Positions 1-64,000 are shown, counted from the stretch's first letter. The stretch is 64,000 nt of DNA from an uncultured Gemmatimonadales bacterium (GCA_947259405.1 CAMYLY010000010.1:42142-106141); one strand, 5' to 3'. The notes: a model not told the origin generated them from the letters alone. Made by a program: numbers and translations.

Positions 1-2
1 AG

Positions 3-695
3 GCTGGCGCTGACGATTTCCTGACCAAACCGGTGAACGTGACCGAGCTGGTTGCGCGTGTCCGGTCAGCCGCGAGTCAGAAGCGGTATACCGACGAGAT
101 GGAGCATTCGGAGAACGTGCTCGTCACGCTTGCCGAGAGCATTGAGGGCAAGGATCCCTACACGGAGGGGCACTGCGAGCGCTTGTCGCACTATGCAACG
201 GCGCTCGGCACTCGCATGGGGCTGTCCGAGAATTACATCAATGCGCTCCGTCGAGCGGGTGCGGTGCATGACATCGGTAAGGTGGCTGTCCCGGACTCGA
301 TTCTCCAAAAACCCGGACCGCTCACCGCGGAAGAATGGGCGGTGATGCAACAACATCCAGTTGTCGGCGAACGTATTTGCGGAAACTTGCAGTCGTTCCG
401 GCTCGTGACGCCCATCGTGCGGTACCATCACGAGCGCGGGGACGGGTCGGGATATCCAGATGGCCTGAAGGGGACACAGATCCCGATCACCGCCAGAGTG
501 CTACAGGTGGTGGACGTCTACGATGCGATTACCACGAAGCGCCCGTATAAAGAGGCGGGGTCGCACGAAGAGGCCATGCAGGCGCTCTACGACGAGGTAG
601 CAGCCGGGTGGTGGGACCGTGACGTCGTGAACGAATTCGAAGTTCTTCTCGCGGCGGAATCGGCACCGCCATTGGTGGCGGCACTCTTGGCATGA
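3..695 (+). CDS. Response regulator with HD-GYP domain (c-di-GMP phosphodiesterase), 5' truncated by window edge
   Basis: Reading frame is open from position 3 (AGADDFLTKPV..., end of a receiver domain), then HDIGK and HHERGDGSGYPDGL, the HD-GYP signature. Confidence 0.9.
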   Translation, partial: AGADDFLTKPVNVTELVARVRSAASQKRYTDEMEHSENVLVTLAESIEGKDPYTEGHCERLSHYATALGTRMGLSENYINALRRAGAVHDIGKVAVPDSILQKPGPLTAEEWAVMQQHPVVGERICGNLQSFRLVTPIVRYHHERGDGSGYPDGLKGTQIPITARVLQVVDVYDAITTKRPYKEAGSHEEAMQALYDEVAAGWWDRDVVNEFEVLLAAESAPPLVAALLA

Positions 696-732
696 GAGCG
701 TTGCTGGGACCGACTCGCGGCAAACCGAGGTA

Positions 733-2748
733 GTGATGCACAAATATCGATACTCCTTCGCGTTCCTCGGCATCGTAGGCGCCATGAGCGCCGGACCGGT
801 GCTGGCCCAAGAAGCCAGGTCGCAGGCGCTGAGCGCGTTGGACTCCCTGCTCAACATTCCGGTGAACGCAGCCGCGCGACACGCGCAAGATCGGTCGGAG
901 GCCGCAGCCTCCGTCACCGTGGTCACGGCTGAGGAAATTCGGCGGTACGGGTACCGGACACTGGCCCATGTGCTGCGGAACGTCCGCGGCTTCTACACCA
1001 GTGATGACTTGAGCTATAGCTACGTCGGCGCTCGCGGCCTGGGTCTGCCAACCGAGTATAACAATCGGTTTCTCCTCCTCGTGGATGGTTTGCGCTGGAA
1101 CGAGGGAGTGTTCGGAGGCGCCCTGGTGGGGAGCGAGCTCGGGATCGATCTCGACGCCGTCGATCGAATTGAGATCATCCGTGGTCCTGCGTCCGCCGTA
1201 CATGGCACGGGCGCCATGTTCGGCGTCATCAACGTGATTACGAAGAAGGGGAACGCGATCGACGGGCTGCAGGTGCGTGGTGAAGCGGGGAGCGTTGGCA
1301 TGCGTGGCGCGAGCGTCGCATTTGGCCGATCGAGCCCTGGGCTAGATCTGGCCATCAACGCGCATGCCTTTGGCAGCGACGGCCAGGATTTCTACGTGAG
1401 TGCCTTCGACGATCCAGGCAACAATAACGGCCTGGCGGAAGACCTCGGATGGCGTGAGCGATTCGGCGTCATGGCGACCGCGCGGTGGGGCGGCGTGTTG
1501 AGCCAGCTGTCGTTCTCGTCACATGAAGGGGGTATTCCTGCTGCGCCGTACGGATCCCTGTTCAACAACGACAACGCATCGCAGCGTGATCGATATGGCG
1601 TTGCTCGTTTGGAGTATGCATTGGTGGAATCGCCGTCCCTCAAGCTCACTCTTGAAGGGCACGGGATGTTGATGGAGCATACCGGAACGTATCCGTTCGC
1701 GCTCGCCAGCTTTGGCGCGGGGAGCGGGGATGTGCTGATATATGATCGGACGCGATCGTTTCGCCTGGGCTCGTCGGCTCTCGCGAAATGGGATCTGTCT
1801 CCACGCCATCGATTCATTGCGGGCCTCGAGGCGAACTGGATTCCGGAAGCGGAGTCGCGCAACTGGACGGCGACCATGGAGATCGGCGGCGTCAGTGCGT
1901 CCTACCATATCCTCTCAGGCTTCGCCCAGGGTGAGTTCCAGCTCACCGACGAGCTTGCCGTCTCCGCCGGAGTCCGACACGACTCGCGCGAGGATGTTCC
2001 GGCCACGACGAGTCCGCGGTTCGCGTTGGTCGCGCACCCATGGCAGGCAACGACCTTCAAGCTGCTGTACGGCGAAGCCTTCCGGACGCCGAGTGTGGCA
2101 GAACTTGACTTTGACACGCCGGCGGCCGGGTTTGTGAGTAACCCATTCTTGGTTCCGGAGAAGATCAGGACGCAAGAAATTGTATGGGAGCAGCGCTTGT
2201 CAGGCGCGCTGCAATTCTCGACATCGTATTTTCACTACCATGTCCGCGATCTCATCGACTATGTGGAAGTGGCCATTCCTCTGTCATTGCAGGGCCAGAT
2301 TCCAGAGCTGTATCGATGGGAGAACCGTGGCACGGTCGGCGCTGGGGGCTTCGAGGCTGAGCTGACGGCCGTACTCGGGTCCGGCATCATGGGGTACGGG
2401 AGCTACACGTATCAAACGACCCACGACCATGACACAGACAGCGGGCTCTCGAATTCGCCGCGTCACCTGTGGAAGGCGGGGGGCTCGGCCCCTATCGGGC
2501 CCGTCACTCTCGGCACGAACGTGGTCTATGAGTCGTCTCGTCGAACACTCGAGGGTACGTACACCGACGGATACGTCCTCGCGGACCTGACTGTCTTGGC
2601 ACAGGCCGACGCACGTCTGTCGGTTTCGCTGAGCGTGAAGAACCTGTTCGATACAGCGTACGAACTCCCGGCAGGGATCGAGCACATGCCCAGTGCATTG
2701 CCACAGCGGGGCCGGCACGGGCTGATTGTGCTGCGGTACGGTTTCTAG
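733..2748 (+). CDS. TonB-dependent receptor
   Basis: Signal peptide, plug domain (SVTVVTAEEIRRYGYRTLAHVLRNVRGFY...RIEIIRGPASAVHGTGAMFGVINVITKKG), C-terminal beta strand ending in F. Confidence 0.93.
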   Translation: MMHKYRYSFAFLGIVGAMSAGPVLAQEARSQALSALDSLLNIPVNAAARHAQDRSEAAASVTVVTAEEIRRYGYRTLAHVLRNVRGFYTSDDLSYSYVGARGLGLPTEYNNRFLLLVDGLRWNEGVFGGALVGSELGIDLDAVDRIEIIRGPASAVHGTGAMFGVINVITKKGNAIDGLQVRGEAGSVGMRGASVAFGRSSPGLDLAINAHAFGSDGQDFYVSAFDDPGNNNGLAEDLGWRERFGVMATARWGGVLSQLSFSSHEGGIPAAPYGSLFNNDNASQRDRYGVARLEYALVESPSLKLTLEGHGMLMEHTGTYPFALASFGAGSGDVLIYDRTRSFRLGSSALAKWDLSPRHRFIAGLEANWIPEAESRNWTATMEIGGVSASYHILSGFAQGEFQLTDELAVSAGVRHDSREDVPATTSPRFALVAHPWQATTFKLLYGEAFRTPSVAELDFDTPAAGFVSNPFLVPEKIRTQEIVWEQRLSGALQFSTSYFHYHVRDLIDYVEVAIPLSLQGQIPELYRWENRGTVGAGGFEAELTAVLGSGIMGYGSYTYQTTHDHDTDSGLSNSPRHLWKAGGSAPIGPVTLGTNVVYESSRRTLEGTYTDGYVLADLTVLAQADARLSVSLSVKNLFDTAYELPAGIEHMPSALPQRGRHGLIVLRYGF

Positions 2749-2767
2749 AGGACGGAGAGCCCTGGAA

Positions 2768-3364
2768 ATGCTGCGCTGGATGCTGCGCTCGACGATTGCC
2801 ACCTTGGTACTGGCCACGTCCCTGGGATTCGGTTCTGTGCCGGCGTCCGCGCAGGATGTGCCGGTCCCAGAGAGCGTGCAGCTTTCGGTCATCGCGCGCA
2901 CCATGCTGTTTGACCGTAACTTCGCCTCCCGCGTCGGGGAAGAGCTCGTGATTGGCGTCCTGTATCAGCCGGAGTATAGGGCGTCGCGACGCTCAAAGGA
3001 CGCGATTGTTGAGGCCAGCGCTGCACAGGATCTGTCGCGCCTCTTGGGCCTGCCGGTCCGAGTCGTGGCCGTTCCAGCTGCGGGCAGCGGTTCGCGAGTG
3101 GTGAATGCCCTCGCCCGGGCGGACATCGATATCGCCTACGTTACGCCCCTACGCATGTTCGACCTGGATATTCTCGCTCGGGTGTGTCGCGAGCTTCGCA
3201 TCGTGACCGCCAGCGGCGTCGCCGAGTACATGGAGAATGGGATCGTATTGGGCATAGGATCGAGGGGTGGGCGACCCGAGATCGTCGTTAACATGATGTT
3301 GGCGAGAGACATCGGCGTCGACTTCGATTCGCAGTTCCTGCAATTGGCCCGAGTGATTCGCTAG
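2768..3364 (+). CDS. YfiR-like (DUF4154) periplasmic protein
   Basis: Signal peptide from ATG 2768; C-terminal pattern VTASGVAEYMENGIVLGIG...EIVVNMMLARDIGVDFDSQFLQLARVIR resembles YfiR. Confidence 0.7.
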   Translation: MLRWMLRSTIATLVLATSLGFGSVPASAQDVPVPESVQLSVIARTMLFDRNFASRVGEELVIGVLYQPEYRASRRSKDAIVEASAAQDLSRLLGLPVRVVAVPAAGSGSRVVNALARADIDIAYVTPLRMFDLDILARVCRELRIVTASGVAEYMENGIVLGIGSRGGRPEIVVNMMLARDIGVDFDSQFLQLARVIR

Positions 3365-3382
3365 CCGTACACCCGGTCGAAC

Positions 3383-5116
3383 TCAGTGTCCGGCCGCCCC
3401 CGAGTCTGACGCTCGCGCGTCGGGTGCTCCCAATCGCTCACCCGTCCGCGCGTCGATCATGATCGAGTTCGTGCGACCTTGGGTGCCGCGCACGCCGACC
3501 ATGTGACCCATCGCGCGAAGCTGCGCCACCGTCTCCGGCGTCACGCCACCCGCCTCGATCCGGACGTGATCTGGGAGCCACTGATGGTAGAGGCGTCTGG
3601 CGTCAACTGCTTCCTGAATGTTCATGTCGAACTCGATGACGTTCAGGATCACCTGCAAGACGCTATTGATGATCGTGCGACCGCCCGGACTGCCGATCAC
3701 CGCGACCAGCTCGCCATCCTTTGCCAGGATCGACGGGGTCATGCTGGACAGCATGCGTTGCTCTGGGCGCGCCAGGTTTGGCTCCGTGCCGATGAGGCCG
3801 GAAGTCGTGGTCAGGCCGGGCTTCGCGTTGAAGTCGCCCATCTCGTTGTTCAAGAAGAAGCCTGCTCCGGGCACGACGATCTTGGAGCCGTAGCCGGCCT
3901 CCAACGTGTACGTTACGGAGACGGCCATCCCGTCTTGATCGACCACGGAATAGTGGGTGGTCTCCGGACTCTCGTACGCGTACTCCACATCTTCAACGGC
4001 TGATGGCGTCGCCCGCTCCGGGTTGATCAGTGTGCGCAGCTCGTACGCGTATTCCTTACTTGTTAGGTGGTCGATGGGCACGTCGACAAAGTCGACGTCG
4101 GCGAGAAAGCGGGCCCTGTCTCGGAAGGCCAGGCGCATAGCCTCCACCAGGTGATGGATGTACGCCGCCGAGTTGTGGCCCATCGACTCGAGGTCGTATC
4201 CCTCGAGGATGTTGAGCATCTGCACAAGGGCCGTGCCGCCGCTGCTGGGTGGGGGCATCGAGATGATTTCATACCCACGATAGGTGCCCATAACGGGCGT
4301 GCGCTCCTGCGCTTCGTATCGAGCGAGATCTTCTTCGGTGATCATCCCGCCGCCACGCACCATTTCCTCCGCGACCAGTCGCGCAGTTTCGCCCCTGTAG
4401 AAACCGTCGCGACCGTGTTTCATGATGCGCTCGAGCGTGCGGGCGAGGTCGGGCTGCCTCCAGACCTCGCCTGCGTCGTACCGTTCCCCGGCCTTCGAGA
4501 GCGCTGATACCGTGGCGGGGTACTGCGTGTAGCGTTCCGCGACCGACCCAATGGATCGTGCGAGCGACTGCGTGAGCGTGAAGCCCTCACTGGAAAGATC
4601 AACCGCCTGCTCCACGAGTCGTTCCCATTCCATCGTACCGTACAGGTCGTGTGCCTTAGCGAAGCCGGCGACCGTCCCCGGCACCCCGACGGCCAGGTGG
4701 CTGTTGTGATGCATCTCTCGGGAGTACTCGCCATTTTCATCGAGGAACATGTCAGCGTGTGCGGCGAGGGGCGCTTTTTCACGAAAATCGATGGCCGTCG
4801 CCCGTCCGTCGGGAAACCGGATCACCATGAATCCGCCACCCCCAATGTTGCCAGCGGTCGGGTGCACCACGGCCAGGGCGAACCCAGTTGCAATGGCGGC
4901 GTCCACCGCGTTGCCGCCGGCTCGCAACACCGCACGGCCTACCTGACTGGCCAGCATGTTGGAGGAGACCGCCATGCCGCTGGCGGCGCGGACCGGCGGT
5001 GGGCTGACGATTTCCCGATAGACAATAGGAGCGGCGGCCTCGGGTGCCTGAGCGGCCTGTGAGCAGCCGATGGCGAGGGCGGCAACGGTGATGATCGCTA
5101 GCTGTTTCATCTGCAT
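3383..5116 (-). CDS. ggt: Gamma-glutamyltransferase
   Basis: Conserved ETTHYSVVDQDGMAVSVTYTLEAGYGSKIVVPGAGFFLNNEMGDF; lipoprotein-like signal; SD AAGGAG upstream of ATG 5116. Confidence 0.93.
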   Translation of the reverse strand: MQMKQLAIITVAALAIGCSQAAQAPEAAAPIVYREIVSPPPVRAASGMAVSSNMLASQVGRAVLRAGGNAVDAAIATGFALAVVHPTAGNIGGGGFMVIRFPDGRATAIDFREKAPLAAHADMFLDENGEYSREMHHNSHLAVGVPGTVAGFAKAHDLYGTMEWERLVEQAVDLSSEGFTLTQSLARSIGSVAERYTQYPATVSALSKAGERYDAGEVWRQPDLARTLERIMKHGRDGFYRGETARLVAEEMVRGGGMITEEDLARYEAQERTPVMGTYRGYEIISMPPPSSGGTALVQMLNILEGYDLESMGHNSAAYIHHLVEAMRLAFRDRARFLADVDFVDVPIDHLTSKEYAYELRTLINPERATPSAVEDVEYAYESPETTHYSVVDQDGMAVSVTYTLEAGYGSKIVVPGAGFFLNNEMGDFNAKPGLTTTSGLIGTEPNLARPEQRMLSSMTPSILAKDGELVAVIGSPGGRTIINSVLQVILNVIEFDMNIQEAVDARRLYHQWLPDHVRIEAGGVTPETVAQLRAMGHMVGVRGTQGRTNSIMIDARTGERLGAPDARASDSGAAGH

Positions 5117-5207
5117 GCGGAGGTCTCCTTGAACCTCAAGTAGATAACTGCTCGGCGGCCCACTGGCGAGGCCTCGACAATGAGGTGGCCAAAGGCGCCC
5201 GACTATT

Positions 5208-5221
5208 CCATTATAGGACGC
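5208..5221 (-). promoter_or_regulatory. -10-like element in shared motif GCGTCCTATAATGG
   Basis: Minus-strand TATAAT at 5210-5215, 94 nt upstream of the gamma-glutamyltransferase start. Confidence 0.4.
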
Positions 5222-5284
5222 AAGCGCCGGCCGGCACACGGCGGGTTCGCCTTCAGCTGGCCGCATGCGGACAAACGAGGCCCC

Positions 5285-6334
5285 ATGCCATCCGATCGAC
5301 CCGGCTATCGCTCAGCTGGCGCATATCCCCAGCCCCCTATTCCCCCAGACGACGACCTGAGGGTCAAGACGCTCGAGGGGTACAATGTGTTGGACACGGA
5401 CCCAGAACAGGATTACGACGACCTCACGTTGCTGGCGTCTGAGATCTGCGGTACACCAATCGCGCTCGTGAGCCTTATCGACACTGACCGCCAGTGGTTC
5501 AAATCACGGATCGGATTAAACGTTCCGCAGACGCCACGAGATGTCGCGTTTTGTGCCCATGCCATTGCAGGTGCGGAGACGTTGATCGTAGAGGATGCCA
5601 CGGAGGACGAGCGGTTCGCCAAGAACCCGCTGGTGCTCGGCGATCCGAACATCCGTTTCTACGCAGGAGCGCCCCTCGTGGTACCGGAAGGACAGGCGCT
5701 CGGCACCCTGTGCGTGATCGATCGCGTTCCCAGGCACCTGACTGCGCGCCAACAGAAGGCGCTCGAGGCGTTATCGCGACAGGTGGTGGCCCAACTGGAG
5801 TTGCGCCGAACCGTCGAAGAGCTTCAGAGCTTTGCGATTCGAGATCCGTTGACCGGTCTGTTCAATCGCCGGTACTTCGACAGCGCGCTCCCCATGGAAT
5901 TGGAGCGGTCCAAGCGGTACGAAGATCCCGTATCCTTGCTGCTCGTCGACGCCGATCGGTTCAAGACGATCAACGACACTCACGGACATCAGGAAGGCGA
6001 TCGGGTCTTGATGCTCATTAGCAAGATTCTCACGATGAATCTCCGGGCATCCGATGTGGTGTGTCGATTCGGCGGGGAAGAGTTTGCCGTAGTGCTGCCA
6101 CACACGTCGATCGACGTCGCCGCACAGTTGGCTGAGCGGGTCCGTGCAGGCATCGCTGAGGGAACCGAACAAGTCAACCCACCGCTGGCAGGTGGCCCGG
6201 TGACCGTGACAATTGGCGTCGCAGCGTGCCCGAAGGAGGCGAATGACGCGACGCAGCTCATTGCAGTCGCGGATCGTCGCCTCTACGCTGGGAAGATGCA
6301 CGGTCGCGACCGGGTAGTGGCGTTTGACGGGTGA
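5285..6334 (+). CDS. GAF-domain diguanylate cyclase (GGDEF)
   Basis: GAF-like N-terminus (LASEICGTPIALVSLIDTDRQWFKS), GGEEF active site, RASD five residues upstream (I-site RxxD). Confidence 0.92.
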   Translation: MPSDRPGYRSAGAYPQPPIPPDDDLRVKTLEGYNVLDTDPEQDYDDLTLLASEICGTPIALVSLIDTDRQWFKSRIGLNVPQTPRDVAFCAHAIAGAETLIVEDATEDERFAKNPLVLGDPNIRFYAGAPLVVPEGQALGTLCVIDRVPRHLTARQQKALEALSRQVVAQLELRRTVEELQSFAIRDPLTGLFNRRYFDSALPMELERSKRYEDPVSLLLVDADRFKTINDTHGHQEGDRVLMLISKILTMNLRASDVVCRFGGEEFAVVLPHTSIDVAAQLAERVRAGIAEGTEQVNPPLAGGPVTVTIGVAACPKEANDATQLIAVADRRLYAGKMHGRDRVVAFDG

Positions 6335-6371
6335 GGGTTCTCCAAGGAGGACATCGTGCGTATCGAAGAAT

Positions 6372-6491
6372 ATGGCGGCAACGCGGAGCGCGGCCAAAGT
6401 CTGCCCACAGTGCGGGCGGACGGGACCACTCCGTGACTTTCCTCAGAAGATCAAGCGCGGACGAATGACGGATCCGACGGGCGACGATTGA
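6372..6491 (+). CDS. Putative 39-aa CPxCG small protein (not in ORF track)
   Basis: Translated by hand: MAATRSAAKVCPQCGRTGPLRDFPQKIKRGRMTDPTGDD*; no well-placed SD for this ATG. Confidence 0.3.
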   Translation: MAATRSAAKVCPQCGRTGPLRDFPQKIKRGRMTDPTGDD

Positions 6492-6516
6492 CTGATTGGG
6501 CATCAGGTCGGCGCGC

Positions 6517-7989
6517 TCATGGATTGCAGTTCGCCGCATAGGTCGCATCGATTCCAGAACGTCGAACCGCACGCCGAGCCCTACTCCGCGAAAAGCTCCA
6601 GGATCGCCAATCGTGTGCCCCCCGGCCGGATCGATACCCGACTAGATGGAGAAGCGCGCACCGCTCAGTCGAATCGAGCTGGACCCAAGAACCCGCAATC
6701 GTGGGAGCGGCATCGGCGCTGAGGCGGCTCAAGTAGGACACATCCAGTTCCTTGCCGGCGTCGCCCCTGGCCAGATTGACTCGCGCGACCAGCGCGTCCG
6801 GATTGATCAGGTTGAGCACGGCGAGCAGTGCGAAGCCGCTCACAACGGCACCGAACGCAAACCGCTCTGTACGATCCTGTCGCAGGGTCAGTGCAAACCA
6901 GCCGAGGAGCAGGCCGACCCACAGGATGAACGTGGCGGCGTAGAGCCGATCCTGGGTCAGACCGTACACGCTCGTGTAGAGGCGCATACGCCAGAGGGCC
7001 GACACCGCCACCAAGTCCACGAGCAGAAGCAGCGCAAACGCCAGAATGCGAAAGCGGTGGACAGTGACTGCGTCCTCCTTGGTTAGTGCCCAATGGCCCA
7101 CAAGCAACAGCGGGACCACCAGTGCCGACGCAGCGACTAGTTCGAAAAAGCCACGCCGCGCATAATCTGCGAACCCCATCCCGGTGGCTCGGCGTACGAA
7201 CTCCTCACCTCCAAACAAGTAGGTGGCCTGGATGGCGACGAATATGCTGAATAGCGTGACCACGGTTGCCAGAGGAATCCCAACCTCCGGGAATCCAAGG
7301 CGCCCGGCGGCAGGCAAATCGGGTAGGGTGATCGCCTTGGGGCGTAGGAATCCACGCAGGTAACCGGCGCTGAGCCATGCAACCGCGCCGGCAAGCATCG
7401 TGTGCGAAACCACGGGTTCGAGGTCCCAGCTGATCAACCGAGTGGCCATGGACTCGAACACGGGGTCGGCTGACGCAAAGAGACCGCCGAACACAAACAA
7501 GGCTGGAACGGCGATCCCAAACCCCAGCGCGTGCCTTCCCATGCGTCTCCACGCGCGGTCACTCGTCAGCGTCCCCCAGGGCACGTCATGAAGCACGAGG
7601 GATCCGGCACCCATGGCCAACGACCCGCCGAGCCTACCTAGAATTGCCACGTACACGCGAATGCGGGCGACAAGGAGGTCGACCCCCGCAGCACGCAGGA
7701 TAGCCATCGACAATGCGGCGAGGATGGCGAGGAAGTTCCAGAAGCGCAGGAATTCGGAGTCGCGCCAGGCGTACCCGAGAAAGGCGAAGAACACCGCGAC
7801 GACGAGCCACAATCCCACCCCGCGTGGCGGAGCCGCCCGGAGTTGCAGGACCACCCAAGCGAGGCTCGCTAGGGCGAGCACCCACAGTGTGAAGTTGACA
7901 CCCCATGTGTTGGTGCGGAGCAAAAGGTCGCCCAGGGCGCCCAGCAGGGCGGCGCCCCCAAGGGCCGTCCAAATGGGTCGGTGCGTCAT
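6517..7989 (-). CDS. DUF4173 polytopic membrane protein
   Basis: Many TM helices; motifs ADYARRGFFELVAAS, RLYTSVYGLTQDRLYA, LNLINPDALVARVNL, DWRSWSFSRSRA typical of DUF4173. Confidence 0.85.
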   Translation of the reverse strand: MTHRPIWTALGGAALLGALGDLLLRTNTWGVNFTLWVLALASLAWVVLQLRAAPPRGVGLWLVVAVFFAFLGYAWRDSEFLRFWNFLAILAALSMAILRAAGVDLLVARIRVYVAILGRLGGSLAMGAGSLVLHDVPWGTLTSDRAWRRMGRHALGFGIAVPALFVFGGLFASADPVFESMATRLISWDLEPVVSHTMLAGAVAWLSAGYLRGFLRPKAITLPDLPAAGRLGFPEVGIPLATVVTLFSIFVAIQATYLFGGEEFVRRATGMGFADYARRGFFELVAASALVVPLLLVGHWALTKEDAVTVHRFRILAFALLLLVDLVAVSALWRMRLYTSVYGLTQDRLYAATFILWVGLLLGWFALTLRQDRTERFAFGAVVSGFALLAVLNLINPDALVARVNLARGDAGKELDVSYLSRLSADAAPTIAGSWVQLDSTERCALLHLVGYRSGRGAHDWRSWSFSRSRARRAVRRSGIDATYAANCNP

Positions 7990-8032
7990 AGGAACGTCCT
8001 CCAGGTTCACCGAAACCATGATAAGGTAAAGT

Positions 8033-8049
8033 ACTTTGTAATGCAAAGT
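8033..8049. promoter_or_regulatory. Palindromic operator candidate ACTTTG-N5-CAAAGT
   Basis: Perfect 6-bp inverted repeat with 5-nt spacer, 44 nt upstream of the DUF4173 start codon. Confidence 0.5.
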
Positions 8050-8100
8050 TTGTTCCCAGAGGGACACCGGACGGGTGGTCGCGGAAGGAGGGCGGCGTAT

Positions 8101-8114
8101 CCATTATAGGGCGC
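8101..8114 (-). promoter_or_regulatory. -10-like element in shared motif GCGCCCTATAATGG
   Basis: Minus-strand TATAAT at 8103-8108 upstream of DUF4173 gene; 13 of 14 bases identical to element at 5208-5221. Confidence 0.4.
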
Positions 8115-8129
8115 GACGGAAGGAGGTGG

Positions 8130-8202
8130 GGCGTTAGAGGGTAAGGCGAGGCGATGAGTGATTCGGCGGTAAGGCGGTAGGACGATAGGAGGTAAGGCGA
8201 TG
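8130..8202 (+). repeat. Degenerate octamer (GGCGGTAR) repeat
   Basis: GGCGTTAG ... GGCGGTAA GGCGGTAG GACGATAG GAGGTAA GGCGATG; last units supply the SD and overlap the start codon. Confidence 0.6.
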
Positions 8203-9780
8203 GGAAATATGCGAACGCCTCTTCTCGTGTTGATCACAGCGCTGGTGACGTCCGGCGTCACGGTGGCACAGACGGCTGACGTGCTGATCGTGGGCGGACG
8301 TGTGCTCGACGGTGCAGGCAATCCTTGGGTGCAGCACGACGTCGCGATCACCCGGGACCGTATCACCTTCGTGGGTGCGGCGCGGGATGCAGGGATCAGA
8401 GCGCGTGACACGATCGACGCAACAGGTTTGTTGGTCACGCCGGGGTTCTGGGACATGCACTCTCACGCCGCGTTGGACGAGCCGTGGGGAAAGGGCGCCC
8501 GAGCATTCCTCCATCAGGGCATTACGACGGTGGTACTTGGCGTGGACGGAGGCGGCACCAACGAGATCACCCGTGTTTTCGATTCGTTCCGCGAGCACGG
8601 GATCGGCGTCAATGTATTGCTATATGTCGGGCATGGTGCAGCGCGTGGCACCGTCATGGGGAACGCGGCCCGCCCGCCGACTCCTGATGAGATGGCAGCG
8701 CTGAAGGCGTATGTGCGCCAAGGCATGGAGCAGGGGGCGGTGGGCTTGTCGTCGGGGTTGTTCTACACGCCCGGATACTACGCCGACACCGACGAGGTAG
8801 TCGAACTCAATGGCGTGCCGGCGGAATACGGTGGCGTCTACGATACGCACGACCGCGACTTGGGAGCGGCGTATCAAGGGATTGGATACGATGCGTCCGT
8901 CCGGGAAGCTATTGAAATCGGCGAGCGTGCCGGCACGCCGGTCATCTTCAGTCACTTCAACCCTCAGGGACGTCACAACTACGGCCGCGCCCATGTCGGT
9001 GCGGCGCTAATCGACTCGGCGCGCGCACGTGGCGTGAACGTCATGGCTGCGCAGCATGTCTACACTGCGACGCAGAGCAGCCTCAGCGCGTACACCGTTC
9101 CTCGCTGGGCGAGTGTCGGCGGATGGCGGGCGATGCTCGCGCGGTTTCGAGATCCCATGATCGTGCAGCAACTCGATACGGCGACAATGTCGATGCTGGC
9201 GCTCCGCGGTGGGGCCGACAAGATCTTCATTGTCGATGAACGCCCTGACCTGAATGGCAAGACGCTCGCCGGGGTCGCGGCGGAGTGGTCGCTCACTGCG
9301 CCACAGGCTGCGCGGCGCATCCTCGAGCGCGGCAATGCCTCGGTCATGAATCTCGATCTGTACGACATCGAGAACACGCGCCTGCTTGCCACGAAGGAAT
9401 GGATAATGACGTGCACCGACGGCCGCGCCCCTCCACCGGGCGCGGGGAAGGTGCACCCTCGTCCGTACGGTGCCTTCACGCGGAAGCTGCGGCTGTTCGT
9501 GTATGATGAGGGCCTCATCAGCTTGCCGTTTGCGGTGCGTGGTATGACCTCGCTTGGGGCGGAGTTTCTCGGCATCCCCGATCGCGGTCTCATCAAGGAA
9601 GGGTTCGTTGCTGACATTGCCATCTTCGACGAATCCCGGTTGCAGGATCGGGCGACCTACGATAACCCACATCAGTACGCGGAGGGAGCAGTACACGTGA
9701 TCGTGAATGGTCAGTTTGCGATCCGGGATGGCGACGTCACGGGCGTGTTGGCGGGTCGACCAATTCTGCGGGGTGGTTGA
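8200..9780 (+). CDS. N-acyl-D-amino-acid deacylase-like amidohydrolase
   Basis: ADVLIVGGRVLDGAGNPWVQHDVAI, GFWDMHSHAALDE metal site, C-terminal HPRPYGAFTRKL...GRPILRGG typical of D-aminoacylase family. Confidence 0.9.
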   Translation: MGNMRTPLLVLITALVTSGVTVAQTADVLIVGGRVLDGAGNPWVQHDVAITRDRITFVGAARDAGIRARDTIDATGLLVTPGFWDMHSHAALDEPWGKGARAFLHQGITTVVLGVDGGGTNEITRVFDSFREHGIGVNVLLYVGHGAARGTVMGNAARPPTPDEMAALKAYVRQGMEQGAVGLSSGLFYTPGYYADTDEVVELNGVPAEYGGVYDTHDRDLGAAYQGIGYDASVREAIEIGERAGTPVIFSHFNPQGRHNYGRAHVGAALIDSARARGVNVMAAQHVYTATQSSLSAYTVPRWASVGGWRAMLARFRDPMIVQQLDTATMSMLALRGGADKIFIVDERPDLNGKTLAGVAAEWSLTAPQAARRILERGNASVMNLDLYDIENTRLLATKEWIMTCTDGRAPPPGAGKVHPRPYGAFTRKLRLFVYDEGLISLPFAVRGMTSLGAEFLGIPDRGLIKEGFVADIAIFDESRLQDRATYDNPHQYAEGAVHVIVNGQFAIRDGDVTGVLAGRPILRGG

Positions 9781-9963
9781 TCTGCATCGAAACGAGTCAC
9801 CCGACCCACCACAAGCCACTGCGACCTCCGTGATGTGGATCACGAGGCCATTCGTAACTCCAGCCGATTCAACGCTGTAAGTGCAGCCGCGCACCACACC
9901 AGGGCCGGGCGTGCCACTTGCCTTTGGGTACGGGCGACAACACACACGTACCCGGAGGATACG

Positions 9964-10704
9964 ATGAAAACGAAGAAGCTTTCCCCCATCGTCGCGGCTC
10001 TGCTGCTCGCGGCTTGCAGTGACGGGACCAGTCCCGGCAGTACCGTGTCCCTCTCGCTGTCCACGCGCGATGCGTTTACCGCTGCGCCGGCTCAGGCTTT
10101 CGCCGTCGCGGCCGACACGCTCACCAAGGGGTCCAACACGCTCGTGATCGAGAGCGTCGAGATGGTGCTGCGCGAGATCGAACTCGAACGCGTTGACGTG
10201 CCCAGCTGCGACGTCGCCCCGGAGCCGGATGGCTGCGAGAAGTTCGAGACCGGTCCGGTGCTGTTCCAACTTCCGCTGAACGGTGCGACGCAGCAGGTGC
10301 TGACGATCGAGCCGGCACCTGGAACCTACGATCGCGTGGAGTTCGACATTCACAAGGTGAGTGGCGATCCAGAGGACGCGACTTTCCGCGCTGAGCATCC
10401 TGATCTCGTTGAAGTCAGCATTCGTGTACAGGGTTCCTTCGATGGCACGCCGTTCACGTTTACGACCGACCTAATGGACAAGCAGGAATACCAACTGGTC
10501 CCAGCGGTCGAGGTGATCGATGGTGCTTCGACCAACGTGACGCTCTACTTGGATATCGGAAGCTGGTTCGGCGACGGCGCAGGTGGGCTCGTCGACCCGA
10601 CGTCGGCCAATAAGGGCGGTGCCAATGAGAACATGGTCAAAGACAACATCCGTGACTCGATCGACGCGTTCCAAGATATGGATCGTGACGGGCGCCCTGA
10701 GTGA
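9964..10704 (+). CDS. DUF4382-like lipoprotein
   Basis: Lipobox AALLLAACSD; ESVEMVLREIELERV and PGTYDRVEFDIHKV pattern of DUF4382. Confidence 0.6.
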   Translation: MKTKKLSPIVAALLLAACSDGTSPGSTVSLSLSTRDAFTAAPAQAFAVAADTLTKGSNTLVIESVEMVLREIELERVDVPSCDVAPEPDGCEKFETGPVLFQLPLNGATQQVLTIEPAPGTYDRVEFDIHKVSGDPEDATFRAEHPDLVEVSIRVQGSFDGTPFTFTTDLMDKQEYQLVPAVEVIDGASTNVTLYLDIGSWFGDGAGGLVDPTSANKGGANENMVKDNIRDSIDAFQDMDRDGRPE

Positions 10705-10729
10705 CTCACGAAGCACGTCCGAAACGGAG

Positions 10730-10760
10730 AACGGCGGCTCCACATGGAGCCGCCGTTTTC
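10730..10760 (+). terminator. Rho-independent terminator
   Basis: AACGGCGGCTCC-ACAT-GGAGCCGCCGTT perfect 12-bp stem followed by TT. Confidence 0.8.
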
Positions 10761-10843
10761 GTATGCGCCATCCTGCGCGAGTGGTACACGTGCGATGCCG
10801 GCCGAGATTGACGACAGGTGACCGGCGCGTCTCGGCGTTCCTC

Positions 10844-12358
<1,515 letters not shown>

Positions 12359-12546
12359 GGAACCTCCTGATCTGGGGTGACGCACTCCGGGCTGGGGCCC
12401 GATCGACGCAACTTGAATGAGAGCACTGCAACCATGAAGATTGTACCAGCCAAATCATGAAAATGTGTGTGGAGTCGGAGCATCTCGATGCTCCTCCGAG
12501 TAGGATTCTCGAAACTCAACGACGACTCAACGCGAGAACCGCGAAT

Positions 12547-13917
12547 ATGATGAAGACCATGCGAAGCCATTCCCGGGCAACCGTGTCCCTGTTCGTGATT
12601 GGGGTGCTCTTCCCCGTCGATGCCATGGCCCAGTCCATCTCCGTGGCACCGCCCGTCGCTGAGCTGCCGGGCATGGGCCGTGCAATCGAGATCGATGCCA
12701 CGCGAGCGAGGCGCCAGGCCCTGACGGAGCGGACAGGTCAGGGCATCATCGCCATTCCGGCCGCGACCTCTCGCGACCTCGAAAGCGAGGTCCTCCAGGA
12801 CAATGATTTCCGCCAGGACGATTATTTCTTCTATTTGACGGGCCTCGAATCGCCGGACGCCTGGTTGGTAATGGCTGTGCATCCTTCCGGTACGGTGGAA
12901 CTGCATCTCTTTCTTCCAGAGCGGAATCCACAGATGGAACAGTGGACTGGGAGAAAGCTCGGCCCCGGACCCGACGCCATCCGTCTGACTGGGATCCCGA
13001 ACGTGCACCCCCTGGACTCACTCGACCGAGCGCTGTTCGCGCTGCAACGGACGGTACCCGGTCCGCTGTTCACGCCACTCTACGCCGGTACGGCCGAGAA
13101 CGAACGCATCGACCGGTGGCTGCAGGCAGGGGTCGGCGTCGACGTGCGCAGTGTCGTGCCGGTGTTGGACAGCATGCGGCTCGTGAAAGACGATGCCGAG
13201 ATGGTGCGGCAGCGCCGTGCCATCGACATCACGGTGGAGGCGCAGCGAGCTGCGATGCAGGCCATCGAGCCGGGAATGTTCGAGTACCAAATCGAAGCAA
13301 TCATCGAGTACACGTTCCGATCGATGGGCGCCGATCGGGTGGGCTTCCCGTCCATCATCGGAAGTGGTCCCAACAGTACCACGCTCCACTACGACACGAA
13401 TCGACGCCAAACCCAACCCGGCGACCTCGTGGTCATGGATATCGGCGCGGAGTATGGCCAGTACTCGGCCGACGTGACACGCACCGTTCCCGTCGAGGGC
13501 CGCTTCACGGACCGCCAAAAGGCGATCTATCGCCTAGTGTTGGGGGCGCAGCAAGCGGCCATCGATGCCACGCGCCCGGGCATCACGATCGGGGAGTTGA
13601 CGCGGATCGCCCGGGCGTACCTTGAGCGCAACAGTGGTGATCTCTGTGGCGCGTCAACCTGTAATCGATATTTCATTCACGGCCTGTCGCACTGGCTGGG
13701 TATGCGCGTACACGACGTCGGTGACTACTCGACGCCGCTGGCTGCAGGCATGGTCTTGACGATCGAACCGGGGATCTACATCGAGGCCGAGCAGCTCGGC
13801 ATCCGCATCGAGGACGACATCCTCGTGACGGACAATGGCGCGGAGATCCTCTCGGCTGGCGCGCCGCGCTCGGTCGAGGAAATCGAAGCGCTCATGGCTG
13901 GAAGGCTGGTGCCGTAG
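12547..13917 (+). CDS. M24 aminopeptidase P (Xaa-Pro aminopeptidase), exported
   Basis: DIGAEYGQYSADVTRTVPVEGRFT, HGLSHWLGMRVHDVG, LTIEPGIYIE, IRIEDDILVT. Confidence 0.92.
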   Translation: MMKTMRSHSRATVSLFVIGVLFPVDAMAQSISVAPPVAELPGMGRAIEIDATRARRQALTERTGQGIIAIPAATSRDLESEVLQDNDFRQDDYFFYLTGLESPDAWLVMAVHPSGTVELHLFLPERNPQMEQWTGRKLGPGPDAIRLTGIPNVHPLDSLDRALFALQRTVPGPLFTPLYAGTAENERIDRWLQAGVGVDVRSVVPVLDSMRLVKDDAEMVRQRRAIDITVEAQRAAMQAIEPGMFEYQIEAIIEYTFRSMGADRVGFPSIIGSGPNSTTLHYDTNRRQTQPGDLVVMDIGAEYGQYSADVTRTVPVEGRFTDRQKAIYRLVLGAQQAAIDATRPGITIGELTRIARAYLERNSGDLCGASTCNRYFIHGLSHWLGMRVHDVGDYSTPLAAGMVLTIEPGIYIEAEQLGIRIEDDILVTDNGAEILSAGAPRSVEEIEALMAGRLVP

Positions 13918-13961
13918 GGAGCGGGGATAGCTGGGAGAAAAGGGGCAGTGGGGAGACTAGG

Positions 13962-13992
13962 GCCGGGGCCCACCTGAAAGGTGAGCCCCGGC
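13962..13992. terminator. Terminator hairpin between convergent genes
   Basis: GCCGGGGCCCACCT-GAA-AGGTGAGCCCCGGC, one mismatch. Confidence 0.7.
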
Positions 13993-13999
13993 GTTCCGC

Positions 14000-16900
14000 T
14001 TACGGACGCCACACCCAGCGGTCGTCCACTTCCGGGTGTTCCCACCAGAAGGGCGCGCGCTCGCGCGGGTGGTTGCCGACTTCGCTCATGGTGGTCGCGT
14101 CGAAGATGCGTCCGTTGATCATGACGTGGCTGATGTCATCTGAGCGATAGATATCGGTGAGCGGGTTTCCGTCGATCACGACAAGGTCCGCGAGCTTGCC
14201 AGCCTCGAGCGATCCGAGGTGGTCATCGAGCCCGAGGTATTGGGCGCCGTGCAGCGTGGCGGACCGCAGCGCTTCGTGGGGCGTCATTCCCCCCTGAACG
14301 AACATCCAGAGTTCCCAATGGGCGGCGAGTCCCTGCATCTGTCCGTGCGCGCCAATCTGGACCATCCCACCGGCATCGACGAGCTTCTTCGCCTGCTTGG
14401 CGACCTCGATGTAGAAGTAATCGTCTTCCGAGGTCATCTGTCGGCGCCGTGACCGCGGATCGATACTCTGTCGTGGGACGAACGTGAGGAGTCGGTCGTT
14501 TTCCCACACGTCGTCGTGCTGGTACCACCAGTACTCTCCTGAGAGGCCCCCGTAGCTCACGACCAGCGTCGGGGTATACCCGACACGCGTCTCGCGCCAC
14601 ACGCCCATGACATCCCCGTGCAGTGGAGCGATGGGGACGTTGTGCTCGATGCCGGTGTGACCGTCGAGGATCATCGTCATGTTGTGGTAGAACGTGGATC
14701 CTCCCTCCGGTACGACCAGCATTTCCAGCTCGCGAGCAGCCTGCAACACTTGCTGTCGTTGTTCGCGCCGTGGCTGATTGTAGCTCTTGACGGAGAAAGC
14801 GCCGACCGCCTTGAGACGACGGAGATGCGACCGCGCATCGTCGAGGCTATTGATGTTGGCGCGAAAGTCGCCGTCGGCCCCGTACAGGATCGTCCCCGTG
14901 GAGAACACCCGAGGGCCGACCACTGCTCCAGCACGCTGTCGTTCGGCTTGACCAAATACGAACCCCGTGTTGGCTGACGGGTCGTGATTAGTCGTGACGC
15001 CGAACGCCAAGTTGGCGTAGTACGCCCAATCCTGTTGCGGTGCCGGCCCGCTGAAGAAGTGCACGCCGTGGGCGTGCGCGTCGATAAGACCGGGAATGAT
15101 GGTGGATCCGGTGACGTCGATGACGTGCGCGTCGCTTGGCACCGCTACACTCCCGGTCGTGCCCACGCTTTCGATCCGGTTTCGATTGACGACAATCGTT
15201 CCCTGCTCGATGACTTCATCGCCGTTCATGGTCACAAGGCGCGCGCCGACGAGTGCCACCCGTCCGGCGGGCACGTGGCTCTCTACCTCGAGCCCCACGC
15301 GCACGCCGACTGTGTCGGGATCGGGGAGATCGTCGTCCGCTCCAGGCACGAATGCAAATGCCTCGGTGAGGTCGCGCGCGAAGTACTCCGGACCAATAAC
15401 CCAGTGCAGCTGGCGGCTGTCCCCCGACCAATGGAGGTCGGTGCCCGCATCGCGCGTCACTCGTCGCACCGGCACGGCCTTGGTGTCCTTGTTGAGGTCG
15501 AACGCCTGTCCAGTTTGGGGAAATGGTGCGATGTAGGCATTGAAAAGTTCGGTGAAGGCCACCCACTCGCCGTCTGGACTGGGGACCACTGCGTTGGCGT
15601 ACTTCATGGTGAAGTGAGTGCGTTCGTCCGATCCATCCAGTTCGATGCTACGGTATTGCTTGTCGAGTCCGCCCCCGGTCTGGAAGTAGAGCCGTTCGCC
15701 GGTGTGATCAAACCGCGGGTCAGATCCGCGGTTGACCACGAGCTGTGGTTCGCCGCCCGAGACACTGACCACGTACAGCCCAGTCTCGAGGCCGTGCACG
15801 AACCCTAGTAGGACGTTCCCGCCAGAGCGCTGGTAGGTGATCATTGCGTCGTCAGGCGAGAATCGCGGAGTGCGATAGTATCCGGGCCGAGTCGTGATTC
15901 TGCTCGCCGCGCCACCGGACAGGGGTACCGTCCAGATGATGGACAACTCGTCGTCCGCCCAAGTGGTGTACGCGATCGTCGTGCCGTCCGGGCTGAACGA
16001 AGGTTCTTGTTCGAACCGCGCCTCGTCACTCGTAACGCGCTCCGGTTGTCCGCTCGGCAGTCGTTTCTTCCAAAGCTTTCCGACGGCTTCGAACACGAGC
16101 CACTGACCGGTGGGCGACGTCACCGCACCGCGGATCATCTTGGCCTCGAATCTCGCCGGTGCTGGGTCGGTGGCGAATCGCACCGCCTCGGTGACACGCT
16201 GTTCCACCTCGGCCTCGAACGGAATGGGCGAGGTCTCGCGCGTATCTGTCGCGATGCGCCAGATCCTGCCTTGCGCCCAGAACACGATCGAACGGGAATC
16301 CGGCGTCCACGCAAAGTTCGGATACGGGCCGAAGATGGCCCACGCTTCCTGCTGGTCGTGGCTCATGCCATCGAAGAGCGGACGCTGCGCACCGGTTTCG
16401 CGATCGTAGAGATAGAGTACGCTCTCGGTGCGCACCCGCCGCACGAAGGCAATGTGGCGACCGTCAGGCGAGACGCGCGGTCGCACGGAGCCACCGGCGC
16501 CCGTGATGAGATTGCGTAGCTCGCCTGTTTCGCGATCGAAGCGGCGGATCACGTAGATCTGACCGTTCGGGTCTTTGTTGTACTGGAAGGTCGACCCCCC
16601 GCTCATGTCCTCACTGAAGAACACGTAGCGCCCGTCCGGTGATACATCGGGTTCACCGGCGTCCTGTTGATCGTTCTTTCGCTTGGTGAGCTGGAGCCCG
16701 GCGCCCCCGCTCACGTGGAACATCCACATCTCTCCTGCTCCCAGAGAGCGCGTCGAGGTGAAATGTTTCCGCGCAATCAGGTACTGGCCGTCTGGCGTCC
16801 ATGCGGCGTTGTTCAGGAGGCGGAAGTTCTCGTCGGAGACCTGACGTGGATCTTCACCATCTGCGTCCATCACCCAGATGTTGTCACCGCCACCACGGTC

Positions 16901-17239
16901 GCTGGTGAAGCTGATTTGCGTACCATCCGGGCTGAACCGTGGTTGAACGTCGTACGCCGGCCCATTCGTGATACGCCTCGCGGATCCGCCGGCGATGGGC
17001 ATGATGTAGAGGTCGCCCATCAAGTCGAACACGATTTGCCGCCCATCGGGGCTCACGTCGAGATTCATCCACGTGCCCTCGCTTGTGGTGAATCGAACCG
17101 TTTCGGTGGGGCCGTGCTCGGCGGTCACGTCCCACTTCGTGCTGGTCGTGTCCTGCGCCACGAGTGTCGAGGGGGCGGGCACGAAGGCGACGAGTGCGAG
17201 GCCGATGACGACGCGTTTCGCGATGAGTTGATCAGACAT
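14000..17239 (-). CDS. TolB-like beta-propeller plus amidohydrolase, exported
   Basis: Repeated FSPDGTxI/SPDGRxI blades then HVIDVTGSTIIPGLIDAHAHGVHFFSG metal site and LGSLEAGKLADLVVIDGNPL. Confidence 0.92.
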   Translation of the reverse strand: MSDQLIAKRVVIGLALVAFVPAPSTLVAQDTTSTKWDVTAEHGPTETVRFTTSEGTWMNLDVSPDGRQIVFDLMGDLYIMPIAGGSARRITNGPAYDVQPRFSPDGTQISFTSDRGGGDNIWVMDADGEDPRQVSDENFRLLNNAAWTPDGQYLIARKHFTSTRSLGAGEMWMFHVSGGAGLQLTKRKNDQQDAGEPDVSPDGRYVFFSEDMSGGSTFQYNKDPNGQIYVIRRFDRETGELRNLITGAGGSVRPRVSPDGRHIAFVRRVRTESVLYLYDRETGAQRPLFDGMSHDQQEAWAIFGPYPNFAWTPDSRSIVFWAQGRIWRIATDTRETSPIPFEAEVEQRVTEAVRFATDPAPARFEAKMIRGAVTSPTGQWLVFEAVGKLWKKRLPSGQPERVTSDEARFEQEPSFSPDGTTIAYTTWADDELSIIWTVPLSGGAASRITTRPGYYRTPRFSPDDAMITYQRSGGNVLLGFVHGLETGLYVVSVSGGEPQLVVNRGSDPRFDHTGERLYFQTGGGLDKQYRSIELDGSDERTHFTMKYANAVVPSPDGEWVAFTELFNAYIAPFPQTGQAFDLNKDTKAVPVRRVTRDAGTDLHWSGDSRQLHWVIGPEYFARDLTEAFAFVPGADDDLPDPDTVGVRVGLEVESHVPAGRVALVGARLVTMNGDEVIEQGTIVVNRNRIESVGTTGSVAVPSDAHVIDVTGSTIIPGLIDAHAHGVHFFSGPAPQQDWAYYANLAFGVTTNHDPSANTGFVFGQAERQRAGAVVGPRVFSTGTILYGADGDFRANINSLDDARSHLRRLKAVGAFSVKSYNQPRREQRQQVLQAARELEMLVVPEGGSTFYHNMTMILDGHTGIEHNVPIAPLHGDVMGVWRETRVGYTPTLVVSYGGLSGEYWWYQHDDVWENDRLLTFVPRQSIDPRSRRRQMTSEDDYFYIEVAKQAKKLVDAGGMVQIGAHGQMQGLAAHWELWMFVQGGMTPHEALRSATLHGAQYLGLDDHLGSLEAGKLADLVVIDGNPLTDIYRSDDISHVMINGRIFDATTMSEVGNHPRERAPFWWEHPEVDDRWVWRP

Positions 17240-17398
17240 CGGGTAGCTCCGCGAGGGGGTGAGGAACGATGAGGAGAAGCTACACGGGACGGCGCGAACG
17301 ACAACGGCATGCGTGACACAGGGGGCCTCCCGTTCCATCTCAGTGCGCAATGAGCGAGATTATCGTCGGATCCACGACCTACGTATGAGAGCACGATC

Positions 17399-19375
17399 AT
17401 GAGACATGCACTCTTTGCCACGCTACTGCTGCTGCTAATGGCCACTTCTGCGCTTGGCCAAGAGCAGCAGGATATCCGCCGCGGGGAATCCGTGTCGGGC
17501 ACGCTCGCCTCCGATTCCGAACATCGGTACGTGATTGAGCTGAACGAAAATACGTTTGTATTCGGGGAGGTGAACCAGCTGACCGTCGATGTGGTCGTCA
17601 GGGTTCTCGACCCCGAGGGGGAGCAGGTGCGTCAGTTTGATTCGCCGGCGCGCGGTCCCGAAATCTTCTCCTTCGACACGGATGCGGCAGGCCAGTACGT
17701 CATCGAGGTCACGCCGTTCGAGGAGGCGGAGGGCGACTACGTGATCCGCGTCATACGCACGGAACGCGTCGCGACCAATCCCGAGAAACGTGTCGACCAG
17801 CTGTTGATGGGATTCACAGGTACTGACACGCCGGGCGCCGTGGTTGGGGTGGTGGAAGACGGGAGGCTGCGTTTCACGCGGGCCTACGGAATGGCCAATC
17901 TCTCACACGGGATCGAGTTCGATGTCGGGACGATTTCTAACATCGGATCCGTGACCAAACAATTCACGGCCATGGGGTTGCTGCTCCTCCAATCGCAGGG
18001 CAAGCTCTCATTAGAAGATGACATCCGGACCTATATCCCGGAGCTGCCGGACTTCGGTGCGACCATCACGCTGAAGAACCTGCTCAATCACACCGGTGGC
18101 TATCGTGAGATCTACAACTTGTTGCCGATGACCGGCCATGACGGCGAGGATTCCTTTTCCCGGGACAAGGTGATCGAGATCGTGCAGCGGCAGCCGGATC
18201 TGCAGGCGCAGCCGAACACAGAATTCAACTACAACAACACGGGATACATCCTGCTCGCGACTACCATCGAGCGGGTAACGGACATGACGTTCCCCGAATA
18301 CATGAAGGCGAAGGTCTTTACTCCATTGGGCATGACGAACACGCGGGTCAAGGCGTTCCAGGGCGAAGTGATTCCGGGTAGTGCGCAGGGGTACGTGCAG
18401 GCGCAGCGTGGGGGGTATCGGTCAGTGCGTGATCTGGCCGCCTCCTACGGAGCCGGTGGCATCTACACGACCGTGGCAGACCTTGCCAAGTGGATGCTCA
18501 ACTATCGTGACCACCGACTTGGTGGCGCCGAGGCCATCGAAGCGATTACCACGAATACCTTTCTCGGGAGCGGTGACTCGACGGGGTATGGACTCGGCCT
18601 GGGTCTTGGGACCTTCCGCGGCAGAGTGCGCTACGCGCACACCGGTGGAGATGTCGCCCACCGTGCGTACTTCGGGTACTACCCGGAGCTCGAGAGTGGC
18701 GTGATTGTCCTCAGCAACAACGGTTCGTTCAATCTTGGTGTCGGGACACAGATCGCGTTGGCGTTCTTCGAAGATGGTTTCGAGCCGGAAGAAGAAGCAG
18801 CAGACACGGCCTCCTCGGATACCGAAGGCATGTCTGAGGAGCGGATGGAAGCCATCGCCGGCGACTGGCGCATTGTTGCTCCCACGGCCAGTCTGGACAT
18901 CGTGTACACCGTGGAGGATGGGGAACTCCATGCGCAAGCGACGAACCAGCCCAAGTTCAGATTGACGGCTACGTCGGATTCCACGGTACGCTTCGAAGGG
19001 GTGGAGGCGTCGGTGACGTTCCACTTCAAGGCCGACGCGACGGTCGACAGCGCGACCCATCACCAGGGCCCGTCCGTGCCGATGATCCGAATCGATAAGG
19101 TCGAGCTGGAAGTGGAGCAACTGGCCGAATTTGCCGGCCGGTATTACTCCGAGGAACTGGAGACGGCGATCGAGGTGGCGTTCGAAGGCGACTCCCTCGT
19201 GGCGTACAACCGCCGCATGGACCCGTTCACGCTTTCACATCGAGACGGACTGGAATTCTCGGGTGGTGGGTTTCCGTTCACCACGATCGAATTCGCGCGC
19301 TCCGGGAACGGCCGGATCACGGGCTTCATGGCGTCGAATGGTCGAACGAGGGACGTGTGGTTCAGAAGGCAGTAG
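17399..19375 (+). CDS. Serine hydrolase (beta-lactamase class C fold) with N-terminal PPC-like domain
   Basis: Signal peptide; ESVSGTLASDSEHRYVIEL...ADGYVIRV-like PPC; SVTKQFTAMGLLLLQ (SxxK) and FNYNNTGYILLATTIE (YxN). Confidence 0.88.
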   Translation: MRHALFATLLLLLMATSALGQEQQDIRRGESVSGTLASDSEHRYVIELNENTFVFGEVNQLTVDVVVRVLDPEGEQVRQFDSPARGPEIFSFDTDAAGQYVIEVTPFEEAEGDYVIRVIRTERVATNPEKRVDQLLMGFTGTDTPGAVVGVVEDGRLRFTRAYGMANLSHGIEFDVGTISNIGSVTKQFTAMGLLLLQSQGKLSLEDDIRTYIPELPDFGATITLKNLLNHTGGYREIYNLLPMTGHDGEDSFSRDKVIEIVQRQPDLQAQPNTEFNYNNTGYILLATTIERVTDMTFPEYMKAKVFTPLGMTNTRVKAFQGEVIPGSAQGYVQAQRGGYRSVRDLAASYGAGGIYTTVADLAKWMLNYRDHRLGGAEAIEAITTNTFLGSGDSTGYGLGLGLGTFRGRVRYAHTGGDVAHRAYFGYYPELESGVIVLSNNGSFNLGVGTQIALAFFEDGFEPEEEAADTASSDTEGMSEERMEAIAGDWRIVAPTASLDIVYTVEDGELHAQATNQPKFRLTATSDSTVRFEGVEASVTFHFKADATVDSATHHQGPSVPMIRIDKVELEVEQLAEFAGRYYSEELETAIEVAFEGDSLVAYNRRMDPFTLSHRDGLEFSGGGFPFTTIEFARSGNGRITGFMASNGRTRDVWFRRQ

Positions 19376-19487
19376 GGCAGAGTCGTAGAGCGGTAAGGAG
19401 TAGCCTTGAGCCACAGACGCCGAGCCGCGACCTCACGAGAGGATCTAGGTCTCGCGCATCGTGACAGAGTTCCGCATCTTGTGGCCC

Positions 19488-20339
19488 ATGTCGAACATAT
19501 CATTCGCGTTACGCGCCTTCGGAGTTGGCGTAGGTATCGGCCTAAACGCCTGTGCCACCAGCCCACCATTTGTGATCACCCCACCACCCGGCTGGGAACT
19601 CGCGTGGTCGGATGAGTTCAACGATCGCGAACTCGACCAAGACAGTTGGACTCCGGTGGTCATGCCGGATCCATTCAACGAGGAGCTCCAGTACTACACG
19701 AATCGAGTCGACGAAGTAGTAGGCGCGAACGCGTGGCTCGAGAACGGCGCGCTGGTGATCGAGGCCCGTCGCGAAGACTACGAGCATCGGCAATACACGT
19801 CCGCGCGCCTTAATACGAAAGGCAAGCGCGAGTTTCGTTATGGACGCTTCGAAGCGCGGATCAAACAGCCGGGCGAAGTCGGGATGTGGCCTGCCTTCTG
19901 GCTGCTCGGCGGTAACATCGACGACGTCGGATGGCCACGCAACGGTGAGATCGACATCATGGAAGGGAAGGGCCGACTGCCCACGTGGACGTCCGGTGCG
20001 ATCCATGGAGGGCCGGATCCCGCGAACAACCGCGTCACCGCCGCCGATTACACGTTGGACGCCGGGAGTTTTCACGACGAATGGCATGTGTTCGCGATCG
20101 AATGGTCACCAGAGGGCATTCACTGGTACGTGGACAATGTGTTGTTCCAGGCAATCGAGAAACCAGCCGGCGGAGACCCCGCCTATTGGCCGTTCGACAA
20201 CGGACAATCGTTCTTCATCATCCTGAACCTTGCGGTGGGTGGGTGGTTCGACAATCCACATCGCCCGCCCGAGGGGCTGACGCCGCAACGGCTCTTCGTA
20301 GATTACGTGCGAGTGTATCGCAGGGCGGTTCGGCAGTAG
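19488..20339 (+). CDS. Glycoside hydrolase family 16 (laminarinase-like)
   Basis: WSDEFN...NGEIDIMEGKG catalytic ExDxxE, HDEWHVFAIEWSPEGIHWYVDN. Confidence 0.92.
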   Translation: MSNISFALRAFGVGVGIGLNACATSPPFVITPPPGWELAWSDEFNDRELDQDSWTPVVMPDPFNEELQYYTNRVDEVVGANAWLENGALVIEARREDYEHRQYTSARLNTKGKREFRYGRFEARIKQPGEVGMWPAFWLLGGNIDDVGWPRNGEIDIMEGKGRLPTWTSGAIHGGPDPANNRVTAADYTLDAGSFHDEWHVFAIEWSPEGIHWYVDNVLFQAIEKPAGGDPAYWPFDNGQSFFIILNLAVGGWFDNPHRPPEGLTPQRLFVDYVRVYRRAVRQ

Positions 20340-20346
20340 GACCGCC

Positions 20347-21135
20347 TCAGGTCCCGATTGCCTCAATCTCCCCGTTGGTTACGCCTAAGCGAATCGTTCC
20401 GTTCCCACCTCCCAGCGTCCCCGTCACGGATGTCGACGTAACGGTCTGATTGTTGAGCGTGAGGTTGGTGATGGTGATTGGCCCGTTCACGATGGTGGCC
20501 TCAAAGCTCGCCGAGGTAGAGGTAGGGATGCTCAATACGATCTCGCCATTCGTTGTCCTGAGATCGATGGCGCCGCCGAGGTTCATGGTCGCCACCGCGG
20601 CGATTGCGCCGTTCGTGACGACAACGTCGAGGTCTCCAGTAACATCGGCGAGCGCGATCGCTCCATTGGTGTTGACCAGCTGGATGTCCCCGTCCATCTC
20701 GGCGACGGCCATTGCACCGTTCAAGTTCACGACGTCGATCAAAAAGCCAGAGGGGACCGAGATGTCGTAGTCCACCTCGTAGGTTCGACCACTGGGGCTC
20801 TGTAGGTGGATGGTCTCGACCACCAAGCTGCCAGCCAGCTCCGTGACGCGCACCTCAATGTCGTCGAGATGGTCCTGCGCATCACTGGCGCTTTCGGACC
20901 GGACCCGCCGGGTGCCGTCGACGATAATGCTGCCGGCCGGTGCGTCACCGGTGATGGACACGGCACCGTTGATTCCGGTCAGCTCGAGCGCCGTGCGATT
21001 GTCGACGCTGAACGTGTTGGCGAAATCCGCCTCAGCTTGGAAGTTCGTGTTCGAGACGTTGGTGATATTGTCGCCGCATGCCGCGACGACTGCGAACGCC
21101 GTCACCACCGCGGGCAAGGTGTGTCGCGGGCGCAC
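20347..21135 (-). CDS. DUF4097-like beta-strand repeat lipoprotein
   Basis: GTG start with GGAGGAG SD; lipobox FAVVAACGD; repeated NGAI/NGEI turns. Confidence 0.75.
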   Translation of the reverse strand: MRPRHTLPAVVTAFAVVAACGDNITNVSNTNFQAEADFANTFSVDNRTALELTGINGAVSITGDAPAGSIIVDGTRRVRSESASDAQDHLDDIEVRVTELAGSLVVETIHLQSPSGRTYEVDYDISVPSGFLIDVVNLNGAMAVAEMDGDIQLVNTNGAIALADVTGDLDVVVTNGAIAAVATMNLGGAIDLRTTNGEIVLSIPTSTSASFEATIVNGPITITNLTLNNQTVTSTSVTGTLGGGNGTIRLGVTNGEIEAIGT

Positions 21136-21290
21136 TGCTCCTCCTAATCTGAGTACTTCCGAAGGCTCGATGAGGAGGCATGAATTGGACGTGAACTGTC
21201 CGTGAAACGTTCGCTCGGCAAGGAACGGCGAGAAACAAGTCGGGCGGCTCCAACTGGCGAGCCGCCCGACCTGCAATCCAGATATTCGAG

Positions 21291-21752
21291 CTAGCCGAGG
21301 TTGGGAATCCGCAGCACCTGTCCTGGATAGATCAGGTTCGGATCAGTCAGCATCGGCCTATTCGCTTCGAAGATCTCCGGGAATTTCATCGGATCGCCGT
21401 AGACCTCCTTGGCGATCTTCGAGAGCGAATCACCACTCTTGACCGTATACATCGTCGCCTCGGGCTCCGGTGCTTCGACGGTCATCTGATCGTCGACGCG
21501 CGCGACACCTTCGGTGTTGCCAGCGGCGAGGATGGCCTTCTCTCGCGCTTCCTGGGTTGGCGCCGCCCCACGCAGGGTGACGGTGCGGTCGTCGAAGTCT
21601 ACCTTCAGACCATCGATCCCAAGATCGAGGTCATGCAGGAACTTGAGGATCCGATTGGCTTTGCGCTTCTCCATCGTCGCCTCGAGTTGCTGCGCTTCTT
21701 TGTCGTCCTCGTCCTTGCGACCCACGCCAGGCAGGAAATCCAAGACACCCAT
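21291..21752 (-). CDS. BON + LysM domain protein (Kbp/YgaU-like)
   Basis: BON (IDGLKVDFDDRTVTLRGAAPTQEAREKAILAAGNTEGVARVDD) then LysM (MYTVKSGDSLSKIAKEVYGDPMKFPEIFEANRPMLTDPNLIYPGQVLRIP). Confidence 0.92.
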   Translation of the reverse strand: MGVLDFLPGVGRKDEDDKEAQQLEATMEKRKANRILKFLHDLDLGIDGLKVDFDDRTVTLRGAAPTQEAREKAILAAGNTEGVARVDDQMTVEAPEPEATMYTVKSGDSLSKIAKEVYGDPMKFPEIFEANRPMLTDPNLIYPGQVLRIPNLG

Positions 21753-21800
21753 GTTGCTTCCTTTCGCTGCTGTGATTCGTGTGACCGATGCGTCGACGCG

Positions 21801-22391
21801 CTACTTGCCGCCGAACAACCCGCCCAAGATGTTCTTGCCGTGCTGCATAAGATCGTCGGCCACGTTGCCGTCGCCGTCCGCGTCCAACAGGCGCATGAAC
21901 CCTCCGGCGCCCTTCTGTTCGAGACTCTGGCGCTCGCCTGACAACATGGTGGCCAGCCCGCCGGCATCCATACCTTGCTCGCGCTTCTGACGTCCCAGAG
22001 CGCCCATGACCATCGGCGCCAGCATCGTCATCATCGATGTGGCCTGCGACGGATTCAACCCACTGGCCTTGGCGACACCCGCCTCGACCGTATTCCGCCG
22101 GCCGCCAAGGACGTGACCGAGGATGCCGTTCCCGGCTTTCTCGTCGGGGTTGTTGATGGCGGAAAGCGCGTCGTTCAGCACGCTCCCGTCATGATCGCGC
22201 TCGAGCGCGCGGTCGAGCGCCTGCGCGCCGTCGTTGGACTGCGCGTTCTTTGCGAGTCCCGCAAGAATCGCTGGCAGTGCCGCGCCCATCGCGGCCTGCG
22301 TTGCCTGCGGATTGGCGCCAAGCTTCTGGCCCATCTGCTGCATCACACTGCCACCCAACTGCTGCGTCAATAAATCCATGATCCCTGACAT
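21801..22391 (-). CDS. DUF937 domain protein
   Basis: MDLLTQQLGGSVMQQMGQKLGANPQATQAAMGAALPAILAGLAKNA; LLDADGDGNVADDLM C-terminus. Confidence 0.85.
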   Translation of the reverse strand: MSGIMDLLTQQLGGSVMQQMGQKLGANPQATQAAMGAALPAILAGLAKNAQSNDGAQALDRALERDHDGSVLNDALSAINNPDEKAGNGILGHVLGGRRNTVEAGVAKASGLNPSQATSMMTMLAPMVMGALGRQKREQGMDAGGLATMLSGERQSLEQKGAGGFMRLLDADGDGNVADDLMQHGKNILGGLFGGK

Positions 22392-22595
22392 GCCACGTCC
22401 TTTTGCAGGTGAAGAAATCGCTGCGGGCTTCCGCCCGGTGTCTCCGTAGTAAGCAACGCGCGTACCGTCGTCGCACGCCACTGTAAGCCGTTGTTCAGTA
22501 GAGAGATGCGCCGATTCGCGGCCCATCTTCCCGTCGCGCGCGTTCCAGCTTGGTACCACCACGTCCCGAGGTAGCACACCAAACCGGCACGGTCG

Positions 22596-23408
22596 CTACG
22601 CCTTGACTGCCACCACCGTGACGTTGTCCGAACCACCGTCCTCCAATGCCGCGTCTACCAGTTGTCGGCAGATCGTATCGGCCGACGTGCCCTGACCGGC
22701 GAGCTCTGCGATCCGTTCGTCCGGCACATGCTTGGTCAGCCCATCGGAACACAGCACCAGCGTGTCGCCGGCTGCAAGGTCGATGAGGCCAATCGAGGGC
22801 TTGATCGTCGACGCCCCCACCGCACTGGACAACACGTGCTCCAATCGTGACCCAGCGGCCTGTTCCTCGGTCATGATCCCTTCATCAACCATCAGCTCGG
22901 CCATCGTCTGATCCCGCGTGAGCTGACGGAACCGCTCTCCTCGCAGGTGATAGGCGCGGCTGTCACCCACATGGATGATATATGCTCGCGGCCACACGAG
23001 AGCTACCATTGTGAGCGTGGTGGCCGGTCCACCCTGCCCAGCGCCGTAGGCCTCGACAATCGCGGTATGCGCTTCGGCCACGGCCTCCTCCAGCTTGCCA
23101 AGGAAGTCGTGCTCGAGCTCGACGTTGTACGTGTAGAAGCATCCGACGGTGTGCTCGATATGTTCCACGAGCGTTCCGATGGCCGTCTCGCTGGCAATCT
23201 CCCCACCGGCGTGCCCGCCGACGCCATCCGCCACGACGAACAAATACGCGTCAGACCCACGTGTGAACGCTGTCTGTACGTCGGGCGCCAGACTCGTGCT
23301 CAAGACATCGATGGATTTGTCGAGCCTGGCTACCAGGTACTGATCTTCGTTGTTCTTCCGGGTCTTTCCAACGTCCGTCAACCCAGCGGCGTCGATCCGT
23401 ACCGCCAC
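22596..23408 (-). CDS. PP2C-family serine/threonine phosphatase
   Basis: DVGKTRKNNEDQ, VADGVGGHAGGEIAS, HVGDSRAYHLR, LCSDGLTKHV, SDNVTVVAV. Confidence 0.95.
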   Translation of the reverse strand: MAVRIDAAGLTDVGKTRKNNEDQYLVARLDKSIDVLSTSLAPDVQTAFTRGSDAYLFVVADGVGGHAGGEIASETAIGTLVEHIEHTVGCFYTYNVELEHDFLGKLEEAVAEAHTAIVEAYGAGQGGPATTLTMVALVWPRAYIIHVGDSRAYHLRGERFRQLTRDQTMAELMVDEGIMTEEQAAGSRLEHVLSSAVGASTIKPSIGLIDLAAGDTLVLCSDGLTKHVPDERIAELAGQGTSADTICRQLVDAALEDGGSDNVTVVAVKA

Positions 23409-23409
23409 G

Positions 23410-23913
23410 TCAGCCTCCCAGCATTTGGGCGGTCAGCCATTCGAACGCCTTGTCCACCGCTTCGCCCGTCTTCGCGCTCGTGTGGAAGGGATTCCAGCCA
23501 CGGTCGGTGAGCGCGGCCAAGTCGTCGCTGCGGAGTTGCCAGTCATTTTGGAGATCGTGTTTGTTGAGTGCGACGGCCGACGGCACGGCTCCCACAACGG
23601 CATTTGCCAAGTCTTGGAGCTGGAAGATCTGGTCGAACGTTTCCCTTCGGGTACCGTCGATGACGAAGAGAATGCCAGAGGCTCCACGTATGTAGCTTGG
23701 CGAAACCTCCTGCTCCTCTGTCCGGCCCTCGATATCCCAGAGCATGAGATTAGCCTCCGTATCCCCGATCGCCACGGACTTGCGGTCGACCTTGACGCCG
23801 ATCGTGGAGTGGTATTTCTCGGAGAACTGCGTATGCACGAACTGTCGCACGAGGCTGGTTTTGCCCGTTCCGGCAACTCCCACCATGCACACCTTCTTCT
23901 GCACGACGCCCAT
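23410..23913 (-). CDS. Ras/Rab-like small GTPase (paralogue 1)
   Basis: G1 GVAGTGKTS, switch I YHSTIGVKV, G3 WDIEGR, G4 NKHD, G5 TSAK; stop adjoins PP2C start. Confidence 0.93.
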   Translation of the reverse strand: MGVVQKKVCMVGVAGTGKTSLVRQFVHTQFSEKYHSTIGVKVDRKSVAIGDTEANLMLWDIEGRTEEQEVSPSYIRGASGILFVIDGTRRETFDQIFQLQDLANAVVGAVPSAVALNKHDLQNDWQLRSDDLAALTDRGWNPFHTSAKTGEAVDKAFEWLTAQMLGG

Positions 23914-23963
23914 ATGAAGCCGGTATTCTCCTCGCAGGTGAACCACGTGGTCAGGCGACTGAA

Positions 23964-23987
23964 ACGGTGGAGCTTGCGCTCCACCGT
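23964..23987 (-). terminator. Terminator hairpin downstream of mscL
   Basis: ACGGTGGAGC-TTGC-GCTCCACCGT perfect 10-bp stem. Confidence 0.6.
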
Positions 23988-24015
23988 CTCGTGTCGCCTC
24001 AAATCAACTGCGCGG

Positions 24016-24471
24016 TTACGCTGCCTGCAACTCGGACGTGCAGTTGGGGCAACGCGTCGCCTTGATGGCCACGGTCGAAAGACAGTGCGGACAATCTCTC
24101 TTGTCCGGTGGCGGTGGAGCGGCCTCTTCCTTCTTTTGCATCTTCATCAATGAGCGAATCATCATGAAGACGGCAAATGCGACGATGATGAAGCTGACTA
24201 TGTTGTCAATGAAGACCCCGTAGTTCACGGTCACGGCACCAGCTTCCTGCGCGGCGGCCAGCGTCGCGTAGGGGCCGGCAGCGGTTCCTTCCTTCAACGT
24301 CAGAAACAGGTCGGAGAACGTCACGTTGCCGAGCAGCAATCCGATCGGCGGCATCAAGACGTCGGAGACCATCGATTTGACGATCGTCCCGAAGGCGCCA
24401 CCAATGATGATGCCAACGGCCATGTCCACGACGTTGCCGCGCATGGCAAAATCTTTGAAGTCCTTGAGCAT
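24016..24471 (-). CDS. mscL: Large-conductance mechanosensitive channel MscL with C-terminal zinc ribbon
   Basis: MLKDFKDFAMRGNVVDMAVGIIIGGAFGTIVKSMVSDVLMPPIGLLLG; C-terminus CPHC...CPNC. Confidence 0.96.
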   Translation of the reverse strand: MLKDFKDFAMRGNVVDMAVGIIIGGAFGTIVKSMVSDVLMPPIGLLLGNVTFSDLFLTLKEGTAAGPYATLAAAQEAGAVTVNYGVFIDNIVSFIIVAFAVFMMIRSLMKMQKKEEAAPPPPDKRDCPHCLSTVAIKATRCPNCTSELQAA

Positions 24472-24550
24472 CTCTCGCTCCTAATTGGAATCGGTGTGTG
24501 GAAGTGATAGGTGGTGACACCCCGTAGTGCCACCACCCATTGGTGCCGTC

Positions 24551-25999
24551 TTAGTTGGAAATCCGACGCAATTCTACGCGTCGGTTCTCTGCACGGCCAG
24601 CACGAGTACCATTGTCGGCAATGGGTTGATCCGGACCATACCCGCGCGCCTCCATGCGGTTGGCAGCGACGCCTCGGGAGATCAGGTATTGCATGACCGA
24701 CTCAGCACGTGCCTGGGACAATGCCACATTCCCGGTACGCGACCCTGTGTTATCGGTGTGTCCGCCGACTTCGACGCGAATGCCACTGTTGGCCACCAAC
24801 GTCTGGGCCACGGTGTTCAACGTCTCACGTGCCTCCGCGGTGAGTTCGGCGCTGCTCGTGGCGAAGTTCACGCCCTCCAGCACGATCGTCGTTGCCTCTT
24901 CGGCGAAGAGCACCGGGCAACCGACCGGGTCAACGTCGGTATTCGGTGCAGTCGACGGGCACCGGTCGATCCCGTTTGCCACACCATCGTTGTCACTGTC
25001 TATCGGACAGCCGTCGGTGTTCACCTCGGCGCCGCGTGGAGTGCTGGGGCAACGATCCGCCGCATCCGCTACGCCGTCTCCGTCGTTGTCGCGCGCGCAT
25101 CCGTTGGCATCGACCGCCGTTCCCTGGGGAGTGTTCGGGCAACGGTCGGCCGAGTCGGCCACGCCGTCACCATCTGCGTCCCGAGGACACCCGGTGGCGT
25201 CCACAGCCGTACCGGCGGGCGTGTTCGCGCAGCGGTCCATCGAGTCGCGGACGCCGTCGCGGTCCGTATCGAGCGCGCACCCGTTCGAATCGACCCGCTC
25301 GCCGCTCGGCGTGTCCGGACACCGGTCCCGCATGTTCGTGACTCCGTCACGATCATTGTCCAACGCGCATCCCGACATATCGACTTGCTCGTTCGCTGCC
25401 GTGTTCGGGCAGTCGTCCGCGCTGTCTGGGACGCCATCCATGTCGGTATCAGCGGGCGATCCACCGCCGAGCATGTAGCTGAGACCGAACTGCGCTCCAA
25501 TGTTCCAGTCACTGCTGGCGCCTGTAATTTGAGAAGGCATGAAATCAGCCAACCCCTCGATCCGGAGCGACAGCGCGTCGGTCAGCCAATAGCGCAAACC
25601 GAGCAACGCGTTTGCCCCGTTGTCGGAAGCGTCCGCGTCCTTGCCGTACTCGTTGTGGACGAAGCCTGCACCGAGGAGCACCGCGGCCTTCTCGCTGATG
25701 GGCGCGTTGTATACCAGCCGTGCGTGCAGCGGAATGTACGAGATGCTCCCGGTGCCGCCGTCGGGCTTGGTCGGTGTATATGAGGCAGTGGCCTCGAGCT
25801 CCAGGTTCTTAAGAAAGAAGACTCCGACCCGACCACCAAAGCCGGGGCGATCGGAGAGCGTTAGGTCGCTATCGAAGAAGGTGTAGCGGCCGAAGATCCC
25901 AGCCTCAAAGGTCCCCTGGCTTTGGGCGTTCATGGGCTCAGCCAACGCGACGACCGCAACGGTCAGGGCGAGTGCCTTGCCGAATGTCTTCACCTGCAT
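24551..25999 (-). CDS. OmpA-family outer-membrane protein with TSP3 repeats
   Basis: Signal peptide, OmpA-like barrel, six ~26-aa D-x-DxDGVxDxxDxCPxT repeats, C-terminal OmpA domain (VEVGGHTDNTGSRTGNVALSQARAESVMQYL). Confidence 0.93.
   Translation of the reverse strand: MQVKTFGKALALTVAVVALAEPMNAQSQGTFEAGIFGRYTFFDSDLTLSDRPGFGGRVGVFFLKNLELEATASYTPTKPDGGTGSISYIPLHARLVYNAPISEKAAVLLGAGFVHNEYGKDADASDNGANALLGLRYWLTDALSLRIEGLADFMPSQITGASSDWNIGAQFGLSYMLGGGSPADTDMDGVPDSADDCPNTAANEQVDMSGCALDNDRDGVTNMRDRCPDTPSGERVDSNGCALDTDRDGVRDSMDRCANTPAGTAVDATGCPRDADGDGVADSADRCPNTPQGTAVDANGCARDNDGDGVADAADRCPSTPRGAEVNTDGCPIDSDNDGVANGIDRCPSTAPNTDVDPVGCPVLFAEEATTIVLEGVNFATSSAELTAEARETLNTVAQTLVANSGIRVEVGGHTDNTGSRTGNVALSQARAESVMQYLISRGVAANRMEARGYGPDQPIADNGTRAGRAENRRVELRRISN
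24915..25455 (-). repeat. Six coding tandem TSP3 (calcium-binding type) repeats, ~78 bp period
   Basis: Consensus DxDxDGVxDxxDRCPxTPxGxxVDxxGC repeated six times. Confidence 0.85.
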
Positions 26000-26049
26000 C
26001 TGCAACTCCTTGCACAATTGAAGTCCAGGACGAATCGGAGGCGTGGAAG

Positions 26050-26064
26050 GCAACGCACATGCCA
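26050..26064 (-). promoter_or_regulatory. Sigma-54 (-24/-12) promoter of the TSP3-OmpA gene
   Basis: Minus strand TGGCATG-TGCG-TTGC matches TGGCAYR-N4-TTGC with exact spacing, 50 nt upstream of ATG 25999, next to an NtrC-type gene. Confidence 0.7.
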
Positions 26065-26174
26065 ATTCGTAAAGTGTTTTCACATATGGAGTTACGGTTT
26101 TGCCAGACGAGGCGTGTTTCGATTGGGCCGTTTCATTCCGGTACGATGCGCCCCGGATCGGCACGACCAAGTGC

Positions 26175-27590
26175 CTAGCGCAGGTTGTACTTCTTGAGCT
26201 TGCGGTAGAGCGTCGTGCGCCCAATGCCGAGGTCCCGCACGACACGCGTGAGGTTGCCACCGTGGCGCGCCATGGCCGCCGCGATGGCCTCGCGCTCAAG
26301 GGCCTCGAGCGTTTGTGTTTGGCCCGCTCCCGTCTCGGCGAGTGCCGGACGCGACTGGGCAGCGGAAGGCTCAACGCCGGCCGTGTCGGCTCTGGCCTCT
26401 CTGACGCGGGGCGGAAGGTGTTGAGGCTCGATTGGCGCGCCACCCGACTCGACCGATGCACGCTCGAGCGCGTTTTCCAACTCGCGGACGTTCCCTGGCC
26501 AGCGGTACCGGACGAGCGCATCCAGCGCCTCAGCCCCGAGTTCAACGGTCGGGACACCCAGCTTCTGGGCGGCCTGCATGAGGAAGTGTCTCGCCAGTGC
26601 AGGGATGTCGGTGGGTCGATCGCGCAGCGGCGGCACGTCCACCTCCATCACAGCGATGCGGAAGTAGAGATCCTCGCGGAATCGTCCTTCGCGCACCTCC
26701 AACGGCAGATCGCGGTGGGTGGCGGCCACCAGCCGGAAGTCGGACGTGATTTGCGACGAGCCGCCCACGCGCTGGAACGTGCGGTCCTGAAGGACCCGAA
26801 GCAGCTTGGCCTGGAGACTCTGGCTCAGCTCTCCAATCTCGTCGAGGAAGACCGTGCCACCGTTGGCGCGCTCGAACGCACCGATCCGACGGTTAGTTGC
26901 GCCGGTGAACGCGCCCTTCTCATGGCCAAACAATTCGGATTCCTGCAATGACTCAGGAATGGCGGCACAGTTCAGCGGCACGAGCAAGCCCTCGTGCCGT
27001 GAACTCTCCCTGTGGATGGCCTGAGCAACCAGCTCCTTGCCCGTCCCGCTCTCCCCTTGGATGAGCACTGTAATGTCGCTCAGCGCCAAACGGTCAAGTT
27101 GGCGAAACAGCGTCTTCATGCCGGGCGCGGACCCGATGATCCCGGCAAAGCCGCTCCCTTCGGCTTCCCGTTGCAGCTGCCGGATACGCACCTTCATCTG
27201 TGCGTGCTCGACGGCGTGCCCGACCGCGGTCACAAGCTTGGTGCGGTCAACCGGCTTGACGAAGTAGTCCCATGCACCGGCCTTCATGGCCTTGACCGCA
27301 CTGTCGACGTCCGTATGGGCGGTGGCCACGAGGACGGGGAGCCACGGGTGGTGGGCCTGGACGCGCGTGAGGGTCTCCATCCCGTCCATACCCGGCATGC
27401 TCAAATCCAGGCAGATCGTATCGGGTACCGCCTCGGTGAGAGCCGTCAGACATGGCTCGCCGTCGTGGAACACGCGGACCTCGTGGCCCTCGTCCTCCAG
27501 CCAGCGCTGCTGCACCTCGCAAAGGAGGGCGTCGTCGTCGACGACGAACACCAGTCCGGTGGCTCCGGAGTCGCCACGGGATGGCGTCAT
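26175..27590 (-). CDS. NtrC/ZraR-type sigma-54-dependent response regulator
   Basis: Receiver ([15 protein letters not shown]...[11 protein letters not shown]...PVLVATAH...FVKPVD), AAA+ ([30 protein letters not shown]), Fis-type HTH C-terminus. Confidence 0.96.
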
Positions 27591-27766
27591 GTCAATTTCA
27601 CGAGGTCCCCGGGGTTCTTGTCACGTGAGCTCCGGTCACTGGGAAGGCGCCGGTGAAGGTAGTGGCTCGACGGACCGAGGTCCACTTCGAAACACGGCCT
27701 TCCCGTATGGTACGAATCGAGAGACCGGAATGGGACGGCCCCCTCGGTTTTCCTGCGGGTTCGGGG

Positions 27767-27781
27767 TGGCCCTGGAATTGC
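27767..27781 (+). promoter_or_regulatory. Weak sigma-54-like -24/-12 element
   Basis: TGGCCCT-GGAA-TTGC: TGGC and TTGC at exact spacing, central bases off consensus; very close to the start codon. Confidence 0.3.
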
Positions 27782-27794
27782 GTTGGCCCAACCC

Positions 27795-28136
27795 ATGTCA
27801 CGCAAGTCCGGTGATTCGAATCCCGAACGCGTTGTGTTCACATTCGATCGCACCATCGCCGACCTGGTTCCCCGGTTTCTCACTCGATGCGGTGATCGAC
27901 TCTCGAGCATCGAGCGCCACCTGGAGGACGGCGACATGGACGCCATCGAGATGATTGGCCTCGAACTCGTGGGCGCAGGGAAGCCGTTCGGCTTTGCCCG
28001 CATCTCCACGGTGGGGCGCGAGATCGTAATCGGCGCCCAGGGGGACAATGCCGACGATGTTCGCCTCGCCGTCGCGAGTCTGCGTAACCATTTGGAGGCG
28101 TTGGCCGCCATTCACCCAGAAGAGCCCGCTCCGTAG
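27795..28136 (+). CDS. Hpt-like protein lacking the phospho-accepting histidine
   Basis: IEMIGLELVGAGKPFGFARISTVGREIVIGA resembles the Hpt pattern IxxIGHxLKGxGxxFGFxxISxIGxxIE, with Leu at the His position. Confidence 0.55.
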   Translation: MSRKSGDSNPERVVFTFDRTIADLVPRFLTRCGDRLSSIERHLEDGDMDAIEMIGLELVGAGKPFGFARISTVGREIVIGAQGDNADDVRLAVASLRNHLEALAAIHPEEPAP

Positions 28137-28223
28137 CACGCCTTTTGCGTTAGGTCCCGTGGTGTATCTTTGGCGGGATACAACGTAAGCCGTTCTCACT
28201 AATAACGATGCGTGGCTGGTACG

Positions 28224-28724
28224 ATGGCAAAGAAACAAGCAGGGCAACGGCGCCAGGCTGGGGGCAACTCGAACTCAACCATACCTGAGACTGGCGAGAA
28301 TCTCGAGCAAGTTCGCGAGCTCCTCTTTGGCGGCAACCTGCGGCTCTTCGAGGCACGGATTACCGACCTCGAAAAGCGCATGCGCCGCGAACATGCGGAG
28401 CTCACCGACGCCACTGACGCGCGGTTTGAGAGCCTCGAGGAGCACGTGGCGAACGAACTGGCCGCGGTGGGCCAGCGGTTCGATACGAACAAGAAGGGGC
28501 AGTCCGACTCGCTCAAGGCTGTCGAGAAGGAGCTCAAGTCGGTGAGTCGAAAACTCGAGCAACGCTTGCTCAAGCTGCAAGAACAGGCCGACGAGATCAT
28601 GGCGATCCTGCAGGAGCGCACGGACGACTTGCAGGCACGCAAGGCCGATTCCGCGGCCCTCGCCACGTTGTTCGAAGAGATGGCGGAGCGCATCGCCGAC
28701 CTCGGGCCGGCAGGGGAACAATAG
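28224..28724 (+). CDS. Coiled-coil protein
   Basis: Long charged heptad-rich helix (VEKELKSVSRKLEQRLLKLQEQADEIMAILQERTDDL); 14 nt from next gene. Confidence 0.75.
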   Translation: MAKKQAGQRRQAGGNSNSTIPETGENLEQVRELLFGGNLRLFEARITDLEKRMRREHAELTDATDARFESLEEHVANELAAVGQRFDTNKKGQSDSLKAVEKELKSVSRKLEQRLLKLQEQADEIMAILQERTDDLQARKADSAALATLFEEMAERIADLGPAGEQ

Positions 28725-28737
28725 GACCGCCCAACAC

Positions 28738-30519
28738 TTGACCAGCACCGGTAGACCGCCACTCGACGCCGTCGGGCCCGCCAGCGAGCCTCCGCCGATG
28801 CCAGCACGAGGCAGCGCCGACGAACTGGCTGAACTGCGTCGATTGCTCGTCGGGGCGGAACGCGCCGAGATTGACAAGATCAAGGCGCGGCTCGGAGAGA
28901 TGGGGCTTACGGTCGACGCCCTGAGCGACCTGCTCCCTGCAGCGATCGAAGCACGCAACCGGCGCGACGATCGCCTCGGCCAGGCGCTGTCGCCAACGAT
29001 CGAACACTCCCTGCGGGCATCAGTCCAGCGAAATCCACGGGCTCTCGTCGACGCCATCTTCCCGGTGATGGGGCCGGCCATCCGGAAGGCGATTACTGAG
29101 GCGATGAGCGGGCTCATCCAGAGCCTGAATACCGCCATCGAGCACAGCGTGTCGTGGCGGGGCCTCAAGTGGCGTATGGAGGCTCTCAGAGCGGGCGAGT
29201 CATTCGCGACCGTGGTGCTGCGTCACACATTGCTCTTCAAGGTCGACCAGGTCTTCCTCTTCCACCGCGAGACCGGACTGCTGCTTTGCGAAGCCATCGA
29301 TCAGGAAGCGCTACAGCAAAACCCGGATCTTGTCTCGGCCATGGCCACGGCGCTCAAGGACTTTGCGCGAGACTCATTCAATACCGGTGAGGCGGAGGAC
29401 CTCTCCGTCTTCAAGATCGGTGAGCAGGTCGTGTTGGTGGAGCAGGGGCCGCGTGGCACTCTCATGGCGCTGGTCCAGGGGCACGCACCCAATGAGGTGC
29501 GAACCGTGCTGCAGGCTGTTCTCGAGGGTATCCACAGCGACTTCATGGGCGAGCTCGAGACGTTCGACGGCGACGCGGCGCCGTTCGAATTAGCCAAGCC
29601 ATCACTCGAGCGCGCCATGCAAATGCGCGTAGCCGATCAAGGCAAGCGTGGGATCTCACCGGTCCTGGGGATAGGGCTAGCAGTGCTCGTGGGAGCGATC
29701 GCCCTGTGGCTCTTCTTCTCGATTCGGACGGACCGGCGGTGGGATCGGTTCGTGGCCTCCGTGCACGCCGAACCGGGTGTGGTGGTTGTTGACGCGACTC
29801 GGGACGGCGGAACGTTTCTGGTTTCCGGCCTCCGGGACCCGAGCGCGGCCGATCTCTCGTCCCTCGTGGCAAGTTCAAACCTCCCGGCGGAAGAGATCGC
29901 ATTCTCGTGGGAACCCTATGTGTCGTTGGATTCGACCATCGTCGCGCGCCGTGCCGAAGCAGCACTGGGGCGGGCGACCGTATCCTACCGAACGAGCGGT
30001 GACACCTTATACGCGGTTGGCGAGGCGTCGAACGCCTGGATCGAGCGGGCGCGCCGTATTGCGCCGTCGCTGCCCGGCGTCGCTACGCTCGATGTGGGTG
30101 CTCTCATCGATCTCGACCTCCGTGCTCTCCGCGCACTGGCGGATTCGATCGAGGATGAGCGCATCACGTTCGCCGTCGGCAGTGCCCAACTCGGTTTTGA
30201 TCGACGACGGGTCGTGGCCGACGTGGGCACCCGGATCGACGCGATGGTGTCCCGAGCGGCCGAGCTGGATCACGTCGGCATCGTGGAGTTGATAGGCCGT
30301 GCCGATAGTGTTGGCGCCGAGAGCCAGAACCAGTTGTTGAGTGAAGCGCGGGCGATGGTTGTGCGTGATGCTTTGCGGGCGGAGGGTGTGCAGGGGGCCC
30401 TCGAGGCGACCGGGGTTGGCAGCACGAGCCCGCTGATGATCGCGGGAGGTGGACCGGCCCTCAATCGCAGCGTGTCCTTCCGCGTCCGTCTCGAACCCGC
30501 TGGTGACGAGTCGCGATGA
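28738..30519 (+). CDS. Transmembrane OmpA-family protein with cytoplasmic roadblock/longin-like segment
   Basis: N-terminal ~300 aa without signal peptide, single TM (ISPVLGIGLAVLVGAIALWLFFSI), periplasmic region, C-terminal OmpA-like domain (VELIGRADSVGAESQNQLLSEARAMVVRDALRAEGV). Confidence 0.85.
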   Translation: MTSTGRPPLDAVGPASEPPPMPARGSADELAELRRLLVGAERAEIDKIKARLGEMGLTVDALSDLLPAAIEARNRRDDRLGQALSPTIEHSLRASVQRNPRALVDAIFPVMGPAIRKAITEAMSGLIQSLNTAIEHSVSWRGLKWRMEALRAGESFATVVLRHTLLFKVDQVFLFHRETGLLLCEAIDQEALQQNPDLVSAMATALKDFARDSFNTGEAEDLSVFKIGEQVVLVEQGPRGTLMALVQGHAPNEVRTVLQAVLEGIHSDFMGELETFDGDAAPFELAKPSLERAMQMRVADQGKRGISPVLGIGLAVLVGAIALWLFFSIRTDRRWDRFVASVHAEPGVVVVDATRDGGTFLVSGLRDPSAADLSSLVASSNLPAEEIAFSWEPYVSLDSTIVARRAEAALGRATVSYRTSGDTLYAVGEASNAWIERARRIAPSLPGVATLDVGALIDLDLRALRALADSIEDERITFAVGSAQLGFDRRRVVADVGTRIDAMVSRAAELDHVGIVELIGRADSVGAESQNQLLSEARAMVVRDALRAEGVQGALEATGVGSTSPLMIAGGGPALNRSVSFRVRLEPAGDESR

Positions 30520-31016
30520 TCCAGCGAAAGCTGTGCATGCTCGGCGCCTTTGCCGTCGGCAAGACCAGCCTCGTTCAACAATTTGTGCACAGCATCTTCG
30601 CTGAGCGGTACCACACCACGGTCGGGGTCAAGGTCGACCGCAAGGACGTATCCGTCGATGGCCAGGACGTACGGTTGCTGTTATGGGATCTCGCCGGCGA
30701 GGACGACTTCAATCACCTTCCCGTATCATATCTGCGCGGCTCGGCAGGCCTCTTCTTCGTGGTCGATGGAACACGTCGCGAGACGGTCGAGTCCGTGACG
30801 CGCCTCCGTGACCTGGCGCTAGCCACGGTCGGGGACGTGCCAAGCTTGGTCGCGATCAACAAGGCGGACCTCACCGATGACTGGGAGCTGGATGGGGGTG
30901 TGAGAGATTCCCTGCAAGAAGCAGGGCTCCACGCCTTCGAAACCAGCGCTAGGACTCGGCAGGGCGTCGAGGCAGCATTCCACTGGCTTGCGCACCAGAT
31001 GATCGAGCCTGCATGA
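30516..31016 (+). CDS. Ras/Rab-like small GTPase (paralogue 2)
   Basis: G1 GAFAVGKTS, switch I YHTTVGVKV, G3 WDLAGED, G4 NKAD, G5 TSAR; ATGA overlap with both neighbours. Confidence 0.94.
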   Translation: MIQRKLCMLGAFAVGKTSLVQQFVHSIFAERYHTTVGVKVDRKDVSVDGQDVRLLLWDLAGEDDFNHLPVSYLRGSAGLFFVVDGTRRETVESVTRLRDLALATVGDVPSLVAINKADLTDDWELDGGVRDSLQEAGLHAFETSARTRQGVEAAFHWLAHQMIEPA

Positions 31017-32515
31017 GCAAATTGCCGGACCGAGTTGTCGCGCTTCTCAACGATCGTACGTACAGCGAGTATCGCCCGGCCTACCTTCTCCTCGACAATT
31101 CGGGGCTCGTGCACGACACAGGTGGGCTGACGGGAACCTATGGGCTCGGGACCCTCGGACGAGGCGACAACGCGATGGATCTCCTCCCTGTGCTCGAGTC
31201 GTTTCTCCCCGTGCGAAGCGATGGAGAGGTACTGCACGCCGTGACGACGCCGTCGGGTGTGGTTGTCGACCTGTGGGCCGCGAGCGAGCACGATCGGACG
31301 TGGGTGGTCCTGCTCGATGTATCGCATCAGGTGATGCAGCAAGCGCACTTCCAGCAACAAGCCAACGAAGCACGCCTGCTTGCGTATCGTGACGACGCCA
31401 CGGCAACGGAGCTTCGCACGCTCCCGTCGGTCCTGGCGGCTCTCGGCGTTGTGGTGTTCGCCCGACGCCCCGATGGGTCGTTCGGGGTCGTTGGTGGCTC
31501 ACCGGGGTGGGTCGCAGAACTCTGGCCGAGCGAAGCGACGTCATTTCGACCTCAGGAGCACTCGCCGTTTCTCGAGCACTTCCTCACGGAGGCTGACGAG
31601 TGTTGGCGCGGTGTGGGTGGTGGTCTGCGGCGTTCAGGGTTGTGGACGGAGGTGGACGGCACAGGCGTGGAACGCCACCTCACCGCGTGGGCGGTGCGGT
31701 CGGAGCAGCCGTTGCTGGTGATCAGCGACGCAACGCAATCGTATCGGGAGCAGTCGTCCGTCATGCAACAGGCACGCGAGCAGGCGCTCGTGCACAGCCG
31801 CCTCCTAAAGGAAATCGAAAAGAAGGACGTCTTGTTGCACAGCATCGTTCACGACCTGCGCAGCCCGATGATATCCGTCCACAGCACGCTGCAGCTTCTG
31901 GAAGCGGATGCGATTTCCGAACGATCACAGCAGTTGGTTGCAGCGAGCCGCAGCCAGCTCGAGCGACAAGACCATCTCATCAAATCCATCCTCGATGTGT
32001 TTGCCGCCGACGCACGCGGGCTGGAGCCGACGGCTCACCATGGACCGGTCGACTTGTTGGCGAGCGCCCGCGAAACCATCGAAACATTCAACCCGGCCTT
32101 CATGCTGAAACGTGCGGAGTTGGGACTGACGGTTGAGGGAGATGCGACTGCACCGTGGCTGGTGCCGGGTGACCGTATGCGGTTGGTGCGCGTCTACGCG
32201 AATCTGATCGAAAACGCCCTGCGGTATTCGCGCCGCGGTCAGATCGTACGTATCCGGCTGAGTGTCGACGGTGACGACTACCTCACTGAGGTCGAGGATC
32301 AGGGTCCGGGTGTGCCATCCGAGCTGGCGTCGCAGGTCTTCGATCGCTTTGCCCGCGCGGGTGGCCGAGCTGGCACGGCTGGGCTGGGTCTCCACTTCTG
32401 TCGCATCATGATTGAAGGGTGGGGTGGCACCATTGGCCAATACAATCGCGAGGACGGCGGATCGTGCTTCTGGTTCAAGCTCCCGCGCACAGAGGCGTCG
32501 GAAACGGAGACCTAG
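31013..32515 (+). CDS. Sensor histidine kinase
   Basis: H-box HSIVHDLRSPM, N-box NLIENALRYS, G1 DQGPGVP, G2 GTAGLGLHFC; ATGA overlap with GTPase; no obvious TM. Confidence 0.93.
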   Translation: MSKLPDRVVALLNDRTYSEYRPAYLLLDNSGLVHDTGGLTGTYGLGTLGRGDNAMDLLPVLESFLPVRSDGEVLHAVTTPSGVVVDLWAASEHDRTWVVLLDVSHQVMQQAHFQQQANEARLLAYRDDATATELRTLPSVLAALGVVVFARRPDGSFGVVGGSPGWVAELWPSEATSFRPQEHSPFLEHFLTEADECWRGVGGGLRRSGLWTEVDGTGVERHLTAWAVRSEQPLLVISDATQSYREQSSVMQQAREQALVHSRLLKEIEKKDVLLHSIVHDLRSPMISVHSTLQLLEADAISERSQQLVAASRSQLERQDHLIKSILDVFAADARGLEPTAHHGPVDLLASARETIETFNPAFMLKRAELGLTVEGDATAPWLVPGDRMRLVRVYANLIENALRYSRRGQIVRIRLSVDGDDYLTEVEDQGPGVPSELASQVFDRFARAGGRAGTAGLGLHFCRIMIEGWGGTIGQYNREDGGSCFWFKLPRTEASETET

Positions 32516-32583
32516 CACAGGGAGCCGAGGACACGGCTCGCGCATCCTCGGCCCACCTGCGTCGACTTCAACGACTTACGAGC

Positions 32584-33330
32584 TCACGGCCTTTCGAACG
32601 GGGCCGTGAAGACCAACCACATTGGTGCACCGGCATCTAGCAGGATGTCGATATCACGGGTCGCCGCCGCGATCCCAACGCCCGCAGCCGTCCCGACGGC
32701 GGCTCCAACCAACGTTCCAGTCTTGTTTCCACCGAGGATACGCCCGGCCACAGCGCCAACCGCGGTACCGGCGCCCACCTTGGCAGCATCCCCGACCGTG
32801 ACTCCACGGCCCTTCATATGCGTCGCGATGCTGTCGACGCGAGCCGAGACCGGGTAGAGGTACCCTTCGATCTCCACGTCCGTGAATGTGAGAGCCATAC
32901 GTCCTTCCCCACCTGGACTCTCGGCTGGCGCCACGTCACTGATCGTGCCGAAGAAGAGCGCGCCAGCAGGGATGATCTCGACGCCGCGGTCGTTCAGCAC
33001 GGGCTGATCGACGAAGGCGGTAACCGTGTCGCCGACCTTGTTGTGTCTCGAGGTCAGCGTATCGGTGGCAAACAGCGTCGCGGCCGTTCCCGCCATCAGT
33101 GATGGTGGGGACGGTGGCGGGCGGCGCACTGGCTGGGCCGGCGCTTGCTGCTCCGGGGTGGGTGCCTCGCTACCGGCCATCGAATCAGGGCGCGGCGCGT
33201 CGTCGAGCATGGCCACGCTGTCGGTCGGCAGGAGGGTCAGGTCCCGCTGATCTGCGCTGTCGCTGTCCTGGCCACAGGCTGTCACGGCAAAGGCAACGAC
33301 CGCGGCCAAGGTGAATGTCTTCCGTATCAT
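32584..33330 (-). CDS. Lipoprotein with C-terminal glycine-zipper-like segment
   Basis: Lipobox FAVTACGQ; GAGTAVGAVAGRILGGNKTGTLVGAAVGTAAGVGIAA. Confidence 0.7.
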   Translation of the reverse strand: MIRKTFTLAAVVAFAVTACGQDSDSADQRDLTLLPTDSVAMLDDAPRPDSMAGSEAPTPEQQAPAQPVRRPPPSPPSLMAGTAATLFATDTLTSRHNKVGDTVTAFVDQPVLNDRGVEIIPAGALFFGTISDVAPAESPGGEGRMALTFTDVEIEGYLYPVSARVDSIATHMKGRGVTVGDAAKVGAGTAVGAVAGRILGGNKTGTLVGAAVGTAAGVGIAAATRDIDILLDAGAPMWLVFTAPFERP

Positions 33331-33362
33331 GGCGAAGCTCCTGCTGTGAGCGTGCGAGTGCA

Positions 33363-34856
33363 TTATGACTTCCGCATCGAGTCGGTCCAACGCTGAAGCT
33401 GTTTGGCCGCCAGGTCGCGACCGCCAATCCCAAAGGCGATCGCTGCAGCCACCGCGATGGCACCGAGCGTGAGTCCAAAAGCCAACGTGATGATCTCATC
33501 AGCAACCCCAAGTTCCCGCAGTGCCATGGCCCCGGAGAGCACGAGAATCGCTGCACGGGCGATGATGGCGAGCATACCGGCCTGTGGGTTGCCCCCGGCC
33601 TCGATGGCGTCACCGGCGAGATTGGCCAGGTACATCCCGGCGCCAAAGATGATCAGGCCTACCAGGAGGTGGCCGCCAAACTCGATCAGCTGCGCGAAGA
33701 TCTCTGACAAAGTCGCAAATCCGAGCATGCCGAAGGCTTCGACGATCGCGAACAGAAGGATCGCCGCCATCAGGACATAGCCGACGATGCTCGACGGGTC
33801 ACGCTCTTCAGGAGCTGACGACACGTTGAGGCCTAGCTTCCCGATGAGATTGTTGAAGCCCACTCCGCGTAACAAGCCCGACACGAGGCCGGACACGACC
33901 TTCGCGACCACAAACGCCACGACGACGATCAGAGCTGCTCCAAAGAGTGCCGGGAGCGCCGCCAGCATGGTGTCGAGCATGTTGGAAGCGGGTTGCGTGA
34001 TGGCGTCCATGCCGAGGGCGTTGAGCGCCGAGACCAACACCGGGATGAGAATGAGTACGTAGGCGACCAGCGCGATCAGGCTCGAGAGCCGCTGCTCACC
34101 GAGTGCCTTGTCGATGCCGACGTTCTCGCTCAGCCGATCCGCCCCGGCAGCCGCCAACAAGCTGGCCAGAATGCGCTGCACGACGCGGGCGACGAACCAG
34201 CCGACGAGCAGGATCGCAGCGGCGCTCACGATGTTCGGGATGTACTGCAGGACCTTGTCGACCATGCCCTGGACGGGCTGCAGGATCCCGGTCAGGCCCA
34301 GGGCCCCGAGGATGGCTGGGAGGAAGAGCAAAAAGACCAACCAGTACACCGCTTCTCCAAGCGACTTGCTGAGTGCGACCGGCGGCTTCCCTTCCGTTCC
34401 TGCCGTTTCACCCACCTTGTCATCTAACTTGGCCTGCGAAAGCAGTTTCGTCGTGATCATCCGCAGCGCTGAGGCAATCACCCAAGCGACGACGATCAGC
34501 ACGATGCCGCCCAACACCTGCGGCGCGAACTCGAACACCCGATTGAGCAACGCGTTGATGGGTTCGGTCAGTACGGTCAGACCCAGTGTCTGGAGGAAGG
34601 CGACCAGGACGAACAGCATCAACGTGTAGAAGACGATCTTGCCAAAGACGTCCTCGACCGCGAACGACGGTTCACCGTCGTCACCCGTGAGCCACGCCGC
34701 GAGTCGGTCATCGAGCGTTGTGCGCTTGAGAGCAGCGCGAACGATGCGCGCGATGATCCACGCCACGACGGTACCGGCGACAAGGATCCCCACAGCGCCC
34801 AGCATGTTCGGAAGGTAGACCTGCACGGACTCCCAGAGTTGTGTTAATGTCTCCAT
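33363..34856 (-). CDS. Conserved-TM-helix-repeat membrane protein (mechanosensitive-channel-like)
   Basis: Repeated LPNMLGAVGILVAGTVVAWIIARIV / APQVLGGIVLIVVAWVIASALR / IPNIVSAAAILLVGWFVARVV / LPALFGAALIVVVAFVVAKVV units. Confidence 0.8.
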   Translation of the reverse strand: METLTQLWESVQVYLPNMLGAVGILVAGTVVAWIIARIVRAALKRTTLDDRLAAWLTGDDGEPSFAVEDVFGKIVFYTLMLFVLVAFLQTLGLTVLTEPINALLNRVFEFAPQVLGGIVLIVVAWVIASALRMITTKLLSQAKLDDKVGETAGTEGKPPVALSKSLGEAVYWLVFLLFLPAILGALGLTGILQPVQGMVDKVLQYIPNIVSAAAILLVGWFVARVVQRILASLLAAAGADRLSENVGIDKALGEQRLSSLIALVAYVLILIPVLVSALNALGMDAITQPASNMLDTMLAALPALFGAALIVVVAFVVAKVVSGLVSGLLRGVGFNNLIGKLGLNVSSAPEERDPSSIVGYVLMAAILLFAIVEAFGMLGFATLSEIFAQLIEFGGHLLVGLIIFGAGMYLANLAGDAIEAGGNPQAGMLAIIARAAILVLSGAMALRELGVADEIITLAFGLTLGAIAVAAAIAFGIGGRDLAAKQLQRWTDSMRKS

Positions 34857-34903
34857 GACCGACGTCCTTTACGAAAACGGGTTGTGGATAGCATCGACAG
34901 AAG

Positions 34904-34918
34904 GCAAGCGGTATGCCG
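34904..34918 (-). promoter_or_regulatory. Sigma-54-like promoter of the TM-helix-repeat channel gene
   Basis: Minus strand CGGCATA-CCGC-TTGC, one mismatch to TGGCAYR-N4-TTGC, exact spacing, 48 nt upstream of ATG. Confidence 0.5.
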
Positions 34919-35215
34919 ATGAAAGGGTGCTTGAGGTAAGGCCAGCGACGGTAAGGATTTGGGGCGTATCAGTGGCAGTGGCGTGGATGACGGCGTGATT
35001 CGAACCGGCAAACCACATCGACACCATCGTTCCAGATCGGTGCGAGGGCACGCGACGCAACAGGCGGCCGCACTGAGCGATCCGCTTTGCGTACAAGCAC
35101 TTAGTTCGCCCGAGTGCCATGGCACGGTCCTTCCGATACCAGCGCCCGAGGTCCCCAGTAGACGCCGTGGCTCGCGCGGCAAAACCGAACTTATCATTCA
35201 AGAAAGGGAACACCG

Positions 35216-35623
35216 ATGGGTTACAAGATTCAGGAAATCGAGGGTATCGGACCGTCGTACGCGACCAAGTTGGCGGAAGCCAGCGTCCGCACTACGACCG
35301 ACGTGCTGAAGAAGTGCTGCGACGCGAAAGGGCGGGCGGAAGTCAGCCAGAGGACTGGCATCAGTGAAGGCCAACTGCTGAAGTGGGCCAACATGGCCGA
35401 CCTGATGCGTATCAAAGGTGTCGGCTCGGAATACTCGGAGTTGCTGGAAGCCGCCGGTGTGGATACCGTCAAAGAACTCAGAATGCGTAATCCAGAAAAC
35501 CTCGCGCAGAAGATGCGTGAAGTTAATCAGGTCAAGCGCCTGTCGCGGGCGACGCCCGGCGTCAAGAGCGTCGAGAAGTGGGTCGCGCAGGCGAGCAGGA
35601 TGAATCCCGTCATCACTCACTAA
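35216..35623 (+). CDS. DUF4332 (helix-hairpin-helix-like) protein
   Basis: IEGIGPSYATKLAEASVRTTTDVLKKC...LMRIKGVGSEYSELLEAAGVDTVKEL. Confidence 0.88.
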   Translation: MGYKIQEIEGIGPSYATKLAEASVRTTTDVLKKCCDAKGRAEVSQRTGISEGQLLKWANMADLMRIKGVGSEYSELLEAAGVDTVKELRMRNPENLAQKMREVNQVKRLSRATPGVKSVEKWVAQASRMNPVITH

Positions 35624-35634
35624 CGGAGACGATC

Positions 35635-35838
35635 ATGGCAGTCGCCAAAGTCACGGAAATCACTGCGGGCTCGAAGAAGAGCTTCGAGGACGCGGTGCGA
35701 CAGGGAATCAGGCGCGCGTCCAAGACGCTCGACGACATCCAGGGAGCCTGGGTGCAGGAAATGACAGTCGCTGTCGAGGATGGCAAGATTTCGGAATACC
35801 GTGTGAACATGAAGGTGACGTTCGTCTTGCTTGACTGA
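35635..35838 (+). CDS. Dodecin family protein
   Basis: MAVAKVTEITAGSKKSFEDAVRQGIRRASKTLDDIQGAWVQEMTVAVEDGKISEYRVNMKVTFVL. Confidence 0.95.
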   Translation: MAVAKVTEITAGSKKSFEDAVRQGIRRASKTLDDIQGAWVQEMTVAVEDGKISEYRVNMKVTFVLLD

Positions 35839-35861
35839 CCCTTCGGACTTCACCGTGAAAA

Positions 35862-35891
35862 CAAGACGGCCGGGACATCCCGGCCGTCTTG
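35862..35891. terminator. Bidirectional terminator
   Basis: CAAGACGGCCGGG-ACAT-CCCGGCCGTCTTG perfect 13-bp stem between convergent genes. Confidence 0.88.
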
Positions 35892-35893
35892 CG

Positions 35894-38365
35894 TTACTCG
35901 AAAGCCGCGGTCGCGACCCCGTCGGAATCGATCCACCACGGGAGCCACACGAAACGGACCGCGTTAATGGTGATGTCGGTCTTCCGCGGGCGAATGACCT
36001 GTTCGGCGATCTCCAGCGACTCGATATCGCCGATGTCTGCCAGGTCCGCGGTCTCGTCGGCGAACTCCGCCTCGAGGTCGGCCAGCTTCTGTTGCTGCGC
36101 TTCGAGGTCCCGCTTCGCTCTCGCGATGTCTTCCTTCTCCCGGGCAGCCCTCCCGACGCCACGCATCGTGGTCGTTGCCCGTCCGACGGTGCCGACACTG
36201 GCGACCTTCCGGCCGAACAATGCGCCCAGGACCGTCGCTCCCATCGAGATGGCGGTCTGTGCGGTCTGCTGACGCAACTGGCCCTGCTCCCGCCCCAGGC
36301 GTTCCTCGGCTTTGCGGATGCGCTCTTGAAGACGGGCCAGTTTGGGGCCGTACCGCTTACGCAGTTTCTCCATCTTGACGTCGCGGCGTTCACGGGCGGC
36401 CTCGCGCACGCGAACCCGGAACGCCTCAGGGGTCTCATTCACCTCGGACGTGAGCTTCAACGCCTTGACCTTCTGGAGCGTGATCGCGGCGTCGCGATAG
36501 AGATGTGTCTTGAATGCCTTGCTCCAGGTCGCGTACCGTTTCGCGTTTGTCACGCCTGACGGGGTAGCGCCGAATTCGGCATCCTCTTCGGGCGAATCGG
36601 TGAGCCCGACCGCATCGGACGGTTTCCGCTCACCCCCTTTCCAGATGTCGGCCGGCAGCTTCTTGGGCAGGTTAACCACATATGTCACCGTCTCCCACAG
36701 ATCGATGCCGGCTCGCGCGTTCGCGAAATGGAGGTCTGCGTTCCCCAAGAGCGCCGGACGGTATAACAACCGCGCATTTGGGTCGGGAGAGTCCGAGATC
36801 GTCGCGGCGATACCTTCGTCGGCTTCAGGCGGGAGCACGGGTCGCTCCGCGGCCTCCTGCCTCCGCGCAGCGGCTTTCTTCCGAGGCTTGGTTGGAGCTC
36901 CCGCCGCTGGAGCTTCCGAGGGTTCCTTGCGCGGCGCCATCAAGGTCTCGATCTGGCTGCTCGTGAGCGGACCGCGCAGGTACGACATGGCCCACCGTGT
37001 GTGAAACAGGACCGGCGCATCGTCGTGCACGTTGTTCATGAGAAACACTCGGCTGTCCAAGCCCGCGAGGATGCGTTCCATCACCTGGCGATCGAAGGTC
37101 GATCCGGCCTGCGCCGATGCTCCCTCGAGGCCTTCGAGCACTCGAAGCTTGTCGCGCTCCGTCTGTAGACGCCCCAGAAACCATGTTCCCGCGTTGGAGA
37201 GACCCTTGTAGTCGAGGTCCACGGGGTTTTGGGTGGCCAGCACAACGCCTACACCGTAGGCCCTGGCCTGCTTGAGCAACGTGAGCATAGGCGTCTTGGA
37301 TGGCGGATTGGCTGTCGGTGGGAAATACCCGAACACCTCGTCCATGTAGAGCAGGGCCCGGAGACTTGGCGTGCCGGACTGCGTCCGCATCCATGTGACG
37401 AGCTCGTTGAGCAAGAGCGTCACGAAGAACATGCGCTCGGCGTCCGAGAGATGGGCAATCGAGAGGATGGCGATCCGGGGCCGCCCATCCGGAGCCCACA
37501 TGAGCCGGGGAATCTCGAGCGGCTCGCCCTCCATCCACGCTGCGAATCCCGGCGAAGCAATGAGGCTGTTGAGGCGCATGGCCAACTCGAAGCGGTCCGT
37601 GCTCGGGAAGAACGTATCGACATCCATCACCCCCACCTTCTCGATGGGCGGCGACTGCACCTGGGCGATAAGGTCGGGGATGTCCATGTCGCGTCCCTCC
37701 AGCCAGGCATTCTGCAGGAGGGTCGAGAGGAGGATGTGCTCGCGACTCTGAATGGGATCGGCCTCGATACCGACCAGTGCGAGCAGTCCGGCGGCGGAGG
37801 CCGAGATCCGCTCACGAAAGGCGTCAGCGTCGTTCCGAACGTCTTCGGGAGGCGCGGCGAACGATCCCAGCACTGTCAGGGGGAGCCCAGCGGTACTGCC
37901 GGGCGTGTAGATCGCGATGTCCGCCGCCTCACGCAGGCGTCGGATCCGCGACGGCTTCTGCCCCCAGTCAGCGAGGCCCTCCTTCCACTTCTTGGCCGTG
38001 GCCGCCGCGTATTCGTCCGGCTCCATCCCTTTACGTCCCGCCTCCGCACTGTCGACCCACGGTCGAAAGTCATCCGCCGAGAGGGTGGGGAACGTGAGCA
38101 TCATGTTGCCAAGGTCACCCTTGGGGTCGATCGCGATCGTCGGTATGCCGTCAATGGCCGCTTCTTCCAGCAGCGAGATGCACAACCCGGTCTTGCCGCT
38201 TCCGGTCATGCCCACGCAGACCGCGTGCGTCGTCAGGTCCTTGGCGTCGTACAGCAGCAGGTTGGGGGTTATCTCGCCTTCGTCCAGGTCGTATTCGCGG
38301 CCGAGGTAAAAGGCTCCGAGCTTCTCAAAGGCCGTGGGGTCCGGGGTTTTGCTCTTGCGTGCCAT
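35894..38365 (-). CDS. HerA/FtsK-superfamily ATPase (DUF87/DUF853-like)
   Basis: Walker A GMTGSGKTGL, IDPKGDLGN, Walker B LLYMDEVFGYFPP, VVLATQNPVDLDYKGLSNAGTWFLGRLQTERDK. Confidence 0.88.
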   Translation of the reverse strand: MARKSKTPDPTAFEKLGAFYLGREYDLDEGEITPNLLLYDAKDLTTHAVCVGMTGSGKTGLCISLLEEAAIDGIPTIAIDPKGDLGNMMLTFPTLSADDFRPWVDSAEAGRKGMEPDEYAAATAKKWKEGLADWGQKPSRIRRLREAADIAIYTPGSTAGLPLTVLGSFAAPPEDVRNDADAFRERISASAAGLLALVGIEADPIQSREHILLSTLLQNAWLEGRDMDIPDLIAQVQSPPIEKVGVMDVDTFFPSTDRFELAMRLNSLIASPGFAAWMEGEPLEIPRLMWAPDGRPRIAILSIAHLSDAERMFFVTLLLNELVTWMRTQSGTPSLRALLYMDEVFGYFPPTANPPSKTPMLTLLKQARAYGVGVVLATQNPVDLDYKGLSNAGTWFLGRLQTERDKLRVLEGLEGASAQAGSTFDRQVMERILAGLDSRVFLMNNVHDDAPVLFHTRWAMSYLRGPLTSSQIETLMAPRKEPSEAPAAGAPTKPRKKAAARRQEAAERPVLPPEADEGIAATISDSPDPNARLLYRPALLGNADLHFANARAGIDLWETVTYVVNLPKKLPADIWKGGERKPSDAVGLTDSPEEDAEFGATPSGVTNAKRYATWSKAFKTHLYRDAAITLQKVKALKLTSEVNETPEAFRVRVREAARERRDVKMEKLRKRYGPKLARLQERIRKAEERLGREQGQLRQQTAQTAISMGATVLGALFGRKVASVGTVGRATTTMRGVGRAAREKEDIARAKRDLEAQQQKLADLEAEFADETADLADIGDIESLEIAEQVIRPRKTDITINAVRFVWLPWWIDSDGVATAAFE

Positions 38366-38466
38366 ACGTTCCGTTGCTCCGAAGACTCGTGTCGAAGGAC
38401 GGAAGGATTATGCGTCGGTGTGCGGCAGTTCGCGAGACCCGGTCGGGAAACCGGTGAGCGTGCGGC

Positions 38467-39240
38467 TCAACGCCCTATGGCTCGGATGCCGCCGTTTGTG
38501 ACCCGGAGGGTGATCGTGCCGTTCCCCGCGCCGAGGCGTCCATTGACCTCGTTGGCTGTTATCGTCTGCTCGTCGAGTTGAAGGTTGTCGAGCTCGATGG
38601 TGCCGTTCACGATCGCGGCCGCGAAGACAGCAGACGTGTTGGTGGGAATCGCAAGCGAAACCTCACCGTTTACACTAGCCAAGTTGATGGTGCCACCAGA
38701 GGGGACGGTGGCATCGGCCTCGATGGCACCATTGGCCACGGCGATGTCGAGATCACCATTGGTCAGGGCGTCAACGGCACCGTTTGTGTTGTCGATGACG
38801 ACCGCCGATTGGATGCGAGCCACGCTCACGGTCCCGTTCGCTTGGGTGATATCGACACCAAAGCTCGGTGGAACGAAGATCGTGTAGTCGACTTCGTACG
38901 CACGCCCGTTGGGCTCCCGGCGGTGCGTGGTGGTAACGGCGACCACGGCCCCTATCTCCTCGATGGTCACTTCGATGTCGGCCAGTCGCTCTCGAGCGTC
39001 GGCGATGCTCTCCGAGCGGACCCGTCTTGTGCCCACGATTTGAACCAGGCCATCAGGGGCGTCCCCGGCCGCGACGACGCTTCCATTGATGCCCACGAGC
39101 CTGAGCTCGGTACTGGTGGTAATCGTCAGGGTGTCGGTGAAACTCGCGGTCGCCTGTTCACTGGTGTCGCGTACGTCGATGGTGTCGCACGCCGCCACAC
39201 TCAGCGCTATGGCACACATCAGGGACGTCTTTACGTACAC
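38467..39240 (-). CDS. DUF4097-like beta-strand repeat lipoprotein (paralogue of 20347-21135)
   Basis: Lipobox ALSVAACD; GTRRVRSESIADARERLADIEV and GNGTITLRVTNGGIRAIG shared with paralogue; exact start uncertain. Confidence 0.72.
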   Translation of the reverse strand: MYVKTSLMCAIALSVAACDTIDVRDTSEQATASFTDTLTITTSTELRLVGINGSVVAAGDAPDGLVQIVGTRRVRSESIADARERLADIEVTIEEIGAVVAVTTTHRREPNGRAYEVDYTIFVPPSFGVDITQANGTVSVARIQSAVVIDNTNGAVDALTNGDLDIAVANGAIEADATVPSGGTINLASVNGEVSLAIPTNTSAVFAAAIVNGTIELDNLQLDEQTITANEVNGRLGAGNGTITLRVTNGGIRAIGR

Positions 39241-39317
39241 CGGAACCGCCCAGGGTGGGCTTGTCGACGCATGATGGCTGTCCTTGGATGAAGACGATGT
39301 GAACACCCCTTGAAAAC

Positions 39318-39389
39318 TAACCCGATCCTTTCGACGAAGAGTAACCCGATCTTTTCCATTAGGGGTAACGGGGCTAGGATTATGGGCCA
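39318..39389. repeat. Three iterated 24-bp units in divergent intergenic region
   Basis: TAACCCGATCCTTTCGACGAAGAG / TAACCCGATCTTTTCCATTAGGGG / TAACGGGGCTAGGATTATGGGCCA. Confidence 0.5.
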
Positions 39390-39418
39390 ACTACGGAGCC
39401 CATCTCGGAGGTGTAACG

Positions 39419-40243
39419 ATGAAGACACGCGGAATGGTGGTGACGCTGTTGCTGGCTGGGACAGCAACCGCCTTGTTCGGTCATGATCTGTTCATGAAAC
39501 TGGACACGTATTTCCTCACGGCCGACAGCCAGGTCACGATCCCGGTGCATAACGGGACCTTCATGCAAAGCGAGAATTCCATCACGACCAATCGGTTGCT
39601 CGATATCAGCGTCGTAGGTCATGGGAAGCGCATGACGATCGGCACGGACCATTGGCTGGCCGGCGAGAACAACTACACCTCGTATCTCACGATTCCCACC
39701 GGGGCGCCCGGCACCTACGTCGTGGGTGCGTCGACCAAGCACCGGGATTTCGAGCTGGCAGCCGCCGACTTCAATGCCTATCTGGAGCACGACGGTATTC
39801 CAGACGTGCTGGACGCCAGACGCCGCGATGGCGAGCTCGATCGCGACGTGTGGGAACGGTACGGCAAGCACATCAAGACGATCATCCAGGTCGGCGAGTT
39901 GAGGACGAATGACTTCTCGACCCCCCTCGGCTATCCGGCGGAGATCGTCCCGCTCGTCAATCCCTATTCGCTTTGGGTCGGCGACGAGATCACCGTCCAA
40001 TGCCTCGTGGACGGGCAACCAGTCGCGAACCAGCTCGTGATCGCAGGTGGACACGGGGAAAACGGGGCGATGGACGAAACGAGTAACCGGACCGATGCCT
40101 ACGGAAAGGTGACATTCACCCTGCGTGAAGCGGGCCGCTGGTACGTGAAGTTCATCAACATGGTGGAAGTGGACGGTGACCCCGAGCTCGACTACGAATC
40201 CAAGTGGGCGACCGTGAGCTTCGAAATTCGCAGTCAGCCGTGA
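39419..40243 (+). CDS. DUF4198 family protein
   Basis: FGHDLFMKLDTYFLTADSQVTIPVHNGTF...NPYSLWVGDEITVQCLVDGQPVANQLV. Confidence 0.85.
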   Translation: MKTRGMVVTLLLAGTATALFGHDLFMKLDTYFLTADSQVTIPVHNGTFMQSENSITTNRLLDISVVGHGKRMTIGTDHWLAGENNYTSYLTIPTGAPGTYVVGASTKHRDFELAAADFNAYLEHDGIPDVLDARRRDGELDRDVWERYGKHIKTIIQVGELRTNDFSTPLGYPAEIVPLVNPYSLWVGDEITVQCLVDGQPVANQLVIAGGHGENGAMDETSNRTDAYGKVTFTLREAGRWYVKFINMVEVDGDPELDYESKWATVSFEIRSQP

Positions 40244-40305
40244 GCAGGGAGTGGGCGGTGCGCGGGCCAGCGCACCGCTCACCGCCTGCTGCTCACTGCC
40301 TTGCC
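40244..40305. repeat. Heptamer-like repeats in inverted orientation forming a hairpin
   Basis: GAGCAGG GAGTGGG CGGTGCG then GCGGTGCGC-GGGCCA-GCGCACCGC (40255-40278) and mirrored ACCGCCTGCTGCTCACTGCC. Confidence 0.5.
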
Positions 40306-40345
40306 CCCTAGTCCGCAGCTGTCCCGCCGTCCATCTTCCTGCCCC

Positions 40346-42952
40346 ATGAACACGCGCTTCTCGATTGCCCTGGCGTTTGCCGCTGCCGCGGTGATGCCTC
40401 CCCTCGCGGGCGCACAGGGCGTCTACCCACGCGCCCGTCACGGCGGGAACTACATGCACAACTACTACTTCCCTCCGGGGCCGAGCTCCACGCCGTGGGC
40501 GCCCGCGTGGTCGCCGGACGGGCAGTGGATTGCCATCTCGATGAGCGGCTCGATCTGGCTGGTGAACCCGTCGGACGGCTCGGCGCGGGAGATTACGGCG
40601 GACGACCGGTATCACTCTCTGCCAAATTGGTCGCCCGACGGCGAGTGGATTGCCTACACCGCTGACGCATCCAACCGCACGATCGATCTCGCTACTGTCA
40701 ATGTGCGTACGGGGGTGACCCACACCTTGACGGACGACGAATTCGTCTATCTCGATCCAGTGTTCTCGCCCGACGGCACGCGACTCGCGTACGTGTCCAC
40801 GCACCCAAGCGGGTACTTCAATGTCTACGTCCGTCCCATTCGCGACGGTCAATGGGCGGGAGACCCGATTGCGATTACCCGCGACCAAGACTTCGGACGC
40901 AACCGACTCTACTTCGGGCCCTGGGACATGCACCTTACACCTGCGTGGCTTCCGAATGGGAACGAGCTGCTGCTGGTCTCGAATCGGGGGCAGCCGCTTG
41001 GGTCGGGTGACGTGTTGCGCGCGCCAGTACGGGAGCAGGGTATCGACGATGCAGTTACCGTGCTCCACGAGCAAACGCTCTATCGGACTCGGCCGGACGT
41101 GTCGGTCGACGGCAAGCGGTTCGTGTACAGCTCTACCGCCGGTGCCGCCGACCAGTTCAACAACCTGTACGTGCAACCAACGGCCGGTGGGGAGCCGTAC
41201 AAGCTGACTTTTTTCGAGCACGACGCGTTCCACCCGCGATGGTCGGCCGACGGGAACTGGATTGCCTATGTGTCGAACGAAGGTGGGTTACCGCAGTTGG
41301 AAGTGATCGAAACGTATGGCGGACGACGCGAGTCGATCGCAATCACGTCGCGCGAATGGAAGCGTCCGACGGGGCGAATCGCCGTGTTGGTGCGCGATGC
41401 CGAGAATGGAATGGCCACTGCCGCCCGAATCCACTTGACCGCATCGGATGGGCGCTTCTACGCGCCAAGCGATGCATACGCCCGTGTGGGTACGGTGGGC
41501 GATCACGTATTTCATACCACGGGTCGGTTCGTGGTCGAGCTGCCCACCGGGGAAGCGCAAATGGTGGTCGTCAAGGGATTTGAGTTCCTGCCGGAGACGC
41601 TGACTGTACACGTGGACCCGGGAATCCTGCGTGCTCACATTGTGCGGCTCGAGCGACTCGCGGATATGTCGGACGCCGGCTGGTACAGCGGCTCCACGCA
41701 CGTCCACATGAACTACGGCGGCAACCTTCACAACACGCTTGAGAACCTCATGATGATGTCGGATGCGGAAGATCAGGATATTGTCAACGAGCAAGTCGCC
41801 AACAAGGACAATCGCATTCTGGACCACCAGTTCTTTGTGCCGGGCGGCGGCGCGCACCCCGTCTCCCAACCAGACCGACTGCTCGTGGTGGGACAGGAAT
41901 ACCGTCCCCCATTTTATGGACACGTGTTCATGCTGGGCCTGCGTGACCACCTCATCTCACCCTACGTCACAGGGTACGAGGGAACGGGCATCGAGAGCCT
42001 GTATCCCAGCAACACTGACATGTTGCGGAAGGCCAAGGCACAAGGTGCGACCACGGGTTACGTGCATCCGTATTTCGGAAACGCCGATCCGCTCGACAGC
42101 AACCTTGGCGGTGCGAAGGGGTTCATGATCGACGCGGTGTTTGGTGCGACCGACGCCCTCGAGTGGTCGGGTTCGAACCGGGCGAGCTTCTTTCCTTTGT
42201 ATGCGGCGTGGAACAACGATCTCCGGGTGACCGGAACGGGAGGCGAAGATTCCATCAGTAACCTCCATCGCAGCAAACTCGTGGGATCCGTGCGGACCTA
42301 CGTCTGCACTCCCGATGGCAGACTGACGACGGACGGATGGTACGCTGGGCTACGGGCTGGCCGCGCCTTCATGTCGAGTGGGCCGCTCGTGAACATGCGC
42401 GTGAACGGAGAGATCTCGGGTGGGGAAGTACGGTTGTCGCGAGACGGTGGAATAGTCGAGGTCACGGTCGTTATCCAATCCATCGCGCCGCTGGCCAAGG
42501 CCGAGCTTGTGTTCAACGGTTCAGTGATCGACGAGATCGTTCCGACTGGAGACCGTAAACGCATCGACTACCGAGCGATGGTCACCGTCAATGGAAGTGG
42601 TTGGATCCATGTCCGCGTCGAAGGTGACGCCACGGAGCGATTCCCGTTTGACGTGTCGTACGCACAGGCGTTTGCCAACCCCGTCTGGGTCTTTGCCGGC
42701 AATCAACCGATCCGCAGTCGCGAGGCGGCCGACTACGGCCTTCGCTGGATTGACAGGCTCGAGTCGCTGGCGCGCGACTGGCCGGGTTGGCGCGCACAGG
42801 CGGAGATCGATCATGTCCTGACCCAATTTGACCAGGCACGCGACGCGTACCGCCGCCTGCGCGCCGAAGCGCCGACGTCGACTCCGACTGCCGCGGTGAC
42901 GGATCGCACCACGACGACGCCCATCGAGATGGAGCAAGCATGCTACGAATAG
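40346..42952 (+). CDS. TolB-like beta-propeller plus CehA/McbA-type metallohydrolase, exported
   Basis: SPDG blades; WYSGSTHVHMNYGGNLHNTLENLMMMSDAEDQDIV, GYVHPYFGNADP. Confidence 0.88.
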   Translation: MNTRFSIALAFAAAAVMPPLAGAQGVYPRARHGGNYMHNYYFPPGPSSTPWAPAWSPDGQWIAISMSGSIWLVNPSDGSAREITADDRYHSLPNWSPDGEWIAYTADASNRTIDLATVNVRTGVTHTLTDDEFVYLDPVFSPDGTRLAYVSTHPSGYFNVYVRPIRDGQWAGDPIAITRDQDFGRNRLYFGPWDMHLTPAWLPNGNELLLVSNRGQPLGSGDVLRAPVREQGIDDAVTVLHEQTLYRTRPDVSVDGKRFVYSSTAGAADQFNNLYVQPTAGGEPYKLTFFEHDAFHPRWSADGNWIAYVSNEGGLPQLEVIETYGGRRESIAITSREWKRPTGRIAVLVRDAENGMATAARIHLTASDGRFYAPSDAYARVGTVGDHVFHTTGRFVVELPTGEAQMVVVKGFEFLPETLTVHVDPGILRAHIVRLERLADMSDAGWYSGSTHVHMNYGGNLHNTLENLMMMSDAEDQDIVNEQVANKDNRILDHQFFVPGGGAHPVSQPDRLLVVGQEYRPPFYGHVFMLGLRDHLISPYVTGYEGTGIESLYPSNTDMLRKAKAQGATTGYVHPYFGNADPLDSNLGGAKGFMIDAVFGATDALEWSGSNRASFFPLYAAWNNDLRVTGTGGEDSISNLHRSKLVGSVRTYVCTPDGRLTTDGWYAGLRAGRAFMSSGPLVNMRVNGEISGGEVRLSRDGGIVEVTVVIQSIAPLAKAELVFNGSVIDEIVPTGDRKRIDYRAMVTVNGSGWIHVRVEGDATERFPFDVSYAQAFANPVWVFAGNQPIRSREAADYGLRWIDRLESLARDWPGWRAQAEIDHVLTQFDQARDAYRRLRAEAPTSTPTAAVTDRTTTTPIEMEQACYE

Positions 42953-45228
42953 GCTTCCTGACTCTCGCTCTGACGGCGGTCGGCTTCGACGCCGTGGCCC
43001 AGCGCATTCCCGATCCCGCGGAGCACTTTGGCTTTTCCATTGGCGAACACCGCAAGCTCGCGGACTGGAGCCAGCTGACCGAATGGTACGAGATCCTTGC
43101 CAACGGCAGCGGCCGCGTCACGGTCGATACGCTCGGCCCGACCACACTCGGCGCGCCGTTCGTGATGCTCACCGTCACGAGCGAGGCCAACCACCGACGA
43201 TTGGACGAACTGCGAGACATCCAGTTGCGATTGGCCGACCCCCGCCGCATTGGCGACGCAGGTGAGTTGGAACGCCTGCTCGATGCCGGTAAGACAGTCG
43301 TACTCATCACGCATGGAATTCACGCGACGGAGGTGGGAGGCGGACAGACGGCCGCCCGGATGCTGCATCGATTGGCGACGTCCGATGAGCCCAAGGTCCG
43401 AGAAATCCTCGACAACGTAATTCTGCTCGACATCCCGTCGCTGAACCCTGATGGACTTGAAATGATCGTACAGTGGTATCGGCAGTGGGTGGGCACTGAG
43501 TACGAAGCGGCCCCGCTACCACAGCTCTACCACTACTATGTCGGGCACGACAACAACCGTGATTGGTACGCCTTTACGCAGATCGAGACGGAGCTGACCG
43601 TCACGAAAGCCCACAATGCTTGGCACCCGCAGATCGTGCACGATATCCATCAGATGGGCAGTTCCGTCAATCGGATCTTCTTTCCGCCCTTCATTGATCC
43701 CTGGGAGCCGAATATCGATCCACTGCTGACATCGGCTGTCAACCAATTGGGTGCCTACATGGCGGCTGAAGTCTTGGCCTCCGGCTTTCCTGGCGTTGGT
43801 GTGCACGGGATCTACGATGCGTTTACTCCTGCCCGTGCCTACCAGCACTATCATGGCGGCGCTCGAATTCTCAGCGAGACGGCATCAGCAAGGTTGGCGA
43901 CGCCCATCACGTTGAGCTTCGAAGACCTGGGCGGCAGGCGCGGCATCGATGCGCAGCGCCGCACATGGAATTTCCCGCTGCTTTGGGAAGGTGGCGAGTG
44001 GGGCCTCCCCGACATTGTGAACTACATGGAAGCGGGCGCGATGGCCCTCCTAACCAATGCAGCCCGCAACCGCCGTTACTGGCTCGAGAACTTCTATCAG
44101 ATCAACAAGAACGCGGTTGACCGCTGGCCGAGCTGGCCGCAAGCCTGGGTGCTACCCGACGATCCCGACCACGTTGGATTGCACGCGGTGCTCCGCATTC
44201 TGACGATCGGCGACGTCGAGGTACACCGAGCGCTCGCGGATTTCTCCGCGGACGGCAGGCAAGTGCGTCGTGGGGATTATGTCGTCCCGCTGAACCAACC
44301 GTACGCCTCGTTCGCCAACACCATGCTTGAGCGGCAGGAATATCCCGATCTTCGCCAATACCCGGGCGGGCCGCCGCTCGCACCGTACGATGTCGTGGCG
44401 CACACGCTCCCACTGTTGATGAACGTCGAGGCGTTCGCAATCAAGTACGGCTTCAATGCGGCGCTGTCGGCTCCGATCCCGACACATGATGTTCGGTACG
44501 AGACTCCTAGGGGTGTGGCACAGTCACGTGTCGCCGTGTACAAGTCGTGGAATGAACCGATGCCTGAAGGATGGACGCGGTGGGTCCTGGACGAGCACGG
44601 GATCGTGTATGACACGCTGCACGACGCCGATATCCAGGAAGGCGCACTGGCAGGATTCGATGTCTTGCTGTTCGAGGACCAGTCCCGAAACGCGATTGTG
44701 CGAGGATATTCCGAAACGCGGCTGCCCGCACCATACGCCGGCGGGTTGGGTGAGGTCGGCGTCGAGGCGGTCAAGGATTTCGTGGATGGTGGTGGAAGGG
44801 TGATCACGGTGGGCCGTGCCACGGACTTCGCCATTAGCGCCTTCGACCTTGCGGCTGCTAACCGCGTGGAGGGGCTCGAGTCGTCGGATTTCTACATTCC
44901 TGGATCCATCCTTACGGTGACGTACGATCCGAACCACCCCATTGCCGCTACCATGCCCATCGAAGGTGCAGCGTGGTATTGGGGCAGCAGTCGAGCCTTC
45001 TCCGTCTCCGATGGGTCGATCGACGTCGTCGCACGGTACGGGACTGGGAACCCGCTCTTGTCGGGATGGGCGCTGGGGAGCGAGTGGATCTCCGGTCAAC
45101 CAGCGATCCTCGAGGCGACCGTTGGGCGAGGCTCCGTCGTCTTGTTCGGCTTCCCGCCAAACTACCGTGGGCAGACCATTGCGACATGGCCACTCTTGTT
45201 CAATGCGATGATGTATCAGAAGAGGTGA
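42940..45228 (+). CDS. M14 family zinc carboxypeptidase
   Basis: LITHGIHATEVGGGQTAARML (HxxE), LNPDGLEMIVQWYRQ, DNNRDWYAFTQIET. Confidence 0.92.
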   Translation: MLRIGFLTLALTAVGFDAVAQRIPDPAEHFGFSIGEHRKLADWSQLTEWYEILANGSGRVTVDTLGPTTLGAPFVMLTVTSEANHRRLDELRDIQLRLADPRRIGDAGELERLLDAGKTVVLITHGIHATEVGGGQTAARMLHRLATSDEPKVREILDNVILLDIPSLNPDGLEMIVQWYRQWVGTEYEAAPLPQLYHYYVGHDNNRDWYAFTQIETELTVTKAHNAWHPQIVHDIHQMGSSVNRIFFPPFIDPWEPNIDPLLTSAVNQLGAYMAAEVLASGFPGVGVHGIYDAFTPARAYQHYHGGARILSETASARLATPITLSFEDLGGRRGIDAQRRTWNFPLLWEGGEWGLPDIVNYMEAGAMALLTNAARNRRYWLENFYQINKNAVDRWPSWPQAWVLPDDPDHVGLHAVLRILTIGDVEVHRALADFSADGRQVRRGDYVVPLNQPYASFANTMLERQEYPDLRQYPGGPPLAPYDVVAHTLPLLMNVEAFAIKYGFNAALSAPIPTHDVRYETPRGVAQSRVAVYKSWNEPMPEGWTRWVLDEHGIVYDTLHDADIQEGALAGFDVLLFEDQSRNAIVRGYSETRLPAPYAGGLGEVGVEAVKDFVDGGGRVITVGRATDFAISAFDLAAANRVEGLESSDFYIPGSILTVTYDPNHPIAATMPIEGAAWYWGSSRAFSVSDGSIDVVARYGTGNPLLSGWALGSEWISGQPAILEATVGRGSVVLFGFPPNYRGQTIATWPLLFNAMMYQKR

Positions 45229-45269
45229 CGCAGAATACTGGCGCCGCGGGCCGCTGGGATTAGCTTAGT

Positions 45270-46664
45270 TTGATGCCGTCCTACGACCGTCGCGAATTCC
45301 TCAAACAAACTGCCACGCTCACTGGTCGCGCCGTTGCCGGATTTGCGGCGCTGAACGGGATCGCATGCGCGTCGCCCGGTGGAATCACCGGCGACCTGCG
45401 ACCGGTCGCCAACGCCGGTGACGGTGGCTACGGGAAACTTCGGTCGGCAGGCCCCGAACTGGAAATCCCCGCCGGCTTCTCCTACCGCATGTTCGGGATG
45501 GAAGGCTCGGCCACATCCGATGGCTATGTCACGCCGGGCCGACATGATGGGATGGCAGCCTTCCAGGGTCCCGATGGTTTGATTCGCCTCATCCGCAACC
45601 ACGAAGTAGAGAACAACCCCGCGCCCACCGCGGCGATGGGGGACATCAGCCAAGCGTACGATCCCGGCGCGGGCGGCGGGACGATCACTCTCGATATCCA
45701 TCCCGAAACACGAGAGGTCGTCCGAGATTTCGTGAGCCTCAATGGCACGTGGCGGAACTGCGCAGGAGGTGTCGCCCCATGGGGGTCATGGCTCTCGTGT
45801 GAGGAAGCGTTCTTCGGTCATGAGTCGGGGTTCGGCGAGCCGCACGGCTATGTGTTCGAGGTTCCGGCAGACCGCGATGCGTGTGAGCGGTCGGATCCAC
45901 TTACGGCGCTTGGCCGCTTTGTCCATGAAGCGGTCACGGTCGATCCCCGCAGTGGCATCGTGTACGAGACGGAAGATCTCTTTCAGTCGGGCTTTTACCG
46001 CTTCGTTCCCAACGACCCGTACGGACCCAACAACCGTGGTGACCTCCGGAAGGGTGGTCGTCTCCAGATGATGGCGATCGAAGGGCTACCACGGTTCGAC
46101 GCGCGGAAGCGGCAGCGCGTCGGACGCGCCCTCCCGGTCGTGTGGGTGGACATCGACGAGGCTGACCCGCAGGGTGGCCCCGAAGATCGATCCGTGGTCT
46201 TCCTGCAGGGCCATGACAAGGGCGGTGCCCGGTTCAGCCGACTCGAAGGGTGTTTCTACGCCGATGGGAACGTGTACATCGTCTCGACCGATGGTGGGGA
46301 GGCCGGATTCGGACACGTATGGCAGTACACGCCCGAGGGCCCTGACCGAGGGAGCCTCGTGCTGATCTTCGAGTCGCCGGGACAGCGAGTACTCAACAGG
46401 CCCGACAACGTGTGTGTGAGCCCGAAGGGATGCATCGTGTTGTGCGAAGATGGTCACGGAGGACGGATGCACGTCCGCGCGCTGACACCAGATGGCAAGA
46501 TGTTCGACATCGCGAAGAACACGACCAAACACCATGAGTTTGCCGGCGCGACATTCAGTCCGGATGGTCGCACGCTGTTCTTCAATGCCCTTGGCAATGT
46601 CGACGATGGTCAGCCCGGCATGACGTTCGCCGTCTGGGGGCCCTGGGACAACGGCGCGGTATAA
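45270..46664 (+). CDS. DUF839/PhoX-like protein with Tat-like signal
   Basis: DRREFLKQTATLTGRAVAGFAAL; ATSDGYVTPGRHDGMAAFQGPDGLIRLIRNHE; NRPDNVCVSPKGCIVLCEDG. Confidence 0.9.
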   Translation: MMPSYDRREFLKQTATLTGRAVAGFAALNGIACASPGGITGDLRPVANAGDGGYGKLRSAGPELEIPAGFSYRMFGMEGSATSDGYVTPGRHDGMAAFQGPDGLIRLIRNHEVENNPAPTAAMGDISQAYDPGAGGGTITLDIHPETREVVRDFVSLNGTWRNCAGGVAPWGSWLSCEEAFFGHESGFGEPHGYVFEVPADRDACERSDPLTALGRFVHEAVTVDPRSGIVYETEDLFQSGFYRFVPNDPYGPNNRGDLRKGGRLQMMAIEGLPRFDARKRQRVGRALPVVWVDIDEADPQGGPEDRSVVFLQGHDKGGARFSRLEGCFYADGNVYIVSTDGGEAGFGHVWQYTPEGPDRGSLVLIFESPGQRVLNRPDNVCVSPKGCIVLCEDGHGGRMHVRALTPDGKMFDIAKNTTKHHEFAGATFSPDGRTLFFNALGNVDDGQPGMTFAVWGPWDNGAV

Positions 46665-46670
46665 ACGCTT

Positions 46671-47912
46671 CTAGCCGACTTCCTGAAGCTCGGCAGCGAC
46701 CCGTTCCACTTCAGTCCACACGCGCAGCAAGTTCTCCCCCCACAGCTTGGCGATCTCCTCTTCCGTGTACCCACGTCGAACCAGTTCGATGGTCACGTTC
46801 AAGGTTTCGCTCGCATCTGCCCACCCCGTGATGCCACCGCCACCGTCGAAATCCGACGAGATGCCCACGTGATCGATCCCGATGAGGTCGACCGCATAGT
46901 CGATGTGATCGACGAAATCGGTTACGGTGGCGCTCGGCCATTCCGCCTCGATCTCGGCCATCCTGGAGTCGTAGACGGCACGCTCCTCGTCGCTCAAGCT
47001 TCGCAGCCCGCCAAAGCCTTGAATGCCCATCTCCTCGCGCAATGCGCGAACGGCATCCGTGCGCTCCGGGGTGGCGACTTTCACATACGAGCCAAGCGCC
47101 ACCGTCTGCATGACGCCGCCGTTCTCCTGGAGAGCACGCAGCTGTTCATCGTCCATGTTGCGCGGATGGTCCGCCAGTGCCCGGGTACTCGAGTGGGAGG
47201 CAATAATGGGGGCGCGGGACAAACGAGCCGCGGCGAGCATGGCGTTCTTCGAGATGTGCGAGACATCTACCATGATACCAAGTCGATTCATCTCCGCGAT
47301 CACACGTTCCCCAAACTCACTGACGCCACCGTGTTCCTCTTCCCCGTCTCCAAGTTGATCCCGTGGGGTTGATGAATCTGCGATATCATTGTGGCCACCG
47401 TGGGCCAGCGTGATATAACGGGCGCCCAGCACGTGGTACGTCTCGAGCAGCGACAGGTCAGTACCGATCACGTAGCCGTTCTCGATTCCGATAGCGGCAA
47501 CGAGTTTGCCACTCTCATGGATCCGTGTCACGTCGGCGGCGGTGTGGGCGAGTTCGATTTGACCCGGGTAGAGCGTGTCGGCCAGGCGATGAATGGCGTT
47601 GAATTTCGTCATCGCCTGCTCTTTGGCCCGTTCGTAATTCTCCGCTGTGCGTTCGGTTTGTCCCACATACACGATGAAGAACGCCACGTCCAGGCCACCC
47701 TCGCGCATCTTGGGGAGGTCGACTTGTCGTGGACCCCGCACACCCGGGTCGACTTCGTCGGTGGCGAAGTTGAACGGAATGTCGTCGTGGGTGTCGATCG
47801 TGATTACCCGATCATGGATATCCCGGGCGCGGGCGAGAATCTCGTCTTCCGTCATTTCGGGCGTGCAGGCCACGCTGGCGGACACCAGTGCGACGGTGAG
47901 CGGGCGGGTCAT
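46671..47912 (-). CDS. Membrane dipeptidase (M19), lipoprotein
   Basis: VITIDTHDDIPFNF, MVDVSHISKNAMLAAARLSRAPIIASHSSTRALADHPRNM, DHVGISSDFDGGGG; lipobox VSASVACTP. Confidence 0.93.
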   Translation of the reverse strand: MTRPLTVALVSASVACTPEMTEDEILARARDIHDRVITIDTHDDIPFNFATDEVDPGVRGPRQVDLPKMREGGLDVAFFIVYVGQTERTAENYERAKEQAMTKFNAIHRLADTLYPGQIELAHTAADVTRIHESGKLVAAIGIENGYVIGTDLSLLETYHVLGARYITLAHGGHNDIADSSTPRDQLGDGEEEHGGVSEFGERVIAEMNRLGIMVDVSHISKNAMLAAARLSRAPIIASHSSTRALADHPRNMDDEQLRALQENGGVMQTVALGSYVKVATPERTDAVRALREEMGIQGFGGLRSLSDEERAVYDSRMAEIEAEWPSATVTDFVDHIDYAVDLIGIDHVGISSDFDGGGGITGWADASETLNVTIELVRRGYTEEEIAKLWGENLLRVWTEVERVAAELQEVG

Positions 47913-48105
47913 GGTGGGCTCCTCGTGGCGACGCCGCAAACGTAGCGCAGAACGCGCAACGATGGGAGGGTGACCTGCGGGTGCCGATCGCGCGACCTTG
48001 CTGCTCGCGTACGCGCTCCACTCGGGGCATCTTTGTCCTGTCACGTGCCGTCGCCCGATTTCACTTGCCCGCGAGGCTCAATCCAGCCGGTGCAGAGGAC
48101 TCGTC

Positions 48106-49560
48106 ATGATGCAGAATGGCAGACGATTGCTTTCAGTCATTACCACGCTTTCCCTGTGGCCGGTGGTTGCGACCCCAGGTGTGCTCACGGCGCAGGACGT
48201 GCTATGGAACAACCCTGAAGTGCGGGACCATATCGCGGCCATGGCCGCCCACCATCTCTGCTCGGGGACGTTTGTTGTCGGCCGCGATTACCAGCGGCTG
48301 CCCAGCCGTGTTTTGGAGGAGGATATCAAGCCGTTCCGGAATTTCGCGTGGCCGGACGATTTTGAGTGGACCGTGGATCTCGATGCGAAGCGCGCGAAAG
48401 TCTGGGGCCCTGCCGTTGCGAAACGAACAGCCGAGTACAACGGCGATCAGGGGTGCACAATTCTCCCGACCGGTACGGACGACGTCCACTTCACTCCGGT
48501 TTCAGTCCCACGCAACAGTCCGGATCCGGAAACAACGCCCTGGCCAACGGGCGACGTGGGCGCCCACGGAGCGTTCCCCGAGGTGGACGGCTTACGGCTG
48601 AGCGCCGCGTTCAACTGGGCGATGGATCAACCACAGAACACGCGCGCACTGGTGGTCGTGTACCGAGGAAAGATCATCGGAGAGCGGTATGCGCCGGGCT
48701 TCACGAAGAATACGCCGCAGATCTCGTGGTCTCAGGGCAAGAGCATCGCGGCGGCGTTGACTGGCGTGCTTGTTCAGCAGGGTGAGTTCGCGCTCGACGA
48801 TCCGGCACCGGTACCTGAGTGGCACGCCGAGGGAGACGCGCGTCGGGCCATCGAAGTGAAGCATCTCCTTCGGATGGCGAGTGGGCTCGACTTCATCAAC
48901 AACGGGATCGGTCGGTCAGACGCGTGGCTTTCTTCCAATGAACACTTTCGTATCTACTTCGACGGTCTGAACGTATTCGATCATGCGATCGACCAACCAG
49001 CGGACCTGCCGCCGGATTCGCTCTTTCGCTACCGCAACAGCGATCCGCTCTCGCTCGCCCGAATAGCCCGCACGACCGTCGAGGCGCGGGGAGAGGATTG
49101 GCTGACGTTCCCCCAACGCGCGCTGTTTGATCGCATCGGCGCGCGCAATTACGTGCTTGAGCCTGATGCGTGGGGCAACTTCATCATCTCGGGCTACGAT
49201 TTTGGGAGCGCGCACGACTGGGTGCGATTCGGCCTCCTGCACCTGTGGGACGGCGTGTGGGAAGGGGAACGCATCCTACCCAAAGGGTGGGTGGAGTTCA
49301 TCTCATCGCCGGGACCGGGGGCGAAGCGCGAAGAATACGGCGGGCTTTTCTGGCTCAACCGGAGCGGGCTGTTCGACCGTGTTCCCAGTGATGCCTACGC
49401 TGCGAGGGGGTTCATGGGGCAGACAACGTTGATCATTCCATCCAAGGATATGGTGGTCGTACGCCTTGGTCCCAGCCCCGGCGGAGACACTGCGTATCTC
49501 AATGAATTCGTCGGTCGGGTCCTCGACGCGATCGCCGAGCAGAACTCCGAATCACACTGA
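48106..49560 (+). CDS. Serine hydrolase (beta-lactamase class C fold)
   Basis: ISWSQGKSIAAALTGVLVQQG (SxxK), RYRNSDPLSLARI, GFMGQTTLIIPSKDMVVVRLG. Confidence 0.9.
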   Translation: MMQNGRRLLSVITTLSLWPVVATPGVLTAQDVLWNNPEVRDHIAAMAAHHLCSGTFVVGRDYQRLPSRVLEEDIKPFRNFAWPDDFEWTVDLDAKRAKVWGPAVAKRTAEYNGDQGCTILPTGTDDVHFTPVSVPRNSPDPETTPWPTGDVGAHGAFPEVDGLRLSAAFNWAMDQPQNTRALVVVYRGKIIGERYAPGFTKNTPQISWSQGKSIAAALTGVLVQQGEFALDDPAPVPEWHAEGDARRAIEVKHLLRMASGLDFINNGIGRSDAWLSSNEHFRIYFDGLNVFDHAIDQPADLPPDSLFRYRNSDPLSLARIARTTVEARGEDWLTFPQRALFDRIGARNYVLEPDAWGNFIISGYDFGSAHDWVRFGLLHLWDGVWEGERILPKGWVEFISSPGPGAKREEYGGLFWLNRSGLFDRVPSDAYAARGFMGQTTLIIPSKDMVVVRLGPSPGGDTAYLNEFVGRVLDAIAEQNSESH

Positions 49561-49679
49561 CCTGCTTGGTGCGAAGGACACCCCCGCTGGGGTCGCGCAA
49601 GGCGGTGGTGCGCGACATCTTTGACCAGCCCTCCAGCCCGCAAACACTCAGCAATGCATTCGGGACTAAAGGTCTACCC

Positions 49680-52600
49680 ATGAAATCATCTCTTGTGCTT
49701 CTCGTTCTGATGAGCGGAGCCGCCACCCTGGCTGCCCAGGAACTCGCGAGCGTCGATCCTTCACTGTTCGCTGATTTCACTTACCGGCACATTGGCCCCG
49801 TCGGGAATCGCGTCAGTGCCGTAACCGGGGTCCCCGGCGACCCCAACGTGTACTACATCGGTGCAGCGTCCGGTGGCGTGTGGAAGACCGAGGATGGGGG
49901 CGTGGGCTGGGATCCGGTGTTCGACGATCAGCCGGCCCAGTCCGTCGGCGCGTTGGCGATCGATCCGGTCAATCACAATGTGATTTGGGTCGGCACGGGT
50001 GAGACGTTTATCCGCAGCAACGTGTCGATTGGGAATGGTATCTACAAGAGCACCGATGGCGGACGGACGTGGCGCCACCTCGGACTCGAACGCACTGGTC
50101 GGATTGGGCGGATCGTGATCCATCCCACGAATCCGGATATCGTGTTTGCCGCGGCGTTGGGTCATCTCTACGGGTCGCAAGAGGATCGCGGTGTCTACCG
50201 AACCACGGACGGCGGCGAAACATGGGATCGTGTGCTTTTTGTGGACGAGAACACCGGCGCCGCCGATATCATGATGGATCCGAACAATCCAGAGATTCTC
50301 TTTGCGGGCATGTGGCAGATGATCATCTGGACATGGGGTCGCGAGAGTGGTGGCCCCGGTTCGGGATTGTTCATGTCCAAGGACGGAGGCGACACGTGGG
50401 AGCGCCTCGAGGGGAGCGGGCTCCCACGGTCCCCGGTGGGCAAGATTGGAGTCACGATGTCGGCCGACAACTCCAATCGCGTCTACGCGTTGATTGAAAC
50501 GAATTCGAACCGTGATTATGCCCCCTTGGAGGACCACGCAGGTGTGCTGTGGCGGTCCGACGACGGAGGCGAGTCGTGGCGAATGGTGAACGGCGACCAC
50601 ACGTTGGCGCAGCGGCCGCTCTATTACACGCGAGCCGTCGCGGCCCCCGATGACCACAACGAGATCCACTTTCTTTCCACGGCCCATACGATCTCCCTGG
50701 ACGGCGGTGTTTCGATCGATCGCGGCAATGCTGGCGGTGACAACCACGACATGTGGATCGATCCGTTACTGCCAGACCGGATGATCGTCGGGCACGACGG
50801 TGGCGTCAGTATCTCAACGACACGGGGACGCAGCTGGCTTCGGCCTCGACTCCCGATCGCACAGATGTATCATGTCCGGACTGACAACGCGGTTCCCTAC
50901 TTCGTCTACGGCAACCGGCAGGACGGAGCGTCGCACCGCGGGCCAAGTAATAGCCTGACCGGCAGCGCGATCCCGATCGGTGCATGGCATGCGGTGGGCG
51001 GATGTGAGTCGGGATTCTCGGTACCGGACACGACCAACAACGCCGTGGTCTGGTCCGGCTGCTACGAAGGTATCCTGGACCGCTACGACCTGCGGACCGG
51101 GCACGCACGGAACGTCATGGTACTACCTGACAACCCGGAAGCTTGGCCCGCCGCGCCACTCACCTATCGCTTTCAGTGGACCTTCCCCATTGAAATCTCG
51201 CCGCATGACAACACCCGAGTCTATGTCGGCAGCCAGCACGTGCATGTGACGACCGATGGCGGGGCGAATTGGGCGGAGCTCAGCCCCGATCTCACAACCA
51301 ACGATAAGAGCAAGCAGCAGAAGACTGGTGGCCTCACGCCGGACGATGCCGGACCAACCTATGCGGCCGTGTTGTTTGCCATTGCCGAATCACCGATTGA
51401 GCCGGGGGTCATTTGGACAGGCTCGAACGACGGGCTGGTGCACATCACGCGGGACGGGGGTGCCACCTGGACCAATGTGACAGAGAACGTTCCCGATCTT
51501 CCACCGTGGGGCACCGTGAGCAACATCGAGCCATCGCGGCACGTTGCGGGTGCCGCCTACATCACGGTGGATTTCCATCAGGTGGGGAATACCGATCCCT
51601 ACATCTACAGGACAACGGATTACGGGAGACGGTGGCGGTCGATCAGTGGCAACATCCCCCGCGACATCTTCAGTTATGTGCACGTCGTGCGTGAGGACCC
51701 GACGCGACGTGGACTCTTGTACGCCGGCACAGAGAACGCCATTTATGTGTCGTTCGACGACGGTGAGCAATGGGTGTCACTGCAGAACGACTTGCCGCAC
51801 GCACCGGTTCACGATCTCGTCATCCAGCCGCACTTCAATGACCTGGTGATCGGTACGTACGGACGTGGGTTCTGGATCATGGATGACATCACGCCCATCC
51901 AGCAGCTCACCGATGACGTGCTCGCCGCTGACGCGCATCTCTTCGTACCGCGACCCGTCTATCGATTCCTCCGAAAGGAATCGTCGGTGAGTCAGCCGAG
52001 CGATCCTGGTGCAGGTCGCAACCCCGACTATGGAGCGTCGATTCACTACTACCTGAACGGTGCCGATGACGAGGTATCCGTCGAGATTCTCGATGAAAGC
52101 GGCATGACGGTGCGGACGCTGGACGCGGCCGACGAGGATGGCCTGCACCGGGTGCAATGGGACCTGCGGTTCACCCGGTCGGAAACCCCACGAATGCGCA
52201 CCGCGGTGGTGGAGCACTCCCACGTGCCAATTGGCGACGACGGGTGGCGTCCCGCAGGAGATGGAGGTCGCGTATCCCCTTTGGCACCGCCAGGCGAATA
52301 CACCGTACGTTTCACCGTGGGTGACCGCTCATTCACCCAGCCGTTGACCGTGCGCAAAGATCCGCACTCGGCGGGAAGCGAAGCCGATATTCGTCGGCAA
52401 CAGGCTGTGGTGCTCGAACTCCGCGACGATGTGAACGCCACTGTGGACCTGATCAATGAGATCGAGTCCATCCGGAGCCAAGTGCACGCACTGGAAGACC
52501 GCTTGGAAGACCGGGATGACGTGCAGGCGATCCTCGACGTCGCCGACGCGTTAGACGAGGGGCTCATCGACTTGGAGATGTTGCTTACCGACCTGCGCCT

Positions 52601-52871
52601 GTCAGGGGGCATGGCGGGGCAGGATCGTCTCCGGTGGCCTCGCCAGCTGTACGCGAGACTCACCAGTCTAGCCGGGTATGTCGGAAGCTCGGATGACCCG
52701 CCCACAACCCAGCAGCTCGAGACCCGCGACCGGCTCCAAGGCCTCCTGCAGCAGTACCTCGCCCGCATGGAGCAGATTCGTGACTCGGATCTCGCCGAAC
52801 TCAATCGGATGTTGGATGATGCCGGTGTGCCTGTCATCATGAGCCGTCCCGCCCCGAGGGGAGCCAGCTGA
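49680..52871 (+). CDS. VPS10/sortilin-like BNR-repeat protein, exported
   Basis: Repeated Asp-box motifs (STDGGRTWRHLG, TTDGGETWDRV, SKDGGDTWERL, SDDGGESWRMV); signal peptide MKSSLVLLVLMSGAATLAAQ. Confidence 0.93.
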   Translation: MKSSLVLLVLMSGAATLAAQELASVDPSLFADFTYRHIGPVGNRVSAVTGVPGDPNVYYIGAASGGVWKTEDGGVGWDPVFDDQPAQSVGALAIDPVNHNVIWVGTGETFIRSNVSIGNGIYKSTDGGRTWRHLGLERTGRIGRIVIHPTNPDIVFAAALGHLYGSQEDRGVYRTTDGGETWDRVLFVDENTGAADIMMDPNNPEILFAGMWQMIIWTWGRESGGPGSGLFMSKDGGDTWERLEGSGLPRSPVGKIGVTMSADNSNRVYALIETNSNRDYAPLEDHAGVLWRSDDGGESWRMVNGDHTLAQRPLYYTRAVAAPDDHNEIHFLSTAHTISLDGGVSIDRGNAGGDNHDMWIDPLLPDRMIVGHDGGVSISTTRGRSWLRPRLPIAQMYHVRTDNAVPYFVYGNRQDGASHRGPSNSLTGSAIPIGAWHAVGGCESGFSVPDTTNNAVVWSGCYEGILDRYDLRTGHARNVMVLPDNPEAWPAAPLTYRFQWTFPIEISPHDNTRVYVGSQHVHVTTDGGANWAELSPDLTTNDKSKQQKTGGLTPDDAGPTYAAVLFAIAESPIEPGVIWTGSNDGLVHITRDGGATWTNVTENVPDLPPWGTVSNIEPSRHVAGAAYITVDFHQVGNTDPYIYRTTDYGRRWRSISGNIPRDIFSYVHVVREDPTRRGLLYAGTENAIYVSFDDGEQWVSLQNDLPHAPVHDLVIQPHFNDLVIGTYGRGFWIMDDITPIQQLTDDVLAADAHLFVPRPVYRFLRKESSVSQPSDPGAGRNPDYGASIHYYLNGADDEVSVEILDESGMTVRTLDAADEDGLHRVQWDLRFTRSETPRMRTAVVEHSHVPIGDDGWRPAGDGGRVSPLAPPGEYTVRFTVGDRSFTQPLTVRKDPHSAGSEADIRRQQAVVLELRDDVNATVDLINEIESIRSQVHALEDRLEDRDDVQAILDVADALDEGLIDLEMLLTDLRLSGGMAGQDRLRWPRQLYARLTSLAGYVGSSDDPPTTQQLETRDRLQGLLQQYLARMEQIRDSDLAELNRMLDDAGVPVIMSRPAPRGAS

Positions 52872-52890
52872 GGAACGCGAGGTGGAAATT

Positions 52891-52918
52891 GCAGGGTGCA
52901 GAGTGCAGCACGCAGGGT
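52891..52918 (+). repeat. Heptamer repeat GCAGGGT GCAGAGT GCAGCAC GCAGGGT
   Basis: Four contiguous 7-nt units 20 nt after a stop codon. Confidence 0.6.
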
Positions 52919-53068
52919 GGAACCGTGCGAGTAGCGCCGGGGCTTGGCCTCCTTGCCTTGGGTGGGCGCGGTCGCGTGTAATTGCGGCTGGCGGGCACGC
53001 GACGCTTGGGACCACGCTCGGCGACTACGTGGTAGCGTTCGCGCTGTGGTAGGTCCTATCTTCATTTC

Positions 53069-53338
53069 ATGAACGAAGCTGAGATCGTTCTGACGATCGT
53101 CGGAACGGGCGTTATCGGGGGCTTGTTCATCGGGGCGATGGCCGTGGTGCTGAGCTACCGCGAACGCGTCCTGAAGCTCAAGTCTCAAGGCGGACCTTCC
53201 GACACGGTCGTGACAGAGGTGGAGGACCTCCGGCATGAGGTCGCCCAACTGCGGGAGGAGTTGAGTGACACGGTGGAGCGCGTGGACTTCGCGGAGCGGA
53301 TGCTCAGTAAGCAGCGCCACGAACAACTGCCCCCATAG
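53069..53338 (+). CDS. Small single-TM coiled-coil protein (PspB-like)
   Basis: N-terminal TM (IVLTIVGTGVIGGLFIGAMAVVL) then coiled coil ending ERVDFAERML. Confidence 0.65.
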   Translation: MNEAEIVLTIVGTGVIGGLFIGAMAVVLSYRERVLKLKSQGGPSDTVVTEVEDLRHEVAQLREELSDTVERVDFAERMLSKQRHEQLPP

Positions 53339-53352
53339 GAGCGGAGGTCCAC

Positions 53353-54174
53353 GTGCGGGTCCGCGTCAGCCTCATCGCGCTGGTACTTCTCATGGGCGCG
53401 GCGCCACCCGCCGCTGCCCAATGGGGTGGCCGCGGGTGGCGCCGCGCCCCACCCAAGTTTCCGGACGCCGAGACGCTCCGGGAGCGCCGCTTCATCTTCT
53501 GCCGAGTGCTGTACACGAGCGTCCGACGCGAATGGCTCGGGCACGGCTGGGATACCGATTATCCCGACGCCGATCAGAATCTCATCTTCCGGCTTGGCGA
53601 GCTGACCAAAGTCGACGTTGCGGTCGACGGAGAGGGTGATCCCAACCACGTCGTGGTCGAGTTGACCGACGATGCACTCTTCCGATACCCGTTCATCTTC
53701 ATGTCCGATGTCGGGACGGTGGGCTTCAACAGCGTCGAGACCGAGCGACTCCGGACGTATCTGTTAAAGGGCGGGTTTCTCTGGGTCGATGACTTCTGGG
53801 GGCACTACGCGTGGGAGATGTGGGAGCGTGAGATTCGGACGGTACTGCCCGAATACGACATCATCGATATCCCTGGCGACCACCCAATCATGGACGGACT
53901 CTACAATCTGCGTCAGCTTCCGCAGGTTCCCTCGATCCAGTTCTGGCGCCGTTCAGGCGGTCAGGAAACATCCGAGCGAGGCATGGACTCCGCCATTCCG
54001 CATCTGCGAGGCATTCTGGACAACCATGGGCGCGTGATGGTCCTCATGACGCACAACACCGACATTGCGGACGGGTGGGAACGGGAGAATGAGGAGTATG
54101 AATACTTCCATCGATTCTCGCCCGATGCGTATGCGCTCGCCGTCAATGTCGTGATGTATGCGGTGACCCACTGA
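53353..54174 (+). CDS. DUF4159 domain protein
   Basis: GHGWDTDYPDADQNLIFRLGELTKV...LLKGGFLWVDDFWGHYAWEMWEREI...GDHPIMDGLYNLRQLPQVPSI. Confidence 0.9.
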   Translation: MRVRVSLIALVLLMGAAPPAAAQWGGRGWRRAPPKFPDAETLRERRFIFCRVLYTSVRREWLGHGWDTDYPDADQNLIFRLGELTKVDVAVDGEGDPNHVVVELTDDALFRYPFIFMSDVGTVGFNSVETERLRTYLLKGGFLWVDDFWGHYAWEMWEREIRTVLPEYDIIDIPGDHPIMDGLYNLRQLPQVPSIQFWRRSGGQETSERGMDSAIPHLRGILDNHGRVMVLMTHNTDIADGWERENEEYEYFHRFSPDAYALAVNVVMYAVTH

Positions 54175-54221
54175 CCGGGGCTGTGGCCATCACCGGATCG
54201 CGACGGCGTGGTGTGCGTGTC

Positions 54222-54986
54222 CTATGATGTAATCTCGGTGTGAAGGGCGCGAATTCGCTCGATGACGCGATCGACGATCTGTTGGGCGGTCTCGCGCGTT
54301 CGCTCGCCGTCAAACAAGTCGGAAAGATCGACCGGCTCACCGTACGACACGTAGAGCCGCTTCCCGATGCGTGGGATCACCTTGCCGATCGGGAGCGCGC
54401 GCTGCATCCCCTCGATGGCGACCGGAATGACTCGTGCCCTCGTGCTTATCGCCACCACGCCAGCACCGGGCCGCCCGTCTCGCACCTCGCCCGTCCTGGT
54501 GCGGGTGCCTTCGGGGAAGAGTACCATGACGCCCTTCGGGAGCACCTCAGCCATCTCACGTAGGGCGCGTGGGTCGCGCCGGCCTTCCTTCACCGGAATG
54601 CAGCGCCAGTTGTACGCGAACCACCGAAGGATGGGTGTGCGATAGAAGTTTTCGACGGCTGCTGGGTTCCACGGGATGTATCGCGGTTTGAGCCACGACC
54701 GCGGATAGTACGCGCACACGCCCACCAAAAAGCTGTCAACCATCGATTGATGGTTCGACAGGAGGAGTGTGTTTACCTCCCCGCCAACATTCCGCCGCCC
54801 TTTCACCGTGGTCCGGTTCAACACGAAGAAGTAGATCCAGAACACGCCCGCCATGATATTGGTGAGGACGTAGGAGGTGACCGGCCAGAGCAGCTTGGCA
54901 AGCCATCCCGGCTGACTCGCCTTTTCTCGGGCTGCCTCGGCGGCATTGCTACCGTTGTCTGCCGATTTCGCTGGGGTAAACGTCAT
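54222..54986 (-). CDS. 1-acyl-sn-glycerol-3-phosphate acyltransferase (PlsC-like)
   Basis: LLSNHQSMVDSF (HX4D) and VLFPEGTRTRTGEV. Confidence 0.93.
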   Translation of the reverse strand: MTFTPAKSADNGSNAAEAAREKASQPGWLAKLLWPVTSYVLTNIMAGVFWIYFFVLNRTTVKGRRNVGGEVNTLLLSNHQSMVDSFLVGVCAYYPRSWLKPRYIPWNPAAVENFYRTPILRWFAYNWRCIPVKEGRRDPRALREMAEVLPKGVMVLFPEGTRTRTGEVRDGRPGAGVVAISTRARVIPVAIEGMQRALPIGKVIPRIGKRLYVSYGEPVDLSDLFDGERTRETAQQIVDRVIERIRALHTEITS

Positions 54987-55159
54987 CGTTCTGCGGACAA
55001 GCCTTCCTCAATCGCACCGTTATATGCATCAACAGCACCGAGTTCTCAAGTCGGGCACCGACGTCCATCTTTGGAGTGTTCCGATTGCCCGAATCACCGC
55101 ATGCTCGAGAGGTCACTCATGACCCGCTTGGTCCGGGCGGTCGGTAGACGACGTGAACA

Positions 55160-55187
55160 ACGGCGGCGCGGCCCTCCGCGCCGCCGT
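55160..55187 (-). terminator. Terminator hairpin of cupin gene
   Basis: ACGGCGGCGCGG-CCCT-CCGCGCCGCCGT perfect 12-bp stem. Confidence 0.75.
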
Positions 55188-55213
55188 GCTACCGTCCTAC
55201 CGCCCTACCGCTC
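55188..55213 (-). repeat. Octamer repeat, same unit as 8130-8202, opposite strand
   Basis: Minus strand reads stop TGA then GAGCGGTAG GGCGGTAG GACGGTAG C. Confidence 0.6.
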
Positions 55214-55675
55214 TCATTCACAGATGTGGCACGTCCCACTCCCATCCACTGCCACGTCGCGCTCGGCGTTCACGACGCACAGAAAGCCAAACGCCTCGGG
55301 AGCGTCTGCGGGACAGCGAAACTGATGCGGGTCCTCCGGGGCGACGTAGATCACGTCTCCAAAGTCGACGCGGTAGATGTATTGGCCAAACTGCACCTCG
55401 CCTCGCCCGCGGATGGGAACTACGACGTGCTCATGTTCGTGTTGCTCGAGCGTACTGTACCCGCCCGGCGCGATCTCGAAATACCGGAGGTGAAACTGCT
55501 GGGACTCACCCCGCTTGCCGGCGAGTTCTCGGCGCGTCATGCCCCTCCACGTTTCGGTGGTTTCCTTGTAGGGCTCCATCGGAATGCCCTCCCAGGTGAA
55601 ATCGCCCTGGTGGCGAATCACTTTGCTGTGGTTGCCGTCGAGTGGAGGCCGGGCGGGACTGGCGGATTCCGGCAT
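55214..55675 (-). CDS. Cupin domain protein
   Basis: APGGYSTLEQHEHEHVVVPIRGRGEVQFGQYIYRVDFGDVIYVAPEDPHQFRCP. Confidence 0.88.
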   Translation of the reverse strand: MPESASPARPPLDGNHSKVIRHQGDFTWEGIPMEPYKETTETWRGMTRRELAGKRGESQQFHLRYFEIAPGGYSTLEQHEHEHVVVPIRGRGEVQFGQYIYRVDFGDVIYVAPEDPHQFRCPADAPEAFGFLCVVNAERDVAVDGSGTCHICE

Positions 55676-55745
55676 GGCGTATCCTGGTGGTATCGTTAGG
55701 GCAAGGTACCATTCCCTCAAAGTCAGAAAAAGGTCGGAGGTTTCC

Positions 55746-56186
55746 GTGGCTAATGGCGCTCCCCAGAGTTTTCAGAATCACACGCGGTGGGTCCCCATGT
55801 ATCACTTCGTTGCCTCGGCGCTGTTGATTCTCAACCTTGGCTATGCGGTAGCCGGCTTCATACGTCAGGTGTCGTTCGGCACTGTCGTGCAGTTGCTGTT
55901 GGCCGTCGCGCTCCTGATCATCTTCTTCTATTCGCGGGCGTTCGCGCTGGCGGTACAGGATCGGCTGATTCGCCTCGAGGAACGGCTACGGATGGAGCGA
56001 TTGTTCCCGGGCGACCTCAGGGATCGGATTTCCGAGCTGTCGATTCCGCAGATGATCGGGCTTCGCTTCGCCAGCGATGGTGAACTGGCGGACCTCACGC
56101 GCAAAGTGCTCGATGAGAAGATCGAGAATCGCACCGAGGTCAAGAAGCTGATTAAGACCTGGCGGCCGGATAACGCCCGCGCCTAG
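55746..56186 (+). CDS. DUF6526-like two-TM protein
   Basis: FQNHTRWVPMYHFVASALLILNLGYAV...RAFALAVQDRLIRLEERLRMERLFP; GTG start inferred. Confidence 0.75.
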   Translation: MANGAPQSFQNHTRWVPMYHFVASALLILNLGYAVAGFIRQVSFGTVVQLLLAVALLIIFFYSRAFALAVQDRLIRLEERLRMERLFPGDLRDRISELSIPQMIGLRFASDGELADLTRKVLDEKIENRTEVKKLIKTWRPDNARA

Positions 56187-56233
56187 GTCCACCCCAGCGT
56201 CTGCTCTCCACTCACGAGCCCGAGGAACGCACC

Positions 56234-57652
56234 ATGTCCAACTCGAGAATTCGCCGAGGATCCTTGTCCCTCCTTGCGTTCGCCGCGCTCGCGCTCGGGT
56301 GCAGCGATGGCTACGACGTCGTCATAGCGAACGGCCGGGTGATGGATCCCGCCTCAGGGCTCGACGCAATGCGGAGTATCGGGATCACGGATGGTCGCAT
56401 TGCGATCATCACGGATGAACAACTCCAGGGCGAGCGAGTGGTGGATGCATTGGGGTTGGTGGTAGCCCCGGGGTTCGTCGATTTGCACCAGCACGGCCAG
56501 GATGACGAAGCACTGCGCCCCAAGGCGCTGGACGGCGTGACCACAGTCTTCGAGCTCGAGGTGGGTACCGGGGACGTGGCCGGATGGTATGCGGAGCGCG
56601 AGCCAGGGCAGTTCGTCAACTACGGAGTGAGTATCGGCCATATCCCTGTTCGCATGGTGGTCATGGGCGACGAGGGTGATTGGCTGCCCAGTGGACCAGG
56701 CGGAAATGCCGAGGCGTCAGGGCAGCAGGTCGCCGAGATGGAGCGCCGGATCGAGGAGGGCCTCGAGCAGGGCGCGGCTGGCGTAGGCTTCGGGTTGGCC
56801 TATACGCCGGCGGCCACGACCGATGAGTTCGAGGCGATGCTACGGGTGGCGCAGCGCCACAGCGCCGCAGCCTTTATTCACGTGCGCGGCGGCCTCTCGG
56901 GGCTACGGGAGGCGATTGCATCCGCGGCCAATACGAACACGGCGCTGCATGTCGTGCATGCCAATTCCAGCGGCGACGCGCAAACCGCCGAGTTCCTTGC
57001 GCTGATTGACCGCGCACGATCCAACGGGCAGGATGTCACAACGGAGGCGTATCCCTACAGTGCGGGGAATACGCGCATCGAGTCCGCGCTATTCGACGAC
57101 TGGGAGTCCTGGCCGGATGACCGGTTCCAGATCCACCAATGGGTGGCCACCGGCGAACGCCTGACCCGTGAGACCTTTGGGGAGTATCGCGCCGTCGGCG
57201 GCAGCGTCATCATCCATAGCCGCACCGAAGATCTGACCCGAACGGCCATCGCCAGCCCACTGACGATGATCGCCAGTGACGGTAGTCGGGTGCGCAATGG
57301 ACAAGGACACCCGCGCAGCGCCGGCACGTATGCCAGGGTGCTCGGCAAGTATGTACGCGAGGAAGGGCTGGTGGACCTGATGGATGCGTTGCGGCGCATG
57401 ACGATTGCCCCCGCGCAGCGACTCGAGGCACGCGTGCCGGCCATGGCACGCAAAGGTCGGTTGGCCGACGGAGCGGACGCCGATATCACAGTGTTCGATC
57501 CCGCAACGGTCCTCGACCGGTCGACCTACACTAGCGGCACGCTGCCGTCAGAAGGAATCGAGTACGTGCTGGTGAACGGTGTATTCGTCGTCGATGGTGG
57601 CGAGTTCGTGGAAGGCGTTCGACCCGGAAAGGCTGTCCGCGCTCCGAATTAG
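56234..57652 (+). CDS. N-acyl-D-amino-acid deacylase-like amidohydrolase, lipoprotein
   Basis: LALGCSDGYDVVIANGRVMDPASGLDAMRSIGI, GFVDLHQHGQD, VTTEAYPYSAG. Confidence 0.88.
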   Translation: MSNSRIRRGSLSLLAFAALALGCSDGYDVVIANGRVMDPASGLDAMRSIGITDGRIAIITDEQLQGERVVDALGLVVAPGFVDLHQHGQDDEALRPKALDGVTTVFELEVGTGDVAGWYAEREPGQFVNYGVSIGHIPVRMVVMGDEGDWLPSGPGGNAEASGQQVAEMERRIEEGLEQGAAGVGFGLAYTPAATTDEFEAMLRVAQRHSAAAFIHVRGGLSGLREAIASAANTNTALHVVHANSSGDAQTAEFLALIDRARSNGQDVTTEAYPYSAGNTRIESALFDDWESWPDDRFQIHQWVATGERLTRETFGEYRAVGGSVIIHSRTEDLTRTAIASPLTMIASDGSRVRNGQGHPRSAGTYARVLGKYVREEGLVDLMDALRRMTIAPAQRLEARVPAMARKGRLADGADADITVFDPATVLDRSTYTSGTLPSEGIEYVLVNGVFVVDGGEFVEGVRPGKAVRAPN

Positions 57653-57671
57653 ACCGCCCTTCCGCCCCACG

Positions 57672-58907
57672 CTAGCCTTCCTCTGGTGTCCCTTCGAGCA
57701 CGAAGGCCCCGAGCACATGGCGGTTCGGGGCGGTGTACGTTTCGTTGTCCTGCGTATCGACGATGACACTACCATTCCTCGCTGAGACAAGTAGGTAGCG
57801 ATCACCAATCCATTGGCAGCGTCCGGGCCGGTTCGTCGCCAAGTCTGTGGGCGCCACGTCCAGGATCTCGTCGAAGACGACCTTCTCGTTGTCACCGTCG
57901 CGCACGACCACCTGACGCGACACATACGCCTGTACGCCGGTGCTCCGCGCGTACGCCCGCTCATGGGCAATCCGTCTGGAGTCAGGTGACCAGCACGCTG
58001 CGAAATCGCTCGGCACGCCAAGGTCTTTTTCTTCGGCGACAAACGCGTGGTCGTTGGAGCGGATGTCGTAGGTCACGACATGCGACGTGTTGGCCCATCG
58101 CAGCGACATCACCTCGTAGGCGACGTGGTTGCCGTCCGGGGATAGGATGGCGTGCCTGGGCCGGCCCTGGTAATCGGCCACGGTGCGTTCGTTTGCCCCG
58201 TTGTAGCTTGCCACGAACAATTCTGGAATCACTTGGGAGTCGCGCCGGTTCGTGAACTGCACGGACCGCTCCCGGAAGTAGCTCACGCGACGGCCGTTCT
58301 CCGCGTACGCCATCTCCTGGTTGCGCGCTTTGCGAAATGTGGCGAGTGTCGCGCAGCCGCTCGTGTTCACCGCATAGAAATTCGTGGCGTCATGCACGAT
58401 GACCTCAGTCGCTGAACGCCAGGCCTCAAAGCGATTCGACGCACGGCATCCGATGTTCTGCACGGCGCCATCAGGACCGACGACCAGGACACCGCCACCG
58501 TCGGCTGACCGAAAGCCGAGGCCGAGCCGTGTTCCATCGGTGGACCACGCCATCGTGTAGGTCGTCGCGGCCAGGCCACGATGGATTTCACTCGTCGTCC
58601 CTGACGGAGCAGCAATGACGACGACCCGACTCGAATCGCCATGTTGGAATGCGACTGCAGTCTGGTCGCCAGTGCGATTCACCGCCGAAGCCAAGATCGT
58701 GTCTACCTGCGTGACCGTGACGGCTCTCCCCAGCCTGGTGTCCAGAAACCCGACCTGGCCACCGTCACGATAGACGTACGCGTAGTTGTCACCGGATAGT
58801 GGGGCATCGACCGACGGGGTCGGCAGACCTTCCGGGGCGCCAGCCGCGCACGCCGCCGTGACTAAGACGATGAACAGAATGGGGGTGCGATGCGGACGTC
58901 GGGCCAT
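57672..58907 (-). CDS. TolB-like beta-propeller lipoprotein
   Basis: Lipobox VLVTAACAA; blades AWSTDGTRLGLGF, ILSPDGNHVAYEV, CWSPDSRRIAHE. Confidence 0.7.
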   Translation of the reverse strand: MARRPHRTPILFIVLVTAACAAGAPEGLPTPSVDAPLSGDNYAYVYRDGGQVGFLDTRLGRAVTVTQVDTILASAVNRTGDQTAVAFQHGDSSRVVVIAAPSGTTSEIHRGLAATTYTMAWSTDGTRLGLGFRSADGGGVLVVGPDGAVQNIGCRASNRFEAWRSATEVIVHDATNFYAVNTSGCATLATFRKARNQEMAYAENGRRVSYFRERSVQFTNRRDSQVIPELFVASYNGANERTVADYQGRPRHAILSPDGNHVAYEVMSLRWANTSHVVTYDIRSNDHAFVAEEKDLGVPSDFAACWSPDSRRIAHERAYARSTGVQAYVSRQVVVRDGDNEKVVFDEILDVAPTDLATNRPGRCQWIGDRYLLVSARNGSVIVDTQDNETYTAPNRHVLGAFVLEGTPEEG

Positions 58908-59029
58908 AGGATGGTTCGTTGCGAGTTCGAGTATGAGAGAGAATACCCGCCGCGAAGCGGGGCGTTCAGGCGGGCAGCAGTTTAGTCGGTTGTCACTGAG
59001 CCGCCAACTGTCACGGCGGAGACCACGGA

Positions 59030-59059
59030 AAACGCCGGCCTCCTCGGAGGCCGGCGTTT
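59030..59059 (-). terminator. Rho-independent terminator
   Basis: AAACGCCGGCCTCC-TC-GGAGGCCGGCGTTT perfect stem downstream of LVIVD gene. Confidence 0.8.
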
Positions 59060-59085
59060 GGCACACCATGGACCGGACCGGGGCG

Positions 59086-60360
59086 TCAGTTGCCGCCCCT
59101 GCCTCCTGACTGGTTCTGGTGCACGATCTTGATGATGTGCAAGCCGCCCGTCCCGGTTGCCGAGAAGGCCAGATTGCCCTTGCCACCCACGAAGTTCGCG
59201 GATTCGCCGTCCGGGAAGATCACGTTGCCCAGGCGCTGCAGCTGCAGGTCGCTGGCGGCGAGATCGGCACCGGCCTCGACGTTCGTATTGGCTCGCACAA
59301 CCTGGAGGCCGGCACCCCCGTTTGCCATAAACACGAGGTTGCCCTGGAGTGAGACCGCGTTCGTGACCTCAAATTCCGGATCCAGCCCTTCGATGTCCGG
59401 AACGGGGACATTGGCGACCACGGTGCCGTTGTCCATATCGACCACGCGGAGGCCTTCGTCGCCGGCGGCGTAGAACGCGAGGCCTCGCGCGACTTGAACG
59501 GTAGCCTTTGATTCCGGGATGTTGGCTCCACCGGTCTCAAAGGTCCGCAAGAGGCTCCCGCTTGCGCCGTCGAACACATGGAGCGCACCAGGCGTCCCCC
59601 GCATCACGATGACGGTCGCACCGCGGGCATCTACGGCTCGGGCATCGGGGATCGCGCTGAACCACTGGAGTTCGAGCGTCTCGCGGTCGTACGCTGAAAT
59701 GCCGCCGTCGAGGTCGCCCGATGTCACATATACGGTCTCGCCCTGGACCACCACGCCGGTGCCCGCATAGCTTGGCAGGTCAATACGTCGCGACTCGTCG
59801 GTCAGACCTTCCCGGACGTGCAACGTCTCGAGCGTGGCCGGCGAGCTGAAGGCGCCGTCGCTCGTGGCTTCAGCGAGGAACACAGTATTGCTGTGCAGGT
59901 CGAGGGCTGAGACGTCGGTGTCGGTGAAAATGGCGCCCGCTACGAGCGTCACGTCATCGGGATCGGTGATATCGAAGATGTCGGCACCGCCGGCGCGATC
60001 GGGTCCCTGGACGTTATAGGATACCAGCACTCGGTTACCCCGGACGACGATATGTGTCGCCTGGAGCGTGATGTCCCGCACGACCGGCGGATCGACAGTC
60101 GCGATCAGGAAGAGCTTGAAAACGTCGCCGTCCCGATCACCAGGCGCGGGCCCGCCGCGCAGCTGCGCTGTGGTCTGCTCAACGGCGAGCTCGACCATGG
60201 TCGGGGCGAAACGCTGCGCGAGCACCGCAGGATCGTTCTCGACCACGACGCGATCGGCCGAGCCGTCGAGCATCGACGAATCTGTGAACGGGTTGAAATC
60301 GGAGCATCCTGCCAGCGCGAACGCGCCGAAAAAGAGACCGAGACAGAGGCGTTTCGTCAT
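59086..60360 (-). CDS. LVIVD/beta-propeller repeat lipoprotein
   Basis: Lipobox FALAGCSDF; repeated strand pattern VRDITLQATHIVVRGNRVLVSYNVQGPDRAGGADIFDITDPDDVTLV. Confidence 0.75.
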   Translation of the reverse strand: MTKRLCLGLFFGAFALAGCSDFNPFTDSSMLDGSADRVVVENDPAVLAQRFAPTMVELAVEQTTAQLRGGPAPGDRDGDVFKLFLIATVDPPVVRDITLQATHIVVRGNRVLVSYNVQGPDRAGGADIFDITDPDDVTLVAGAIFTDTDVSALDLHSNTVFLAEATSDGAFSSPATLETLHVREGLTDESRRIDLPSYAGTGVVVQGETVYVTSGDLDGGISAYDRETLELQWFSAIPDARAVDARGATVIVMRGTPGALHVFDGASGSLLRTFETGGANIPESKATVQVARGLAFYAAGDEGLRVVDMDNGTVVANVPVPDIEGLDPEFEVTNAVSLQGNLVFMANGGAGLQVVRANTNVEAGADLAASDLQLQRLGNVIFPDGESANFVGGKGNLAFSATGTGGLHIIKIVHQNQSGGRGGN

Positions 60361-60613
60361 GAACTCCAATCCGGATTACGAGTGACGTCTACCATCACCC
60401 ATCTATGTGCAATCGTCATGCCGGTACTGGTAGACGTGATTTGGGTCACATGCCCTGTGATGCAGGCGTAACTCGAGGGTCCAACGCTGCCGGTGGATCC
60501 ACTTTGGCATGGTGTAACGTAGAAGGTTCCCGTTTCGAAACACAGGGTGGTGAGGAGCGGGGTATAGAAGGGATAGAGGTGATAGATCACTCTTGGGTGA
60601 GAGGGATGCCTAC

Positions 60614-61251
60614 ATGACACTTCGGGCTCGGTTGGGAATGGCGACGCTTATGCTCGCCATGAGCCCGCTGACCTTGTGTGCTCAACGCGAGGTGATGGGA
60701 CGACCATCGTTTCCGATACGCTTCCGGTCGCTCAGCTCGAATTCGACAGTGTGCTCACATACGTCGGTACGCAGACAATCATGCTATCGGCGACCACGCG
60801 TGCCGAGCAGCATTTTCTCGTCGAGGCCGACGGGTCGCGCATTAGGAGGCTGTTCTGGGTCCAGTTCGAGGGCAAGGTCGGCGGCTCGGGCACATATGAC
60901 TATTCCCGTGATCCGACCATCGAGATCGACGGTCGACCGTTTCACACGAACTTCCGCTTCTACCCGACGCCGGACTTCGCGGGACGGGCAGGGTCCGACG
61001 GTGATCAGGCGCAACAGCTCCTCGAGGGTGCGGGGTATGTGCTCGGCGCCGATCTCGCGCGAGTGCGGTTGGTGTAGCTCTTGGACTCGCCAGCGCGAAA
61101 CGAACTGATGATCATCTACTTGGAGGATCTGGCCGATCACGGTCTGACGGTCGTCGATCTGGAGCAGAGTCCGGAGCGGTGGGAGGAGTTGCGGGTGCGG
61201 GTACTGGAACGGGCCCTGAGTGGGTTGAGGGTCGCTTCCAGCGCACCATGA
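60614..61251 (+). pseudogene. Exported hypothetical protein gene with frameshift and premature stop
   Basis: Signal peptide MTLRARLGMATLMLAMSPLTLCAQ is in a different frame from the body (LPVAQLEFDSVLTYVG...LARVRLV); TAG at 61075-61077 is followed in frame by coding-like LLDSPARNELMIIYLEDLADHGLTVVDLEQSPERWEELRVRVLERALSGLRVASSAP*. Confidence 0.6.
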
Positions 61252-61446
61252 GCGAGTGCGGTCAAGGTGAGTTGTTAGTATCGGCCGACCTGCGCGCCGA
61301 TTGAGCTCGCAACCCGCCACTGCCCGCGAAACTTTTCTCCGGCCGATCCGTCATGCTTGGGGGTTGAGAGGGCTGCTGGAGCGTATTAGGTTGCCCCGAC
61401 GCAGGGATAGTCCAGCAACCAAGTCGCGAAGGGATATTTCTCGTAG

Positions 61447-61572
61447 ATGCGAACGCAAACCTTTACTGACCGCTCGGGTCCGCAGCGCCGCGTCTGGTTC
61501 ATTCCGGATGCGCTCATGGGGACCGGTGTGCCCAGGGGTGTCGCGTACGACGCCGCGGAGGGAGATCCCTAG
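61447..61572 (+). CDS. Putative 41-aa small protein (not in ORF track)
   Basis: Hand translation MRTQTFTDRSGPQRRVWFIPDALMGTGVPRGVAYDAAEGDP*; followed by a strong terminator. Confidence 0.4.
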   Translation: MRTQTFTDRSGPQRRVWFIPDALMGTGVPRGVAYDAAEGDP

Positions 61573-61599
61573 AAGGACTGGACGCCATCTGACGTGATC

Positions 61600-61648
61600 C
61601 GGCCTTCCGGTTGCTCCCCCCACCGCACCCGGAAGGCCGTTTGCTTTT
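61600..61648 (+). terminator. Terminator or attenuator upstream of ABC exporter
   Basis: CGGCCTTCCGG-N18-CCGGAAGGCCG followed by TTTGCTTTT. Confidence 0.7.
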
Positions 61649-61671
61649 GAACTCTGGCAAGGATCACGACA

Positions 61672-63951
61672 ATGAGCACGCAGCAATACACCGCAGATAA
61701 GCAGATCATCCAACGGTACACGGATCAGCCGATTCGGATGCCGGCGGCGCTGCGTGCGCAGATCGAGGCGGCCTGGGGTGGGCAGTCCGTGCAGCTCTAC
61801 GCGTTCCTCGACCTGGATTCGCAGTACCGGCTCGGGGACCGGTGGATCGCGGTCGGGCCGACCCACATCGCTGTCGCGGAACAGGACAGCGTGGTGGGCG
61901 ATTGGCTCATCGACCTCGTGTCTCGGGCGCGCGTGCGCGGCCTGCTCGAGGCGCCGATGCTGAGCGGTAACGTGCTGTGGATCCTGGCCGGTCCGGGTGA
62001 AGCAGCACTTGCCGTGCTTCGGTATACCAACCGACAGCGCCGAGCCGTCGAGAACGTGAAGTTCGTGCTCGAGCAACAGCTGGAGGGGCGCGACGTCCCG
62101 ACGAGCGATCCGGACGTGGTGTATGCCGGGAGCGTCGCCGGTCCGGTACGTGACGCCCAAGCGTTGGTGGCTGGCCATCGGATGACCGTGATCTGGCGCT
62201 TGCTTTCGTACCTCAGGCCCTATCGGAAGCAGGTCACGATCGGCATGGCGGCGGCGACGCTCATCACATTGGTGAGCCTGATTCCGCCGTACGTCGCCGG
62301 CTATCTGGTAGATCGCGTGGTGCGTCCAGTGCAAGAGGGGACGCTTCCGCTCGAGACCGGCGCGACGATCGCCTGGGTGGCGGTCGGGGCAATTGCGATG
62401 GTGTACATCGTACGCCAGGTAGGCGCACTGATCCGGCTGCGCATGATGTCTGTGTTGGGTGAATTCGTGGCCCGGGACTTACGGACCGAGTTGTACGAAC
62501 ACCTGCAGCGACTCAGCCTGAGCTTTTACTCGCGCAAGAAGACAGGCAGCATCATCACGCGGGTGAGCTCGGATACCGATCGCCTTTGGGAGTTCCTGGC
62601 CTTTGGCGTGGTCGACGTTTCGCTGTCCGTGATCATGCTCGTCGGTCTGGGCGCCGTGTTGATCAGTCTGGACTGGCGGCTCGGGTTGGTCATGACGATC
62701 CCGGTACCGCTGTTCAGCTACGCCATCTTCCTGCACGGCGAGCGGATTCAGGATCTGTTTGTCCGTGCGTGGCGCAAATGGTCGCGCGTGACGGACGTGC
62801 TCTCCGATACGATCCCGGGGATGCGCGTGGTCAAGGCCTTCAACCAGGAAGGGAGGGAGCAACAGCGGTTCAACGAGCGGAATAACGACGTGACGGACGA
62901 GTTCAACCGCATTCACCGCTTGTGGACGACGTTCTGGCCCAGCCTGATGTTCGCGGTGCACGGCACGACGGTGTTGGTGTGGGTGTTTGCCCTTCCTCGG
63001 CTGTTGGGGAGCGCGTTACAGCCGCCGTCGCTGTCGGCTGGGACGTTTGTGTCGTTTCTGCTCTATACGACGATGTTCATCGCGCCTATCGAGATCATTG
63101 GCCAGATGGCGCGGATCATGAACCGGGCGACGAGCTCGGCGCACCGAGTGTTCGAAGTGCTGGACACCGAACCGGAGATCGTGAGCGCTGCCAACCCGAT
63201 TCGGCTCGAGCCGATTCAGGGACAGGTCACGTTCGAGAACGTGACGTTCGGCTACGACGGCGTTCGTCAGGTGATCCGAGGAGTGAGTTTCGATGTCGCT
63301 CCCGGCGAGATGATTGGTCTTGTTGGTCCGTCCGGAGGTGGAAAGACGACGATCATCAACTTGATCGCACGGTTCCACGACGTGACGGGTGGCGTGGTGC
63401 GTATCGATGGGGTCGATCTCAGAGAGATCGATCTCGATTCGTACCGCCGACAGGTCGGCATCGTGTTGCAGGACCCGTATTTGTTTCACGGGACGGTGCT
63501 GGACAACATCCGGTATGGAACGCCGAAGGCGTCGCTGGAAGATGTGATTGCCGCTGCGAAAGCGGCGAACACGCACGACTTCGTCTGCGACCTGCCTCAC
63601 GGCTACGACACGATCGTTGGCGAGCGTGGCCAATCGCTGTCAGGCGGCGAGCGTCAACGGGTATCGATTGCTCGAGCGATCCTGCACGATCCGCGTGTCT
63701 TGATTTTGGATGAGGCGACGAGTGCGGTCGATACCGAGACCGAGCGCAACATCCAGGAAGCGATGGATCGCTTGGTGACCGGACGCACGGTGTTTGCCAT
63801 TGCCCACCGGCTTTCGACCTTGCGGAAGGCTTCTCGGCTCTTCGTGGTCGAGGATGGGAAGCTGCGGGAGAGCGGGACGCACCGTGAGCTCCTGCAGCGA
63901 GAGCATGGGAAGTACCGAAGGCTGTATCAGTTACAACAGGAGTTGGCCTAG
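61672..63951 (+). CDS. ABC exporter (fused permease/ATPase) with ~170-aa N-terminal extension
   Basis: Walker A GPSGGGKTT, signature LSGGERQRVSIARAIL, Walker B VLILDEATSAVD; TM domain follows a non-TM N-terminal segment. Confidence 0.94.
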   Translation: MSTQQYTADKQIIQRYTDQPIRMPAALRAQIEAAWGGQSVQLYAFLDLDSQYRLGDRWIAVGPTHIAVAEQDSVVGDWLIDLVSRARVRGLLEAPMLSGNVLWILAGPGEAALAVLRYTNRQRRAVENVKFVLEQQLEGRDVPTSDPDVVYAGSVAGPVRDAQALVAGHRMTVIWRLLSYLRPYRKQVTIGMAAATLITLVSLIPPYVAGYLVDRVVRPVQEGTLPLETGATIAWVAVGAIAMVYIVRQVGALIRLRMMSVLGEFVARDLRTELYEHLQRLSLSFYSRKKTGSIITRVSSDTDRLWEFLAFGVVDVSLSVIMLVGLGAVLISLDWRLGLVMTIPVPLFSYAIFLHGERIQDLFVRAWRKWSRVTDVLSDTIPGMRVVKAFNQEGREQQRFNERNNDVTDEFNRIHRLWTTFWPSLMFAVHGTTVLVWVFALPRLLGSALQPPSLSAGTFVSFLLYTTMFIAPIEIIGQMARIMNRATSSAHRVFEVLDTEPEIVSAANPIRLEPIQGQVTFENVTFGYDGVRQVIRGVSFDVAPGEMIGLVGPSGGGKTTIINLIARFHDVTGGVVRIDGVDLREIDLDSYRRQVGIVLQDPYLFHGTVLDNIRYGTPKASLEDVIAAAKAANTHDFVCDLPHGYDTIVGERGQSLSGGERQRVSIARAILHDPRVLILDEATSAVDTETERNIQEAMDRLVTGRTVFAIAHRLSTLRKASRLFVVEDGKLRESGTHRELLQREHGKYRRLYQLQQELA

Positions 63952-63962
63952 AAGGGCAGGCT

Positions 63963-63990
63963 GGATGCTGGGTGCGGGAAGCTGGGAACA
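63963..63990 (+). repeat. Heptamer-like repeat GGATGCT GGGTGCG GGAAGCT GGGAACA
   Basis: Four 7-nt units starting 12 nt after stop codon. Confidence 0.45.
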
Positions 63991-64000
63991 CTCCCAGCTT

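Follow-up and report, generated by a model that had tools for sequence, protein, structure and literature searches.

A Group 1 Rup GTPase module with swappable outputs and a putatively wall-anchored membrane protein predicted to contain a longin/roadblock-like domain

We analyzed a 64,000-nucleotide stretch of DNA (the window) from an uncultured Gemmatimonadales bacterium (GCA_947259405.1 CAMYLY010000010.1:42142-106141). It contains a signaling operon in which a Ras/Rab-like GTPase is paired with a membrane protein that appears to be fixed to the cell wall, and with interchangeable output enzymes. The operon almost certainly belongs to the Group 1 Rup systems, a gene neighborhood predicted in 2014 (PMC4316618). 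Our models indicated that the membrane protein, here called the platform, carries a domain resembling the longin/roadblock domains that handle GTPases in eukaryotic cells. This suggests a bacterial counterpart of a eukaryotic switch system. In searches of open-licence papers on Rup, OmpA and longin, we did not find this fold assignment.

The preliminary description had reported five collinear genes at 27795-32515, and this observation is confirmed. All five genes are located on the + strand, and the last three are joined by ATGA overlaps at 30516-30519 and 31013-31016. The first gene (27795-28136) encodes a 113-residue Hpt-like protein. It scores 16.1 bits against the Pfam Hpt profile, below the cut-off of 24.6 bits, and has no His at the phospho-acceptor position, which in our reading of the alignment is Leu here and Asp in L163, a locus in a related genome. 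Its earlier description as degenerate is therefore right. The gene is nevertheless real and not specific to the window, since a homologue (8e-9) is found in the same gene order in L163. The second gene (28212-28724) encodes a coiled-coil protein of a conserved family, identified with a family HMM. The third (28738-30519) encodes the 593-residue platform, with a Pfam OmpA match of 30.5 bits against a cut-off of 27.2 bits. The fourth (30516-31016) encodes a GTPase of 166 residues (Pfam Ras, 8e-30), within the limit of under 240 residues for a Group 1 Rup GTPase. Its G1-G5 motifs are intact, but the Gln of G3 is replaced by Glu (WDLAGE). Over 91 sequences this position is mostly Glu, Arg or Asp. 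The fifth (31013-32515) encodes a histidine kinase with HisKA and HATPase_c, the sequence HDLRSP, and no apparent TM segment. Pfam recognizes Ras, HisKA and HATPase_c, like OmpA, above their cut-offs. The unit also extends outside the region originally described, to a divergent sigma-54 response regulator, a sigma-54-like site and a second Rup GTPase next to a PP2C phosphatase.

The interpretation in the preliminary description is only partly supported. It claimed that no bacterial pathway with this composition had been described. This is not supported, as Wuichet and Sogaard-Andersen (PMC4316618) described exactly these four genes: a coiled coil, an unknown domain followed by an inner-membrane helix and OmpA, the Rup GTPase, and an output protein (kinase or c-di-GMP enzyme) whose N-terminal region has an invariant Gln. 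They noted that these GTPases lack the G3 Gln, are not coupled to MglB and had not been experimentally characterized. The features that we examined are all found here. No Robl_LC7 hit was found among the ten window proteins scanned, and the Robl_LC7 matches listed for the genome lie on two other contigs. Gemmatimonadota was not among the Group 1 phyla listed. The proposals that the genes form a conserved module and that the GTPase and the OmpA fusion are associated are supported, and the association is tight. Motifs of the 593-residue protein said to recur in other phyla, annotated only as OmpA family, do recur, and one RefSeq plasmid copy is annotated only as 'OmpA family protein'. The proposed cell-wall sensing remains a conjecture from the anatomy.

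The module is widespread. A scan of species genomes returned at least 553 relatives of the cytosolic domain of the platform, and the best 80 span about 13 named phyla, counted from record titles. One record titled Klebsiella pneumoniae is likely a mislabelled MAG. Over 88 loci, the coiled-coil gene is immediately upstream of the platform gene in 80 of 81 with room for it, the GTPase gene is immediately downstream in 71 of 78, and an output module was recognized in 74. Seven of the 78 loci lack the GTPase immediately downstream. Among 298 Gemmatimonadota genomes, 17 have the platform and 19 the GTPase, and all 17 have both (Fisher 8e-26, not corrected for relatedness). Association of the two genes outside this genome had been set as a condition beforehand, and it holds. 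A fusion of the GTPase with the platform or with the output domain OUT was sought and not found.

The platform was modeled with AlphaFold2 from 67 sequences (mean pLDDT 82.8). The model shows cytosolic helices, an α/β domain (residues 128-278; 29119-29571), one long helix holding the TM segment (residues 308-344; 29659-29769), a BON-like periplasmic unit (residues 345-467; 29770-30138) and the OmpA peptidoglycan-binding domain (residues 470-587; 30145-30498). The best PDB match of the full-length model is Rv0899, followed by Pal/OmpA domains. Since OmpA matches dominated this search, residues 128-278 were modeled alone (pLDDT 78.3, pTM 0.66). The best match is zeta-COP (E 2.8e-4). All 50 listed PDB matches are longin/roadblock-superfamily chains or complexes that contain them, including AP sigma and mu, TRAPP, GATOR1, Ragulator, Ego3, dynein and axonemal roadblocks, archaeal and bacterial roadblocks, MglB with MglA, Sec22b (TM 0.56/0.65) and Ykt6. 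A longin/roadblock fold is therefore very likely, although it rests on models of moderate confidence, in which the first core helix has a pLDDT of about 65-70.

Sequence methods do not confirm the assignment. The domain in the window protein has no Pfam match, and a few relatives have only sub-threshold hits to Robl_LC7 (best E 0.065) and Fuz_longin (E 0.083) among 25 listed families. Profile-profile comparison with roadblock families did not reach significance. An hhalign comparison with 38 roadblock sequences aligned the same strands and helix, in the right register, but with p = 0.024 only and a probability of 2%. Sequence searches of the PDB with the domain and with OUT found nothing. We claim a similar fold, not proven homology. 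Longin and roadblock domains have been argued to be related, circularly permuted, and to bind GTPases similarly (Zhang and Aravind, PMC3521125). The helix with the most invariant residues (Met202, Ala205, Phe209 and Asp212) is a natural candidate for a contact surface, which is an inference.

A domain map over 93 loci showed that the cytosolic domain and the TM helix are constant. The BON-like unit occurs one to five times, four in rhizobia, and in two Chloroflexota loci the protein stops after the TM helix. This suggests that the core function is at the inner face of the membrane, and that wall attachment is an adjustable addition in bacteria with an outer envelope.

Two unnamed N-terminal domains, here called OUT and OUT2, link the GTPase genes to different enzymes. 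They are fused to class III cyclases (8 of 24 OUT proteins), kinases, SpoIIE phosphatases, sigma-54 activators and HD-domain proteins. In cyanobacteria, a stand-alone OUT gene is followed by an OUT2-kinase gene. In the window, OUT (31013-31393; 2e-37) and OUT2 (31418-31888; 1e-47) are fused in one kinase. OUT2 has one invariant Gln over 31 sequences, which is conserved in the window kinase and is probably the Gln noted in 2014.

The window also contains a second Rup GTPase (23410-23946, - strand; Pfam Ras, 4e-28), directly before a PP2C-type Ser/Thr phosphatase (22596-23408, - strand; Pfam PP2C_2, 3e-11; NCBIfam Stp1-type, 1.5e-53), its proposed output. Such a phosphatase gene directly follows a Rup GTPase gene in at least ten Gemmatimonadota loci and one Acidobacteriota locus. 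The two GTPases are the only strong Ras-family hits in the genome, and a third is weak and partial. In G006, a related genome, one contig carries the regulator, Hpt-like, coiled-coil, GTPase and OUT-OUT2-kinase genes without a platform, while another carries the platform with a coiled coil, a GTPase and PP2C. In a tree containing only Rup-type sequences, without an MglA or eukaryotic outgroup, the kinase-branch GTPase of the window pairs with that of G006 (98/82; the kinase-linked GTPase of L163), and the PP2C-branch GTPase with the PP2C-linked one of G006 (96/79). Thus the GTPase and output travel together, while the platform sits with either branch. All five genomes with two or three GTPases have exactly one platform gene. 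A platform shared by two branches is the simplest reading, but is not proven.

Divergent from the operon is an NtrC-type response regulator (26175-27590, - strand), composed of a receiver, an AAA+ domain with GAFTGA, and HTH_8 (Pfam Sigma54_activat, 4e-69; Response_reg, 1.5e-29). It is the proposed cognate regulator of the kinase, a pairing inferred from synteny. A homologue (9e-186) occupies the same divergent place in L163, and other regulators of this type lie next to the coiled-coil gene in five further Gemmatimonadota loci. A sigma-54-like site, TGGC-N7-TTGC, is found upstream of the first gene in the window (TGGCCCTGGAATTGCG, 27767-27782, + strand) and in L163 (TGGCCCTGGAGTTGCA). Of 20 upstream regions scanned, these score 14.0 and 15.0, and one other scores 14.0. 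The support is moderate, as the motif alone is not rare (3 found in the window, 2.1 expected), conservation is between two genomes only, and a shared 16-mer with at most two mismatches occurred in 10 of 500 shuffles. Sites upstream of the other Gemmatimonadota operons scanned were not convincing. rpoN is present in 8 of 8 relatives examined, but was not found in the window's own genome, which is 3.06 Mb and 61% complete. A transcription start about 12 bases downstream of the site would leave almost no leader before the ATG at 27795, and the start of the first gene is therefore uncertain.

Sequence, synteny and models directly support a conserved unit of coiled coil, membrane protein and Rup GTPase, followed by an output protein that starts with OUT and/or OUT2 or is a PP2C phosphatase. 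They also support the predicted longin/roadblock-like fold in the cytosolic part of the membrane protein, and two GTPase branches with one platform gene in this genome. The mechanism is inferred, and we hold it with moderate confidence. In this view, the platform holds its longin-like domain at the inner face of the cytoplasmic membrane, with BON-like spacers and an OmpA domain gripping peptidoglycan. The longin-like domain would be the docking platform, and probably GAP and/or GEF, of the Rup GTPase, as MglB is for MglA or as longin/roadblock platforms are for Rab, Rag and Arf. Binding of the GTPase by the platform is likely, but in the papers searched we found no binding, GTPase or phenotype data for any member. 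The envelope state (distance or tension between membrane and wall) would alter the platform and so the GTP/GDP state, a step that is only tentative. Nearby genes for MscL, an OmpA-TSP3 porin and an MS-channel-like protein fit an envelope or osmotic role, but are not shown to be linked. The GTPase would then act on OUT/OUT2 of the cytosolic kinase, and the kinase would phosphorylate the NtrC-type regulator, which would activate sigma-54 promoters including the operon's own. This loop is somewhat more probable than not. A second GTPase on the same platform would control the PP2C phosphatase, and the Hpt-like protein, having no His, would be a regulator rather than a relay.

Three other readings are each unlikely but not excluded. 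The platform could be a positional landmark that marks a pole, septum or growth zone and keeps the GTPase and its outputs there, as in MglA polarity control, without sensing the envelope. The fold parallel with MglA/MglB, the immobilizing OmpA anchor, the diversity of outputs and the frequency of platform genes in filamentous cyanobacteria among the 80 loci fit this idea. However, Gemmatimonadota and many other carriers are not known gliders, and a single platform gene would serve two different outputs here. Alternatively, the output protein could be the GAP, with the invariant Gln of OUT2 completing the GTPase active site in trans, as hypothesized in 2014, and the membrane protein only a tether or receptor. 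The missing G3 Gln and the conserved OUT2 Gln are consistent with this. On the other hand, PP2C-linked GTPases also have a G3 without Gln but no OUT/OUT2 gene next to them, and a longin/roadblock-like domain is encoded next to the GTPase in nearly all loci.

The domain could also be an MglB-type roadblock domain that became unrecognizable, in a derived MglA/MglB system. MglB structures are among the matches (ranks 25, 33 and 35), and there are the sub-threshold Robl_LC7 hits. However, TM-scores are higher for the longin proteins Sec22b (0.56) and Ykt6 (0.51) than for MglB (0.37-0.42), the roadblock profile scores are not significant, and the modeled order β-β-α-β-β-β-α-α followed by a TM helix resembles longin SNAREs. 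Ordinary clustering of an OmpA-type envelope stabilizer with unrelated signaling genes is very unlikely. The OmpA domain and the nearby envelope genes would fit it, but the conserved gene order, the co-occurrence of platform and GTPase, and the cytosolic location of the platform's conserved domain argue against it.

A further reading is possible, although somewhat less likely than not. Bacteria of many phyla may run a Rab-like GTPase on a longin-type domain that is membrane-embedded and tied to peptidoglycan, a counterpart of the Rab-longin pairing thought to be eukaryotic. It would be a wall-coupled switchboard, in which one platform serves several GTPases, each wired to a different plug-in output. 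The longin-like domain encoded beside these GTPases, in a protein that appears to grip the cell wall, provides a concrete candidate. It makes testable how the GTPases are controlled and whether GTPase-longin pairing predates eukaryotes. It would also be a way for envelope state to reach kinases, cyclases and phosphatases through a G protein.

Several known systems share parts of this arrangement. The eukaryotic longin/roadblock platforms (TRAPP, Ragulator, Sec22/Ykt6, AP sigma and zeta-COP) share the predicted fold and the pairing with Ras-superfamily GTPases, but no sequence homology is detectable and descent cannot be claimed. Rv0899/ArfA and the Pal/OmpA C-terminal proteins share the periplasmic BON-like plus OmpA architecture, but lack the cytosolic longin-like domain and the GTPase operon. 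In MglA/MglB of Myxococcus xanthus, a Ras-like GTPase has a partner of similar predicted fold. MglB is soluble, whereas the domain here is fused to TM, BON-like and OmpA parts and does not match Robl_LC7. The actinobacterial conservons (Cvn systems) also place a small GTPase beside a histidine kinase in one operon, with a roadblock/longin-type partner. Among the proteins of our operon, no roadblock (CvnB) or CvnC family was found by profile searches, the GTPase partner appears to be membrane- and wall-anchored, and the kinase carries OUT/OUT2 and shows no TM segment. Compared to the Group 1 Rup systems described in 2014, the window additionally contains a second GTPase with PP2C, a divergent sigma-54 regulator and an Hpt-like gene. 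The unknown domain is now given a predicted fold, and PP2C, SpoIIE, class III cyclase and sigma-54 outputs are added to the described kinase and c-di-GMP outputs.

Several genes with possible links to the cell envelope are located near the operon and the second GTPase. The mscL gene (24016-24471) lies on the same strand just upstream of the second GTPase and the PP2C phosphatase, with a gap of about 70 bases. Judging from this arrangement in the window alone, mscL, the GTPase, PP2C and a DUF937 gene could form one transcript. A second mechanosensitive-channel-like gene is found close to the operon (33363-34856). It encodes a 497-aa membrane protein with four MS_channel_1st_1 repeats (Pfam 2.9e-52). 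In addition, an outer-membrane beta-barrel protein with thrombospondin type 3 repeats and a C-terminal OmpA domain is encoded between the two GTPase branches (24551-26000).

In locus L073 from Thermoanaerobaculia (Acidobacteriota), the GTPase (10734-11213) nests inside the Gemmatimonadota PP2C-type clade, and it also has a PP2C partner. This suggests transfer of the module between phyla. Locus L049 (8926-12381), on a contig titled Klebsiella pneumoniae MAG, carries the module with an Acidobacteriota-like GTPase, and is probably from a mislabelled or mixed bin. The orphan Rup GTPases of genomes G001 and G032 (locus L164, 6198-6734, and locus L165, 6056-6718) form their own clade (99/92), and have no recognised output next door.

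The output of the module also differs among loci. In locus L092 (11239-12435), and in L077, L085 and L112 (Variovorax), the output is an OUT domain fused to a SpoIIE-type phosphatase. The assignment was checked with Pfam for L092, whereas for the other loci it is based on a family count. This is a second phosphatase type besides PP2C.
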